Assembly (NCBI GenBank): GCA_025464095.1
Contig: JAODMF010000026.1
Span: forward strand, 1 to 52,341
Direction: 5' to 3'
Source of the DNA: Glaciihabitans sp.
GTDB lineage: Bacteria; Actinomycetota; Actinomycetes; Actinomycetales; Microbacteriaceae
Length of the DNA: 52,341 nt
Positions 1 through 52,341 of the stretch are shown one piece after another. The translations under genes were made by a program, and so were the position numbers. The first letter of the stretch is position 1. Each line of letters opens with the position of its first letter. Under the pieces are notes generated by a model that worked only from the letters and a program-made list of their open reading frames with translations, was not told the DNA's origin and did not search any database.

Positions 1-30
1 CCCCGCCGCACGCCGCCCCGCGCGGCCCGC

Positions 31-111
31 ACCCCCACCGCGGAGGACGACACGCCGGCGCGCGGCCGGGAAGCGCGGCGGGCACGGCGCGTCGTCCTCC
101 GCGGTGGGGGT
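31..111. repeat. 21-bp perfect inverted repeat (hairpin) at the left edge
   Basis: Positions 31-51 and 91-111 are exact reverse complements (arm begins ACCCCCACCGCGG), separated by a 39-nt GC-rich spacer, and pairing continues a few bases inward after one mismatch. The transcript would form a very strong stem. It has no T-run, so it is not a classical intrinsic terminator, though actinobacterial terminators often lack the U-tract. It lies just upstream of the ThuA-like gene, whose most upstream start codons (TTG 111, ATG 117) touch it, which argues for the ATG at 135. It could be a terminator of the gene to the left, an operator, or a repeat-element remnant. No gene is visible in 1-134. Confidence 0.75.
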
Positions 112-134
112 TGCCGATGGTGGATAGTGAAGAG

Positions 135-851
135 ATGACAACGACAAACATTTCCCCCGCGTCGCGCCGGGCGCTCATCGTCCGCGGCGGCTGGGAGGGC
201 CACCAGCCCGTCGAGACGACCGACCTCTTCCTGCCGTTCCTCGAGTCGAACGGCTTCAGCGTTCGCATCGAGGATTCGCCGGCAATCTTCGCCGACGCAG
301 CCGAACTGGCCGCGACCGACCTCATCGTGCACGTGAACACCATGTCCACGATCGAGCCTGAGCCGCTCGCCGGCCTGATCACCGCGGTGCGCAACGGTAC
401 CGGCCTGGCCGGCTGGCACGGCGGCATCGCGGATGCCTACCGAGACTCCGCCGACTACCTCCACCTGATCGGTGGCCAGTTCGCCCACCACGCGAGCAAG
501 CCCCCGGAGCAGCGAACCGGCGAGCAGTCCGACAGCTACCTCTCGTACACGGTGCACATCACCGAGCTGGGACACACGCATCCGATCACGGCGGGAATCG
601 AAGATTTCGACCTCGTGACCGAGCAGTATTGGGTGCTCAGCGACGAGTACAACGACGTGCTCGCGACGACCACGCAGGAGGCGCGCCCCTTCGACGCCTG
701 GAACAGCCCGGTCACCTCTCCCGCGATCTGGACCCGCCAGTGGGGCGAGGGACGCGTCTTCGTCTCGGCACCCGGGCACCGCCTCGACGTCATCGAGGGA
801 TCGCCCGTGCAGACCATCATCGAGCGGGGATTGTTGTGGGCGGCGCGCTGA
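135..851 (+). CDS. ThuA-like domain protein
   Basis: The 238-residue protein looks like the trehalose-utilisation ThuA fold (class I glutamine-amidotransferase-like). It has an N-terminal strand ALIVRGGW, the family-typical GWHGGIADAYR segment in the middle, and a C-terminal block with VFVSAPGH and a tryptophan-rich end. In rhizobia ThuA works with the Gfo/Idh/MocA protein ThuB in disaccharide oxidation to 3-keto sugars, and here the next gene is exactly such an oxidoreductase, overlapping by 16 bp. The ATG at 135 is preferred because a GATAGT hexamer sits 6 nt upstream, matching the leaderless pattern seen at other genes here; ATG 117 and TTG 111 are alternatives. The substrate is not known from sequence. 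Confidence 0.75.
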   Translation: MTTTNISPASRRALIVRGGWEGHQPVETTDLFLPFLESNGFSVRIEDSPAIFADAAELAATDLIVHVNTMSTIEPEPLAGLITAVRNGTGLAGWHGGIADAYRDSADYLHLIGGQFAHHASKPPEQRTGEQSDSYLSYTVHITELGHTHPITAGIEDFDLVTEQYWVLSDEYNDVLATTTQEARPFDAWNSPVTSPAIWTRQWGEGRVFVSAPGHRLDVIEGSPVQTIIERGLLWAAR

Positions 852-1948
852 ACGTCGAGCCGCTGCGCATCGGCGTCATCGGCGTCGGAGTGATCAGCGA
901 GCAGTACTTCGCGAACTTCCCGCGCCTGCCGGGGCTCGAGCTGGTCGCCGTCGCCGACCTCAACACGGCTCGCGCCGCCGAGGTGGCGGCCGAGCGGGGG
1001 GTCGAGGCCATGGCCGTGGATGCCCTGATCGCCGACCCACGCATCGAAGCCGTTCTCAACCTCACGATTCCCGCCGCGCACGCGCAGGTCGACCTGAAGG
1101 TGCTGCAGGCTGGCAAGCACGTCTACGGCGAGAAGCCGCTCGCGTCCACCGTCGCCGAGGGTCGACGCGTTCTCGAGGTCGCGCGCGATCGTGGCCTGCG
1201 CGTCGGCAGCGCACCGGACACTGTGCTCGGCACGGGCATCCAGACCGCCCGCCAGGTGATGGATGCGGGACGTCTCGGCGACCCCGTCGGGGCCTCCGTG
1301 CACTGGACCGCTCCCGGGCACGAGCTGTGGCACCCGGCCCCCGACTTCTACTACCAGCCGGGCGCTGGGCCGCTCTTCGACATGGGGCCCTACTACCTGA
1401 CGAGCCTCGTGCTGCTGCTCGGACCCGTCGTCCGGGTCACCGGCACCGCGACGCGATCCACGCGGGAGCGCGTGATCGCCTCCGGCCCGCGGGCAGGCCA
1501 GAGCATCCCGGTCGAGACGGACACGCACGTCGTGGCGATCCTCGAACACGAGGGCGGTGCAATCAGCACCGTGACCGTCAGTTTCGAGGTATGGGAATCC
1601 CGCGCGCCGCTGTTCGAGGTGTACGGAACGGCTGGCACGCTCGCGGTGCCCGACCCCAATCGCTTCTCCGACGAGGTCGAGATCTGGACGACCGCCAGCG
1701 AGGACTGGGCCGTAGTTCCGACGTCCGCCGGGTATGCGGATGCCGGCCGCGGCTACGGCCTCGCCGACCTTGCGCGGGCGGTACGCACCGATCGCGCCCA
1801 TCGCGCATCCGGAGAGCTGGGCCTGCACGTGCTGGAGATCATGGAGGCCGTCCTGCGGTCGTCGCGCGAGCGCGTGGTCATCGACATCACCACCACGGCG
1901 GCTCGCGGCGACATCGTCCCGCTCGGGGCAACCCCCGCCTCCTGGTGA
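836..1948 (+). CDS. Gfo/Idh/MocA family oxidoreductase
   Basis: NAD(P)-dependent sugar or inositol dehydrogenase-type protein of 370 residues. The N-terminal Rossmann fold shows RIGVIGVGVIS, and the family-typical EKPLA follows AGKHVYG near residue 100, where the lysine is the usual catalytic residue. The C-terminal half is the alpha/beta substrate domain (GPLFDMGPYY). The GTG at 836 overlaps the ThuA-like gene by 16 bp, so the two are translationally coupled; a longer reading frame to 629 only shadows the upstream gene. The pair resembles ThuA/ThuB. It probably oxidises a sugar taken up or released by the adjacent glycosidase, but the substrate cannot be assigned. Confidence 0.85.
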   Translation: MGGALNVEPLRIGVIGVGVISEQYFANFPRLPGLELVAVADLNTARAAEVAAERGVEAMAVDALIADPRIEAVLNLTIPAAHAQVDLKVLQAGKHVYGEKPLASTVAEGRRVLEVARDRGLRVGSAPDTVLGTGIQTARQVMDAGRLGDPVGASVHWTAPGHELWHPAPDFYYQPGAGPLFDMGPYYLTSLVLLLGPVVRVTGTATRSTRERVIASGPRAGQSIPVETDTHVVAILEHEGGAISTVTVSFEVWESRAPLFEVYGTAGTLAVPDPNRFSDEVEIWTTASEDWAVVPTSAGYADAGRGYGLADLARAVRTDRAHRASGELGLHVLEIMEAVLRSSRERVVIDITTTAARGDIVPLGATPASW

Positions 1949-1973
1949 ATAGTTCGAAAGGTTACCGAGCCGT

Positions 1974-1985
1974 TAGCATTGTCGA
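1974..1985 (+). promoter_or_regulatory. Leaderless promoter -10 of the GH1 gene
   Basis: TAGCAT at 1974-1979 is followed by exactly 6 nt and then ATG 1986, so transcription would start at the start codon. There is no Shine-Dalgarno sequence. The same TANNNT-N6-start layout occurs at several other genes in the window. Confidence 0.55.
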
Positions 1986-3400
<1,415 letters not shown>

Positions 3401-3404
<4 letters not shown>

Positions 3405-4630
3405 CGACTGTTGTTCACCCCGGAGATTCGCTCTCCGGACGCCAAAGGCTTGTCTACGTACTGCTCCTCGGGGCGCTCACCGCGCTCGGCCCATTCACGG
3501 TCGACCTCTACCTGCCCGCGCTTCCCAACGTTGAGGCCGACCTCAACGTTCCCGCTGCCGCCGTGCAGCTCACCCTGTCCGCGACCATCATCGGGTTCGC
3601 GGTCGGGCAGCTCTTCGTCGGTCCGTGGAGCGACAAGGTCGGTCGCCGGCTGCCGCTGATCGTCGCCACCTCGGTGCACGTTCTCGCGAGCCTGGGCGTC
3701 GCGCTCGCTCCCGGGTACGAGTGGCTCGTGTTTTTCCGGCTGTTGCAGGGCGCGGGCGCCGCCGCCGGTGGTGTCGTCGCGCAGGCGACCGTGCGCGACC
3801 TGTTCGGCGGATACCCGCTGGTCAGGATGCTCTCCCGGCTCGCCCTGGTCTCCGGCCTCGCACCGGTGCTGGCTCCGCTGATCGGCTCCCAGTTGCTGCT
3901 GTTGATGCCGTGGCGGGGGATCTTTCTCGTGCTCGCCGGTTACGGGGTCGTCGTGCTCGCGGCATCCCTGCTATTCATTGTCGAGACGCTGCCGCCGGCG
4001 CGACGCGCGGAAATGGGCCACAGCACCACGCGACAGCGGTACCACGCGCTGTTCAGCGATCGGCGATTCATCGGTGTCGCAATCGTCGGTGGAATGACAT
4101 TCTCCGGCCTGTTTGCCTACCTCTCCTCGTCGCCGTTCCTGTTCCAACAGATCTACCAGCTGAACGCCCAGGGCTACGGGCTGCTGTTCGCGATCAACTC
4201 GATCGGAATCGTGATCGGCGTACAGACGAGCTCCCGGTTGGCCAAGTACTTCGGGCCGCAGTGGATCCTCGCGTTCTCCACGGCGGTGCTGTTCGTCACC
4301 TCGAGTCTGATCGTCATCTTCGACTCCGCTCATCTCGGGCTGTTCGGCATCCTCGTGCCCCTGTGGTTCTTCATCTGTGCGTGCGGGTTCGGCTTTCCCT
4401 GCATCCAGGTGCTCGCCCTCGCGAACCACGGCAAGGAAGCGGGCACGGCCGCATCTCTGCTGGGCGCCGTCAACTTCGGCCTCGCCGGCATCCTGTCGCC
4501 GCTCATCGGGCTGTTCGGCATCGTGAACGCGATTCCGATGGGCACGGCGATGGTCTGCACGTCCGCGGTCGGCATCCTCTCGCTCTGGATACTCGTGCGG
4601 CCGAAGACGGTGCCGCCCCTGTCGCGCTGA
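3401..4630 (+). CDS. MFS transporter, Bcr/CflA drug-efflux type
   Basis: This 409-residue, twelve-helix integral membrane protein belongs to the major facilitator superfamily. It has [20 protein letters not shown] in helix 1, typical of the Bcr/CflA (DHA1) exporters, and a motif A region [13 protein letters not shown] after helix 2. The start is taken as TTG 3401, whose last two bases form part of the GH1 stop (TTGA overlap); the reading frame is open further upstream but that part only overlaps the glucosidase. Its position suggests it could move a sugar or glucoside-derived product, whereas its family suggests drug or metabolite export. The sequence does not decide between them. Confidence 0.88.
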
Positions 4631-4679
4631 GCGTGCCGTAGCCCAGCTCCTGGCCATGGCTCCACCGTGGGCGAGCCGA

Positions 4680-4691
4680 TAGCGTTGGCCT
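4680..4691 (+). promoter_or_regulatory. Leaderless promoter -10 (saccharopine-dehydrogenase-family gene)
   Basis: TAGCGT at 4680-4685 lies 6 nt before ATG 4692, with no ribosome-binding site. This suggests a transcription unit separate from the MFS gene. Confidence 0.5.
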
Positions 4692-5963
4692 ATGAGAATC
4701 CTCCTGGTGGGTGCTGGCGGTGTCGGGGATGCGATCGCCAAGATTGCCGCTCGCCGCGACTTCTTCGAGACCATCGTGGTGAGCGACTACGACCTGGGCC
4801 GCGCGCAGAGAACCGTCGCCTGGATCGAGGCGAAGCACGGCCCGCAGAATGGGCGGTTCCTGTCGGCGACGATCGACGCATCCGACCCGGACAGCGTCAC
4901 GGCGGTGGCGATCGAGCACGGCGCCACCCACGTGATGAACGCCGTCGAGCCCAAGTTCGTACCGACGATTTTCGCGGGCGCGCTGGCCGCGGGTGCGGAC
5001 TACCTCGACATGGCGATGAGCCTGTCGGAGCCGCATCCGACCAATCCACACGAGGAGACCGGCGTCAAGCTCGGCGACGACCAGTTCGCCCAGGCACCCG
5101 ACTGGGAGACGGCCGGCCGCCTCGCACTGGTGGGCATGGGCGTGGAGCCGGGCCTCTCCGACGTGTTCGCGCGCTACGCCGCCGATCACCTGTTCAGTGA
5201 GATCGACGAACTGGGGACCCGGGATGGCGCGAACCTCGTTGTTCGCGATGAGGCCGGAAACGAAATCTTCGCACCGTCGTTCAGCATCTGGACGACCATC
5301 GAGGAGTGCCTCAACCCGCCCGTGATCTGGGAGAGGGATCGCGGCTGGTACACGACGGCGCCCTTCAGCGAGCCCGAGATCTTCACCTTTCCCGAGGGAA
5401 TCGGACCCGTGGAGTGCGTGAACGTCGAGCATGAGGAGGTCCTGCTCATGCCGCGGTGGGTTGACGCGAGGCGCGTGACCTTCAAGTACGGGCTCGGTGA
5501 CGAGTTCATCGGCATCCTGAAAACTCTCAACCAGCTCGGTCTGGACCAAACGGAGCCTGTGCGGGTGCGTTCGGCTGACGGCCCCGTGATGGTCGCGCCC
5601 CGCGATGTCGTCGCCGCCAGCCTGCCCGACCCGGCAACGCTCGGGCCTCGGATGACCGGCAAGACCTGCGCGGGACTCTGGGTCACCGGTACCGGCACCG
5701 ACGGCCGGCCGCGCGAGGTCTACCTCTACCACGTAAGCGATAACGAGTGGACGATGGCCGAGTACGAGGCGCAGTGCGTGGTGTGGCAGACCGCCCTCAA
5801 TCCGGTCATTGCGATGGAACTGATGTCTCGCGGCACCTGGACCGGCACGGGTGTTCTCGGACCGGAGGCGTTCGACGCCAAACCGTTCCTCGACCTGATG
5901 ACCGCGCCGATCGACGAGGGCGGCTACGGGCAGGGCTGGGGCCTTGAGGATCGTCTCGCCTAG
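4692..5963 (+). CDS. Saccharopine dehydrogenase family protein
   Basis: The 423-residue protein has an N-terminal Rossmann dinucleotide site (MRILLVGAGGVGDAIA) and the family-typical run leading to NAVEPKFV and GADYLDMAM, followed by the large C-terminal domain with GMGVEPGLSD. Family members include saccharopine dehydrogenase, lysine 6-dehydrogenase and carboxynorspermidine synthase, all NAD(P)-dependent enzymes on amino-acid-derived imines. The next gene, 33 bp downstream, is an amino-acid-racemase-like enzyme, which suggests the pair handles an amino acid or N-substituted amino acid. The exact reaction is not known. Confidence 0.82.
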   Translation: MRILLVGAGGVGDAIAKIAARRDFFETIVVSDYDLGRAQRTVAWIEAKHGPQNGRFLSATIDASDPDSVTAVAIEHGATHVMNAVEPKFVPTIFAGALAAGADYLDMAMSLSEPHPTNPHEETGVKLGDDQFAQAPDWETAGRLALVGMGVEPGLSDVFARYAADHLFSEIDELGTRDGANLVVRDEAGNEIFAPSFSIWTTIEECLNPPVIWERDRGWYTTAPFSEPEIFTFPEGIGPVECVNVEHEEVLLMPRWVDARRVTFKYGLGDEFIGILKTLNQLGLDQTEPVRVRSADGPVMVAPRDVVAASLPDPATLGPRMTGKTCAGLWVTGTGTDGRPREVYLYHVSDNEWTMAEYEAQCVVWQTALNPVIAMELMSRGTWTGTGVLGPEAFDAKPFLDLMTAPIDEGGYGQGWGLEDRLA

Positions 5964-5996
5964 CGTTCGCCCGCCCCTTCCGGTGGTGCCGCGCTC

Positions 5997-7142
5997 GTGA
6001 AGGTATTTAGCGTCGAGCTGCATCGCGTCGGCATGCCGCTGGTGCGGCCATTCCAGACCTCGTTCGGCACACAGACCGCTCGGGATGTGCTGCTGTTGCG
6101 GGTGCGAACGGACGCCGGAGACGGCTGGGGCGAGTGCGTGGCGATGGCGGATCCGGTCTACTCGAGCGAGTACGTCGACGGGGCGGAGGCGGTGCTGCGC
6201 AACTACCTCATTCCGGCCATCCTGGCCGCCCCGTCGGTGACCGCGGCGAGCTTTGCCAATACTGTGCGCTTCGTCGTTGGGCACAGGATGGCCAAGGCCG
6301 CTCTGGAGACCGCGCTGCTGGATGCCGAGTTGCGAGCATCCGCCACCAGTTTCGCCGCCTACTTCGGTGCGGTTCGATCGCGCGTCGACTGTGGTGTCTC
6401 GGTGGGTATCGCACCGACGGTCGATGCGCTGCTCGAGGAGGTCGCCCGCTACGTCGCCGAGGGCTACCGCCGTATCAAGCTGAAGATCAAGCCCGGCTGG
6501 GATCTCGAACCTGTTGCTGCCGTGCGCGACCTGCTCGGTCCGGTTCGAGAGGAAACCGGTGCGACCGGTGCGGTGACTCGCGGCCTGCTCCAGGTGGATG
6601 CCAACACGGCCTACACCGCGAACGACATCGAGCATCTGGGGCGCCTCGATCCGTTCGACCTGCTTCTCATCGAGCAGCCCTTCGTTGAGGAGGACATCGC
6701 CACCCACATCGCGCTGGCTCGCGCGATCGAGACACCGGTCTGCCTGGACGAGTCGATCGTTGACACCGCGGTTGCGGTCGATGCGATCGAGCGGGGTGCG
6801 ACCAGCATTGTGAACATCAAGGCCGGTCGGGTGGGAGGGTACCTGGAGGCGGTGCGCATCCACGATGCCTGTGCGCAGCGCGGCGTCCCCGTCTGGTGTG
6901 GCGGGATGCTCGAAAGCGGTGTCGGGCGTGCGGCCAACGTCGCGCTCGCGGCGATGACGAATTTCTCGCTGCCGGGCGATACGTCTGGGTCAAGTCGCTA
7001 TTTCGCGGAGGACCTCACGGAGCCGTTCGTGCTGCGGGACGGTCAACTCGATGTGCCGACTGGCCCCGGGTCGGGTGTCGAGGTGCGTGAGGACCTGGTC
7101 CGCGAGTGGGCGCTCCGACCGGTCGAAACGGTGGGCCGGTAG
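5997..7142 (+). CDS. o-Succinylbenzoate synthase / N-acylamino-acid racemase family enzyme
   Basis: This 381-residue enolase-superfamily protein has the MLE-type catalytic set: KxK pairs in KLKIK (K161, K163, K165), metal ligands D201 (VDANTAY), E226 (LIEQPF) and D251 (CLDES), and the second lysine K275 (NIKAGRVGG). The order matches the Amycolatopsis OSBS/NAAAR enzyme as I remember it, with about 12 extra residues (near 185-196) between the KxK and the first aspartate. It could be MenC of menaquinone synthesis or an N-succinylamino-acid racemase. The neighbouring saccharopine-dehydrogenase-like gene and the absence of other men genes favour amino-acid metabolism. Start is GTG 5997. Confidence 0.8.
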   Translation: MKVFSVELHRVGMPLVRPFQTSFGTQTARDVLLLRVRTDAGDGWGECVAMADPVYSSEYVDGAEAVLRNYLIPAILAAPSVTAASFANTVRFVVGHRMAKAALETALLDAELRASATSFAAYFGAVRSRVDCGVSVGIAPTVDALLEEVARYVAEGYRRIKLKIKPGWDLEPVAAVRDLLGPVREETGATGAVTRGLLQVDANTAYTANDIEHLGRLDPFDLLLIEQPFVEEDIATHIALARAIETPVCLDESIVDTAVAVDAIERGATSIVNIKAGRVGGYLEAVRIHDACAQRGVPVWCGGMLESGVGRAANVALAAMTNFSLPGDTSGSSRYFAEDLTEPFVLRDGQLDVPTGPGSGVEVREDLVREWALRPVETVGR

Positions 7143-7143
7143 T

Positions 7144-7479
7144 TCAGGCCAGCCAGGGGGCGAGCTCAGCGAGGAGGGCGGCCTTCGGTTTCGCTCCGAT
7201 GATCGTTTTGACCACTTCGCCACCGCGGAAGATCTTCATCGTCGGCAGTGCGAGCGCTTGGTAGCGCAGCGAGGTCTCCTCGTTGTCGTCAGCGTTGATC
7301 GTGATCACGCGCAGGGTGTCCGGATGTTCGGTGGCGATCTGCTCAAGGATCGGCCGCAGCGCTCGGCACGGTGGGCACCACTCGGCCCAGAATTCGACAA
7401 GAACGGTGCGGTCGGCCGAGAGTACGTCGTCAGCGAAGGCGGCATCGGTTGTGTCCGTGAGGGTCGTGGTGTGTGGCAT
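7144..7479 (-). CDS. trxA: Thioredoxin
   Basis: This 111-residue single-domain thioredoxin is cytoplasmic with no signal peptide. The redox centre is W34-C-P-P-C38, i.e. WCPPC rather than the usual WCGPC; the first Pro should shift the redox potential. The buried aspartate/cis-proline region is represented by INADDNEE and LPTMKIF. AGGAG lies 4 nt before the ATG. It converges with the racemase-like gene (1-bp gap) and is divergent from a MerR regulator, with a MerR-type operator in its own promoter, so it is probably induced by that regulator. Confidence 0.9.
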   Translation of the reverse strand: MPHTTTLTDTTDAAFADDVLSADRTVLVEFWAEWCPPCRALRPILEQIATEHPDTLRVITINADDNEETSLRYQALALPTMKIFRGGEVVKTIIGAKPKAALLAELAPWLA

Positions 7480-7555
7480 GAGGCTCCTGGGTGTTGGGTG
7501 GGTGTTGGCGTTTTGGTTTGGTGCTGGTGCTACCTGTTTGTTGCGTTTCCTGTGA

Positions 7556-7586
7556 CCGTAAACCCTGACCTGTGGGGCAAGGTCAA
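7556..7586 (-). promoter_or_regulatory. MerR-type operator/promoter for trxA
   Basis: Read on the minus strand, TTGACC (7581-7586) serves as -35 and a TTTACG/TTACGG-like -10 follows after an over-long 18-19 nt spacer. The spacer is filled by a perfect dyad, TGACCT-N8-AGGTCA (7566-7585). Dyads inside stretched spacers are the hallmark of MerR-family activated promoters. The site lies between trxA and the divergent MerR gene, so the regulator probably controls trxA and possibly itself. Confidence 0.7.
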
Positions 7587-7664
7587 GCGCCCGACCTGGC
7601 CGGGGTGGCGGGGCTACTATCGCTAGTCAGGCGACGGTTGTGGACAGCGGCGGAGGGCGGCGGC

Positions 7665-8078
7665 ATGCGCATTGGTGAGGTTGCGGCGAAGGCCGGTGTC
7701 TCCGTGAAGGCGGTGCGCTATTACGAGTCGCTCGGCCTCGTGTCCGCTCGGCGGCTGGGGAATGGATACCGGGACTACGACGACTACCAACTGCGGCTGA
7801 TCCGCGAGATTCACGAGCTCGGTCGGGTGGGCATCAAGGCGGACCAGACGCGTCCGTTCCTGGACTGCATAGTGTCTGGCAATGAGCAGGGGGACGATTG
7901 TCCCGCTTCCCTGGACACCTACCGCTCGGCGATCGACGAAATGACGAACCGCATGGACCTACTCGCCGAACGCCGTGCCGCCCTCGAGTCGCTGCTCGCC
8001 TCCGCGAGGGATCGGGCGGTGCCGCTCTGTGAGTTCGCTCCTGCCCCGTCTGGGATCGTCTTAGCCAGTAGCCAGTAG
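7665..8078 (+). CDS. MerR family transcriptional regulator
   Basis: The 137-residue protein starts with the classic MerR winged helix-turn-helix (MRIGEVAAKAGVSVKAVRYYE...GYRDYDD, residues 1-41), followed by a dimerisation helix. Three cysteines are present: C68 and C79 in an 11-residue loop (DCIVSGNEQGDDC) and C122 near the C terminus, suggesting thiol/redox or metal sensing; the SoxR iron-sulphur pattern is absent. GGAGGG precedes ATG 7665 by about 8 nt. It is divergent from trxA with a MerR operator between them. The last residues (ASSQ) are encoded by the first units of a 7-bp tandem repeat, so its C terminus looks recently remodelled. Confidence 0.88.
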   Translation: MRIGEVAAKAGVSVKAVRYYESLGLVSARRLGNGYRDYDDYQLRLIREIHELGRVGIKADQTRPFLDCIVSGNEQGDDCPASLDTYRSAIDEMTNRMDLLAERRAALESLLASARDRAVPLCEFAPAPSGIVLASSQ

Positions 8079-8148
8079 CCAGTAGCCAGTAGCCAGTACC
8101 CAGAAGCCAATAGCAGACGGCAGACGGCAGACGGCAGACGGCAAACCG
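8062..8148 (+). repeat. Two adjoining 7-bp tandem repeat arrays
   Basis: Five exact copies of TAGCCAG run from 8062 to 8096, followed by two degenerate units. Four exact copies of CAGACGG run from 8114 to 8141, then degenerate units. The merR stop codon (8076-8078) is the TAG of the third unit. Slippage would alter only the extreme C terminus or the intergenic DNA. The remaining intergenic part up to 8366 shows no further feature. Confidence 0.9.
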
Positions 8149-8366
8149 CGAACGCCATACGGCAGATAGGTCGCAGCGCGAACGCCCATGCGAAGGGCAA
8201 CCGCGACAGCAGCGCGGGTGCGGCATGCCGATCGGGAATCGCTCGCGCACGCGCAAGTTGTGAGCCTGGCTCCTGCGCGCTGCGGGCTGGTGCCGACCGC
8301 TGGGTCGGTGCGGATTGCGGGACGTACCGATGGTCGATCTGGTGCTGATCCCGGGTGGGTCGCCGG

Positions 8367-9980
8367 TTATCCGTCTGGGTTTGTGGTGATGAATTCTTTC
8401 CAGGCGGGGCTTTTGGATTCGAGGGGGATGGGTGTTTGTTGTGGGTCGATGTTTTTGGGTGGGATGAGGTGGTAGGTGGTTTTGTTGTGGGTGAGTTCCC
8501 AGCCGTCTCGGTGGAGGAGGAGGTGGTGGTATTTGCAGAGCAGTATTCCGTCGGCGATGTTGGTGTTGCCGTGGTCGCGTTGCCAGTGTTTGAGGTGGTG
8601 GGCTTCGGTCCAGGTGGGGGGTCGGTCGCATCCGCTCCAGCGGCATCCGCCGTCGCGGATGGCGAGGGCGGTGCGTTGTTTGGGGGTGAAGAGGCGTGCG
8701 TCGCGGCCGAGGTCCAGTGGTTGGCCATCGGGGTCCAGGCTGGCGATGATCATTTCTCCGGTGCAGGCGAGCCGTTCGATGGTGCGCAGCGAGATCGGTG
8801 AGGGTTGTCCCTCAATGAACCCGTGACCGACCCCGGGTGAACCCTGTCCGGGTGCATCTTGCCCGTGCATGTCCTGCCCGGCTGGGGTCTGGCCCTCAGT
8901 GAACCCGTGACCGCCCTCAACCGTTGAGTCCTGGCCGGGTTGCCCGGGTGTGTGCTGCGTGTGGTCTGGGTTGGTGGGGTGGAGGTGGTTGGCGTTGATG
9001 AGGATGCGGATTTGGGGTGCTCCGGTGCCGAGGAGGTGGTTGGTGTTGGTGTTGGCCCCGGTTGTGAGGAGGTGGGCGAAGCCGTCGGAGGCGAGTTGTT
9101 CCACGCTGCGCTGGTCGGTGCGGATGGTTTCTGCTTGTGCTGCCAGGGTGGGGTCAACGAATCGGATCCCGCCGCGTTTGGGGCTGGTGAGCCGGTCGTG
9201 GAGGTCCTCGACAAGGGCACCGGTTTCGTCGTCGAGGTCCCAGACCACTCGCCTGGTGCCGTTGGGGCGGGTGAACAGTCGCAGGCTGCGGGATTCGTAT
9301 CGTTCCTGTTCCCGGTCGGCGATACCGGTTTCATCTATTGCGTCGCGCAGTTCCCTGGCCCGCAGCAACACCCGGTCCACATCCCACCCCACCCCAGCCA
9401 CCCCGACCACGCCGGTCATCCCGCTGGTGGTGGTGATTTCGGTGACCAGGTTCACCACCGCGGTGGTGAGGGCCTGGATGGGGACGTTGCTGGTTGGTTG
9501 GCCAAGACCGGTGCGGATCGCCGACAGCTGGCTGCTGGACAGGGTTCCGGCGACCAGAGCAGCACCGGCGGCGGCAAGCCACGGCTCACGTGGTGCGGCC
9601 AGCTCACCAGTGAGCGGGTCCAACACCCCACCGGAAGCGTTCTGCTCAACCACCCGCCCCACCCGCACCACCGCGACCGCTTCCTGCTTGGTGAGTCCGG
9701 TGCTTACTTTCACCAGCTCCTCCGGGCTGCGGAACCCGGACCGCTGCGCCAACCCTCCGCTACCCAGCGCCCGGTCGGAGCGGCGGGCGATCTCCCCGGC
9801 ATCCACCGCCAGGTGGGAGCTGGCGATCCGGGAAATCTCGGCCCACTTGTCCTGGTCCGCCAACAGTGCCGCATCATCCAGCACCCGCCGGCCCTGCGGA
9901 TCCGCCGGCACCTCCCGGGCAGCAGTCAGCACCCGGTCCACCCCGACAAGCGGGGTGAGGGTTGGGGCCGAAGAAGTCAT
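8367..9980 (-). CDS. DUF222 / 13E12-repeat family protein with HNH endonuclease domain
   Basis: The 537-residue protein has an N-terminal helical DUF222 region (about 1-330), a Gly/Gln/His-rich linker containing the doubled phrase GHGF(T/I)EGQ (about 350-410), and a C-terminal HNH nuclease domain (about 440-494: CRWSGCDRPPTW, EAHHLKHW, LCKYHH). These are the mycobacterial 13E12-type proteins, often multicopy, with unknown cellular role but probable DNA cleavage activity. Several M. tuberculosis members are in the LexA regulon, and a LexA-like box sits 18 bp upstream here. No Shine-Dalgarno sequence is evident; a GAAAAT hexamer 6 nt before ATG suggests a leaderless mRNA. Confidence 0.88.
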   Translation of the reverse strand: MTSSAPTLTPLVGVDRVLTAAREVPADPQGRRVLDDAALLADQDKWAEISRIASSHLAVDAGEIARRSDRALGSGGLAQRSGFRSPEELVKVSTGLTKQEAVAVVRVGRVVEQNASGGVLDPLTGELAAPREPWLAAAGAALVAGTLSSSQLSAIRTGLGQPTSNVPIQALTTAVVNLVTEITTTSGMTGVVGVAGVGWDVDRVLLRARELRDAIDETGIADREQERYESRSLRLFTRPNGTRRVVWDLDDETGALVEDLHDRLTSPKRGGIRFVDPTLAAQAETIRTDQRSVEQLASDGFAHLLTTGANTNTNHLLGTGAPQIRILINANHLHPTNPDHTQHTPGQPGQDSTVEGGHGFTEGQTPAGQDMHGQDAPGQGSPGVGHGFIEGQPSPISLRTIERLACTGEMIIASLDPDGQPLDLGRDARLFTPKQRTALAIRDGGCRWSGCDRPPTWTEAHHLKHWQRDHGNTNIADGILLCKYHHLLLHRDGWELTHNKTTYHLIPPKNIDPQQTPIPLESKSPAWKEFITTNPDG

Positions 9981-9997
9981 AGAACTATTTTCTCACT

Positions 9998-10013
9998 TCG
10001 AACACACATTCGA
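9998..10013 (-). promoter_or_regulatory. LexA/SOS box upstream of DUF222-HNH gene
   Basis: TCGAACACACATTCGA fits the actinobacterial SOS box TCGAAC-N4-GTTCGA with a single deviation. It ends 18 bp from the gene's ATG, overlapping the likely promoter spacer, so LexA binding would block transcription until DNA damage. Confidence 0.75.
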
Positions 10014-10133
10014 AAGTGTTTGCGTCCAATACGTATAAACATCTTCTCCACAGGGGCTGTGAAGGACAAGACCACCCGAAGGAGAGGGCGTGAACGGGGT
10101 CTGGAATCCGCGCAGGGCTCGCGACCCGCGAAC

Positions 10134-10145
10134 TAGGCTGGCGGG
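10134..10145 (+). promoter_or_regulatory. Leaderless promoter -10 of the HerA-like gene
   Basis: TAGGCT at 10134-10139, then 6 nt, then ATG 10146; no ribosome-binding site. Confidence 0.5.
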
Positions 10146-12011
10146 ATGACGGATGCCGCAGCCCAGGTCGAAGCCGCCAAGAAGGCTCTTGCAGAGGCGC
10201 AAGCCGCTCTCGCCGCTGCCACGGCGGCGGCGGAATCCGAGCGTGCGGCGGCGACGTCTCCCGCCGCCACGACTCCCGCCACGTCCCCCGCCACAACTCC
10301 CGCCGCCACGACAACCCCCGCCACCCCAACCCCCACCCCCAACACCCCACCCCCCGCCCCGCTCACCCCAGCCCAGGTCGAAACCATCCGCGCGGGCTAC
10401 GGCTTCTCCGGGGCCGCGCTCGAGATGGGCGCTCTCGTCAACGGCTCCGCGCTGTCCGACGTGCCCATCCGCATCCCCATTGCCATGCTCAACCGGCACG
10501 GCCTCGTCGCCGGCGCGACGGGAACGGGCAAGACCCGCACCCTGCAGTTGCTCGCCGAGCAGTTATCCGCCGCCGGCGTGCCCGTGTTCGCCGCCGACAT
10601 GAAGGGCGACCTCAGCGGGGTCGCGACCCCGGGCACCGCCAGCGAGAAGCTCCTCAGCCGCACGCGGGGCATCGGCCAGGACTGGTCCCCCCGCGCCAGC
10701 CCCGCCGAGTACTACACGCTCGGCGGCCAGGGCGTGGGCGTGCCGATTCGCGCAACAGTGTCCGGCTTCGGCTCCCTGCTGCTGTCCAAAGTGCTCGGCC
10801 TGAACTCGACGCAGGAGTCGAGCCTCGGCCTGGTCTTTCACTACGCGGATCAGGCGGGCCTCGCCCTCGTCGACCTCTCCGACCTGCGCGCCGTTCTCAC
10901 CTACCTCGTCAGTGACTCCGGAAAGGGCGAGCTGGATGAGCTCGGCGGCCTGTCCAAGGCGACGGCCGGGGTCATCCTGCGCGAGTTGATCACGTTCGCC
11001 GACCAGGGAGCGGACGTGTTCTTCGGCGAACCTGAGTTCGACACCGACCACTTCCTCACCGTCGGCGCGGACGGGCGTGGAATCATCAGCCTGCTCGAAC
11101 TGCCCGGCGTGCAGGCGCGCCCCGCGCTATTCTCGACTTTCCTGATGTGGCTACTGGCCGACCTCTTCAACGACTTGCCCGAGGTCGGCGACCTGGACAA
11201 GCCGAAGCTCGTGTTCTTCTTCGATGAGGCGCACCTGTTGTTCCGCAACGCGTCCAGGGAATTCGTCGAGTCGATTACCCAGACCATTCGCCTGATCCGG
11301 TCGAAGGGCGTTGGCATTGTCTTTGTCACCCAGACCCCGAAGGATGTTCCTTCCGACGTTCTCGCCCAGATCGGCAGCCGGGTGCAGCACCAGCTCCGAG
11401 CCCACACTCCGGATGACGCGAGGGCCCTGAAATCGACGGTGTCCACCTATCCGACCTCGGGCTATGACCTCCAGCAGGTGCTCACCAACCTCGCGACCGG
11501 CGAGGCGATCGTCACGGTCATGAACGAGAACGGTGCCCCGACCCCGGTCGCCTGGACCCGCCTACGGGCGCCGCAGGGCTCGATGGGCGCCACGCCGGTC
11601 GACCAGGTGCAGGCGACCGTGAGCGCATCCCCGCTGATGGCGAGCTACGGAACGGTTGTCGACCCGGTCTCGGCGCGCGAGCTTCTCGCGGGCCGCATGA
11701 ACGCGGTCGCCGACGCGGATGTGGCACAGCAGCGGGCAGTCGACCAGGCGAGGCAGCAGGCGGCCGACCAGGCAAAACAGCAGGCAGTCGACCAGGCGAG
11801 GGCGCAGGCGGAACTCCAGCGCGACTATGAGAAGACCCAGCGCGAGCTTCAGCGCACCCGCACCCGCACCGAGGCCACGCGCACGACGTCGACCAGGCCC
11901 ACAGCGCGAAAACAGAAGACCGTGGCGGAGGAGATCCTCGGCTCGACGACGACCAAAACGGTCGTGCGCGAGGTGCTGCGCGGCATCTTCGGCACGCTGA
12001 GGAAGCGCTAG
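10146..12011 (+). CDS. HerA-like helicase/ATPase (DUF853)
   Basis: This 621-residue P-loop ATPase of the HerA/FtsK-like class resembles YjgR/DUF853 proteins. It has an Ala-rich N-terminal helix (1-35), a Pro/Ala/Thr low-complexity linker (36-75), Walker A GATGTGKT (123-130), DMKGDLSG after it, Walker B LVFFFDEAHLL (355 onward), an arginine-finger region with VFVTQTPKDVPSDVL, and a Gln/Arg-rich coiled-coil tail (about 520-590). Its function in the cell is not established; HerA relatives act as DNA-translocating rings in end resection. It stands alone, divergent from the SOS-boxed HNH gene. Confidence 0.85.
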   Translation: MTDAAAQVEAAKKALAEAQAALAAATAAAESERAAATSPAATTPATSPATTPAATTTPATPTPTPNTPPPAPLTPAQVETIRAGYGFSGAALEMGALVNGSALSDVPIRIPIAMLNRHGLVAGATGTGKTRTLQLLAEQLSAAGVPVFAADMKGDLSGVATPGTASEKLLSRTRGIGQDWSPRASPAEYYTLGGQGVGVPIRATVSGFGSLLLSKVLGLNSTQESSLGLVFHYADQAGLALVDLSDLRAVLTYLVSDSGKGELDELGGLSKATAGVILRELITFADQGADVFFGEPEFDTDHFLTVGADGRGIISLLELPGVQARPALFSTFLMWLLADLFNDLPEVGDLDKPKLVFFFDEAHLLFRNASREFVESITQTIRLIRSKGVGIVFVTQTPKDVPSDVLAQIGSRVQHQLRAHTPDDARALKSTVSTYPTSGYDLQQVLTNLATGEAIVTVMNENGAPTPVAWTRLRAPQGSMGATPVDQVQATVSASPLMASYGTVVDPVSARELLAGRMNAVADADVAQQRAVDQARQQAADQAKQQAVDQARAQAELQRDYEKTQRELQRTRTRTEATRTTSTRPTARKQKTVAEEILGSTTTKTVVREVLRGIFGTLRKR

Positions 12012-12039
12012 AACGGCGCTGCGCGCGAGGGCGTGAGCG

Positions 12040-12675
12040 CTAGGAACCGGCCGAGGGGAGGCCGACCAGCGCCATCAACCCGATCGCTGCGAGCCCGACC
12101 ACGAGCGTAAGAACGATGATCCCGACCCAGCGAATCAGTGCGCTGTTCTCGAACCAGTACTCGCTGCCCGGGTAGCGCTCGAAGAACTCCTCCTCGTTGA
12201 TGGCGATCGGCTCCTCGATGAGCCCGCGGCCGAGGGCCTTGGCAAACCGGCGGAGGTCGTCCGTGTGCCAGAACTGGCCTCGCATCCGGTAGACACAGCG
12301 GCCGCGCTCATCGAGGGTGACCAGTTGCAGTGCTGTATCTGCCGTGCTGCCGCCGTAGACCGGCACCATCACGACCGAGTCGACCTGGGTGAGCGGCACC
12401 GACTCGAGCGGGCTGAAAATTCCGCGACCCTCGATGTGCCGCGGAGTTACGCCGGAGTAGACGGTGAGCTGGCGCCAGTACAAGAGCGCACTGACGGCCG
12501 CGACGACGACGTGGATCACGATGACGGTCCGCCACGTTCCCTGGAGCGCACCGAACCAGTACAGGACGCCGAAGACCGGAACCGACGTGATCCAGAAGGT
12601 CAGTACGGCGGTGCGGAGCAGTGAACGCTTCGGTCGGATGAGCACGGAGCACTCGGCGACTGTCGCGTTCACCAT
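12040..12675 (-). CDS. Membrane protein with PH-like domain
   Basis: The 211-residue protein has two N-terminal membrane segments (about residues 20-66), a cytoplasmic beta-rich segment resembling bacterial PH domains (VTPRHIEGRGIFSPLESVPLTQVDSV), and one C-terminal membrane helix before the end. No function is recognised. ATG 12675 is chosen because a longer frame would run into the tRNA gene upstream. Confidence 0.6.
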   Translation of the reverse strand: MVNATVAECSVLIRPKRSLLRTAVLTFWITSVPVFGVLYWFGALQGTWRTVIVIHVVVAAVSALLYWRQLTVYSGVTPRHIEGRGIFSPLESVPLTQVDSVVMVPVYGGSTADTALQLVTLDERGRCVYRMRGQFWHTDDLRRFAKALGRGLIEEPIAINEEEFFERYPGSEYWFENSALIRWVGIIVLTLVVGLAAIGLMALVGLPSAGS

Positions 12676-12697
12676 AGCTGTCTCCGGCTTCGAACGG

Positions 12698-12717
12698 CGC
12701 GATGTTCGGTCATCGCG
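12698..12717 (-). terminator. Hairpin downstream of tRNA-Ser
   Basis: A 7-bp perfect stem (CGCGATG/CATCGCG) with a 6-nt loop lies 6 bp past the tRNA 3' end, and partial outer pairing CGAA/TTCG extends it. There is no T-run. It is likely a transcription end or processing signal for the tRNA. Confidence 0.45.
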
Positions 12718-12722
12718 TTCGG

Positions 12723-12807
12723 CGGAGAATGGGGGATTCGAACCCCCGAGGGCTTGCACCCAACACGCTTTCCAAGCGTGCGCCATAGGCCACTAGGCGA
12801 ATTCTCC
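12723..12807 (-). tRNA. tRNA-Ser(GGA)
   Basis: 85 nt on the minus strand. A 7-bp acceptor stem (GGAGAAT/ATTCTCC) with discriminator G, T-arm GGGGGTTCGAATCCCCC, a long class II variable arm, and anticodon loop TTGGAAA give anticodon GGA (UCC codons). CCA is not encoded. Confidence 0.95.
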
Positions 12808-12884
12808 TGGCGGGCTCGGGATGGAGCCTTCCGAACCATAGAGAATCCTACCGGTAGATAACGGCTCCGGTCCTCCAGCCTGCC

Positions 12885-12896
12885 TAGGCTGGGATC
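12885..12896 (+). promoter_or_regulatory. Leaderless promoter -10 of pta
   Basis: TAGGCT at 12885-12890, 6 nt, then GTG 12897. Confidence 0.5.
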
Positions 12897-14993
12897 GTGC
12901 CGACACGTATTTACATCACATCCGCTGAGGGAAACACCGGCAAGTCGACGATCGCCCTGGGAGTTCTCGAAACCCTGGCACGCGGGGTGAAACGCGTGGG
13001 TGTGTTCCGGCCGATCGCACGCTCAACCACCGAGCGCGACTACGTTCTCGAACTGCTGCTCCTGCACGCAACCGCCGATCTCTCCTATGAGGAGTGCATC
13101 GGTGTCACCTACGACCGGGTGCACAGCGATCCGGATGCCGCACTGACCGACATCGTCGCCCGGTTCGCTGCCGTGGAGCAGGCTTGCGACGCCGTGGTGA
13201 TCCTCGGTTCGGACTTCACGGATGTCGGCAGCCCCACAGAGTTGTCGTACAACGCGCGAATCGCGGCCAACCTCGGCGCACCGGTCCTGCTCGTGCTCGG
13301 CGGCCGACGCACCGCCGGCGAGGGAGCACGAACCCCGGATGACCTGCGCCAGGTCGCGGAGCTGACCACGGCGGAACTGCGGCACGAGCATGCGGGACTG
13401 CTTGCGGTTGTGGTCAACCGCGCGGATCCGTCGCAATTGGAGCAGATCGCTGCCAGCGTCACGTCATCCTTCGAGAACGCGTCGCAGGCCGTTCCGGTGT
13501 GGTCGATCCCGGAGAACCCGTTTCTCGTCGCGCCGTCGGTGGCCGCCCTCCTCGAGGCGACCGACTCGCGGCTGCTCTCCGGCGACGAGTCGCTGCTCGA
13601 CCGCGAGGCCCTCGGGGTCGTCGTGGCAGCGATGTCGATGGAGAATGTGCTGCCTCGGCTGATCGAGGGAGCGGTCGTCGTCGTGCCGGGCGATCGCTCC
13701 GACGTGCTCGTTGGGACCCTGCTGGCGCACGCCTCCGAGACCTTCCCGTCGCTGTCCGGACTCATCCTCAACGGGGGATTCGAACTCGCCCCCGCCGTTG
13801 AGAAACTGATCTCCGGGTTGCGCTCGTCGCTGCCGATCGCCACGAACGACCTCGGCACGTTCGACACGGCCAGGCGCATCACCCAGACTCGCGGGCGCCT
13901 CGCCGCGGACAGCCCACGCAAGCTCGAACTAGCCCGAGCCCTCTTTGACGAACACGTGGATGCCGACGACCTGCTGCGCCGGCTGGAGGTGAACCCGTCC
14001 AGCGTCGTGACGCCGCTGATGTTCGAGTACCAGCTGCTCGAGCGAGCGCGTGAGCACTCGAAGCACATCGTGTTGCCCGAGGGCGGGGATGACCGGATTC
14101 TCCGCGCCGCACACAGTCTCCTCCAGCGCAAAGTGGCACGCCTGACCATCCTGGGTGAGGAGGCAACGGTGCGTGCCCGGGCGACCGAACTCGGCCTCGA
14201 CCTGAGCGAGGCATCCGTCATCAGCACCTTCGATCCGGAGCTGCGCCAGCGGTTCGCGGAGGAGTACGCCCGGGTTCGCGCCGCCAAGGGGATCACCCTC
14301 GGACAGGCCAGCGACACGGTCACCGACGGTTCCTACTTCGGCACGATGATGGTGCACCTCGGCCTCGCCGACGGCATGGTCTCCGGCGCCCAGCACACGA
14401 CGGCGAACACGATCCGCCCCGCGTTCGAGATCATCAAGACGAAGCCGGACGTGTCGGTCGTCTCGAGCGTGTTCCTCATGGCTCTCGCCGACCGCGTCCT
14501 TGTCTACGGCGACTGTGCGGTCGTCCCCGACCCGACCGCGGAGCAGTTGGCGGATATCGCGATCTCCGCCTCCCGCACGGCTACGCAGTTCGGGATCGAG
14601 CCGCGCGTCGCCATGCTCAGCTACTCGACCGGCGAGTCGGGAAGCGGCGCGGATGTGGACAAGGTGCGCACCGCGACGGCTCTCGTACGCTCCCGTGCCC
14701 CCGAGCTGCTCGTGGAGGGGCCCATCCAGTACGACGCGGCAGCGGATGCCACGGTCGCCGCCGCGAAGATGCCCGATTCTGCGGTGGCCGGCCGCGCCAC
14801 CGTGTTCATCTTTCCCGACCTGAACACCGGCAACAACACCTATAAGGCGGTGCAGCGAAGCTCCGGGGCACTTGCCATCGGTCCTGTCCTGCAGGGCCTC
14901 AACAAGCCGATCAACGACCTCTCCCGGGGAGCGCTGGTTCGCGACATTGTGAACACTGTGGCGATCACCGCGATCCAGGCGGCCGCATCGTGA
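12897..14993 (+). CDS. pta: Phosphate acetyltransferase
   Basis: Interconverts acetyl-CoA and acetyl phosphate. The 698-residue length is that of the long, three-domain Pta. The N-terminal P-loop-like domain begins ITSAEGNTGKST, a DRTGG-type middle domain follows, and the C-terminal catalytic PTA domain (from about residue 370) shows VLPEGGDDRIL, SYSTGESGSGAD and FPDLNTGNNTYK. GTG start, leaderless. Its stop overlaps the ackA start by 4 bp, giving the usual pta-ackA operon for acetate overflow or activation through acetyl phosphate. Confidence 0.96.
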   Translation: MPTRIYITSAEGNTGKSTIALGVLETLARGVKRVGVFRPIARSTTERDYVLELLLLHATADLSYEECIGVTYDRVHSDPDAALTDIVARFAAVEQACDAVVILGSDFTDVGSPTELSYNARIAANLGAPVLLVLGGRRTAGEGARTPDDLRQVAELTTAELRHEHAGLLAVVVNRADPSQLEQIAASVTSSFENASQAVPVWSIPENPFLVAPSVAALLEATDSRLLSGDESLLDREALGVVVAAMSMENVLPRLIEGAVVVVPGDRSDVLVGTLLAHASETFPSLSGLILNGGFELAPAVEKLISGLRSSLPIATNDLGTFDTARRITQTRGRLAADSPRKLELARALFDEHVDADDLLRRLEVNPSSVVTPLMFEYQLLERAREHSKHIVLPEGGDDRILRAAHSLLQRKVARLTILGEEATVRARATELGLDLSEASVISTFDPELRQRFAEEYARVRAAKGITLGQASDTVTDGSYFGTMMVHLGLADGMVSGAQHTTANTIRPAFEIIKTKPDVSVVSSVFLMALADRVLVYGDCAVVPDPTAEQLADIAISASRTATQFGIEPRVAMLSYSTGESGSGADVDKVRTATALVRSRAPELLVEGPIQYDAAADATVAAAKMPDSAVAGRATVFIFPDLNTGNNTYKAVQRSSGALAIGPVLQGLNKPINDLSRGALVRDIVNTVAITAIQAAAS

Positions 14994-16111
14994 CCTCCGT
15001 CTTTGTCGTCAACAGCGGCTCATCCTCGATCAAGTACCAGCTGGTGGATCTCGAGACCGAGCAGGCGGTCGTGAGCGGACTCGTCGAGCGCATCGGCGAG
15101 AAGGGATCCGACGTCGCCGACCACGCGGCCGGGATGCGGCGGGTGCTCGCCGATCTCGGTTCCGAGCATTCGATCGACGCCGTCGGGCACCGGGTCGTGC
15201 ACGGCGGCTCGGACTTCACCGCCGCGACCCTCATCACGGATCGGGTCGAGCAACAGGTCGACGAGCTCTCCAGCCTCGCGCCGCTGCACAACCCGGCGAA
15301 CCTGCTCGGCATCCGGGCAGCACGCGAGGCGCTGCCGAACGTGCCGCACGTGGCCGTGTTCGACACCGCTTTTCACCAGACCCTGCCGCCCGACGCGTAC
15401 ACCTACGCCATCGACACCGCCGTCGCCGCGAAGCACCGCGTGCGGCGCTACGGCTTTCACGGCACGAGCCACAAGTTCGTCTCCGAGCAGGCCGCGATCC
15501 TGCTCGGCCGGCCGCTCGAGCAGCTCAAGATCATCGTGCTTCACCTCGGCAACGGGGCATCCGTAGCGGCGATCGACGGGGGAGTCTCAGTCGAGACGAG
15601 CATGGGCATGACGCCGCTTGAGGGTCTGGTCATGGGCACCCGTTCCGGCGATATCGACGCGGCTGTCCTCATCCACCTGCACCGCCAGGCCGGGCTCGAC
15701 TTCGACGACCTCGACGCCATGCTCAACCGCGAGAGCGGACTGCTCGGGCTCACCGGCAGCGGTGACATGCGCGACGTGCAGGAGCGCGCATCGAACGGGG
15801 ATGCCGCGGCCGAGGCCGCGCTCGGTGTGTATCGGCACCGCATCCGCCGGTACCTGGGCGCGTACCTCGTGCACCTCGGCGGCCTGGATGCGGTGGTATT
15901 CACGGCAGGCGTTGGCGAAAACAATTCCCTGCTGCGACGGCGCACGCTCGCCGGGCTCGAGTTTCTCGGTATCTCCGTCGACCCCGATCGCAATGAGGTG
16001 CCCTCGAAGCGCCCGCGGTTCATCTCGCCCGAAGGATCTCCTGTCGCGGTGTTGGTGGTTCCAACCAATGAGGAGCTGGAGATCGCGCGGCAGACCGCAG
16101 CACTGCTCTGA
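14990..16111 (+). CDS. ackA: Acetate kinase
   Basis: The 373-residue ASKHA-fold kinase makes ATP and acetate from acetyl phosphate and ADP, or the reverse. It has VNSGSSSIKY at the N terminus, GHRVVHGG, the second signature YGFHGTSHK, and GVGENN near the C terminus. The GTG overlaps the pta stop (GTGA), indicating translational coupling. Slightly shorter than the roughly 400 residues common elsewhere, but all motifs are present. Confidence 0.96.
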   Translation: MTSVFVVNSGSSSIKYQLVDLETEQAVVSGLVERIGEKGSDVADHAAGMRRVLADLGSEHSIDAVGHRVVHGGSDFTAATLITDRVEQQVDELSSLAPLHNPANLLGIRAAREALPNVPHVAVFDTAFHQTLPPDAYTYAIDTAVAAKHRVRRYGFHGTSHKFVSEQAAILLGRPLEQLKIIVLHLGNGASVAAIDGGVSVETSMGMTPLEGLVMGTRSGDIDAAVLIHLHRQAGLDFDDLDAMLNRESGLLGLTGSGDMRDVQERASNGDAAAEAALGVYRHRIRRYLGAYLVHLGGLDAVVFTAGVGENNSLLRRRTLAGLEFLGISVDPDRNEVPSKRPRFISPEGSPVAVLVVPTNEELEIARQTAALL

Positions 16112-16120
16112 CTGCGAAAG

Positions 16121-16657
16121 CTAGGCTTGCGCCCTGCGGCGCCCCAGCTGCGTCGTCAGCCATCCGGTCGCCAGCAGAACCATGGCGGCGAGCCAGCCGA
16201 ACGCCGCAAGGGCAGTGAACGCGTCGATGCGTCGTTCCGTCGGAACGAGCGACTGGCCCGCGGTGACTACGGAGTCCCCCGCCGCGATGGACACCGTCGC
16301 GAACCGCTGGCCGGATGCCGACCGCCAGGTCACGTTGTCCTCGCCCGTGCGGCGTGCGGTATCCAGCACCCCCTTGGGGAGCGACGCGAGCGCGCCATTC
16401 TCATAGCCGGAGCCGACGGAGCCGGCCGGGCCGACCACAACGACCCAGGTCGCGAAACTGTCTTTCAGCTGGACCGGCTGAAGGCCGTCCACCGTCTTGG
16501 TTGAGCCGGTGCGGAGCTCGCTGGCCACCTGGCTTGCCAGCCGCCCGGGCTCGTCGTTGGCTGACAGGCGTGCCTCCTGCTGCGCGAGAACGTACGCGGT
16601 GCCAACGAGCACCGAGACGACCAGCGCCGCGGTGATCCAGGGGATGTGAAGTCTCAT
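16121..16657 (-). CDS. Membrane-anchored hypothetical protein
   Basis: The 178-residue protein has an N-terminal membrane anchor (about 5-25), an extracytoplasmic domain of about 115 residues, and a second membrane helix (about 147-167) followed by a basic tail GRRRAQA. This is the layout of a sensor-like extracellular domain without a cytoplasmic output. No family is recognised. On the minus strand TACGGT lies 6 nt before ATG 16657 (16664-16669), so the gene is probably leaderless. It converges on ackA with a 9-bp gap. Confidence 0.6.
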   Translation of the reverse strand: MRLHIPWITAALVVSVLVGTAYVLAQQEARLSANDEPGRLASQVASELRTGSTKTVDGLQPVQLKDSFATWVVVVGPAGSVGSGYENGALASLPKGVLDTARRTGEDNVTWRSASGQRFATVSIAAGDSVVTAGQSLVPTERRIDAFTALAAFGWLAAMVLLATGWLTTQLGRRRAQA

Positions 16658-16669
16658 CTCTTTACCGTA
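16658..16669 (-). promoter_or_regulatory. Leaderless promoter -10 (membrane protein)
   Basis: TACGGT on the minus strand, 6 nt upstream of ATG 16657. Confidence 0.45.
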
Positions 16670-16729
16670 GAAACCCCCGGCGCGGATTGCCTCATTCCGA
16701 AGGATGATTTCCGTCGGCTAAACTGTTGG

Positions 16730-16821
16730 GTGGCTCCTCGCGTGGCGCCATCCAGGCCAACTCCCCCAGGGCGGAAACGCAGCAAGGGTAACCGGGCTCT
16801 GGCGGGTGCGCGAGGGGTCAC
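16730..16821 (+). ncRNA. ffs: Signal recognition particle RNA (small bacterial type)
   Basis: About 92 nt. The conserved SRP apical domain AGGGCGGAAACGCAGCAAGG lies at 16768-16787, and the outer stem GTGGCTCCTCGCG (16730 onward) pairs with CGCGAGGGGTCAC (16809-16821). TAAACT at 16719-16724 is a good -10 placing the start near 16730. Ends are estimated from the stem. In many actinobacteria ffs directly precedes dnaX; here the two are separated by the duplicated SipW cassette. Confidence 0.92.
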
Positions 16822-16875
16822 TTCCATTTATATGACGGTGTGCATGACGGTGTTCGCGCATCGGCGCAGGACGCG

Positions 16876-17328
16876 TCAGGGAACCGAACAGTTCGTGAGG
16901 AGCCCCGCCGTGATGTTGTAGGTGCCCGTGGGCCCGGGAACGGATGTCCAGCCGCCTGGGCCGGTCGCGACGACGCTGAACTTGAACGTGCCCGTGGTGA
17001 GCAGACCGCCCGGGGAGGGGCTCGCCGTCAGCAACGTCGTGCTGCCGCTCGCAACGACAGTGCCGGTGCCGCTGATCAGCGACCACCGGTAGCCGCTCAC
17101 CGTCAGGCCTCCGGCGACGGGCGCAACCCAGCTGAACGTCGGGCTCGAAAACAGGCCTTGTGAGCAGGTGAGCGTTCGAGGGGGGTTCACGATGCCCGCG
17201 GTGAACGACCCGGTGCCCGTCTCCGCTTTCGTCCAGCTCGCATCCGTCCAGGCCGCGGTTGTTCCCCCGGCCAGTGCTGCTACGAGTACCGCTGCCAGTG
17301 ACAGCCCAACTCTTTGGCGGCGCCTCAT
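16876..17328 (-). CDS. Secreted Fn3-like protein with SipW-type signal (cassette 2, gene 4)
   Basis: The 150-residue protein has a basic start (MRRRQR) and hydrophobic stretch (residues 8-25), then WTDASWTKAETGTGSFTAG, echoing the motif after the signal in the two TasA-like proteins of the cassette. The rest is a single beta-sandwich resembling a fibronectin type III domain (FSWVAPVAGGLTVSGYRWSL...FKFSVVATGPGGW), with cysteines near its two ends that could form a disulphide. Its ATG overlaps the stop of the signal peptidase gene by 4 bp. It is probably an accessory component of the secreted structure. Paralogue: 20011-20463. Confidence 0.72.
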   Translation of the reverse strand: MRRRQRVGLSLAAVLVAALAGGTTAAWTDASWTKAETGTGSFTAGIVNPPRTLTCSQGLFSSPTFSWVAPVAGGLTVSGYRWSLISGTGTVVASGSTTLLTASPSPGGLLTTGTFKFSVVATGPGGWTSVPGPTGTYNITAGLLTNCSVP

Positions 17329-18551
17329 GCGGGGTCATCCCGCCGACGACGCGCGATGACGGATGCGACACCGGAGAACCCGAGCCCGACAAGAAGACTC
17401 GCGAGCGCGAACAGGAGGGGCGCCATCGGGTCGGTACCGGTGAACCCCAGTACACCCGAACCGCCACCGGGAGGCCCCGAAGTCTGGCTGTCGCCCATGC
17501 CGGTAGCGGTGATCCGCACGTCCGACGTTCCAGCCCGCGTTGAAGCGGCATTGGGCACGGATGCCGAAACGAGAATCCAGCGCTGGTCGGCTGTTGCCAT
17601 GGTTCCGAGAGGATGCGCGACTCCGCCGAGCCCAGCCGCCGGCTGCGGCGACAGGAGTGTCCGCTGACCGCTCGAGCAGGTGGACCCAACCCAGCGAACG
17701 TCGCACGACTCGACGCCCAGGGTCAGGCCAATGGGCGATTCGGCGAGAGGCCCGTCCGCCAGAAGAGTGAGTGTGATCGTTCCCGGTGCGGACGCCTGCG
17801 CGCTCACGCCGACCTGCCAGAGCGCCGGAATGCCGGGGGTCAGCTGAGCCATGCCGACGGTGTCCCCGATAGACACGAGCCGGATGACTTCGCCCTGAAT
17901 GATCTGTTCCGTGGGCTCGGCCCAGGCGCTCTGCGCGGGAAGTGCCACCCACCCTGCTGCCAGTCCGGAGGCGATGAGCACGACAATGATCGTCGAAGCA
18001 TGGTCCGCAACACGGCTCCGCTTGCGAGGTGTGCGCGGACCTCCTCCAGATGGCCAGAACGCCCAGGTCACGAGCGCTGAGACGCCCAACGCGATCGCGC
18101 CCGCTACAAGCGGATTGCTCAACCACACGATGAAATAGGCGACCCCTGGCGCGGACCAGAAGACCACACTCGCACTGTGCACCGTGTACGGCACCGGGTC
18201 ATCCGTGGGATTGGCGTCACCGCGGAGCGTCAGAATGCGCGTGCCAGCCGTGTCGCCGGGTTTGACGGATGTCACACGATGCGAGATCGGCAGCTGGCCG
18301 GTTCGCGAGACCGTTACGACCTCACCCACCTTCACCTCGCTCGCCGGCACCTGACGCACGAGCGCGACGGAGCCCTGGGGGATTGTCGGCGACATCGAGC
18401 CGGTCTTGAACATGACGAGCGAGATGTGGAACACCACCGCGAGGATGACCAAAACGATGCAGATCGCACCGCCAGCCGCCGCGAGGGTCAGCAGAATGCT
18501 GCCGATTCTCGCGGGCATCCCGCGTCGCGCCTTCGTAGAGTTGGCCATCAT
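17325..18551 (-). CDS. SipW-type signal peptidase I fused to anchored ectodomain (cassette 2, gene 3)
   Basis: 408 residues. The first membrane helix (about 25-47) is followed by the catalytic serine in TGSMSPTIPQG (S52) and a histidine in PISHRVTSV (H91), with D112 in GDAN. This Ser-His pattern is that of SipW/ER-archaeal signal peptidases, not the Ser-Lys bacterial type. Unusually, after two more membrane segments there is an extracytoplasmic domain of about 160 residues, then LGFTGTD, a hydrophobic helix and RRRRDD, a layout like an LPXTG/LAXTG sorting signal. It should mature the adjacent SipW-type substrates. AGGAC precedes the tandem ATGs (18551/18548). Confidence 0.82.
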   Translation of the reverse strand: MMANSTKARRGMPARIGSILLTLAAAGGAICIVLVILAVVFHISLVMFKTGSMSPTIPQGSVALVRQVPASEVKVGEVVTVSRTGQLPISHRVTSVKPGDTAGTRILTLRGDANPTDDPVPYTVHSASVVFWSAPGVAYFIVWLSNPLVAGAIALGVSALVTWAFWPSGGGPRTPRKRSRVADHASTIIVVLIASGLAAGWVALPAQSAWAEPTEQIIQGEVIRLVSIGDTVGMAQLTPGIPALWQVGVSAQASAPGTITLTLLADGPLAESPIGLTLGVESCDVRWVGSTCSSGQRTLLSPQPAAGLGGVAHPLGTMATADQRWILVSASVPNAASTRAGTSDVRITATGMGDSQTSGPPGGGSGVLGFTGTDPMAPLLFALASLLVGLGFSGVASVIARRRRDDPA

Positions 18552-18555
18552 CGTC

Positions 18556-19176
18556 CTAATTTGAGATCGTCGTGAACTGCCAGGTCGCGGTTGCGTTGGT
18601 GCCCTGCAGGGAATTGGCCGCGCCAGACACCACGCGAACGTCGAAACAGAAGCGCAAGGCGCCACCGGCCGCGGTGACCGGCGAAGCGACTATGGTTCCG
18701 GGGACGGTGGCCACAGCGATGTAGCTGCTCGCGCTCCCGGCCACGTAGACCGGCGATCCGGAAAATGCAGCGAGTGCGCAGACCGTCGTGGTTGCGATGC
18801 GGATGGCGCGGTATTCGAGCGAGGGCGCCAGCGTTCCAGACGCGGTTGCACTGGTCAGCCGGACGGTTCCGCCCACCGTCGTTGCCGACGTGGTCCGGAT
18901 GTCGAGAAAGGCGTAGGTGGACACGAGGGGAGCCACTGCAGTGGCTGCGAATGCCAGGGTGGCACCGGGTGAGCTGGGATTCGGCGCGAAGGTTGTGCCG
19001 TCCGCGCTCGACTCCGTCGCGAAGGTGCTTGCGGTGAAGGAATTCCCGGCGCCTTCCGAATCCGTCCAGGAGGCGAGGGTGAAGACCGCCCCCACGCCGA
19101 GCGCGAGCCCGGCAGCGAGCACGGCGCGGAGGCGTACTAAAGCCCCGCGCCGTGCTCCCTGAACCTCTCGGAACAT
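18556..19176 (-). CDS. SipW-dependent secreted protein, TasA/camelysin-like (cassette 2, gene 2)
   Basis: The 206-residue protein has a twin-basic N terminus, a hydrophobic core and VFTLASWTDSEGAGNSF, the consensus SipW-type cleavage region (Trp/Phe-Thr-Asp-Ser-Glu). The mature part is Ser/Thr/Ala-rich and predicted beta-sandwich, as in TasA and camelysin biofilm or surface proteins. It ends FCFDVRVVSGAANSLQGTNATATWQF. The signal peptidase gene starts 4 bp downstream. It aligns end to end, without gaps, with the 21739-22359 paralogue. Confidence 0.78.
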   Translation of the reverse strand: MFREVQGARRGALVRLRAVLAAGLALGVGAVFTLASWTDSEGAGNSFTASTFATESSADGTTFAPNPSSPGATLAFAATAVAPLVSTYAFLDIRTTSATTVGGTVRLTSATASGTLAPSLEYRAIRIATTTVCALAAFSGSPVYVAGSASSYIAVATVPGTIVASPVTAAGGALRFCFDVRVVSGAANSLQGTNATATWQFTTISN

Positions 19177-19206
19177 GATGTGTCCGCTAGTCGGTACGGT
19201 CGATGA

Positions 19207-19824
19207 CTACAAGGACGTTGCAGTAATACCCCACGTGCCCGTAGCAGTGCTGCCCTGGACCAGCCCCGCGCCTGCTTTCACCTGGATGCACAGGAACACG
19301 GACGCGCCCGGGCCACCAGCCGTGCCGCGCGCCAGGGCGAACGCCGTTGCGCCGGTGGATGCCGTCAGTGCCGTTCCCGCGGGCACGAGCGTGGCCGTGC
19401 CGGTCGCGGCAGGCGTGCATCCCGCGACGCTCGCCACCTGGATGATGCCGTAGGTGAAGTTGGCGGCGCCTGCTCCGGTGCCGGCCGCACTCGTCACCAG
19501 GGCGGTCGCGTTGTTGGTGGTCGTCGCATCCAGTCGGAGCACGAACGGGGCAGCCACCACATCATTCGGGCTCATGCTGTTGAAGCCCGTCGAGAAGGTG
19601 ACAGCAGCCGCGCTGCCCGCGCTCGGATGGTCGGAGAACGTGGTGCCGTCGACGCTTCCCTGGAGATTGAAGCTGCCGGCGGTGAATGTACCTGTCGCAA
19701 ATTCCGAGTCGTTCCAGGTCGCGAGTGTTACTGCGGCACCGATCCCCAGTACCAGACCACCTGCGAGAATCGCGAGGACTTTCCTCTTGGTGCGACGAGT
19801 CGAGTTAAGTTTTGTGGCGCTCAT
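19207..19824 (-). CDS. SipW-dependent secreted protein, TasA-like (cassette 2, gene 1)
   Basis: The 205-residue protein has a basic start with RRTKRK, a hydrophobic stretch and the SipW-type motif TLATWNDSEFATGTFTAGSF. The mature part is Ala/Thr/Gly-rich beta-structure with a single late cysteine pair region (AGCTPAATG, FLCIQVKAGAG) and C terminus TGTWGITATSL. It aligns without gaps to the first gene of cassette 1 (22388-23005), with long identical stretches around the signal. Probably the major fibre or surface subunit. First gene of its operon, with a GAGGGA ribosome-binding site. Confidence 0.78.
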   Translation of the reverse strand: MSATKLNSTRRTKRKVLAILAGGLVLGIGAAVTLATWNDSEFATGTFTAGSFNLQGSVDGTTFSDHPSAGSAAAVTFSTGFNSMSPNDVVAAPFVLRLDATTTNNATALVTSAAGTGAGAANFTYGIIQVASVAGCTPAATGTATLVPAGTALTASTGATAFALARGTAGGPGASVFLCIQVKAGAGLVQGSTATGTWGITATSL

Positions 19825-19927
19825 AATTGTCCCTCGGGTAAGGCGAGGCGACCCAGCAAGAGCGCCGAAGACGACCTCGATAATGGCCCGCGCAGAAAAC
19901 GGGGTAAGCGCGCGCGGTTGCCACATG

Positions 19928-19956
19928 GTATTACCGGATTGAATTTCCCTCGGTTA
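19928..19956 (-). promoter_or_regulatory. Putative promoter of SipW cassette 2
   Basis: On the minus strand TAACCG (19951-19956) is followed after 17 nt by TAATAC (19928-19933), giving a leader of about 97 nt before ATG 19824. The same arrangement is found in front of cassette 1 with a leader of almost equal length. The -35-like box is not a standard TTGACA and could be read by an alternative sigma factor or be an activator site. Confidence 0.4.
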
Positions 19957-20010
19957 CATTTTGAGTCGAATTCGTTGGTGTGTCGGCGGCGCTCGCCCGC
20001 TCCCCGCTCG

Positions 20011-20463
20011 CTACGGAACAGTGCAGGTAAAGGCCGGGCCGATCGCGACCGTGTAGGTGCCGGTCGGACCGGGCACGGACGTCCAGCCACCGGGACCCGT
20101 CGAAACCACACTGAAGGTGTAGGTGCCGGTCGCGAGGGTGCCATCTGGCGCGGGGGTCGCTGTCGGCGAGGTGACATCCCCTCTGGCAACGACGGCGCTC
20201 GTGTTATCCGTCAGAGCCCAGTGGTAGCTGCTCACCGGCAGCCCGCCGGCCGCTGGTTCCACCCAGTCGAAGACCGGACCCGACTGTGCGGACTGTGTGC
20301 AGGTGAGCGTGCGGGGAGGGCCCACGACTCCCGCCGTGAACGACCCGGTGCCCGTCTCCGCGGTCGTCCAACTCGCATCCGTCGACGCGGCGCTCGTCAC
20401 GGCCACCAGTCCGGCGCAGAGTGCCGCCGCCAGCGAGAGTCCGACCGTTCGTCGATGTCTCAT
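20011..20463 (-). CDS. Secreted Fn3-like protein with SipW-type signal (cassette 1, gene 4)
   Basis: A 150-residue paralogue of 16876-17328, same length. It has a hydrophobic signal (residues 8-26), the post-signal motif STDASWTTAETGTGSFTAG, then an Fn3-like sandwich with VEPAAGGLPVSSYHWAL and FSVVSTGPGGWTSVPGPTGTY, the latter nearly identical to the other copy. Terminal cysteines (LTCTQ and TCTVP) are conserved. It overlaps the preceding signal peptidase gene by 4 bp. Confidence 0.72.
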   Translation of the reverse strand: MRHRRTVGLSLAAALCAGLVAVTSAASTDASWTTAETGTGSFTAGVVGPPRTLTCTQSAQSGPVFDWVEPAAGGLPVSSYHWALTDNTSAVVARGDVTSPTATPAPDGTLATGTYTFSVVSTGPGGWTSVPGPTGTYTVAIGPAFTCTVP

Positions 20464-21734
20464 GCCGGTTCCTCAGGTGCACCGCGGCGCCTGGCGATGG
20501 ATGCCGCACCCGCGAATCCGAGACCGGCAAGAAGGCTCCCGAGCGCGAACAGGAGCGGGCGTGCCAGGTTGGTACCCGTGGCCGCGAGGAACCCGTCGCT
20601 GCTGCCGCTCCAGTTGCCGCTGCTGCCGTCGCCGCTCCCGCTGCCGCCATGGCTATTGCCCGACCCCGCACTCTGGCTGTCGCCCATCCCGGTGGCGGTG
20701 ATGCGCACTTCCGCCGTGCCGGCTCGCACCGATGCTGCGTCCGGCACGAGCGCCGAGACGAGGATCCAGCGCTGGTCAGCGGTGGTGATGGTCCCGAGTG
20801 CCTGGGCAGCTCCGCCGAGTGCAACGGCCGGTTGCGGTGCGATGAGCGTGCGCTGGCCGCTCGCGCAGGTGTTGCCCACCCAGCGCACATCGCACCCCTC
20901 GGCACCGACGGTCAATCCAGCGGGCGACTCGGCGAGAGGCCCCCCGGCCGCCAGGCTGAGTGTGATCGTGCCCGGCTCCGGGGCATTTGCACTCACGCCC
21001 ACCTGCCAGAGCGTCGGGATGCCGGGCGTGAGGTCGGCCATTTCGAGGGCGTCCCCGATCGACACGAGCCTGATCACGCTGCCCTGGGTGACCTGTTCGA
21101 CCTGGGCCGCCCGTGCGCTCTGGGGAACGACCATCCACGATGAAGCAGCTCCGGCCAGTAGCAGCAGAACGACGGTCGTGGGGTAGCGCTTGATGGATCG
21201 GCGGCCCCTGCGCGGACGCGAATCACCAGCCGCTGGCCAGAACGCCCAGGTCACGAGGGCCCCGACCCCGAGCGCGACTATCCCGAGAACGATCGGGTTG
21301 CTGAACCACACGACGACGTAGGCGAGTCCGGGCGCTGACCACACGACCAGCCGCACGCTCTGCACGGTGTACGGCAGGGGATCATCCACGGGGTTGGCAT
21401 CGCCCCGGAGGGTAATGATGCGCGCGCTTCCCGTGCCGTCCGGCCGAACGGATGTCACGCGGTGCGAGATCGGCAACTCGCCGGGTCGCGAGACGGTCAC
21501 GACCTCACCGACCTTCACCTCATCCGCTGGAATCTCTCGTACGAGAGCCAGGGACCCCTGCGGGATCGTCGGCGACATCGAGCCGGTCTTGAACAGCACG
21601 ATCGTGATGTGGAACACCACCGCGAGGAGAACAAGTACGAGACAGATCGCGCCCCCGATGGCCGCCAGCGTGAGCAGCGCGCTGCCGAGTCTCGCGGGCA
21701 TCCCGCGTCGGGCCCTGGTCGGGTCGGTCATCAT
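20460..21734 (-). CDS. SipW-type signal peptidase I fused to anchored ectodomain (cassette 1, gene 3)
   Basis: A 424-residue paralogue of 17325-18551. Catalytic S52 is in TGSMSPTIPQG and H91 in PISHRVTSV, both at the same positions as in the other copy. The ectodomain (about 210-360) is followed by a Ser/Gly/Asn-rich linker absent from the other copy, then LAATGTN, a hydrophobic helix and ARRRG. LAATG fits the class E sortase consensus LAXTG used by actinobacteria, so the processed ectodomain might even be attached to the cell wall. AGGAC precedes tandem ATGs exactly as in the paralogue. Confidence 0.83.
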   Translation of the reverse strand: MMTDPTRARRGMPARLGSALLTLAAIGGAICLVLVLLAVVFHITIVLFKTGSMSPTIPQGSLALVREIPADEVKVGEVVTVSRPGELPISHRVTSVRPDGTGSARIITLRGDANPVDDPLPYTVQSVRLVVWSAPGLAYVVVWFSNPIVLGIVALGVGALVTWAFWPAAGDSRPRRGRRSIKRYPTTVVLLLLAGAASSWMVVPQSARAAQVEQVTQGSVIRLVSIGDALEMADLTPGIPTLWQVGVSANAPEPGTITLSLAAGGPLAESPAGLTVGAEGCDVRWVGNTCASGQRTLIAPQPAVALGGAAQALGTITTADQRWILVSALVPDAASVRAGTAEVRITATGMGDSQSAGSGNSHGGSGSGDGSSGNWSGSSDGFLAATGTNLARPLLFALGSLLAGLGFAGAASIARRRGAPEEPA

Positions 21735-21738
21735 CGTC

Positions 21739-22359
21739 CTAGGTCGCTGTCGTGGTGAATTGCCAGGTCACGGTTCCGTCCGTGCCCTGCAGGGAACTGT
21801 CCGCATCCGCCGCCACCCGCACGTCGAAACAGAAACGCAGGCTGCCGCCGGCCGAGGCGATCGGCGAGGCGACGATGCCCGCGGGTGTCGTGCTCGCCGC
21901 GACGTACGTGCTCGCATCCCCCGCCACGTAGGTCGGCGACCCGGAGAAGGCCGCGGGCTCGCAGGTCGTCGTCGTTGGTATTCGGATGGCGCGGTACTCC
22001 AGCGACGGTGCCAGTGGCCCCGACGTGGTCGTGCTGGTCAGCCGGACTACTCCGTCGATCGTCGTCGCCGCGGTAGTCCGGATGTCGAGGAACGCGTACG
22101 TGGAAACGAGCGGACCGAGGGCGGTGGCACCGAACGCAAGACTCGCGCCGGGCGAGCCGGAGTTGGTCGCGAAGCTGGTGCCATCAGAACTCGACTGCGT
22201 CGCGAAGATGCCAGCGCCAAAGGAACTGGTGGCCACTTCCGAATCCGTCCATGAGGCCAGGGTGAACGCGGCACCGACGCCGAGCGCGAGACCCGCAGCG
22301 AGCACGGCGCGGAGGCGTATGGAAGCCCCGCGCCGTGCCCTCCGAGTCCGCTGGAACAT
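21739..22359 (-). CDS. SipW-dependent secreted protein, TasA/camelysin-like (cassette 1, gene 2)
   Basis: 206 residues, matching 18556-19176 residue for residue in length. The signal and cleavage region reads AAFTLASWTDSEVATSSF, and the mature part is Ser/Thr-rich with conserved STYAFLDIRTT, PSLEYRAIRI and LRFCFDVRV. ATG 22359 is chosen because it aligns with the paralogue start; the frame is open further upstream into the preceding gene. Confidence 0.78.
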   Translation of the reverse strand: MFQRTRRARRGASIRLRAVLAAGLALGVGAAFTLASWTDSEVATSSFGAGIFATQSSSDGTSFATNSGSPGASLAFGATALGPLVSTYAFLDIRTTAATTIDGVVRLTSTTTSGPLAPSLEYRAIRIPTTTTCEPAAFSGSPTYVAGDASTYVAASTTPAGIVASPIASAGGSLRFCFDVRVAADADSSLQGTDGTVTWQFTTTAT

Positions 22360-22387
22360 GAAGCGACAGTCGGTCAGCCGCGGACGA

Positions 22388-23005
22388 CTACAGCGAGGTC
22401 GCCGTGATTCCCCAGGTACCCGTCGCCGTCGTGCCCTGGACGAGTCCAGCATCCGCCGCCACCTGGATGCACAGGTAAACCGATGCGCCCGGCGCCCCAG
22501 CTGTGCCGTTGGCAAGGGTGAAGGATGCTGCGCCGGTGGTGTCGGTCAGGGCTGTGCCGGCCGGCACGATGGTTGCCGTACCGGTGGCGGTGGGCGTGCA
22601 TTCCGCGACGCTTGCGACCTGAACGATGCCGTAGGTGAAGTCGGTCACGCCGCTGCCGGTGCCATCAGCGCTCGTTACGAGCGCGGTCGCTCCGCTCGTA
22701 GCCGTGCCATCCAGGCGCAGCACGTACGGCGCAGCCACCACGTCGTTCGGGCTCATGTCGCTGAAACCGGTCGAGAAGGTGGCGGCGGCCGCGCTGCCAG
22801 AGCTTGCGTGGTCGGCGAAGGTGGTTCCGTCGGTGCTGCCCTGCAGGTTGAAGCTTCCGGCGCTGAATGTGCCGGTCGCAAACTCGGAGTCGTTCCAGGT
22901 CGCGAGCGTTACCGCGGCACCGATGCCGAGAACCAGCCCGCCCGCGAGAATCGCGAGGATTTTCTTCTTCGTGCGACGTGACGTATCGATTTGAGCCGTG
23001 CTCAT
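22388..23005 (-). CDS. SipW-dependent secreted protein, TasA-like (cassette 1, gene 1)
   Basis: A 205-residue paralogue of 19207-19824. RRTKKK precedes the hydrophobic core, then TLATWNDSEFATGTFSAGSF. The C-terminal TGTWGITATSL is identical to the other copy. Ribosome-binding site GGGGGA lies 5 nt before the ATG. It opens cassette 1, divergent from dnaX, with about 225 bp between the start codons. Confidence 0.78.
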   Translation of the reverse strand: MSTAQIDTSRRTKKKILAILAGGLVLGIGAAVTLATWNDSEFATGTFSAGSFNLQGSTDGTTFADHASSGSAAAATFSTGFSDMSPNDVVAAPYVLRLDGTATSGATALVTSADGTGSGVTDFTYGIVQVASVAECTPTATGTATIVPAGTALTDTTGAASFTLANGTAGAPGASVYLCIQVAADAGLVQGTTATGTWGITATSL

Positions 23006-23107
23006 AGTGTCCCCCTGATCAAAACGGGGCGAATCGGCACAGCGCCGAAATTCTGCCCCGGGTAATGAGCGCGCCTGAAATGTGGTTAACGAGCGCGCTT
23101 CGCGAGA

Positions 23108-23137
23108 ATGCTACCCCCGAACTATCCTTTGCGGTTA
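23108..23137 (-). promoter_or_regulatory. Putative promoter of SipW cassette 1
   Basis: On the minus strand TAACCG (23132-23137) is followed after 18 nt by TAGCAT (23108-23113), with a leader of about 96 nt before ATG 23005. The leader shares TTCGGCGCT-like and GGGACA-like blocks with that of cassette 2. A second GTTAACC lies inside the leader near 23083-23090. Confidence 0.4.
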
Positions 23138-23218
23138 ACTTTTCGCCACATCCGGTCGATCACACGCTTGGCGCTCCACAGTGATGGCCGCCGCCGGACG
23201 GGTGTGGGCGGCGGGCAG

Positions 23219-23231
23219 TATCCTTGACGAC
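23219..23231 (+). promoter_or_regulatory. Leaderless promoter -10 of dnaX
   Basis: TATCCT at 23219-23224, then 7 nt, then GTG 23232. The reading frame is open upstream to 23181, but the homologous N terminus (ALYRRYRPETF) begins right after this GTG. Confidence 0.5.
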
Positions 23232-25385
23232 GTGGTCGCAGCCCTGTATCGCCGGTATCGTCCGGAGACTTTCGCCGAACTCATCGGCCAGTCACAGGTG
23301 ACCGATCCGCTGCGTACCGCGCTGCGCACGGATCGCGTGAATCACGCCTATCTGTTCAGCGGACCCCGCGGCTGTGGCAAGACCACCTCCGCCCGCATCC
23401 TCGCCCGCTGCCTCAACTGCGCGGAAGGCCCCACCGACACCCCGTGCGGCAAGTGCGCCTCCTGCATCGAGCTCGCTCGCGACGGCAGCGGCTCGCTCGA
23501 TGTCGTCGAGATCGATGCCGCGTCGCACAACGGGGTGGATGACGCACGCGACCTGCGCGAGCGCGCCGTCTTTGCGCCCGCCCGCGACCGCTACAAGATC
23601 TTCATTCTCGACGAGGCGCACATGGTGACGCCGCAGGGCTTCAACGCCCTCCTCAAGATCGTCGAAGAGCCGCCGGAGCACGTGAAGTTCATCTTTGCAA
23701 CGACCGAGCCTGAAAAAGTGATCGGCACGATCCGTTCCCGCACGCACCACTATCCCTTCCGGCTGGTTCCGCCCGCGCAGATGCTCGAGTACGTGCAGAC
23801 GCTCTGCGAGGCCGAGGGCATCACGGTCGCGCCGGGCGTTCTTCCACTCGTCGTGCGCGCGGGCGGCGGTTCGGTGCGCGACACGCTGTCGTTGCTCGAC
23901 CAGTTGATGGCGGGCTCCGAGGGCACCAACATCGAGTACGAGCGGGCCGTGGCCCTGCTTGGCTACACGCACGGCGCCCTGCTCGACGAGGTCATCGACG
24001 CGATCGGCGCCCGGGATGCAGCCGCGGCGTTCACCTCTGTCGACCGGGTGATCCAGACCGGCCAGGACCCCCGCCGGTTCGTCGAAGACCTGCTCGAGCG
24101 ACTGCGCGACCTCATCATTGTTGCCGCCACGATGGATGGTGCTGCCGCCGTTCTTCGCGGAATCCCGCAGGACGAGCTCGAGCGCATGGGCAGCCAGGCG
24201 CACAAGTTCGGCACCGCCGAGCTGTCGCGCGCGGCGGATGTCGTGAACACGGCCCTGACCGAGATGACCGGCGCGACGTCGCCGCGCCTGCACCTGGAGC
24301 TCATGGTGGCCCGGGTGCTCGTGCCCGCTTCGGATGAGACGGATCGCGGTGCGCTCGCCCGAGTCGAGCGGCTCGAGCGACGCATCGGGGTGGATGGGCC
24401 CACGCCCGCGCCCGTGGTTGCGGCGGCGGCGCCGCGCACGCCGGTGGTCGAGAAAGTCCCGGAGCAGAACCCTCCCGTCGCGGAATCGCCTGGCTCCAGC
24501 GCGCCGGTCACCCTGCAGCAGGTGCGTGACTCGTGGCCGGAGATCCTCGACGTCGTGCAAAAGGAGAAGCGGAGCGCCTGGATGGTCGTCTTCACGTCGC
24601 AGGCGCGAGCGCTGCGTGACGACATCCTGACCCTGACCTTCCCGAGCGAGACGGATGTCGCCAACTTCAAGCAGCCCATGCCCGGGGGCGAGAGCGTGAG
24701 CGAGCTGCTGCGCCGCGCCATCCTGCATGTGCTCGGCCTGCGGGTGAAGTTCATCGCGAAGGTGGAGGTCACGGCAGCAACTCCCGCCGCGGAACCCGCT
24801 GTCGCACCCGCGTCGGTGCCCGTTGCGCCTGCGGCGGTGTCGCCGGTCGCGTCTGCGCCAGTGCCAACTCCGGCGCCGGCTTCAGTGCCTGCTCCGGCAT
24901 CAGCTTCAGTTTCTGCTACCGCGCCCGCGGTGGCGCCCGCTGCGGTGCCAGCGTCGGCGACCGTTGTGATCGAGGAGCCGCCGGAGCCGACCGAGCCCGA
25001 CGTCGAACCGGAGCCGGTAGTCGAGGCCGCAGCCGTACCAGCCGAACCCGACCTGCCCGCCGCACCCGCGAAGGATGCCGCGGGCTGGGCAGTCGCGCCG
25101 ATCCCGGCGTCGTCGGGCACCGAGCCGGTTCCGGCCAAGGCGCAGCCGCGCGGAGCCGCGGAGCCGCGAGCGACCGCGGAAAAGCCGACCCGGGAGCGTG
25201 CCGCGAGCGAACCGAAGGTCGCGGCAACCAGTGCTCCGACCGGCGCACGAGCCCCCCGCGCCAAAGCGGCCGATCCGGGCAACCAGCGTTACGGCGAGTC
25301 CGTCGTTCGTGAGATTTTGGGTGCGAGCTTCATCGAGGAGCAGAAGATCGCTCCCCGCGTCGCTCCACAGCCGAAGGGCGACTAG
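23232..25385 (+). CDS. dnaX: DNA polymerase III subunit gamma/tau
   Basis: Clamp-loader ATPase of 717 residues. The N terminus is the invariant YRRYRPETFAELIGQ, Walker A is GPRGCGKTT (44-52), a four-cysteine zinc module is CLNC...CGKCASC, Walker B is ILDEAHM, and sensor 1 is FATTEPEKV. From about residue 510 the tail is an Ala/Pro/Val low-complexity linker ending in a short conserved segment (YGESVVREILGASFIEEQ). GTG 23232 is preferred to the upstream ATG. recR begins 3 bp after the stop, the usual dnaX-recR operon. Confidence 0.95.
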   Translation: MVAALYRRYRPETFAELIGQSQVTDPLRTALRTDRVNHAYLFSGPRGCGKTTSARILARCLNCAEGPTDTPCGKCASCIELARDGSGSLDVVEIDAASHNGVDDARDLRERAVFAPARDRYKIFILDEAHMVTPQGFNALLKIVEEPPEHVKFIFATTEPEKVIGTIRSRTHHYPFRLVPPAQMLEYVQTLCEAEGITVAPGVLPLVVRAGGGSVRDTLSLLDQLMAGSEGTNIEYERAVALLGYTHGALLDEVIDAIGARDAAAAFTSVDRVIQTGQDPRRFVEDLLERLRDLIIVAATMDGAAAVLRGIPQDELERMGSQAHKFGTAELSRAADVVNTALTEMTGATSPRLHLELMVARVLVPASDETDRGALARVERLERRIGVDGPTPAPVVAAAAPRTPVVEKVPEQNPPVAESPGSSAPVTLQQVRDSWPEILDVVQKEKRSAWMVVFTSQARALRDDILTLTFPSETDVANFKQPMPGGESVSELLRRAILHVLGLRVKFIAKVEVTAATPAAEPAVAPASVPVAPAAVSPVASAPVPTPAPASVPAPASASVSATAPAVAPAAVPASATVVIEEPPEPTEPDVEPEPVVEAAAVPAEPDLPAAPAKDAAGWAVAPIPASSGTEPVPAKAQPRGAAEPRATAEKPTRERAASEPKVAATSAPTGARAPRAKAADPGNQRYGESVVREILGASFIEEQKIAPRVAPQPKGD

Positions 25386-25388
25386 GCC

Positions 25389-25988
25389 GTGTACGAGGGA
25401 ATCGTGCAGGAGCTCATCGACGAACTCGGCCGCCTGCCCGGCATCGGGCCCAAGTCGGCGCAGCGCATTGCGTTCCATATCCTGCAATCCGAGTCGTTCG
25501 ACGTCACCCGGCTGGCCGAGGTGCTGCTCGAGGTGAAGGAGAAGGTGCGGTTCTGCGAGATCTGCGGGAACGTGACCGAACAGCAGACCTGCATCATCTG
25601 CCGTGACCCCCGCCGTTCGGCAGCCACAATCTGTGTCGTCGAGGAGGCGAAGGATGTGCAGGCCATCGAGCGCACGCGGGAATTCCGCGGCCTCTACCAC
25701 GTGCTCGGCGGCGCCATCAGCCCGATCGACGGCATCGGGCCCGACGACCTCAACATCCGCAAGCTGGTGCAGCGCCTGGCCGACGGAACGGTGACCGAGG
25801 TCATCATCGCCACCGACCCGAACCTCGAGGGCGAGGCGACGGCCACGTACCTCACCCGCTTGCTCGTGCAACCGAACCTGCGGGTGACGCGGCTGGCATC
25901 CGGCCTGCCCGTCGGGGGAGACCTCGAGTACGCCGACGAGGTCACCCTCGGGCGCGCGTTCGAGGGCCGCCGACTCGTCGAACAGTAG
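25389..25988 (+). CDS. recR: Recombination mediator RecR
   Basis: 199 residues. The helix-hairpin-helix is [18 protein letters not shown], the C4 zinc finger is [16 protein letters not shown], and the TOPRIM domain has [10 protein letters not shown] and the [12 protein letters not shown] box. It acts with RecF/RecO to load RecA at gaps. GTG start 3 bp after dnaX, translated from the same mRNA. Confidence 0.96.
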
Positions 25989-26044
25989 CTATCGGGTAGG
26001 TTTGTGGTTTTGATTCCCTCACCCGACAGCAAGGACTGGACTTC

Positions 26045-26812
26045 ATGACCGACGTGCGACTCGTTGCCTTCGATCTGGATGACACGCTCGCGGCGTCCAA
26101 AACCGCCATCGACCCCAGGATGGCCAGCCTGCTCGTCGACCTCGTCGACCAGGTCGAAGTGTGCGTGATTTCCGGGGGCCAGTTCTCCCAGTTCAAGGCG
26201 CAACTGGTCGACCAGCTGCCGGCATCCGCAGCACCACATCTGGGCCGCCTGCACCTCATGCCCACCTGCGGCACCCAGTACTACCTGTTCCGCGACGGCG
26301 AATGGCAACTGCAGTATGCAGAGAACCTCACCGACGACCAGAAGCAGCGGGCGCTGGCGGCGCTCGAGGAGAACGCGAAGCGGCTCGGCCTGTGGGAACC
26401 GAAGACCTGGGGGCCGATTCTCGAGGACCGCGGATCCCAGATCACCTTCTCCGCGCTCGGCCAGGCGGCGCCGGTCGATGCCAAGAAGGCGTGGGATCCG
26501 ACGGGCGCGCGCAAGGAGTCGCTGCGCGTACCGGTCGCCGCGCTCCTGCCCGACCTCGAGGTCAAGTCCGGCGGATCGACGTCAATCGACATCACGCGGA
26601 AGGGCATCGACAAGGCGTACGGCATGCGCAAGCTCGAGGAGCTCACCGGAATCTCACTCGACGAGATGCTGTTCATCGGCGATCGTCTCGACGAGGGTGG
26701 CAATGATTACCCGGTCAAGGCGCTCGGCGTCGAGTGCATCGCCGTGGGGGACTGGCACGACACCGCCGCGGTCGTCGCAGAATTCCTCGCCGCCCGCCGG
26801 GCATCCGCCTGA
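26045..26812 (+). CDS. HAD superfamily (IIB) phosphatase
   Basis: 255 residues. Motif I is AFDLDDTLAAS, motif II is the serine in CVISGGQFSQF, a C2-type cap lies in the middle, and motifs III/IV lie in GIDKAYGM and FIGDRLDEGGNDYPV. The cap with GGSTSIDIT resembles the phosphomannomutase/sucrose-phosphatase branch of the HAD-IIB group. Probably a sugar-phosphate phosphatase; substrate unknown. AAGGA precedes the ATG by about 9 nt. Stands alone between recR and lysC. Confidence 0.83.
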   Translation: MTDVRLVAFDLDDTLAASKTAIDPRMASLLVDLVDQVEVCVISGGQFSQFKAQLVDQLPASAAPHLGRLHLMPTCGTQYYLFRDGEWQLQYAENLTDDQKQRALAALEENAKRLGLWEPKTWGPILEDRGSQITFSALGQAAPVDAKKAWDPTGARKESLRVPVAALLPDLEVKSGGSTSIDITRKGIDKAYGMRKLEELTGISLDEMLFIGDRLDEGGNDYPVKALGVECIAVGDWHDTAAVVAEFLAARRASA

Positions 26813-26837
26813 GGGTAGTCGTTCAGTCGGCAGCTTG

Positions 26838-26861
26838 TAGAATCGTTCGCTGGGCCCAGCG
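26838..26861 (+). promoter_or_regulatory. Promoter -10 and palindrome upstream of lysC
   Basis: TAGAAT (26838-26843) is a near-consensus -10. The 14-bp perfect palindrome CGCTGGGCCCAGCG (26848-26861) sits at the expected transcription start, where it could be an operator or a 5' hairpin. The leader is about 45 nt, with GGGAG 7 nt before the GTG start. Confidence 0.5.
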
Positions 26862-26896
26862 ACGGTGCCTTACCGCAGAACGTCCGGGAGTACCCA

Positions 26897-29330
<2,434 letters not shown>

Positions 29331-29333
<3 letters not shown>

Positions 29334-29430
29334 GGACGCTTGGGCCGCGGCGCTCCCCGGTGCTCCCGATTCGGCCGCGACGCTCCCCGGCGCGTCCTGG
29401 TAAGGAAGATTCGGCTGCGGCGCTCCCCGG
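29331..29430 (+). repeat. 30-bp tandem repeat beginning at the asd stop codon
   Basis: Three units of the type TAAGGA...TCGGC(C/T)GCG(G/A)CGCTCCCCGG occur at 29331-29360, 29361-29390 and 29401-29430. A 10-bp insert (29391-29400) separates the last two, and TAAGGA recurs at 29431. The unit copies are imperfect at the left end of unit 2. Confidence 0.75.
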
Positions 29431-29461
29431 TAAGGATGTACGCGGCGTGTCTCCGACAGAA

Positions 29462-29560
29462 GTCCTTCGCTGGCCTCAGCTCGTCCCGGCAGTTGTCCTT
29501 CGCTGGCCTCAGTTCGCCGCGACAGATGTCCTTCGCTGGCCTCAGTTCGTTCCGGCCGGT
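29462..29560 (+). repeat. 33-bp tandem repeat, three copies, entering the DUF559 gene end
   Basis: Units start at 29462, 29495 and 29528 and share GTCCTTCGCTGGCCTCAG(C/T)TCG plus a variable 11-bp remainder. The third copy spans the stop codon of the minus-strand DUF559 gene, so the array looks like repeated duplication of that gene's 3' end. Confidence 0.85.
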
Positions 29561-30444
29561 GGATACCGCAGCAGTTCGGTGACGGTGGCCTCGACCGACG
29601 TCCAGTCGTTCACAACCTGGTGATAGCCGAAATGGTGCACTCGTCGTCCGAGTTGCACGATCGCGGCGTCGCGCAGGCGGTTCTGGGCCAGCGTGTGGAA
29701 TTCATCGCCATCCAGCTCGATTGCCAGCCACCCGTTGAGGAGGATGTCGACGCGACCATCCCTGCCGCCGTTACCGATGCCAGGCATGGGCACCTGCAGT
29801 TCCACGGATCGGGCGAGGGGCGCCAGCCGTACCCGGGCCAGTGACTCGAGCCCGGACTCCGCGCGCGCATCCACTGTGCGGAGCGCACCGCGCAGCCGAT
29901 CGGGAAGCGCGACGGAAAGCGCGGTCACCCCGCGCTGGTCGAGCTGGCGGTTGTGCAGTGCGCTGTCGACGCAGGCGATGAACTGGTCGCGAGGAACGGC
30001 GCGGGCAGTGACGCTGAGCGCATCCACGACCGACACGCGCCATGACGGGTCCGTCCAGACCGGGTGCAGTTCGTTCGTCCAGTGCCGAACGAGGCCGGTC
30101 GGCGCGAAGTCCGGGGCTCGGTACCGGGCTATCGGGGTGGCAAGCACTTTGGGTCGCCCGACACTGTGGCGAGCTACCTGCACATGGATGCGGCGGTCGC
30201 CGCCATCCCAGATTCCGCAGCTGGCGAGGGCGGTTGGTCCGGTCAGTTTGCCGCGGTGGACGACAGCGAGGACAGCTGTCTGGCTCGCCGTGGGCGTGGC
30301 AACCCAGCCGCGCGTGACCCGGAACAGTTCCCCGGCCGTCACCGCGCGGGCGACGTCGCCCGGTGTGACGCCGTTGATCGACAGGTCGGCGACGCGGGCG
30401 AGGTAGCCGCTCGCCCTCAGCGCGGATTCGACATGGAGCCTCAT
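29542..30444 (-). CDS. DUF559 / AbiEi-antitoxin-like protein
   Basis: 300 residues. The N-terminal winged-helix-like part is of the AbiEi antitoxin type (LRASGYLARVADL...GVTPGDVARAVTAGELFRVTRGWVA). The C-terminal domain is of the Vsr/DUF559 PD-(D/E)XK-like fold (VDILLNGWLAIELDGDEFHT...QNRLRDAAIVQLG...). Genes of this type are widespread and multicopy in actinobacteria, with no proven function; no AbiEii toxin gene lies next to it. Its surroundings are unusually repeat-rich on both sides. ATG 30444 is preferred; upstream in-frame starts (for example GTG 30453) are possible. Confidence 0.7.
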   Translation of the reverse strand: MRLHVESALRASGYLARVADLSINGVTPGDVARAVTAGELFRVTRGWVATPTASQTAVLAVVHRGKLTGPTALASCGIWDGGDRRIHVQVARHSVGRPKVLATPIARYRAPDFAPTGLVRHWTNELHPVWTDPSWRVSVVDALSVTARAVPRDQFIACVDSALHNRQLDQRGVTALSVALPDRLRGALRTVDARAESGLESLARVRLAPLARSVELQVPMPGIGNGGRDGRVDILLNGWLAIELDGDEFHTLAQNRLRDAAIVQLGRRVHHFGYHQVVNDWTSVEATVTELLRYPPAGTN

Positions 30445-30544
30445 CCTGATCACCCTCCCGCACGTTGGTCGGGATGACGGTGTCTCGCCCTGCTCCGTGC
30501 GAGCCGGGTGATCTGCAGTAGCTGTGCAGGAGGGGTGCCTGCCC

Positions 30545-31165
30545 CTGCACCTCGCACCTGCACCGCGCGCCGCACCCCCGCACCCACCACCCGCACCCCG
30601 CAATTGCGCCCACACCCCGCACGTAATCCCCGCCCCGCCACCTCACAATCACCCCACCCACCCCAGCCCGCCACCCCACACCCATCTCACCAGCCCCCAC
30701 CCCACACCCACCTCACCAGCCCCCCAGCCCCGCATCCCGCCACCCGCCTCCGAAGGAATGTGGTGCCGACTCGCCGTCGAGGTTCCTTCCCTGGCGTGTG
30801 TGGGGGGAGATGTTCCTGAGCAGGTGACGCCCCGCGCCGCCTCACCTCGTCACCCCACTCCCGCCACCTCGCACCAGCCCCCGCCGCCCCTCACCCACCC
30901 ACCCCAGCCCGCGCATCCCACCACCCGCGCGGACTCGCACTCACCCCCCCCCGCATCCCGCAACAGCCGCCGCCTCACCCCCGCGCTCCGGAGGAATGTG
31001 GTGCGGACTCGCCGTCGAGGTTCCTTTGCTGGCGTGTGTGGGGGCAGATGTTCCTGAGCAGGGTGACGCCCGGCTCCGCTGCGCCATGCCACGTCGCCTG
31101 CCCTGCGCCCTGCCCTGCCCTGCGCCCCCGCCGCGCCGCCCACCCCCGCCCCGGCGCCGGGCGCA
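30545..31165. repeat. C-rich, G-poor tracts with two copies of an 84-bp direct repeat
   Basis: This covers most of the 748-bp gap between the DUF559 gene and mqo. Near-identical repeats lie at 30748-30831 and 30986-31070 (shared blocks include GGACTCGCCGTCGAGGTTCC-like and GGCGTGTGTGGGG, ending TGTTCCTGAGCAG...GTGACGCC). Each is preceded and followed by plus-strand tracts made almost only of C with A/T (30545-30747, 30832-30985, about 31071-31165). Open frames through it are proline-rich low complexity and not credible genes. The minus strand is accordingly G-rich. Confidence 0.8.
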
Positions 31166-31180
31166 CAGCACGGCTCCGCG

Positions 31181-31192
31181 TAAACTGTTTCG
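31181..31192 (+). promoter_or_regulatory. Leaderless promoter -10 of mqo
   Basis: TAAACT at 31181-31186, 6 nt, then GTG 31193; no ribosome-binding site. Confidence 0.55.
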
Positions 31193-32665
31193 GTGAGCAA
31201 ACCCATCGACGTCGCCCTCATCGGCGGCGGGATCATGAGCGCGACGCTCGGCACCCTTCTCAAGCAACTGCAGCCCGACTGGACGATCGAAATCTTCGAG
31301 CGCCTGCCAGCCGTCGCGCTGGAGAGTTCGAACCCGTGGAACAACGCGGGCACCGGCCACTCCGCGCTGTGCGAGCTGAACTACACGCCGCAGCGAACCG
31401 ACGGGTCCATCGACATCTCGAGCGCCGTCAAGGTGAACGAGCAGTTTCAGGTCTCGCGGCAGTTTTGGGCGCATCTTGTGGACATCGGTGCGCTGCCGCA
31501 TCCCGACGGGTTCATCAACTCGACCCCCCACATGAGCTTCGTCTGGGGAGACGACAACGTCGAGTACCTCCGCAAGCGCTGGGATGCGCTCAAGGACCAC
31601 CCGCTGTTCGAGGGCATGGAGTACAGCGAAGATGCGGCGGTCATCCGCTCATGGACGCCGCTGCTGATTCCCGGCCGGCTCAAGAGCCAGCCGATCGCGG
31701 CGACGCGCATCGCCGCCGGCACGGACGTCGACTTTGGCGCACTCACGCGACTGCTCACCTCCTACCTCACGGACAACGGCGCCATCCTGCACGTGGAGCA
31801 GCGCGTTCGGTCGATTCGCCGGCGACCGGACAAGACCTGGCGGGTCACCGTCCGCGACGAGATCGGCCTCACCCCGCGATACGTGGATGCGCGGTTCGTC
31901 TTCGTCGGTGCCGGCGGCGGCGCGCTGAGCCTGTTGCAGAAGTCGGGAATCAAGGAAATCCGTGGCTTCGGCGGGTTCCCGGTGAGCGGTGAATTTCTCC
32001 GCACCGACAACCCGGAGGTGGTCGCCAGGCACGACGCGAAGGTTTACGGCAAGGCCGCGGTGGGCTCGCCGCCGATGTCGGTGCCGCACCTCGACAAGCG
32101 TGTCGTCGACGGCAATGCCAGCCTGATGTTCGGCCCGTACGCCGGATTCAGCCCGAAGTTCCTCAAGACCGGTTCCTGGTTCGACCTGTTCGCTTCGATC
32201 CGCCCGCACAACCTCATCCCGATGATTGCGGCGGGCGCGAGCAACCTCGGACTGCTCCGGTACCTCATCGGCCAGCTGGTCGCGAGCAAGAGGGCCAAGT
32301 TCGCGGCGCTTCAGGAGTTCTTTCCCGACGGCGACCCGAGCGACTGGTACAGCATCACGGCTGGCCAGCGCGTGCAGGTGATCAAGAAGGATGCGAAAAA
32401 GGGCGGCGTACTGCAGTTCGGTACCGAGGTGGTCTCCGCGGCCGACGGCAGCATCGCCGGCCTGCTCGGCGCCTCGCCCGGCGCATCCACTGCCGTGCCG
32501 ATCATGCTCGGCCTGGTCGAGAAGTGCTTTCCGGAGCGGTTCCCCGCCTGGAAGCCGCAGATCGAGCGGATGGTGCCAAGCTTCGGTGCCCCACTCGCGG
32601 AGAACCCGCCGCTCGCCGCACGCACCCTGAAGGCGACCGCGGAGGCGCTGGCTATCGCGAACTGA
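31193..32665 (+). CDS. mqo: Malate:quinone oxidoreductase
   Basis: 490 residues, the usual length. The FAD-binding N terminus is DVALIGGGIMSATLG, with WNNAGTGHSALCELNYTP shortly after, and GASPGASTAVPIML near the C terminus. A membrane-associated flavoprotein that oxidises malate to oxaloacetate and passes electrons to menaquinone in the TCA cycle; no lipid-soluble helix is present. GTG start, leaderless. Confidence 0.96.
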   Translation: MSKPIDVALIGGGIMSATLGTLLKQLQPDWTIEIFERLPAVALESSNPWNNAGTGHSALCELNYTPQRTDGSIDISSAVKVNEQFQVSRQFWAHLVDIGALPHPDGFINSTPHMSFVWGDDNVEYLRKRWDALKDHPLFEGMEYSEDAAVIRSWTPLLIPGRLKSQPIAATRIAAGTDVDFGALTRLLTSYLTDNGAILHVEQRVRSIRRRPDKTWRVTVRDEIGLTPRYVDARFVFVGAGGGALSLLQKSGIKEIRGFGGFPVSGEFLRTDNPEVVARHDAKVYGKAAVGSPPMSVPHLDKRVVDGNASLMFGPYAGFSPKFLKTGSWFDLFASIRPHNLIPMIAAGASNLGLLRYLIGQLVASKRAKFAALQEFFPDGDPSDWYSITAGQRVQVIKKDAKKGGVLQFGTEVVSAADGSIAGLLGASPGASTAVPIMLGLVEKCFPERFPAWKPQIERMVPSFGAPLAENPPLAARTLKATAEALAIAN

Positions 32666-32699
32666 GCCGGTTGGCCACCAGCACCGAGCGGGCGCGGCG

Positions 32700-34139
32700 A
32701 TGCGCGCGTGTCGCGAGGTGTTGAATGGAGCAGTGCCGTTGCCGTCGCTGCTCGATCCCGATCGCCTGTTTCCCAGCGATCCCGCAAGCCGCGAGATCGC
32801 GCGTGAGCTGTACGCCTCCGTTGCTGCGCTGCCGATCCTCTCGCCGCACGGACACGTCGATGCGGCCGTGCTGCTCGACAATGAGCCGTTCGCAGATGCC
32901 GCCGAGTTGCTGGTTCGGCACGACCACTACGTCACGCGGCTGCTTCACGCCGCAGGGATCGAACTCAGCGCTCTCGGGCTTCCGGATGCCGACGCGCCGG
33001 GCGCCGTCGCGCCCGCTCGCGAAATCTGGCGCACCTTCAGTCGCAACTGGCGTCTGTTCGCCGGGACGGCATCCGGGTACTGGCTGAACGACCAGCTGGT
33101 TCGCATTCTGGGCGTCGATGAGCACCCGAGTGCGGAGAACTCCGACGCGGTGTTCGACCGGATCGCCGCTCGACTCGCGGCGCCCGAGTTCCGTCCTCGC
33201 GCCCTATTCGACAGCTTCGGCATCGAGGTGCTCGCCACCACCGACGACCCACTGGATGACCTCAGCGCGCATGCGGCGCTCGCCGCCGACTCGACCTTCC
33301 GCGGCCGCGTGCTGCCCACCTTCCGTCCCGACGCCTACCTCGACCCGGCGGATGCGGGATGGGCCGAGCGCATCGAGGCGCTCACCCTTGGTCGCACCTC
33401 GTACGTCGCATACCTCGACTCGCTGGCCGCGCGACGCCAGTACTTTATCCAGCACGGCGCGGTCGCCGCCGATCACGGAGTCGTGCAGCCGCTGACGATC
33501 GACCTCTCGCCCTCCGACGCGCAGGCGCTGTTCGACTGTGGCATGGCCGGCACGCTGGATGGCGCCGAGGCCCGCGCCTTCTCCGCGCACATGCTCCTGG
33601 AGATGGCGCGCATGAGCGTCGAAGACGGACTCGTCATGACCGTCCACGCCGGCGTGCACCGCAACCACAGCAGCGAGACCCACCGCCGCTTCGGCCCCGA
33701 CACCGGCCACGATTTGCCCGTCGCGACCAACTGGGTCGAATCCCTGCATCCACTACTCGAACGGTTCGGCAACCGTGCCGACTTTCACCTGGTGCTGTTC
33801 GGCGTCGATGAGACCGCGTACTCGCGCGAGATCGCGCCCATGGCGGGCTTTTACCCGAGCGTCTACGTGGGGGCGCCATGGTGGTTCCTGGACGCGCCGG
33901 ATGCCGTGCTGCGCTTTCGCGCGGCCGTCACCGAGACGGCGGGCTTCTACCGGGGCTCGGGGTTCGTGGATGACACACGCGCGTTCCTCTCCATTCCTAC
34001 CCGCCACGACATGTCGAGGCGCCTCGAGGCGGCATTCCTTGCCCGCCTGGTTCGCGAGGGGCGAGTGGATGTCGCATCCGCCGCCAGCATTCTGCACGAC
34101 CTCGTCGACACCCTGCCCCGCCGGGTCTTCAACCTGTGA
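32700..34139 (+). CDS. uxaC: Glucuronate isomerase
   Basis: 479 residues. Metal-dependent TIM-barrel isomerase converting D-glucuronate to D-fructuronate (and galacturonate to tagaturonate). It shows LPILSPHGHVDA near the N terminus, TNWVESLHPLLERFGNRADFH and the C-terminal GFVDDTRAFLSIPTRHDMSRR. ATG 32700 is used, though a start near 32734-32740 after GGAG is possible. First gene of the uxaC-uxuB-manD operon, 34 bp after mqo. Confidence 0.94.
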   Translation: MRACREVLNGAVPLPSLLDPDRLFPSDPASREIARELYASVAALPILSPHGHVDAAVLLDNEPFADAAELLVRHDHYVTRLLHAAGIELSALGLPDADAPGAVAPAREIWRTFSRNWRLFAGTASGYWLNDQLVRILGVDEHPSAENSDAVFDRIAARLAAPEFRPRALFDSFGIEVLATTDDPLDDLSAHAALAADSTFRGRVLPTFRPDAYLDPADAGWAERIEALTLGRTSYVAYLDSLAARRQYFIQHGAVAADHGVVQPLTIDLSPSDAQALFDCGMAGTLDGAEARAFSAHMLLEMARMSVEDGLVMTVHAGVHRNHSSETHRRFGPDTGHDLPVATNWVESLHPLLERFGNRADFHLVLFGVDETAYSREIAPMAGFYPSVYVGAPWWFLDAPDAVLRFRAAVTETAGFYRGSGFVDDTRAFLSIPTRHDMSRRLEAAFLARLVREGRVDVASAASILHDLVDTLPRRVFNL

Positions 34140-35440
34140 GCGCGGTCCTTACCCGACGAGCGGTGGCGGAGAAGACGGGTTCGCCAGCGGTCGTGCCGCC
34201 CATCCGCATCGTGCACCTCGGTCTCGGCGCCTTCGCGCGCTCCCATCAGGCCTGGTACACCGCGCGGGCGGGCGACTCCGCGAACTGGGGCATCGCCGCG
34301 TTTACCGGACGCAGCCCGACCGCGGCGATCGCGCTCAGCCGCCAGGACGGCCTGTTCACACTGATCGAGCGGGCGGCCGACGGCGACACGGCCGAACTGG
34401 TCGGCAGCATCGTCGAGGCGAACGACGGCGCGAATGTGGCCCGCCTCGTCGAGCTGCTGGCCGAGCCGACCACCGCGATCGTCACCCTCACCCTGACCGA
34501 GGCGGGCTACCGGCTGACCGCGGCGGGCGATCCGGACCTGACCGACGCGGAGATGATGGCCGATCTCGCCGCCCTGAACACGGGCGACGATCCCACGACG
34601 CCCGTTGGCCGTCTCGCCGTCGGCCTGATCGCTCGGTACCGGGCAGGTGCAGCGCCGATCGCGATCGTCCCGTGCGACAACGTTCCCGGCGTCGGCCCAT
34701 GGCTGCGCAGGGGCGTGGTCGCGCTCGTGCAACCAGCCGACCCGGATGCCGCGGCCTGGATCGCCACGGAGGTCGCCTTCGTGAGTACCTCCGTCGATCG
34801 CATCACACCCGCGACGACGACCGGCGATCTCGCGATTGCCAAGCAACTCACCGGATGGGCCGACGCTGCTCCCGTGGTGACCGAGCCCTTCACCGACTGG
34901 ATCCTCGAGGGCGAGTTTCCTGCTGGCCGTCCGCGCTGGGAAGACTCAGGTGCGCGTTTCGTCGCCGATGTCGGACCGTTCGAGCGCCGCAAGCTCTGGC
35001 TGCTCAACGGGGGCCACTCGCTGCTCGCCTACCGCGGTATCGAGCGCGGCCACTCGACCGTGTTCGAAGCGTGGGCCGACGGCATCCTGAAGACCGAGGT
35101 CGAGCAGCTCTGGGTCGAGGCGCGAGCGGTGCTCGACCTGGCCCCGGCCGACGTCGACGAGTGGCTCGCGGCGGTGCGGCTGCGCTGGCAAAACCCGCGC
35201 ATCGAACACCGGTTGAGCCAGATCGCGCAGGGCGGCGAGCAGAAGATCCCGGCGCGCATCCATGCTGTCGCAGCGGCCAGGCGGGCGGCCGGCCTCCCCG
35301 CGGGTGAAGCGGGGTCACGCGTCATCGCCGCGTGGGAGCGTTACCGACAGGTCGAACAACAGAACCGACAGGTTGAACAACAGAACCGACAGTTCGAACA
35401 ACAGAACCGACAGATCCAACAGAGTGGAGAAGCGCAGTGA
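34136..35440 (+). CDS. uxuB: Mannitol dehydrogenase family protein, fructuronate reductase
   Basis: 434 residues. NAD-dependent long-chain polyol dehydrogenase with [15 protein letters not shown] at the N terminus and the catalytic KLWLLNGGH motif (K-x4-N-x2-H) in the C-terminal domain. Reduces D-fructuronate to D-mannonate, the step between its two operon neighbours. GTG overlaps the uxaC stop and its own stop overlaps manD, both as GTGA. The last 30 residues are four RQ(V/F/I)EQQN heptads encoded by a 21-bp tandem repeat and are probably not part of the fold. Confidence 0.92.
35343..35420 (+). repeat. 21-bp coding tandem repeat at the 3' end of uxuB
   Basis: Units at 35343-35363, 35364-35384 and 35385-35405 (ACCGACAG-GTCGAACAACAGA type) plus a degenerate fourth. 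They encode heptads [26 protein letters not shown]. Being in frame, copy-number change would only lengthen or shorten a helical tail. Confidence 0.9.
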
Positions 35441-36675
35441 AAATCGACAGGGCAGAAGTCATTGTCACGAGCCCGGACCGCAACTTCGTCACGCTGAAGC
35501 TCACGACCGACGACGGGCTGACGGGGCTCGGGGACGCGACCCTCAACGGCCGCGAGCTGGCCGTCGTCAGCTACCTCGCTGATCACGTCGTTCCGCTGCT
35601 GATCGGCCGGGATGCGCACGCCATCGAAGACACCTGGCAGTTTCTGTACCGCAGTGCCTACTGGCGCCGCGGACCCGTGACGATGGCTGCGATCGCCGCC
35701 GTCGACGTCGCGCTCTGGGACATCAAGGCGAAGGCCGCGGGGATGCCGCTCTACCAGTTGCTCGGGGGAGCGAGCCGCACCGGTCTGCTCGCCTACGGGC
35801 ACGCGAGCGGCAAGGACGTGCCGGAGCTGTTCGACTCCGTGCGCAGTCACCTCGAGCAGGGCTACAAGGCGATCCGAATCCAGACCGGCGTGCCCGGACT
35901 GCGCGCGATTTACGGTGTCGCGTCCAACGTCACGGTGGCGGGCAACGAGGGCAAGCGCTACGACCACGAGCCCGCCCAGCGTGCGCCGTTGCCGGTCGAG
36001 GAGGACTGGGATACGCGCGCGTACCTCACCCACCTCCCCGGTGTCTTCGAGGCGGTGCGCAGCGAGTTCGGCCCGGACATCCCGCTGCTGCATGACGGCC
36101 ACCACCGGATGACGCCCATCCAGGCCGCTCGGCTCGGCAAGGCGCTGGAACCCTATGACCTGTTCTGGCTCGAGGACTGCACGCCGGCCGAAAACCAGGA
36201 CGCCCTGAGGCTGGTGCGCCAGCACACCACGACACCCCTTGCCATCGGCGAGGTCTTCAACACGGTCTGGGACTACCAGACCCTCATCACCGAGCAACTC
36301 ATCGACTACGTCCGCAGCGCGGTCACGCACACCGGCGGGATCTCGGCGCTGCGCAAGATTCTCGACTTCGCCGCCCAGTACCAGATCAAGTCGGGGATGC
36401 ACGGACCGACCGACATCTCGCCGGTCGGCATGGCTGCGGCGATGCACCTGGGGCTCGCCATCCACAACTTCGGGATTCAGGAGTACATGAAGCACGGGGC
36501 GCTGACCGACAGTGTTTTCCAGCAGTCGTTCACCTGGAGCGATGGCCTGCTGCACCCGGGCGACAAGCCAGGTATCGGCGTCGAACTCGACACGGACGAG
36601 GCCGGCAAGTACCCGTACCAGACCGCGTACCTGCCCTACAATCGCCTCGCCGACGGCACCGTGCACGACTGGTAG
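35437..36675 (+). CDS. manD: D-mannonate dehydratase (ManD, enolase superfamily)
   Basis: 412 residues. Converts D-mannonate to 2-keto-3-deoxygluconate, completing glucuronate entry. Enolase-superfamily features: [24 protein letters not shown], metal/catalytic segments [21 protein letters not shown] and IGEVFNT, and [14 protein letters not shown]. The ManD-type DGHHR and long loop with RGPVTMAA support high-efficiency mannonate dehydratase over the RspA-like low-activity group, but this needs activity data. KDG kinase and aldolase are not in the window. Confidence 0.9.
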
Positions 36676-36687
36676 CAGCGCTCCGTC

Positions 36688-36716
36688 TTGACACACATTC
36701 GAACGTGTGTTCGAAT
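36688..36716 (+). promoter_or_regulatory. LexA/SOS box overlapping a leaderless promoter
   Basis: TTGACA (36688-36693), 17-nt spacer and TCGAAT (36711-36716) form a promoter, with 6 nt left to ATG 36723. The perfect actinobacterial SOS box TCGAACGTGTGTTCGA (36699-36714) covers the spacer and -10, so LexA would directly occlude RNA polymerase. Confidence 0.85.
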
Positions 36717-36722
36717 CGACGC

Positions 36723-37775
36723 ATGCGCTGGAAGAGCCAGGAACTCAACGTCGAGACCGACGAAGCCCTGCCCGGTCTCGCTCGCCTCAACAATCTCGTG
36801 CGGTCCGTTCGCACCCCCGAGTTCGCGGGAATCGTGTTTCACGAGGTACTCGCCAAGAGCGCGCTGAACCACGTGCCGAGTGCCAGCGCGCTGCCGTTCG
36901 GCTGGACCATCAACCCGTATCGAGGATGCAGCCACGCCTGCGTCTACTGCTTCGCCCGGTCGACCCACACCTACCTCGATCTCGATGCCGGTCACGACTT
37001 CGACAGCCAGATCATCGTCAAGATCAATGTGGCCGAGGTGTTGCGACGCGAGCTCGCCAAGCCGAGCTGGGGGCGGCATCCCGTCGCCCTGGGAACGAAC
37101 ACCGACCCGTACCAGCGGGCCGAGGGGCGCTATGAGCTGATGCCCGGCATCATCGCGGCGCTCGCCGACAGTGGTACGCCGTTCAGCATCCTGACCAAGG
37201 GCAGCCTCGTGCGTCGCGACCTGCCCGCGCTGGTGGCGGCCAATGAGGTGGTGCCGGTTGACCTGTCGATGTCCATCGCGGTGTACGACGAGGAGCTGCA
37301 GAGGGCGGTCGAGCCCGGCACTCCATCGACCCAGGCCCGCCTGGCGACGGTCCGCGCGGCTCGGGATGCCGGCATCCCGGTCACCGTTTTTCTCATGCCG
37401 ATACTGCCCTACCTGACCGATACCCGGACACACCTGGATGACGCGCTCGCGCGAATCGCGGAGGCCGGGGCATCCGGGGTCCTGCACACCGCCCTGCACC
37501 TGCGCCCGGGTGTGAAGGAGTGGTTCATGGAGTGGTTGGCTCAGACGCACCCGGAGCTGGTGCCGCGTTATCGGGCGATGTATGGCGGCGGCGCGTACGC
37601 GCCGAAGGACTATCGCGCCTGGCTCGCGGCGAAGATCTCCCCGCTGATGCGTAAACACGGCCTCGCGCGCGGCCTTGAGGAGCCCGCTACCGGCACACTG
37701 CGGTCACGGGCTCTCCGCACACCCCGCGATTTGGGGGCATTGCAGGAGATTGGACCCTCGCCAACCCTGTTCTAA
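36723..37775 (+). CDS. Radical SAM protein, Rv2578c type (spore-photoproduct-lyase-like)
   Basis: 350 residues. The radical SAM cluster is C69-x3-C73-x2-C76 in NPYRGCSHACVYCFAR, followed by a TIM-barrel-like region with GTNTDPYQRAEG and ILTKGSLVRRDLP. M. tuberculosis Rv2578c, the closest named relative I recognise, is also LexA-regulated. The role is unknown; relation to spore photoproduct lyase suggests DNA damage repair, but the organism is not expected to make spores. ATG 36723 is preferred to GTG 36705, which lies inside the SOS box. Confidence 0.87.
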   Translation: MRWKSQELNVETDEALPGLARLNNLVRSVRTPEFAGIVFHEVLAKSALNHVPSASALPFGWTINPYRGCSHACVYCFARSTHTYLDLDAGHDFDSQIIVKINVAEVLRRELAKPSWGRHPVALGTNTDPYQRAEGRYELMPGIIAALADSGTPFSILTKGSLVRRDLPALVAANEVVPVDLSMSIAVYDEELQRAVEPGTPSTQARLATVRAARDAGIPVTVFLMPILPYLTDTRTHLDDALARIAEAGASGVLHTALHLRPGVKEWFMEWLAQTHPELVPRYRAMYGGGAYAPKDYRAWLAAKISPLMRKHGLARGLEEPATGTLRSRALRTPRDLGALQEIGPSPTLF

Positions 37776-37791
37776 CCCAAATAGGGATGCA

Positions 37792-37797
37792 TAGACT
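37792..37797 (+). promoter_or_regulatory. Possible -10 for the sensor kinase operon
   Basis: TAGACT between the radical SAM gene and the kinase, giving a leader of about 97 nt before GTG 37901. Confidence 0.35.
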
Positions 37798-37900
37798 GTT
37801 CGGTGCACGGACCCTGGTGACTGACCCGAAGCTTTACCAGGAACCTCGGGACGATGCAGCCGTGATTGTCGCCGTTTCGCGCTTGCCCGAGGGAGACCGC

Positions 37901-39112
37901 GTGTCGCTGGGTCAACCGAACCATCTTGGTGTCCAGAGCATGAGCCGCGCGTTCAGCACGTTTGCCCACGTCGCGGGGTACGTCTGCCTGACCGGGTCAT
38001 TTCTCATGGCGGCGGGGTACCAGTCCGCCGACCCGGCACTCGGTCTCTGGCCAGCGCTCGCTGGCCTTGCGGCCATGATCGCCAGCCTCTGGGTGCTCGA
38101 CCGCAAGCGGACGGTGCTGTGGGCGAGTGCTTTCCTCGTCGTCGGCGGCCTTGTCATGTTCTTCGTGGCGGTATCGGTGTTTGCTGGAATCCCGGACCAG
38201 GCGAGCACGAATTCGGAGCTGCTGTCGTTGGTGAAATACTCGCTGATCCTGGTCGGCGGAGCAGGTATCGGCATCGCGCGTGGGATCATCTGGTCGGTTG
38301 CCGGTTTCGTCGTGGCCGAAGGCGTGACGCTGGGAGCGGCACTGGTTGCGGGCGGACGCATCGAGGCCGACGTCAGCGCGATCATCGGGGTCATCCTCGT
38401 TGTCGCCGTGTATGCCTTTGTCGGTGTCACCGGGCGGTACGGCAGTGCGGTGCAGCCGCGGCTCAATCGCGCGGCTCTCGACGAGCACGTGTCGGGATTG
38501 CGCAACCGCGTCGAGCAGCGGGCGGCGGCGCTCATGCACGACACGGTGCTCGGGCATCTCGCCGGAATCGCCACGGCGAGCGGCGAACTGAGCGCGGAGC
38601 TGCGCACGCAGATCGAACGCGACCTGCAGGTGCTGGTCGGCGAGGAGTGGCTCAGCGACCCGACTCCGGAGTTTCAGACACAGGCGTCGAGCGACTGGCG
38701 GCGCAGCGCCCTGTACTCCGCCATCGAGGAGGGCCGCTCGCTCGGGCTGCAGATCGATGTGACGGGCGAGCTGTCCGCGGTGAATCGGCTCGACAGCAGC
38801 CGAGGACTCGCGCTGGGTCTCGCCACCAAGCAGTGCCTCGTCAACGTGCTGAAGCACGCGCAGGTCGACCGCGCCGAGATCGTCGTCGTCGGTTCGGAGT
38901 CGGATGTCTGCGTCATGGTCGTCGACTCTGGGCGAGGGTTCTCGGCGGACGAGGTTGGCGCCGACCGCCTGGGCCTCCGGCAGTCGGTACGCCGCCGCAT
39001 CGAGGCGGTGGATGGCGACGTGCAGGTGTGGTCGACGCTTGGGCGGGGCACGTCGGTCATGATCCGCGTGCCCACCATCGAATCCATGGATGCCGTGCAG
39101 GCCCATGACTGA
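37901..39112 (+). CDS. Sensor histidine kinase, HisKA_3-like
   Basis: 403 residues with six or so N-terminal membrane helices (about 20-178) and no recognisable extracellular domain. An H-box follows (ALMHDTVLGHLAGI, His213), then an N-box LVNVLKHAQVDRAEI and G-box VVDSGRGFSADEVGADRLGLRQS of the HATPase domain. This is the NarL/DesK-type kinase layout. GGGAG lies 5 nt before GTG 37901, hence this start rather than ATG 37787. Overlaps the next gene by 8 bp. The stimulus is unknown. Confidence 0.82.
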   Translation: MSLGQPNHLGVQSMSRAFSTFAHVAGYVCLTGSFLMAAGYQSADPALGLWPALAGLAAMIASLWVLDRKRTVLWASAFLVVGGLVMFFVAVSVFAGIPDQASTNSELLSLVKYSLILVGGAGIGIARGIIWSVAGFVVAEGVTLGAALVAGGRIEADVSAIIGVILVVAVYAFVGVTGRYGSAVQPRLNRAALDEHVSGLRNRVEQRAAALMHDTVLGHLAGIATASGELSAELRTQIERDLQVLVGEEWLSDPTPEFQTQASSDWRRSALYSAIEEGRSLGLQIDVTGELSAVNRLDSSRGLALGLATKQCLVNVLKHAQVDRAEIVVVGSESDVCVMVVDSGRGFSADEVGADRLGLRQSVRRRIEAVDGDVQVWSTLGRGTSVMIRVPTIESMDAVQAHD

Positions 39113-40265
39113 CGTCCAGAAGTCCTACCAACAGCTCGATCCCGTCGGCGGGATGGGCACGCGCACGCTGACCGTGGCCGGTGCCGCTGTTCTCGGTGCC
39201 TACGCCCTCATCAGCACCGTGGCCACCTGGGCACAGGTCTCCCAGCCGCTGTTCGCCCTCCTCGCACTCGCCGCCATCGCCGTGTCGGTGGTCGGCCTCG
39301 TGCACTGGTCGAACCCGCTTCGTGCGCCCTTCTCCACGGCGGGATTCACGACCGTCGCCGGATTCGCTGTTGTCGCCATGGTCTTGCAGGCCGTCGGTTC
39401 GTGGCACACCAACACCGGTTTCCGCGACGACTGGGGCGGGATCGCCGCTGGTTATGTCCTACTCCAGCTGGCCCCCTACCGCCCGCCCCGGCAGCTGGCT
39501 GGCTTCGTGGTGCTCGCGGCGATTGTCCGCGGCTTCCTGGCACTGCTCGAGTCGCGTGCGATGCACGAGACGACGCCCCCGGTCGTGAGCATCGTGACGG
39601 CGACAGCGCCGATGCTCGCCCTCTCGCTGGCGGGGGTTGCCGCCGCATCGGTGATCGTGGACTCGCTCAATCGCTGGCACCAGCGCGCTCTGCTTGCCGC
39701 CAGCGAATTCACTGACGAGCTGCGGAGCGGCATCGAGCGGTCGGTGCAGCAGGATCGGGTCACTATTCTCAACCGTGATGTCGTCCCGTTTTTTGCCGAG
39801 GTGGTTCGCACGGGGTCGGTCACGCCCGATGACCGCGCTCGCGCCGGCGCGATCGCCGACTCGATCCGCTCCGTGATGCTCGCCGATATCGATCGCAGCT
39901 GGCTGGACGAGGTAGTGGATCGCGCGGCGCGCACCCATTCCGATTCCGTCTGGCCGGGCTCCGAGGTGGTTCAGGATGACCGGCGCCTGGCAGCGGCAAT
40001 GAACACCGAACAGCGGACGGCCGTTCGAGCTCTCGTCGTCGCGCTTTTCGACCGGGGTGGTTTCGACCCGGACGGTTTCGGCATCCTGATCACCAGGGGC
40101 GCCATTGGAGCGGAGGTCCAGCTCACCGCAAAGCTCGACGCGTCCGATTCCGTGGTGCGCTCGGAGCTCGCCCCCTACTTTGCGGTGCTGCAAGTTGTCT
40201 TTCGTGGCGTGCACGTCGACTTCCAGCCGCCGACCCTCGCACTAAAGTTCTCTTATGACCAGTAG
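39105..40265 (+). CDS. Membrane protein, degenerate sensor-like partner
   Basis: 386 residues from ATG 39105. Four to six N-terminal membrane helices (about 15-185) are followed by a cytoplasmic helical domain positioned like a kinase dimerisation domain (EFTDELRSGIERSVQQDRV...), but no H-box histidine, N-box or G-box is visible. It overlaps both the kinase before (8 bp) and the response regulator after (11 bp), so it must act with them, perhaps as an accessory or inhibitory sensor. No named family is recognised. Confidence 0.65.
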   Translation: MTDVQKSYQQLDPVGGMGTRTLTVAGAAVLGAYALISTVATWAQVSQPLFALLALAAIAVSVVGLVHWSNPLRAPFSTAGFTTVAGFAVVAMVLQAVGSWHTNTGFRDDWGGIAAGYVLLQLAPYRPPRQLAGFVVLAAIVRGFLALLESRAMHETTPPVVSIVTATAPMLALSLAGVAAASVIVDSLNRWHQRALLAASEFTDELRSGIERSVQQDRVTILNRDVVPFFAEVVRTGSVTPDDRARAGAIADSIRSVMLADIDRSWLDEVVDRAARTHSDSVWPGSEVVQDDRRLAAAMNTEQRTAVRALVVALFDRGGFDPDGFGILITRGAIGAEVQLTAKLDASDSVVRSELAPYFAVLQVVFRGVHVDFQPPTLALKFSYDQ

Positions 40266-40923
40266 CGACGGTGTTCCGCAGTCCCGAATCCGGCTCGCTA
40301 TCCTGGACGACCACGAGGTGCTGCTCGACAGCCTCTCCAGCTGGATCGGAGCCAACGCGCCCGACTTCCACCTCGTCCTCAGTGCGAGCACCTGGCTGCA
40401 ACTTGTGCACAGCGACAACTTCCCCACCGAGCTGGTATTTCTCGACTTCCAATTGAAGGAATCGGTGTCGATCGAGGCCCGCGTGCGCACCTGCCGCGCG
40501 GCTGGCGCGAAGGTCATCGTTCTCTCGAGCCTCGACACGCGGGAATCGCGCGACCGTGCGCTCGACGCTGGCGCATCCGCGTTTCTCTCCAAGTCGCTTC
40601 CGATGCGCGAGGTGATGGACTCTGCTCGCGGCGTCATGGGCGTGGCCAGGGCCTCGTCACAACAGCAGGACTGGCGCCCGCTGCCCGGGGGCGCGGCGAG
40701 CCAGCAGTCACGCCCGAAGCTCAGCGCCGGAGAAGTGGATGCGCTCAAGCTCTACGTCGCCGGATTCTCGACAAGCGAGGTTGCACAGCAGATGAACGTG
40801 CAGTACGAGACCGCCAAGACCTACCTGCGCCGCGTGCGCGACAAGTACGCAAAGGCCAACCGGCCGGCCAGCAAGAAGGCGGACCTCATCCGTCGCGCCG
40901 CAGAAGACGGGTACCTGCACTAG
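40255..40923 (+). CDS. LuxR/NarL-family response regulator
   Basis: 222 residues. The receiver domain has acidic pocket D18/D19 (AILDDHE), phospho-acceptor D64 (VFLDFQL) and K113 (LSKSLP). A linker leads to a C-terminal LuxR-type HTH (LSAGEVDALKLYVAGFSTSEVAQQMNVQYETAKTYLRRV). Output of the three-gene system upstream. Thymidine kinase follows with no gap. Confidence 0.9.
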   Translation: MTSSDGVPQSRIRLAILDDHEVLLDSLSSWIGANAPDFHLVLSASTWLQLVHSDNFPTELVFLDFQLKESVSIEARVRTCRAAGAKVIVLSSLDTRESRDRALDAGASAFLSKSLPMREVMDSARGVMGVARASSQQQDWRPLPGGAASQQSRPKLSAGEVDALKLYVAGFSTSEVAQQMNVQYETAKTYLRRVRDKYAKANRPASKKADLIRRAAEDGYLH

Positions 40924-41634
40924 ATGTCTAAGCTCTATTTTCGATATGGCGCTATGAACAGCGGCAAGAGCACCGCGCTGCTCCAGGCGGCGTTCAACTA
41001 CGAGGAGCGCAACCAGCAGGTGCTGCTCGCCAAGCCGAAGATCGACACCAAGGGCGACGACCTCATCGTCTCGCGGCTCGGCGTCGCCCGCGAGGTCGAC
41101 TTCACGATCGCGCCCGCGGACGACATCTACCAGGCGTTCCAGCTGAACCGGGCGCGGGTCATCCGCGAGACCGGCGTGGATGTGAGCTGCCTGCTGGTCG
41201 ACGAGTCACAGTTCCTGACAGAGGCGCAGGTCGATGACCTGTTGCGCATCGCCATCCTCGAGGGCGTGCCGGTGCTGGCCTATGGCATCCGCACCGATTT
41301 TCAGACCGTCGCATTTCCCGGCAGCCGTCGGCTGCTCGAGATTTCCCACTCGCTCGAGGAACTCAAGACCATCTGCCGCTGCGGCCGCAAGGCGATCTTC
41401 AACGCGAGAAAGATCGGCGATCGCTACATCTTCGACGGGGACCAGGTCGCAATCGACACGTCGGGTGGCGCGGGCGTTTCGAGCGACCAGGATGGCGGCG
41501 GCACGCAGGATGTGACCTACGAGTCGCTCTGCGGCGTGTGCTACCTCGAAGAGAGCGACGGCGTCCTGAATAACGGATGGCGCCCCAAGGCCGACTTCAG
41601 CTACCGCTCCGCGCCAGACCCCGACTTCACCTAG
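40924..41634 (+). CDS. tdk: Thymidine kinase
   Basis: 236 residues. Type II (tetrameric) thymidine kinase with P-loop GAMNSGKST, LLVDESQFL, the lasso-loop region and a zinc site from CRCGRKA and CGVC. Phosphorylates thymidine for salvage. Begins immediately after the response regulator stop, so it is probably on the same mRNA by position rather than function. Confidence 0.95.
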   Translation: MSKLYFRYGAMNSGKSTALLQAAFNYEERNQQVLLAKPKIDTKGDDLIVSRLGVAREVDFTIAPADDIYQAFQLNRARVIRETGVDVSCLLVDESQFLTEAQVDDLLRIAILEGVPVLAYGIRTDFQTVAFPGSRRLLEISHSLEELKTICRCGRKAIFNARKIGDRYIFDGDQVAIDTSGGAGVSSDQDGGGTQDVTYESLCGVCYLEESDGVLNNGWRPKADFSYRSAPDPDFT

Positions 41635-41673
41635 CGGACCTCCGGGATCCGGCCGCCTGGGGACAAACAGAAA

Positions 41674-41697
41674 GGGAGCCGCACACCTGCGACTCCC
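41674..41697 (-). terminator. Intrinsic terminator downstream of tRNA-Pro
   Basis: On the minus strand GGGAGTCGC-AGGTGT-GCGGCTCCC (one G-U pair) is followed by TTTCTGTTTG. Without a plus-strand T-run it acts best for the tRNA, but the hairpin may also end the tdk transcript. Confidence 0.75.
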
Positions 41698-41718
41698 ACT
41701 GTTGGACTGGTCCTGCTG

Positions 41719-41792
<74 letters not shown>

Positions 41793-41824
41793 ATCGATCC
41801 GCGCGATTTCTCACGCGGGCCTCG

Positions 41825-42811
41825 TCAAGAATAGCCGATATCGCCAGCCGTTGGATTCACACGAGGCACCAGCGTCACGACCACCGCTTCCGGCGGGCAG
41901 GCGAATCGCACGGGGGCGTAGATGGATGTTCCGACCCCAGCTGACACGTTCAGCCATGATTGCCGACCCGCGTGTTCCCAGCTGCTCAGCCCCTGGGCCT
42001 GGTCGCGGGGGATGTCGCAGTTTGTGACCAACGCCGGCAGGCCGGGCACGCGCACCTGACCGCCGTGGGTGTGTCCCGCGAAGATTGCCTGTGCCCCGTA
42101 GGTGACGAACGCGTCGAGCACTCGCCGGTAGGGGGCGTGGGTGACACCGATGGTGGTGACCTGCGGACCGTCCGGATCATCCGTCCAGGTGACGTTCTCC
42201 CGCATCTCGTCGATGACCCCGGGCAGGCGGTCGAGCCGGTCCCAGCCCCGGTGTGCGTCGTTCGTGCCGAAGAACTCGAGCCGTGAACCCTTGATCGTGA
42301 TGGCCCGCGCGCGGTTGTTCAGGTCCAGCCAGCCGAGGGACTTCTCGAAGAGGCCCTCAAGACCTTCGCGGTCCAGTTTCGCCGGGGTGCCGACGTGCTC
42401 ACTCGGGGCCGAAAAGTACCGCATGGGATTCTTGGGGGTGGGCCCGAAGTAGTCGTTGGATCCGTGCACGAACACGCCGGCGGCGCCCGAGAACGGCTCG
42501 AGCGCGTAGGCGATGGCGGAGAGGGCGTCCGGATGCCCGAAGTTGTCGCCGGTGTCGATCACCAGATCGGGCTCGAACACGGCGAGCGAACGAACCCAGT
42601 CCTGCTTGGCCGTCTGCCACGGAGCCATGTGCAGGTCGGACAGGTGCAGCACGGTCAGGGGACGGGAACCAGGCGCGAGGACGGGAATTGTCTCGTGGCG
42701 CACGGTGAAGCGATTGCGCTCCACGAGGGAGCCCCACGCGAAGGCGGCCAGTCCGGCGGCGGCCGCCACCCCGAGGGTGGCGGCCGCCGCTCTACCTGGA
42801 CGTGCGGTCAT
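41825..42811 (-). CDS. Membrane-anchored metallophosphoesterase
   Basis: 328 residues with one N-terminal membrane anchor (about 5-28). Calcineurin-like motifs in order: [23 protein letters not shown] (GN[HD] variant with Ser-Asn-Asp), and GHTHGGQ. Such proteins (YkuE-like) are often placed in envelope or lipid metabolism; the substrate is unknown. It overlaps the PBP gene by 4 bp, supporting an envelope role. Confidence 0.88.
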
Positions 42812-45336
42812 GGGCAGCTGACGCGACCGACGGTAACCTGCACTGTCTTCGACGGGTCACCGTTGTGACCGTAACTCGGGTTGGATGATCGCACGTGGCC
42901 GTCATCCGCCGGGGTGCTGATCGGCTTGCAGACTTCCTTGACGTGGTTGAAGCCCGCGCCCGCGAGGATGTTGACGGCATCCTGGAACGTGTTCTTTCCG
43001 TTGCCGACCACGTCCGGTACCGCAATCAGGTTGCCCTTGCTGGTGAACAGCGTGACCGAGCCACCGCGGGAGAGCAGCGAGCCGGCAGCGGGGTTCGTGC
43101 GCACGACCTGGCCCGCAGGCAGCGAGGAACTGACCTTGCCACCATCGACGACGGTGAAGCCTGCGCCCTGGAGCTGGGCCTGCGCGTCGGCGAAGCTGAG
43201 GCCCTGGAGGTCAGGAAGCCTCGTGCCTGAGCCGGTCAGCAACTGCGGGGATGGCGCGGGGAACGGTCCGGCATGGTATCGCCGGTCGATGAAGGCCATC
43301 GTGTCCCTGAAGATGTTGTGGCGCTGCAGGGCCGCGCCACCGGTCGGCAGGCTCACGCTTCGCAGCGCGACCTTCCCGGAGATGTTTCCAACCCACACTG
43401 CGGTCGCAACCTTGCGGCTGGCACCCACGATCCAGGTGTGAACGGATGCGTCGGTCGTTCCCGTCTTACCGATCAGCTGCGTGCCATCGTTCGGGTTCGC
43501 GGCCGCACCGGTACCACCGGTCATTACCGCCTGCATGGCGAAGGCGGCCGTGTTGTCGACATCCGCGTCCACGGCCCGGGTGCAGGTCTTCGGCTGGCCG
43601 TTGACCTTCGCGCCGCTCGGGTCGATCACGTAATCGACAGCGATTGGATCGCAGAAGATTCCGCTGTTGGCGATGCCCGCGTAGGCGGCCGCCATCGTGA
43701 GTGGCGCGATCTCGTTGATGCCCAGCACCGAGGAGGGGTTGGTGCGCAGGGGCGTCATGTCAGCACGGTGCACGCCGAGCGACGCAGCGGTCTTCTCGAT
43801 GTCACACAGGTCGAGCTGCTTGGCCATGGAGACGAATACACCGTTGACGGATGCGGCGGTACCCGCCGCGACGGTCCAGTTTCCCGTTTCTCCCGAGTCG
43901 TTCCGGAAGGTCCACGGACCGCCCCACGGGCCGTTACAACTGTCTTTGAAGGATGACTGTTGCTCGGTACGCGGATTCGCGTTGACTATCTCGTTGAGGC
44001 CGTGGCCTGCTTTCAGCCAGGTGATGAGGGTGAAAGGCTTGTAGGTCGATCCGACCTGGAATCCGGTCGAACCGCCGTCCGGCAGGTCGGTGGCGAAGTT
44101 GACCGACGTCGAATCTCGCCCACCACCCTTCGCGGTGTCGTTGAAGTCCTTATTCTCGGTCATCACGAGGATGCGCCCCGTTCCGACCTGCACAGACACC
44201 GTGGAGCTGCCGAGCTTCAGTAACGTGGTGTTCTTCGGCGCGTACTTCGACGTGATGCGCTGTGCCGCGGTCTGGGCCGACAGGTCGAGCGTGGTGTAGA
44301 TGTCGTAGCCGCCGTGCTGCCAGTTCTTCTTGCGCTCAGCGACGGAGGTGCCGAGGGCCGTCAGCTTGGGTACCTGCAGGCGAATGTAGTCACACCAGAA
44401 GCGGGCGTACTTGTTGGCAACGAGGCAGCCGTTCTTCGGCGGAGAGATCTTCACGGTCGTCTTGTCGACGGGAGTCGCGATGGCCTCGTCACGCTGCGCG
44501 GTCGTGATGTCCCCGGCTTGCGCCATTGCCGTCAGGATGACGTCGCGTCGCTGCTTGTTCGCGGCGTAGTGGGCAGGGGTCGCGAGATCGCGGGCGCCGG
44601 GCTGCTGCACGATGGCCAGGAGGCTGGCGGCCTGCGCGATGGTGAGGTTCTTCGCGGAGGTGCTGTAGTACTGCTGCGCAGCGGCTTCGATGCCGTACGT
44701 GTTGCCGCCGAATCCGGCGATGTTGAGGTAGGCAAGCAGAATCTCGTCCTTGGAATACTTCTTCTCGAGCGAGATCGCGAGCTTCATTTCCTTAAGCTTG
44801 CGATCGAGAGTCGTAGCCTGGGCGGCGAGGATCGCCTTCTGCTGCGCGACCGGGTCGGTTATCTCGAGGGCCTGCGCGATGAAAATGTTCTTGACCAGCT
44901 GTTGCGCAATCGTGGAGGCGCCCTGCTGGGTGCAGCCGCACGCCACGTTCGTTATCGCGGCGCGAACAATTCCGGCGATGTCGACGCCGCCGTGGGAGTA
45001 GAAGCGACGGTCTTCGCCGTCGACGGCGGCAGCCTTCACGTACTTGGAGACGTTGCCCCAGGTCACCTCCTGGCGGTTCTGGCTGTACAGCGTCGCGATC
45101 TGCACGTTCTTCTTGCCCTTGGTCGCGAAGATTCGGTTCTGCTCGGCCTGCTTGCCGATCTCGATAAAGGTCGGGAGGTTATCGAACACGCCGATGGTGC
45201 TGTTGACGGCTACGCCGCTCACGGCGATGGCTGGCGTGATTGACGCGGCGACCAAAAGGCCAGCGATCACGCTGAATGCGAGGACGCCGAGAAGTGCCGA
45301 GAGCAGCGCTCTACGCGGGGGATTTTGGGCAGACAT
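42808..45336 (-). CDS. Bifunctional class A penicillin-binding protein with PASTA domains
   Basis: 842 residues. One N-terminal membrane helix; a GT51 glycosyltransferase (about 60-250) with EDRRFYSHGGVD, QGASTIAQQLVKN and YLNIAGFGGNTYGIEAA; a transpeptidase with GSTYKPF (active serine), SVN and KTGTT; and two C-terminal PASTA repeats (LPDLQGLSFADAQAQLQGAGF and VPDVVGNGKNTFQDAVNIL). Makes and cross-links septal or polar peptidoglycan in the PonA/PBP1 class. ATG 45336 is chosen because TACCCT lies 7 nt upstream on the minus strand (45344-45349, leaderless); the longer frame enters the divergent gene. Confidence 0.93.
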   Translation of the reverse strand: MSAQNPPRRALLSALLGVLAFSVIAGLLVAASITPAIAVSGVAVNSTIGVFDNLPTFIEIGKQAEQNRIFATKGKKNVQIATLYSQNRQEVTWGNVSKYVKAAAVDGEDRRFYSHGGVDIAGIVRAAITNVACGCTQQGASTIAQQLVKNIFIAQALEITDPVAQQKAILAAQATTLDRKLKEMKLAISLEKKYSKDEILLAYLNIAGFGGNTYGIEAAAQQYYSTSAKNLTIAQAASLLAIVQQPGARDLATPAHYAANKQRRDVILTAMAQAGDITTAQRDEAIATPVDKTTVKISPPKNGCLVANKYARFWCDYIRLQVPKLTALGTSVAERKKNWQHGGYDIYTTLDLSAQTAAQRITSKYAPKNTTLLKLGSSTVSVQVGTGRILVMTENKDFNDTAKGGGRDSTSVNFATDLPDGGSTGFQVGSTYKPFTLITWLKAGHGLNEIVNANPRTEQQSSFKDSCNGPWGGPWTFRNDSGETGNWTVAAGTAASVNGVFVSMAKQLDLCDIEKTAASLGVHRADMTPLRTNPSSVLGINEIAPLTMAAAYAGIANSGIFCDPIAVDYVIDPSGAKVNGQPKTCTRAVDADVDNTAAFAMQAVMTGGTGAAANPNDGTQLIGKTGTTDASVHTWIVGASRKVATAVWVGNISGKVALRSVSLPTGGAALQRHNIFRDTMAFIDRRYHAGPFPAPSPQLLTGSGTRLPDLQGLSFADAQAQLQGAGFTVVDGGKVSSSLPAGQVVRTNPAAGSLLSRGGSVTLFTSKGNLIAVPDVVGNGKNTFQDAVNILAGAGFNHVKEVCKPISTPADDGHVRSSNPSYGHNGDPSKTVQVTVGRVSCP

Positions 45337-45389
45337 AGAATCTAGGGTACGCGATGGACCTTCCATCAATGCTGAAGGAAAGCCGACAG

Positions 45390-45551
45390 ATGCCCTCCTG
45401 GGAGTACCTGACCACACCGCTGATCGTGCACAACACGGCCGCGATCCTCAATAACTGGGGATCGGAGGGCTGGGAACTCGTGCAGGTCGTGACCGGGCCC
45501 GAGGGCGGTCTGGTGGCCTATCTCAAGCGCGAAAAGCAGGAAGACGCCTGA
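45390..45551 (+). CDS. DUF4177 small protein
   Basis: 53 residues: MPSWEYLTTPLIVHNTA then ILNNWGSEGWELVQVV, the typical DUF4177 pattern. AGGAA lies about 10 nt upstream of ATG 45390; an earlier in-frame ATG at 45354 is less likely. The stop overlaps the next start (ATGA-type), so it is co-translated with the RidA gene. Function unknown. Confidence 0.75.
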   Translation: MPSWEYLTTPLIVHNTAAILNNWGSEGWELVQVVTGPEGGLVAYLKREKQEDA

Positions 45552-46018
45552 TGACCGACCTTGACAACCGCCTCGCCGAGCTGGGAATCGTTATCCCCGA
45601 GGCGACCAGGCCCGTAGCCGCGTACATTCCTTCCGTCGTTACTGGGAATCTACTGTTCACCTCCGGCCAGCTGCCGATGGTGGATGGCGCGCTGCCCCAG
45701 ACCGGCAAGGTCGGTGCTGGCGTGTCGGCCGAGGATGCGAAGGCACTCGCCCGCATCTGCGCGATCAACGGGCTCGCCGCGGCCAAGCTTTCGATCGGTT
45801 CGCTGGACCGCATCGTTCGCGTGGTGAAGGTCGTCGGTTTCGTCGCATCCGACCCGTCGTTCAGCGGCCAGGCCGGAGTCATCAACGGTGCCTCGGAGCT
45901 GCTCGGCGAGATCTTCGGCGATGCAGGGCAGCACGCGCGCAGCGCTGTTGGCCTGGCGGTGCTGCCCCTGAACGCCCCGGTTGAGGTGGAGTTTGTCTTC
46001 GAAATCAGCGCGGGCTAG
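45551..46018 (+). CDS. RidA family protein (YjgF/UK114)
   Basis: 155 residues of the Rid superfamily, which hydrolyses reactive enamine/imine intermediates. It contains YIPSVVTGNLLFTSGQLP, LDRIVRVVKVVGFVAS and the C-terminal GQHARSAVGLAVLPLNAPVEVEFVFEI, in which the conserved arginine (HARSAVG) is present. Longer than typical RidA (about 130), as in the sub-family often found in actinobacteria. The 3' end overlaps the convergent secreted-protein gene by 4 bp. Confidence 0.88.
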   Translation: MTDLDNRLAELGIVIPEATRPVAAYIPSVVTGNLLFTSGQLPMVDGALPQTGKVGAGVSAEDAKALARICAINGLAAAKLSIGSLDRIVRVVKVVGFVASDPSFSGQAGVINGASELLGEIFGDAGQHARSAVGLAVLPLNAPVEVEFVFEISAG

Positions 46019-46479
46019 TTCGCGAAGAAGTTAATGCGCACGTGGTAGGCCCAGCCCTGCCAGTCCTTGAGGGCCATCGTGCCGTCTGCCACGACCGGCT
46101 TGTTGAATAGCCCGGACGAGTTGGCGGCTCGCTGGATGGCGGCGTAGGTGTGGATGTCCGGCGTGCCGGTAATCGGCCCGCGCAGCGCCCAATTGGCGCG
46201 CAGGTACTTCTGGATGGCAAGCCAGCTCTGGCGACCGAGCACTCCATCGACCTTGCCGGTGTAGCCGTATTTTCGTGCGGGGCCAGCCTGCATCTGGCAT
46301 CTGAGTGCCTTGTTCGGCAGGCTCCCGGCGACCTCGGTGTGGCTGCGCAGGTTGTCGAAGCAGTAGTCGGTGAAGGTGATCGCCGACGCTGAGCCCGCGC
46401 CCACTCCGAGCAGAGCGAGCGACAGGATGGCCGTGCTTGCGGCGGCGACGAGCTTCTTGGTTGTTCGGGTCTTGTTCAC
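46015..46479 (-). CDS. Secreted protein with peptidoglycan-binding-like region
   Basis: 154 residues. A Sec signal peptide (KKLVAAASTAILSLALLGVGAGSASA) leaves a 125-residue mature protein with two cysteines and YGYTGKVDGVLGRQSWLAIQKYL, which resembles a PG_binding_1 motif repeated again as ITGTPDIHTYAAIQRA. Probably binds the cell wall. GTG 46479 has AGGAC 5 nt upstream. Confidence 0.65.
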   Translation of the reverse strand: MNKTRTTKKLVAAASTAILSLALLGVGAGSASAITFTDYCFDNLRSHTEVAGSLPNKALRCQMQAGPARKYGYTGKVDGVLGRQSWLAIQKYLRANWALRGPITGTPDIHTYAAIQRAANSSGLFNKPVVADGTMALKDWQGWAYHVRINFFAN

Positions 46480-46616
46480 GGTGTCCTATCTCGAGAGGAG
46501 CGGAATTCGCTCGAATCGAGAAGGTACGCGCGCGCGACCGAGCAACCGGGGGCGTGCGGCAAGCCCGGGTATTGCCTGGCCGCATCCCGAGTTGTGGAGG
46601 AGCGGTGACGGTGCGG

Positions 46617-48599
46617 CTACTTCAGCTTGTCGCTGATGATCTGCATCACGGAGGTGTCGGCGAGGGTGGTCGTGTCGCCGATCTCACGGCCCTCCGCGAC
46701 ATCCTGCAGCAGACGGCGCATGATCTTGCCGGAGCGCGTTTTCGGCAGCTCGGCGACAATGAAAATCTGCCGCGGCCGGGCGATCGCGCCGATCTGCTCG
46801 GTGACATGCCGTCGCAGCAGCGCACTGGCTTCATCCGCTGTCTGGGCATCGGCCTGGTTCGACTTGATGATCACGAACGCGACGACGGCCTGGCCGGTCG
46901 CTTCGTCTGCGGCGCCAACCACCGCCGCTTCCGCGACGATCGGGTGTGAGACGAGCGCGGACTCGATTTCCTGGGTGGACAGGCGGTGACCGGAGACGTT
47001 CATCACGTCATCGACGCGACCGAGAAGCACGATGTCGCCATCCGTGTCGACGTGGGCGCCATCGCCGGCGAAGTACTTCCACACGGCGTCCTGTCCTTCA
47101 GAGGCCGGTACCGAGAACTTCGACCAATAGGTTTCGATGAACCGGTCGGGGTCGCCCCAGATTCCGCGCAACATGGATGGCCATGGTTCGGAAACGACAA
47201 GAAGCCCACCGCGCGGCGGATCGACGCGCGTGCCATCCTCGCCGAGGATGTCGATCTTCACGCCGGGAATCGGCACCTGGGCCGACCCGGGCTTCAGGCT
47301 GGTCACGCCGGGAAGCGCGGAGATCATGATTGCGCCCGTCTCGGTCTGCCACCAGGTATCGACGATGGGAGTCTCGCCGCCGCCGATGACGTCGCGGTAC
47401 CAGATCCACGCCTCGGGGTTGATCGGTTCGCCGACGGAGCCCAAGACGCGCAGCGAGCTGAGGTCGAACTGGTTCGGAACTTGGCGCCCGATCTTCATGA
47501 ACGAGCGGATGGCGGTGGGCGCCGTGTAGAAGATCGACACCCGGTACTTCTGGATGAGCTCCCACCACCGGCCGGGATGCGGCGTATCCGGCGTGCCCTC
47601 GTAGAGCAACTGCGTCGCGCCGTTCGCGAGCGGACCATAGATGACGTAGCTGTGGCCCGTGACCCAGCCAACATCGGCCGTGCACCAGTAGACGTCCGTC
47701 TCGGGATGCAGGTCGAACACGTTCTTGTGCGTAAAGGCGACCTGGGTCAGGTAGCCGCCGCTCGTGTGGAGGATGCCCTTCGGCTTTCCGGTTGTGCCGG
47801 AGGTGTACAGGATGAACAGCGGGTTCTCGGCTTCGAACGCCTGCGCCTCGTGCTCGGCTGGCACGGATGCCAGCTCGTCATGCCACCACCGGTCGCGGCC
47901 GTCGGTCCAGTCGACCTCGTTCTCGCCGCGACGCACGACGAGGACGTGCTCGATCGTGGAGGTTCCGTTGGCGATCGCACCGTCGACCGCGGGTTTGAGC
48001 GGAAAGACCTTGCCCTTGCGCCATCCGCCGTCTGCGGTGATGACGAGCTTTGCGCTCGCGTCATCGATGCGGGAGCGCAGGCTCTCCGCGCTGAAGCCGC
48101 CGAATACCACGGAGTGCACGGCGCCGATTCGGGCGACGGCGAGCATGGCGATCACGGCCTCGGGAATAACGGGGAGATAGATCGCCACCCGATCGCCCTG
48201 GCCGATGCCGAGCTTCGTGAGCACGTTCGCCGCACGCTTCACCGCCGCAGTGAGCTCGGAATAGGTGTAGCTCGCGGTGTCACCGTTCTCGCCTTCCCAG
48301 TGGAAGGCGACCCGGTCGCCGTTGCCGGCGAGCACGTGCCGGTCCAGGCAGTTGTAGGCCACGTTGAGCTCGCCGTCGGCGAACCATCGCGCAAAGGGAG
48401 CGTTCGACCAGTCGAGGGTCTGCGTGAACGGCGTGTGCCAATGCAGCAGCTCCCGTGACTGGTCGGCCCAGAAGCCGACGCGGTCCGCAGCCGCCTTCTC
48501 GTACAGTTCGTTCGTGGCCACGGCGGATGCGGCGAACGCTTCCGACGGTGGGAATCGTCGGGTTTCGTGCAGCAGGCTGTCAATCGAATTTGTCGACAT
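46617..48599 (-). CDS. acs: Acetyl-CoA synthetase (AMP-forming)
   Basis: 660 residues. Activates acetate with ATP and CoA via acetyl-AMP. Motifs: YTSGTTGKPKG (AMP binding), WWQTETGAIMIS, DVMNVSGHRLSTQEIE and the C-terminal PKTRSGKIMRR, whose lysine is the usual acetylation control point. AGGA 5 nt before ATG 48599 decides the start. It complements the low-affinity pta-ackA route elsewhere in the window. Confidence 0.96.
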   Translation of the reverse strand: MSTNSIDSLLHETRRFPPSEAFAASAVATNELYEKAAADRVGFWADQSRELLHWHTPFTQTLDWSNAPFARWFADGELNVAYNCLDRHVLAGNGDRVAFHWEGENGDTASYTYSELTAAVKRAANVLTKLGIGQGDRVAIYLPVIPEAVIAMLAVARIGAVHSVVFGGFSAESLRSRIDDASAKLVITADGGWRKGKVFPLKPAVDGAIANGTSTIEHVLVVRRGENEVDWTDGRDRWWHDELASVPAEHEAQAFEAENPLFILYTSGTTGKPKGILHTSGGYLTQVAFTHKNVFDLHPETDVYWCTADVGWVTGHSYVIYGPLANGATQLLYEGTPDTPHPGRWWELIQKYRVSIFYTAPTAIRSFMKIGRQVPNQFDLSSLRVLGSVGEPINPEAWIWYRDVIGGGETPIVDTWWQTETGAIMISALPGVTSLKPGSAQVPIPGVKIDILGEDGTRVDPPRGGLLVVSEPWPSMLRGIWGDPDRFIETYWSKFSVPASEGQDAVWKYFAGDGAHVDTDGDIVLLGRVDDVMNVSGHRLSTQEIESALVSHPIVAEAAVVGAADEATGQAVVAFVIIKSNQADAQTADEASALLRRHVTEQIGAIARPRQIFIVAELPKTRSGKIMRRLLQDVAEGREIGDTTTLADTSVMQIISDKLK

Positions 48600-48723
48600 T
48601 GTCATCCTCGGTCGATCGCGCGGGCTGCCAGGGATGCCGCGGCGGTGCTCAGTGATTTTCTTCGATCCTAGACCGACGCTGGGAGTTGGCTTCCAACGCC
48701 TCCTGGCAAGTGATAAATCCCCG

Positions 48724-48751
48724 TTGCGCGACCACACTTGTGGGGTACACT
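48724..48751 (+). promoter_or_regulatory. Promoter of the 6C RNA
   Basis: TTGCGC (48724-48729), 16-nt spacer, TACACT (48746-48751), predicting transcription start around 48758. Confidence 0.55.
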
Positions 48752-48757
48752 TAGACC

Positions 48758-48857
48758 CGTCAAATGCAGATTTGGCGTGCAGCGCCAGTGATTCCCCCCA
48801 ATCCGGCGTTGCTGTGGCGGCGCCTGTTCCCCCCAATAGGCGCCGCCCCTCTTTTGT
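48758..48857 (+). ncRNA. 6C small RNA
   Basis: Two successive hairpins each expose a run of exactly six C in the loop. The first is around GATT-CCCCCC-AATC, with CGCC/GGCG outside it (about 48778-48814). The second is a perfect 10-bp stem GGCGGCGCCT/AGGCGCCGCC (48816-48825, 48838-48847) with loop GTTCCCCCCAAT. CCTCTTTTGTT after the second stem makes it the intrinsic terminator. This is the defining structure of the actinobacterial 6C RNA (M. tuberculosis B11), which pairs with G-rich ribosome-binding regions of target mRNAs. Ends are estimated. Confidence 0.88.
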
Positions 48858-49219
48858 TAACGAGCTGTCCGCTGTTTGGCTGACACCGGTTGCCCTCCAG
48901 CGGCGCCCACACTCTCGGAAATCCGCGTAATTCCGGGGATCTTGCGCGGTGCGGTCCGTTGATGGGGTTGGTAACGGCCCAAGGCCAACCCTCAACTCAT
49001 GGTTGAATGCTGTCCCGCTTCCGGCGATGCTGATGCCCGGTTTTCGCCCCGACTCGTCGCCTCCCGGGCCTCCGGGGTAGACAGATCGGTCTCATGGCCG
49101 GGGTACAAAATCCCGAAGTGGGGTACGTCGGCCTCGCGCTTCGTCTCCCTCCCCTCCGGGACGGGGATGAGGTATCCACAACTCGGCGGCCGCGCGGGTT
49201 GCGCGGGGGCATCCGCAGC
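48858..49219. other. Intergenic region without a recognisable gene
   Basis: About 360 bp between the 6C RNA terminator and the tadA-type promoter. Open frames here (for example plus-strand 48999 onward) run out of phase into the ATPase gene and have no family features. In mycobacteria a septum-site/TadZ-like gene (ssd) lies at this position; I see no trace of it. Confidence 0.5.
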
Positions 49220-49231
49220 TAGCTTCGAGGG
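49220..49231 (+). promoter_or_regulatory. Leaderless promoter -10 of the Tad ATPase gene
   Basis: TAGCTT at 49220-49225, 6 nt, then ATG 49232. Confidence 0.5.
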
Positions 49232-50254
49232 ATGCCGCAGCCCGCCCCTTTCGTCGCGGTGCGACCCTCGGCAGCGGCTCCGGGCGACGCCTCGGCTGGC
49301 GCTGTGGACGTGGCGCGCACCCTCGCCGGCGAGTACCCGGCCGCGTTCGGCGTCCTCGCACCCCTGATCGCAGACCCGGCGGTGACGGACGTCTTCGTGA
49401 ATGGCGCGGGCGGAGTGTGGGTCGATCGGGGCTCCGGCGCCGTTGCCGAACCGAACCTGTTTGCTGGCGAAGCGGAACTGCGCGACCTGGCCGTGCGACT
49501 TCTCGCGCTGGGTGGCCGGCATGTTGACGAGGCGACGCCGTGCGTGGATGCGCGGCTGGCCGACGGCATCCGCGTGCACGCCGTGCTGCCGCCGATCTCG
49601 CCGACGGGCACCCTGCTGTCGATCCGGCTTCCCCGCATCGAACTGCTCTCGCTGGCGGAATTGGATGCCGGCGGCTTCTTCGACGCGGTGCCGCGCTCGC
49701 GCGTCGAGCAACTGGTCGCGCGGCGCGAGAACGTTCTCGTCACCGGCGCGGGCGGCAGCGGCAAGACGACCTTCTTGGCGGCGATGCTGTCTGCGGCACC
49801 GCCGGGGGAGCGGATCATCGCGATCGAGGATCTGGCGGAACTGCGGGTGCAGCATCCACATTTCGTCGCACTCGAAGCGCGCCAGGCCAACCTCGAGGGA
49901 GCGGGGGCCGTCGGCCTCGAGCGACTGGTGCGCGAAGCGTTGCGAATGCGCCCGGACCGGCTCGTCCTGGGCGAATGCCGCGGGGCGGAGATTCGGGAGC
50001 TGCTCGCAGCGCTGAACACCGGTCACGACGGCGGCGCCGGCACGCTGCACGCAAACTCGCTTCAGGATGTTCCGGCCCGGCTCGAGGCGCTGGGTGCTCT
50101 CGCCGGTATGTCGTCGGTTGCCATCGCGCGGCAGACGGTCAGTGCCATCGGGGCTGTGCTGCACCTGGAACGACGAAATGGCCAGCGCCGTCTCGTGCAG
50201 GCCGGCCGGTTCGAGCTCGACAAACGCCTTCGGCTCGCCGTGGTGCCCGAGTGA
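49232..50254 (+). CDS. TadA/CpaF-type pilus assembly ATPase
   Basis: 340 residues. Secretion ATPase with an N-terminal domain (VTDVFVNGAGGVWVDRG), Walker A VTGAGGSGKTT, Asp box IIAIEDLAELR, Walker B region RPDRLVLGECRGAE and His box GHDGGAGTLHANS. Powers assembly of Flp/Tad pili. Its stop overlaps the membrane-protein gene (GTGA). First gene of the tad operon, leaderless. Confidence 0.9.
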   Translation: MPQPAPFVAVRPSAAAPGDASAGAVDVARTLAGEYPAAFGVLAPLIADPAVTDVFVNGAGGVWVDRGSGAVAEPNLFAGEAELRDLAVRLLALGGRHVDEATPCVDARLADGIRVHAVLPPISPTGTLLSIRLPRIELLSLAELDAGGFFDAVPRSRVEQLVARRENVLVTGAGGSGKTTFLAAMLSAAPPGERIIAIEDLAELRVQHPHFVALEARQANLEGAGAVGLERLVREALRMRPDRLVLGECRGAEIRELLAALNTGHDGGAGTLHANSLQDVPARLEALGALAGMSSVAIARQTVSAIGAVLHLERRNGQRRLVQAGRFELDKRLRLAVVPE

Positions 50255-51165
50255 GCGCTCGTGCCGCTCGCCGCGGGGCAGACGTCGGCAGGGTAGCGCG
50301 CGTGGTGCAGCGGCTCGCGGTCCTGCTCGCCGCCGGGGTCCCTCCCCGGCCCGCATGGGGCTATCTGCGTGAGGGCGACCTGCCGGCGGCCGTCGCCGCG
50401 TCCGATGCCCCGGTGCCGGAGGCGATCCTCCGCCAATTGGCCGCCGTCCCCGGCCAGGAGGCGTCCGCCTGGCGGGGACTCGCGGCCGCCTGGGCGGTGG
50501 CGACGAATGCCGGAGCCCCGCTCGCACCCACCCTGCGGCAGTTCGCCGCGTCGCTTCGATCCCTTGCGGACGCTCAGCGCGATGTCGCGGTGGCGCTCGC
50601 TTCGCCGCGCGCGACCGCACGGATGGTGCTGGCGCTGCCGGTGGTCGGCGTGCTGTTCGGCGTCATCCTTGGCTTCGATACGCTGCGCACGCTCGTCACG
50701 ACGCCGATCGGATGGGGTTGCCTCGTGGTTGGCGGGGCGCTCGTGGCGCTCGCCTCGCTGTGGAACCGACGACTCGTGCGAGCGGCGCAACCGGCCGACC
50801 TCACGCCGGGGCTCGGTTTCGATCTCGTCGCCATCGCGGTGTCCGGCGGGGCAGCTCTTTCGCGTGCGCGGGCATCCGTCAACGCGGCGCTTGCCCGGTG
50901 CGGGCTCGACATCGCGCGGGACGAGGGCATCGAGGCGGTGCTCGACCTGTCGAGACGCGCGGGAGTTCCGGCCGCAGAACTCCTGCGAGCGGAGGCAGAC
51001 GAGCGGCGCCGGGAGGCTCGCGCGGATGCGCAGGCGAAGGCTGCTGCGCTCGCCGTGCGGCTCATGCTGCCGCTCGGCCTCTGCGTGTTGCCCGCCTTCA
51101 TGGTGCTGGGAGTCGTGCCGCTGCTCGTGACGGTGATCTCGTCGACGGTTACGCGCATCCAGTAG
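50251..51165 (+). CDS. TadB/TadC-like type II secretion F-domain protein
   Basis: 304 residues with an N-terminal cytoplasmic helical domain, membrane segments at about 125-185 and a C-terminal membrane hairpin (LMLPLGLCVLPAFMVLGVVPLLVTVI). The single gene appears to serve both TadB and TadC platform roles, as in mycobacteria. GTG start overlaps the ATPase stop. Confidence 0.82.
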   Translation: MSARAARRGADVGRVARVVQRLAVLLAAGVPPRPAWGYLREGDLPAAVAASDAPVPEAILRQLAAVPGQEASAWRGLAAAWAVATNAGAPLAPTLRQFAASLRSLADAQRDVAVALASPRATARMVLALPVVGVLFGVILGFDTLRTLVTTPIGWGCLVVGGALVALASLWNRRLVRAAQPADLTPGLGFDLVAIAVSGGAALSRARASVNAALARCGLDIARDEGIEAVLDLSRRAGVPAAELLRAEADERRREARADAQAKAAALAVRLMLPLGLCVLPAFMVLGVVPLLVTVISSTVTRIQ

Positions 51166-51307
51166 TCGGTCCGGTCCCGCACAGGTCCCTGCGAGCCCCG
51201 CCGTCCTACAACCTTCCGCCGGTCGCTGCACTGCACTGCACGCCGCGGAAGAATTGCCGTGAGCTCGTGCCATCGACACCGCGGATTTCGCGGGGAAGGT
51301 TGGCAGC

Positions 51308-51529
51308 ATGATTCTCCTGACAGGCGCGGGCGCGGGTGCAGCGGCGCGACAACGATGGACACGGTTGCGGCAGCTGGCCGACGACACGGGGTCGGCAACG
51401 GCCGAATACGCCATCGCGACAATGGCTGCCGTCGGCTTTGCGGGATTGCTCGTGGTGATCATGCGCAGCGACGAAGTTCGTGGCATCCTCACCGACCTGG
51501 TGCGGCGTGCGCTCACCTTCGGCGGCTGA
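51308..51529 (+). CDS. Flp pilin-like protein (DUF4244)
   Basis: 73 residues. After a basic cytoplasmic leader comes GSATAEYAIATMAAVGFAGLLVVIM, the type IV/Flp prepilin signature with the conserved Glu five residues into the hydrophobic helix (ATAEY). Short C-terminal tail. GGAAGG precedes ATG 51308. Likely the pilus subunit. The 142 bp upstream hold no gene. Confidence 0.82.
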   Translation: MILLTGAGAGAAARQRWTRLRQLADDTGSATAEYAIATMAAVGFAGLLVVIMRSDEVRGILTDLVRRALTFGG

Positions 51530-51539
51530 GCGGGGCAGC

Positions 51540-51848
51540 GTGACGGCGGAGTTCGCGGCGGTGCTTCCGGCAGTCCTCCTCGTGCTCGCTATCGCGCTCG
51601 GCAGCCTGCAGGTTGCCGGCGAGCAACTCCGGCTGCAGCAGGGAGTCGCGGATGCCTCGCGCCTTCTCGCACGCGGCGACGACGGTGCGGCGAGCCTGAG
51701 CGCCGCGGTCCCGAACGCGACCCTCGCCCAGCGCCGGCAGGGCGACCTTGTCTGCGCGACTGCTACCGCGCCGGCTTCGTTTGGAGTCGGCGCGGTTCCG
51801 GGCATCCAACTCCACGCGTCGGCGTGCGCGCTTGCGGGGGGCAGGTGA
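51540..51848 (+). CDS. TadE-like minor pilin
   Basis: 102 residues from GTG 51540: TAEFAAVLPAVLLVLAIALGSLQ is a TadE prepilin-type hydrophobic helix, followed by an extracytoplasmic part with two cysteines. GGGG lies just before the start. The next gene's GTG overlaps its stop. The frame is open further upstream but would overlap the pilin gene. Confidence 0.78.
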   Translation: MTAEFAAVLPAVLLVLAIALGSLQVAGEQLRLQQGVADASRLLARGDDGAASLSAAVPNATLAQRRQGDLVCATATAPASFGVGAVPGIQLHASACALAGGR

Positions 51849-52231
51849 CGAGCGAGCGGCCGTGGGGAGCGACGTGCCGGCACGACGCCGGTGCGGGATC
51901 CGTCCTGGCCATTGCTCTTGGCGGTTCGGTTGTTGCCGCGCTTCTGCTCGCGCTTCCCCTATATATAGGGATGAGCTATCGTCAGGCCGTTGCCGCGGCG
52001 GCGGACGCCTCGGCGCTCGCGGCGGCGGCCGTCGCAGGTGGGAATGCGGCGGGGGACCCCTGTGGGACGGCTGCGAGAGTCGCGCGTGCGAACGGCGCGT
52101 CGCTTGCCCGCTGCGAGGTTGTCGGGCTCGTCGCAACCGTGTCGGCGACCCGTGGCTATCTCGGGCTGTCGCTGACCGCGACGGCGACGGCTGGTCCAGA
52201 CGACGCGGCGGCTCCGGGGGGAACGGATTAG
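51845..52231 (+). CDS. TadE/G-like (Rv3654c-type) pilus-neighbourhood protein
   Basis: 128 residues. Hydrophobic helix AGSVLAIALGGSVVAALLLALPLYIG followed by AAAADASALAAAAVA, the motif shared with TadG-type proteins, then a small extracytoplasmic domain with two cysteines (DPCGTAARV and ARCEVVG). It corresponds in place and form to mycobacterial Rv3654c. GTG overlaps the TadE stop. Confidence 0.75.
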   Translation: MTSERPWGATCRHDAGAGSVLAIALGGSVVAALLLALPLYIGMSYRQAVAAAADASALAAAAVAGGNAAGDPCGTAARVARANGASLARCEVVGLVATVSATRGYLGLSLTATATAGPDDAAAPGGTD

Positions 52232-52314
52232 GCAAGAGCGGTGTTCACCTGTGTATGGTGTCGCTGACAGGGGCGGCATCCACCCCATTCCCGTCCCCTA
52301 CAAAGAGGAGTCAC

Positions 52315-52341
52315 GTGCCCGGCACGAAGAAACTGGTCATC
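52315..52341 (+). CDS. topA: DNA topoisomerase I, first codons only (cut by window end)
   Basis: GTG 52315, preceded by AGAGGAG (52304-52310), reads MPGTKKLVI, the start typical of actinobacterial TopA (continuing ...VESPAKA outside the window). topA also follows the tad locus in mycobacteria, which supports the call despite only nine codons. Confidence 0.65.

Follow-up and report, generated by a model that had tools for sequence, protein, structure and literature searches.

The window, i.e. the whole stretch of 52,341 nucleotides analysed here (Glaciihabitans sp., contig JAODMF010000026.1), contains at positions 16876-23005 two tandem four-gene cassettes, A-B-S-F, both on the minus strand and in the same gene order. 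Cassette 1 consists of A1 (22388-23005, 205 aa), a predicted fibre subunit with a SipW-type signal; B1 (21739-22359, 206 aa), an A homologue that also carries a SipW-type signal; S1 (20460-21734, 424 aa), a single frame in which a SipW-type signal peptidase is joined to an Ig-like domain through a predicted internal signal peptide and ends in a sorting signal; and F1 (20011-20463, 150 aa), a predicted secreted protein with an A/B-like N-terminal segment on an unrelated body. Cassette 2 comprises the second copies A2 (19207-19824, 205 aa), B2 (18556-19176, 206 aa) and F2 (16876-17328, 150 aa), together with a second SipW-anchor fusion, S2 (17325-18551, 408 aa). In both cassettes, B and S are separated by 4 bp and S and F overlap by 4 bp. 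An earlier note on this DNA had described a tandem duplicate with this extent, strand, order, spacing and overlap, and with equal gene lengths for A, B and F; all of this holds.

The cassettes were aligned at the protein and DNA levels, as that note had proposed. Identical residues amount to 163 of 205 for A, 147 of 206 for B, 96 of 150 for F and 279 of 405 aligned positions for S, a range of 64-80% per protein. The dN/dS ratios between cassettes 1 and 2, derived from NG86 values, are ~0.13 for A, 0.27 for B, 0.27 for F and 0.28 for S, i.e. purifying selection acts on both copies. The Ser/Gly stretch ahead of the C-terminal motif is longer in S1 than in S2. S1 and S2 are sisters in the tree (support 100/99), and the two-copy cassette is the sole case among the 37 carriers found in 199 genomes of the same family, with up to 18 candidates scored per genome. 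The tandem duplication, in the lineage of the window, comprises the whole cassette.

Gene order was also followed in 80 related loci, with flanks of at most 10 kb. SipW is preceded by two A/B-type ORFs in 75 of them and by one such ORF in the remaining five; in this search for the gene order with and without duplication, suggested by the earlier note, the duplicate appeared only here. The A-B-S order is old. Paeniglutamicibacter sulfureus and Micromonospora chalcea DSM 43026 are examples of strains with a single cassette. F was sought by a rule (a start near the S stop, an aromatic motif and two Cys) in the 73 loci that have the region on the contig; it was found in 52, of which 38 display the exact 4-bp overlap.

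The same note had the block inserted between ffs and dnaX. The small SRP RNA gene ffs does neighbour the cassettes (16729-16825, plus strand; Rfam RF00169, 62 bits). Six of the 80 loci have one cassette flanked by ackA and dnaX, oriented as in the window, and ffs lies beyond pta, on the far side, in six of eight scanned loci, i.e. wherever ffs was found. It is thus ffs that differs in place, not the cassette, and an origin of the cassette by insertion between ffs and dnaX is rejected. The ackA-dnaX site is not universal: in the four full-length relatives G003, G017, G019 and G021, a long distance or a contig boundary separates the cassette from dnaX. As to ffs and dnaX being usually adjacent, both were found in 38 relatives, and they are at most 150 bp apart in 13 of these (4 of 23 within the same family), so the statement is only partly right.

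Residues 1-170 of S1, including two membrane helices, form the SipW core (21225-21734, minus strand). The two S proteins score 57.0 (S1) and 59.3 bits with TIGR02228 (cut-off 51.85), and the catalytic Ser (of TGSM) and His (of (T/S)HR) are present in all 72 aligned S rows. A Ser-His catalytic pair is the mark of the SipW-type (archaeal/ER-like) class of signal peptidases. The Bacillus SipW equivalog model NF046067 gives only 23.1 and 25.0 bits for S1 and S2, against a cut-off of 190. In the genome of the window, which is 83.2% complete, a search with S1 returned two SipW-core matches, both in these cassettes, while a single LepB exceeds its cut-off and is located outside them. The gene had been annotated as a SipW-type signal peptidase; this is right for the core, but the last ~240 residues of each S are not signal peptidase. 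The full-length S protein has a mass of ~43 kDa.

Downstream of the core, S continues with a positively charged loop and a hydrophobic helix with an A-x-A end, after which come a beta-sandwich of Ig-like type and, last, a sortase-type tail. The loop contains 7 K+R versus 1 D+E in S1, and 5 versus 0 in S2. The predicted internal signal peptide of S1 spans residues 185-209 (21108-21182, minus strand) and ends in A207-x-A209 (21108-21116), with the predicted cut after A209; in S2 the alignment places the corresponding A209-x-A211 at 17919-17927, minus strand. A207 and A209 of S1 are invariant in eight of eight aligned sequences. In its pattern, the third helix of S is shown to be an internal signal peptide. 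The domain that follows, the likely anchor (S1 residues 210-360, 20655-21107, minus strand; ~75% identical in S2, 17475-17918, minus strand), is modelled by AlphaFold2 with a pLDDT of 93.5. It is followed in S1 by a sorting signal (20463-20588, minus strand) made of LAATG (20574-20588), a hydrophobic stretch and an Arg tail, and in S2 by the motif LGFTG (17436-17450, minus strand); both proteins have the full succession of LxxTG, hydrophobic stretch and positive tail. L383 and G387 of the S1 motif are likewise invariant in eight of eight aligned sequences, and LxxTG occurs within the final 75 residues of 62 of the 72 S rows (LP 34, LA 20, LS 3, LG 2, LV 2, LI 1). In the genome, one sortase was found, of class E (227.1 bits, cut-off 160). 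Class E sortases were counted by eye, from two lists, in 36 of 37 cassette carriers and in 141 of 162 other genomes; this co-occurrence is uninformative.

The fusion is not peculiar to the window. SipW and the anchor domain share one frame in 70 of the 80 related loci, plus both window copies; among these, L059 and L060 are identical in sequence and represent one strain, while the frame of L038 includes a base that is not known. The anchor is encoded in another frame in eight loci. In six of them (L093, L095, L097, L103, L110 and L111) it is a separate gene adjoining SipW; L090 and L104, which may be assembly frame errors, were excluded from that count. In L107, the contig ends before the anchor region. 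The split form is illustrated by G009, where the gene directly after SipW encodes a 221 aa anchor that has an LPSTG motif and a signal peptide of its own. A predicted signal peptide precedes the anchor domain in either arrangement, internal in the fusions and N-terminal in the split genes.

Is S cut after export? One could imagine that it stays whole, the Ig-like domain being a fixed outer part of the enzyme, used to gather A, B and F, and the sortase possibly stapling the enzyme to the wall. Selection would favour a fusion if the domain were a permanent partner of the peptidase, and the fusion is retained in those 70 loci; the third helix might also just hold the protein in the membrane. Against this, A-x-A is kept after the third helix in 66 of 72 rows, compared with 417 of 1465 anchor-domain windows (28%) and 195 of 1357 core windows (14%), even though the surrounding loop and helix are only 34% identical between S1 and S2 (75% for the core, 74% for the anchor domain). 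Furthermore, in G009 and the six loci with adjoining genes, this domain is secreted on its own, behind a separate signal peptide, and a wall-linked tail would keep the enzyme away from its work. An uncut S is rather unlikely.

The identity of the Ig-like domain was approached by several comparisons. For the anchor half of S, no Pfam family exceeded its cut-off in a search with the eight window proteins, and alignment gave stray weak matches only; a protein database search gave four matches among the 7998 candidates sharing most words, two being the window's own. Profile comparison does not support the possibility that the domain is an extra TasA copy (probability 0.8%; 1.2% against A and 36% against B). 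With VIA-align, the best matches are domains of LPXTG adhesins such as FnBPA and ClfA, and this, together with the independence of the domain in the split genes, is what would be expected if the C-terminal part of S were an adhesin or ligand-binding surface protein that shares the mRNA and has no role in fibre assembly. Yet the domain shares its reading frame with the fibre peptidase and its place in the operon is between SipW and F; the features that are invariant in the alignment are the fold core and two Cys, with no evident ligand site; and in Foldseek, TasA (8aur) also has the best E-value, one that it shares with three unrelated chains. I regard the adhesin hypothesis as quite improbable.

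A and B are recognized by TIGR04088 in both cassettes, at 27-34 bits (A1 32.1, B1 27, A2 34.2, B2 29.2; cut-off 19), while F1 and F2 are unmatched. The four matches are the only ones in the 83.2% complete genome, which, together with the location of both SipW cores, agrees with the proposal that each cassette is a self-contained unit of SipW and cargo. TIGR04088 and TIGR02228 thus place A1, B1, A2 and B2, and S1 and S2, respectively, over curated NCBIfam cut-offs, but the models reach no further than the signal segment and the core of the peptidase. None of A, B and F matches a Pfam family over its cut-off, F giving a weak PKD-like match below it. A and B are homologues by profile comparison (99.9%, E 1e-35). 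The mature part of A1, whose start is proposed at W37 (22897), is modelled with a pLDDT of 90.4. The best solved Foldseek match of this model is the TasA fibre 8aur (E 2.3e-4), the sole one of 671 at E <= 0.001, followed by FimG pilins; the match is moderate. The predicted fold of A may thus be TasA-like, but sequence models do not bear out the label TasA-like given to these proteins: A and B have no match to the Pfam TasA and camelysin families and none by sequence to a PDB TasA chain.

F shares a 17-column N-terminal segment with A (prob 83, E 8.9e-6), and also with B, as the post-signal motif noticed earlier in the three secreted proteins had implied. In A1, it runs from W37 to residue 53 (22847-22897, minus strand; WND.E.ATGTF.AG), at the low-confidence end of the AlphaFold2 model, and is proposed to be a donor strand. 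The segment common to F, A and B sits where TasA has its donor strand, which is the N-terminus of TasA (PMC9674648, PMC10151520). A and B might instead be monomeric secreted proteins with a surface or signalling function, as the moderate fold match and the lack of a TasA-family sequence match would allow. This is very unlikely: the Foldseek top list for A consists mostly of strand-exchange fibres (TasA, FimG, CfaB, Csu, the Sulfolobus 0406 filament), and in both B. subtilis and C. perfringens, SipW-linked cargo is described as filament-forming (PMC9674648, PMC10151520, PMC7395162).

Taken together, these data are best explained by a wall-anchored module for TasA-like fibres, in which SipW and the likely anchor are made as one fused chain and are probably cleaved from each other once exported, a model that I consider about as probable as its negation. 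A, B and F would be exported by Sec and relieved of their signals by SipW, as the TIGR04088 signal of A and B and the linkage of the genes suggest. The S chain would span the membrane four times, the third helix being the internal signal peptide, and cleavage at A-x-A, by the housekeeping signal peptidase LepB or by SipW itself, would free the Ig-like domain from the peptidase. The freed domain, with its C-terminal LAxTG/LPxTG-like signal, would then be joined to peptidoglycan by the class E sortase of the genome. Mature A and B may polymerise by inserting the N-terminal W-x-D-x-E...G-x-F-x-A-G strand into a neighbour, as TasA does, given the fold and the position of the segment. At the most speculative end of the model, F, a donor-type strand on an unrelated body, might act like TapA in starting or capping the fibre, and the sortase-held domain might take or hold the other end. 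The fusion would supply enzyme and anchor 1:1 at the export site. A stronger version is that SipW is a self-processing polyprotein that severs itself, at the internal A-x-A, from the fibre anchor it carries, giving one sortase-held anchor per peptidase at the site of fibre assembly, with F (which gives a strand and has no groove) and the anchor domain (which holds the chain to the wall) as the fibre end pieces. I deem it unlikely; if true, TasA-like fibres would have an assembly route coupled to both sortase and peptidase.

Known systems share parts of this arrangement. The B. subtilis tapA-sipW-tasA operon likewise has a dedicated SipW with linked cargo, here predicted to be TasA-like in fold, and an accessory protein with a donor-strand-like N-terminus on a different body, TapA there and F here. 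It differs in that its SipW is without an anchor fusion and no sortase signal is reported in the accounts cited, whereas here there are two homologous subunits, A and B, outside known TasA sequence models (PMC9674648, PMC10151520). The C. perfringens sipW-bsaABCRSD operon also encodes several secreted proteins, including a SipW-dependent polymer-forming one, but polymerisation is independent of the nearby sortase, BsaA is without LPXTG and the peptidase is not described as fused (PMC7395162). The CapP-TasA-CalY filaments of B. cereus combine two co-assembling subunits with an accessory protein, as predicted here from the genes; they are termed sortase-independent by their authors, whereas the present operon includes a sortase-type tail (PMC13082335). 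Finally, class E sortases use LAXTG (PMC5148588), and S resembles the class E substrates of Actinobacteria in its LAXTG-type tail (LAATG in S1), the genome of the window having one class E sortase; here, however, the putative substrate domain forms part of the reading frame of a signal peptidase. A literature search covering few subscription journals found no title or opening of an abstract on a SipW fused to a sortase-anchored domain.

The accounts cited assign the attachment of TasA-type fibres to the cell to TapA, 'thought to be involved in anchoring' (PMC9674648, PMC10151520). The fused gene, present in many related bacteria, points to a possible way of anchoring such fibres. If this reading is right, a large actinobacterial group anchors its fibres by means of a peptidase and a sortase-held anchor encoded as one chain. 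Such systems could then be sought by a marker, namely a SipW core that shares its frame with both an internal signal peptide and an LxxTG tail, and the tandem duplicate of the window would provide natural material on the specialisation of copies.

On the minus strand, 16876-23005, the window carries two complete A-B-S-F cassettes in tandem, where the earlier note had placed a duplicated four-gene unit. A and B are predicted fibre subunits with a SipW-type signal, S contains a SipW signal peptidase core, and F is a secreted protein with a similar N-terminal segment. The A, B, S and F proteins measure 205, 206, 424 and 150 residues in the first cassette and 205, 206, 408 and 150 in the second, with identities between copies of 80%, 71%, 69% and 64%, respectively. 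Since dN/dS between the copies is 0.13 to 0.28, both are under selection. A and B of each cassette exceed the cut-off of TIGR04088 (SipW-type signal), S1 and S2 exceed that of TIGR02228 (signal peptidase), and no NCBIfam family matches F1 or F2. The label TasA-like, previously given to A and B, agrees with their predicted fold, but by the tests made they fall outside the TasA sequence family. The regions upstream of the two cassettes (19825-20010 and 23006-23180) align, with a local score of 25 against 17 for the best of 500 shuffles, and in both a TTACCCGRGG motif lies close to the A start; shared control of the two cassettes is possible.

SipW models reach only the first 160 or so residues of S. 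The remainder continues in frame. A short positive loop (K+R against D+E, 7 to 1 in S1 and 5 to 0 in S2) leads into a third hydrophobic helix, after which come an A-x-A motif, a domain with two invariant cysteines, hereafter the anchor domain, and a tail in which LAATG (S1) or LGFTG (S2) precedes a hydrophobic stretch and arginines. Eight fused proteins, when aligned, show no change at either alanine of A-x-A or at the L and G of LxxTG. A-x-A follows the third helix in 66 of 72 fused rows, a lenient count, the motif lying inside the helix in a few rows, as compared with 28% and 14% of control windows; LxxTG falls within the final 75 residues in 62 of the 72. Between S1 and S2, identity is 34% in the loop-helix segment, 75% in the core and 74% in the domain, and A-x-A is kept in both despite the divergence of the loop-helix.

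A scan of named bacterial genomes, from which the best 80 of 247 relatives were taken, found core and anchor domain in a single open frame at 70 loci (including two of identical sequence and one reading through an unknown base). Carriers include Microbacteriaceae, Micrococcaceae, Brevibacteriaceae, Micromonosporaceae, Nakamurellaceae and Propionibacteriaceae. In L093, L095, L097, L103, L110 and L111 a distinct gene, overlapping or adjacent, encodes the anchor together with a signal peptide for it; the relative G009 shows this split form too (221 residues, LPSTG end). L090 and L104 were counted neither as fused nor as split, and L107 stops too early. The anchor domain is absent from L108 (Labedella endophytica), where an F-type gene comes immediately after SipW and ackA lies next (10400-11082); judged from its sequence, this is a natural cassette without an anchor. 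Upstream of SipW lie two A/B-type genes in 75 of the 80 loci and one in the other 5. An F-type gene comes next in 52 of the 73 loci with that stretch on the contig, 38 of these 52 sharing the window's 4-bp S-F overlap.

A tree of 82 SipW cores pairs S1 with S2 as sisters (100/99); a path of 0.39 separates them, and the next row lies at 0.93. The anchor domain occurs (E <= 1e-6) in 37 of 199 genomes and 25 of 85 genera of the family; only the source genome, the sole representative of its genus in the comparison, has two matches, with at most 18 candidates per genome entering the scoring. No second full S was found within the flanks of the 80 named loci. The sister relationship and the single copies in relatives argue that the cassette was duplicated within this lineage, long enough ago for the copies to have diverged, in keeping with the earlier view that the duplication is not recent. 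The scan also found two further, weaker SipW cores at 2820-5338 in L094 (Arthrobacter crystallopoietes), close to the main cassette; one continues in frame into an F-like domain and would be another peptidase-cargo fusion.

The earlier note had the cassette inserted between ffs and dnaX, genes it took to be usually adjacent. They lie within 150 bp in 13 of 38 relatives, and in the window's family only 4 of 23 show such proximity; there ffs-dnaX is a variable interval. Among relatives the distance can be below 50 bp or reach about 68 kb on a single contig (G001). An origin by insertion at ffs-dnaX is not supported: in six named loci (L033, L050, L062, L067, L075, L108) one cassette, oriented as in the window, separates ackA from dnaX; L036, L090 and L101 show one flank of this arrangement. 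In six of eight loci scanned (L033, L062, L075, L090, L101, L108) ffs was found, each time beyond pta. The cassette therefore occupies an old position, and it is the location of ffs, separating ackA from the cassette, that sets the window apart; the order there is tRNA-Ser, pta, ackA, an ORF at 16121-16657, ffs, then the cassette (12721-16825 up to ffs). A homologue of this ORF adjoins ffs in L101 (15661-16053), which suggests that it is pta-ackA that changed place with respect to ffs and the ORF. Cassettes lie at other genomic places in G003, G017, G019 and G021. In G009, dnaX (C1:1064747-1065903) matched as two pieces with an internal TGA, either an assembly error or a broken gene.

SipW-linked fibre operons are known from Bacillus and Clostridium (PMC13082335, PMC9674648, PMC10151520, PMC7395162), as are actinobacterial class E sortases with LAXTG substrates (PMC5148588), and NCBIfam already holds the SipW-type signal and peptidase families. 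In the literature searched, which covered few subscription journals, no description was found of a SipW that continues in frame into a sortase-type surface domain. The source genome (83% complete) encodes a single class E sortase (227 bits) and a housekeeping LepB, and its SipW-type cargo is confined to the two cassettes. The relative G082 (99-100% complete) has the anchor domain, and a class E sortase search there gave no match. Gene order, the fusion, its conserved motifs, the split form, sortase, LepB and the exclusive cargo linkage are the observed basis for the route I consider most likely. SipW would trim A, B and F upon export; S would be cleaved at its internal A-x-A, freeing the Ig-like anchor domain for attachment to the wall by the class E sortase; and A and B would polymerise by strand exchange into a fibre that may have F and the anchor at its opposite ends.
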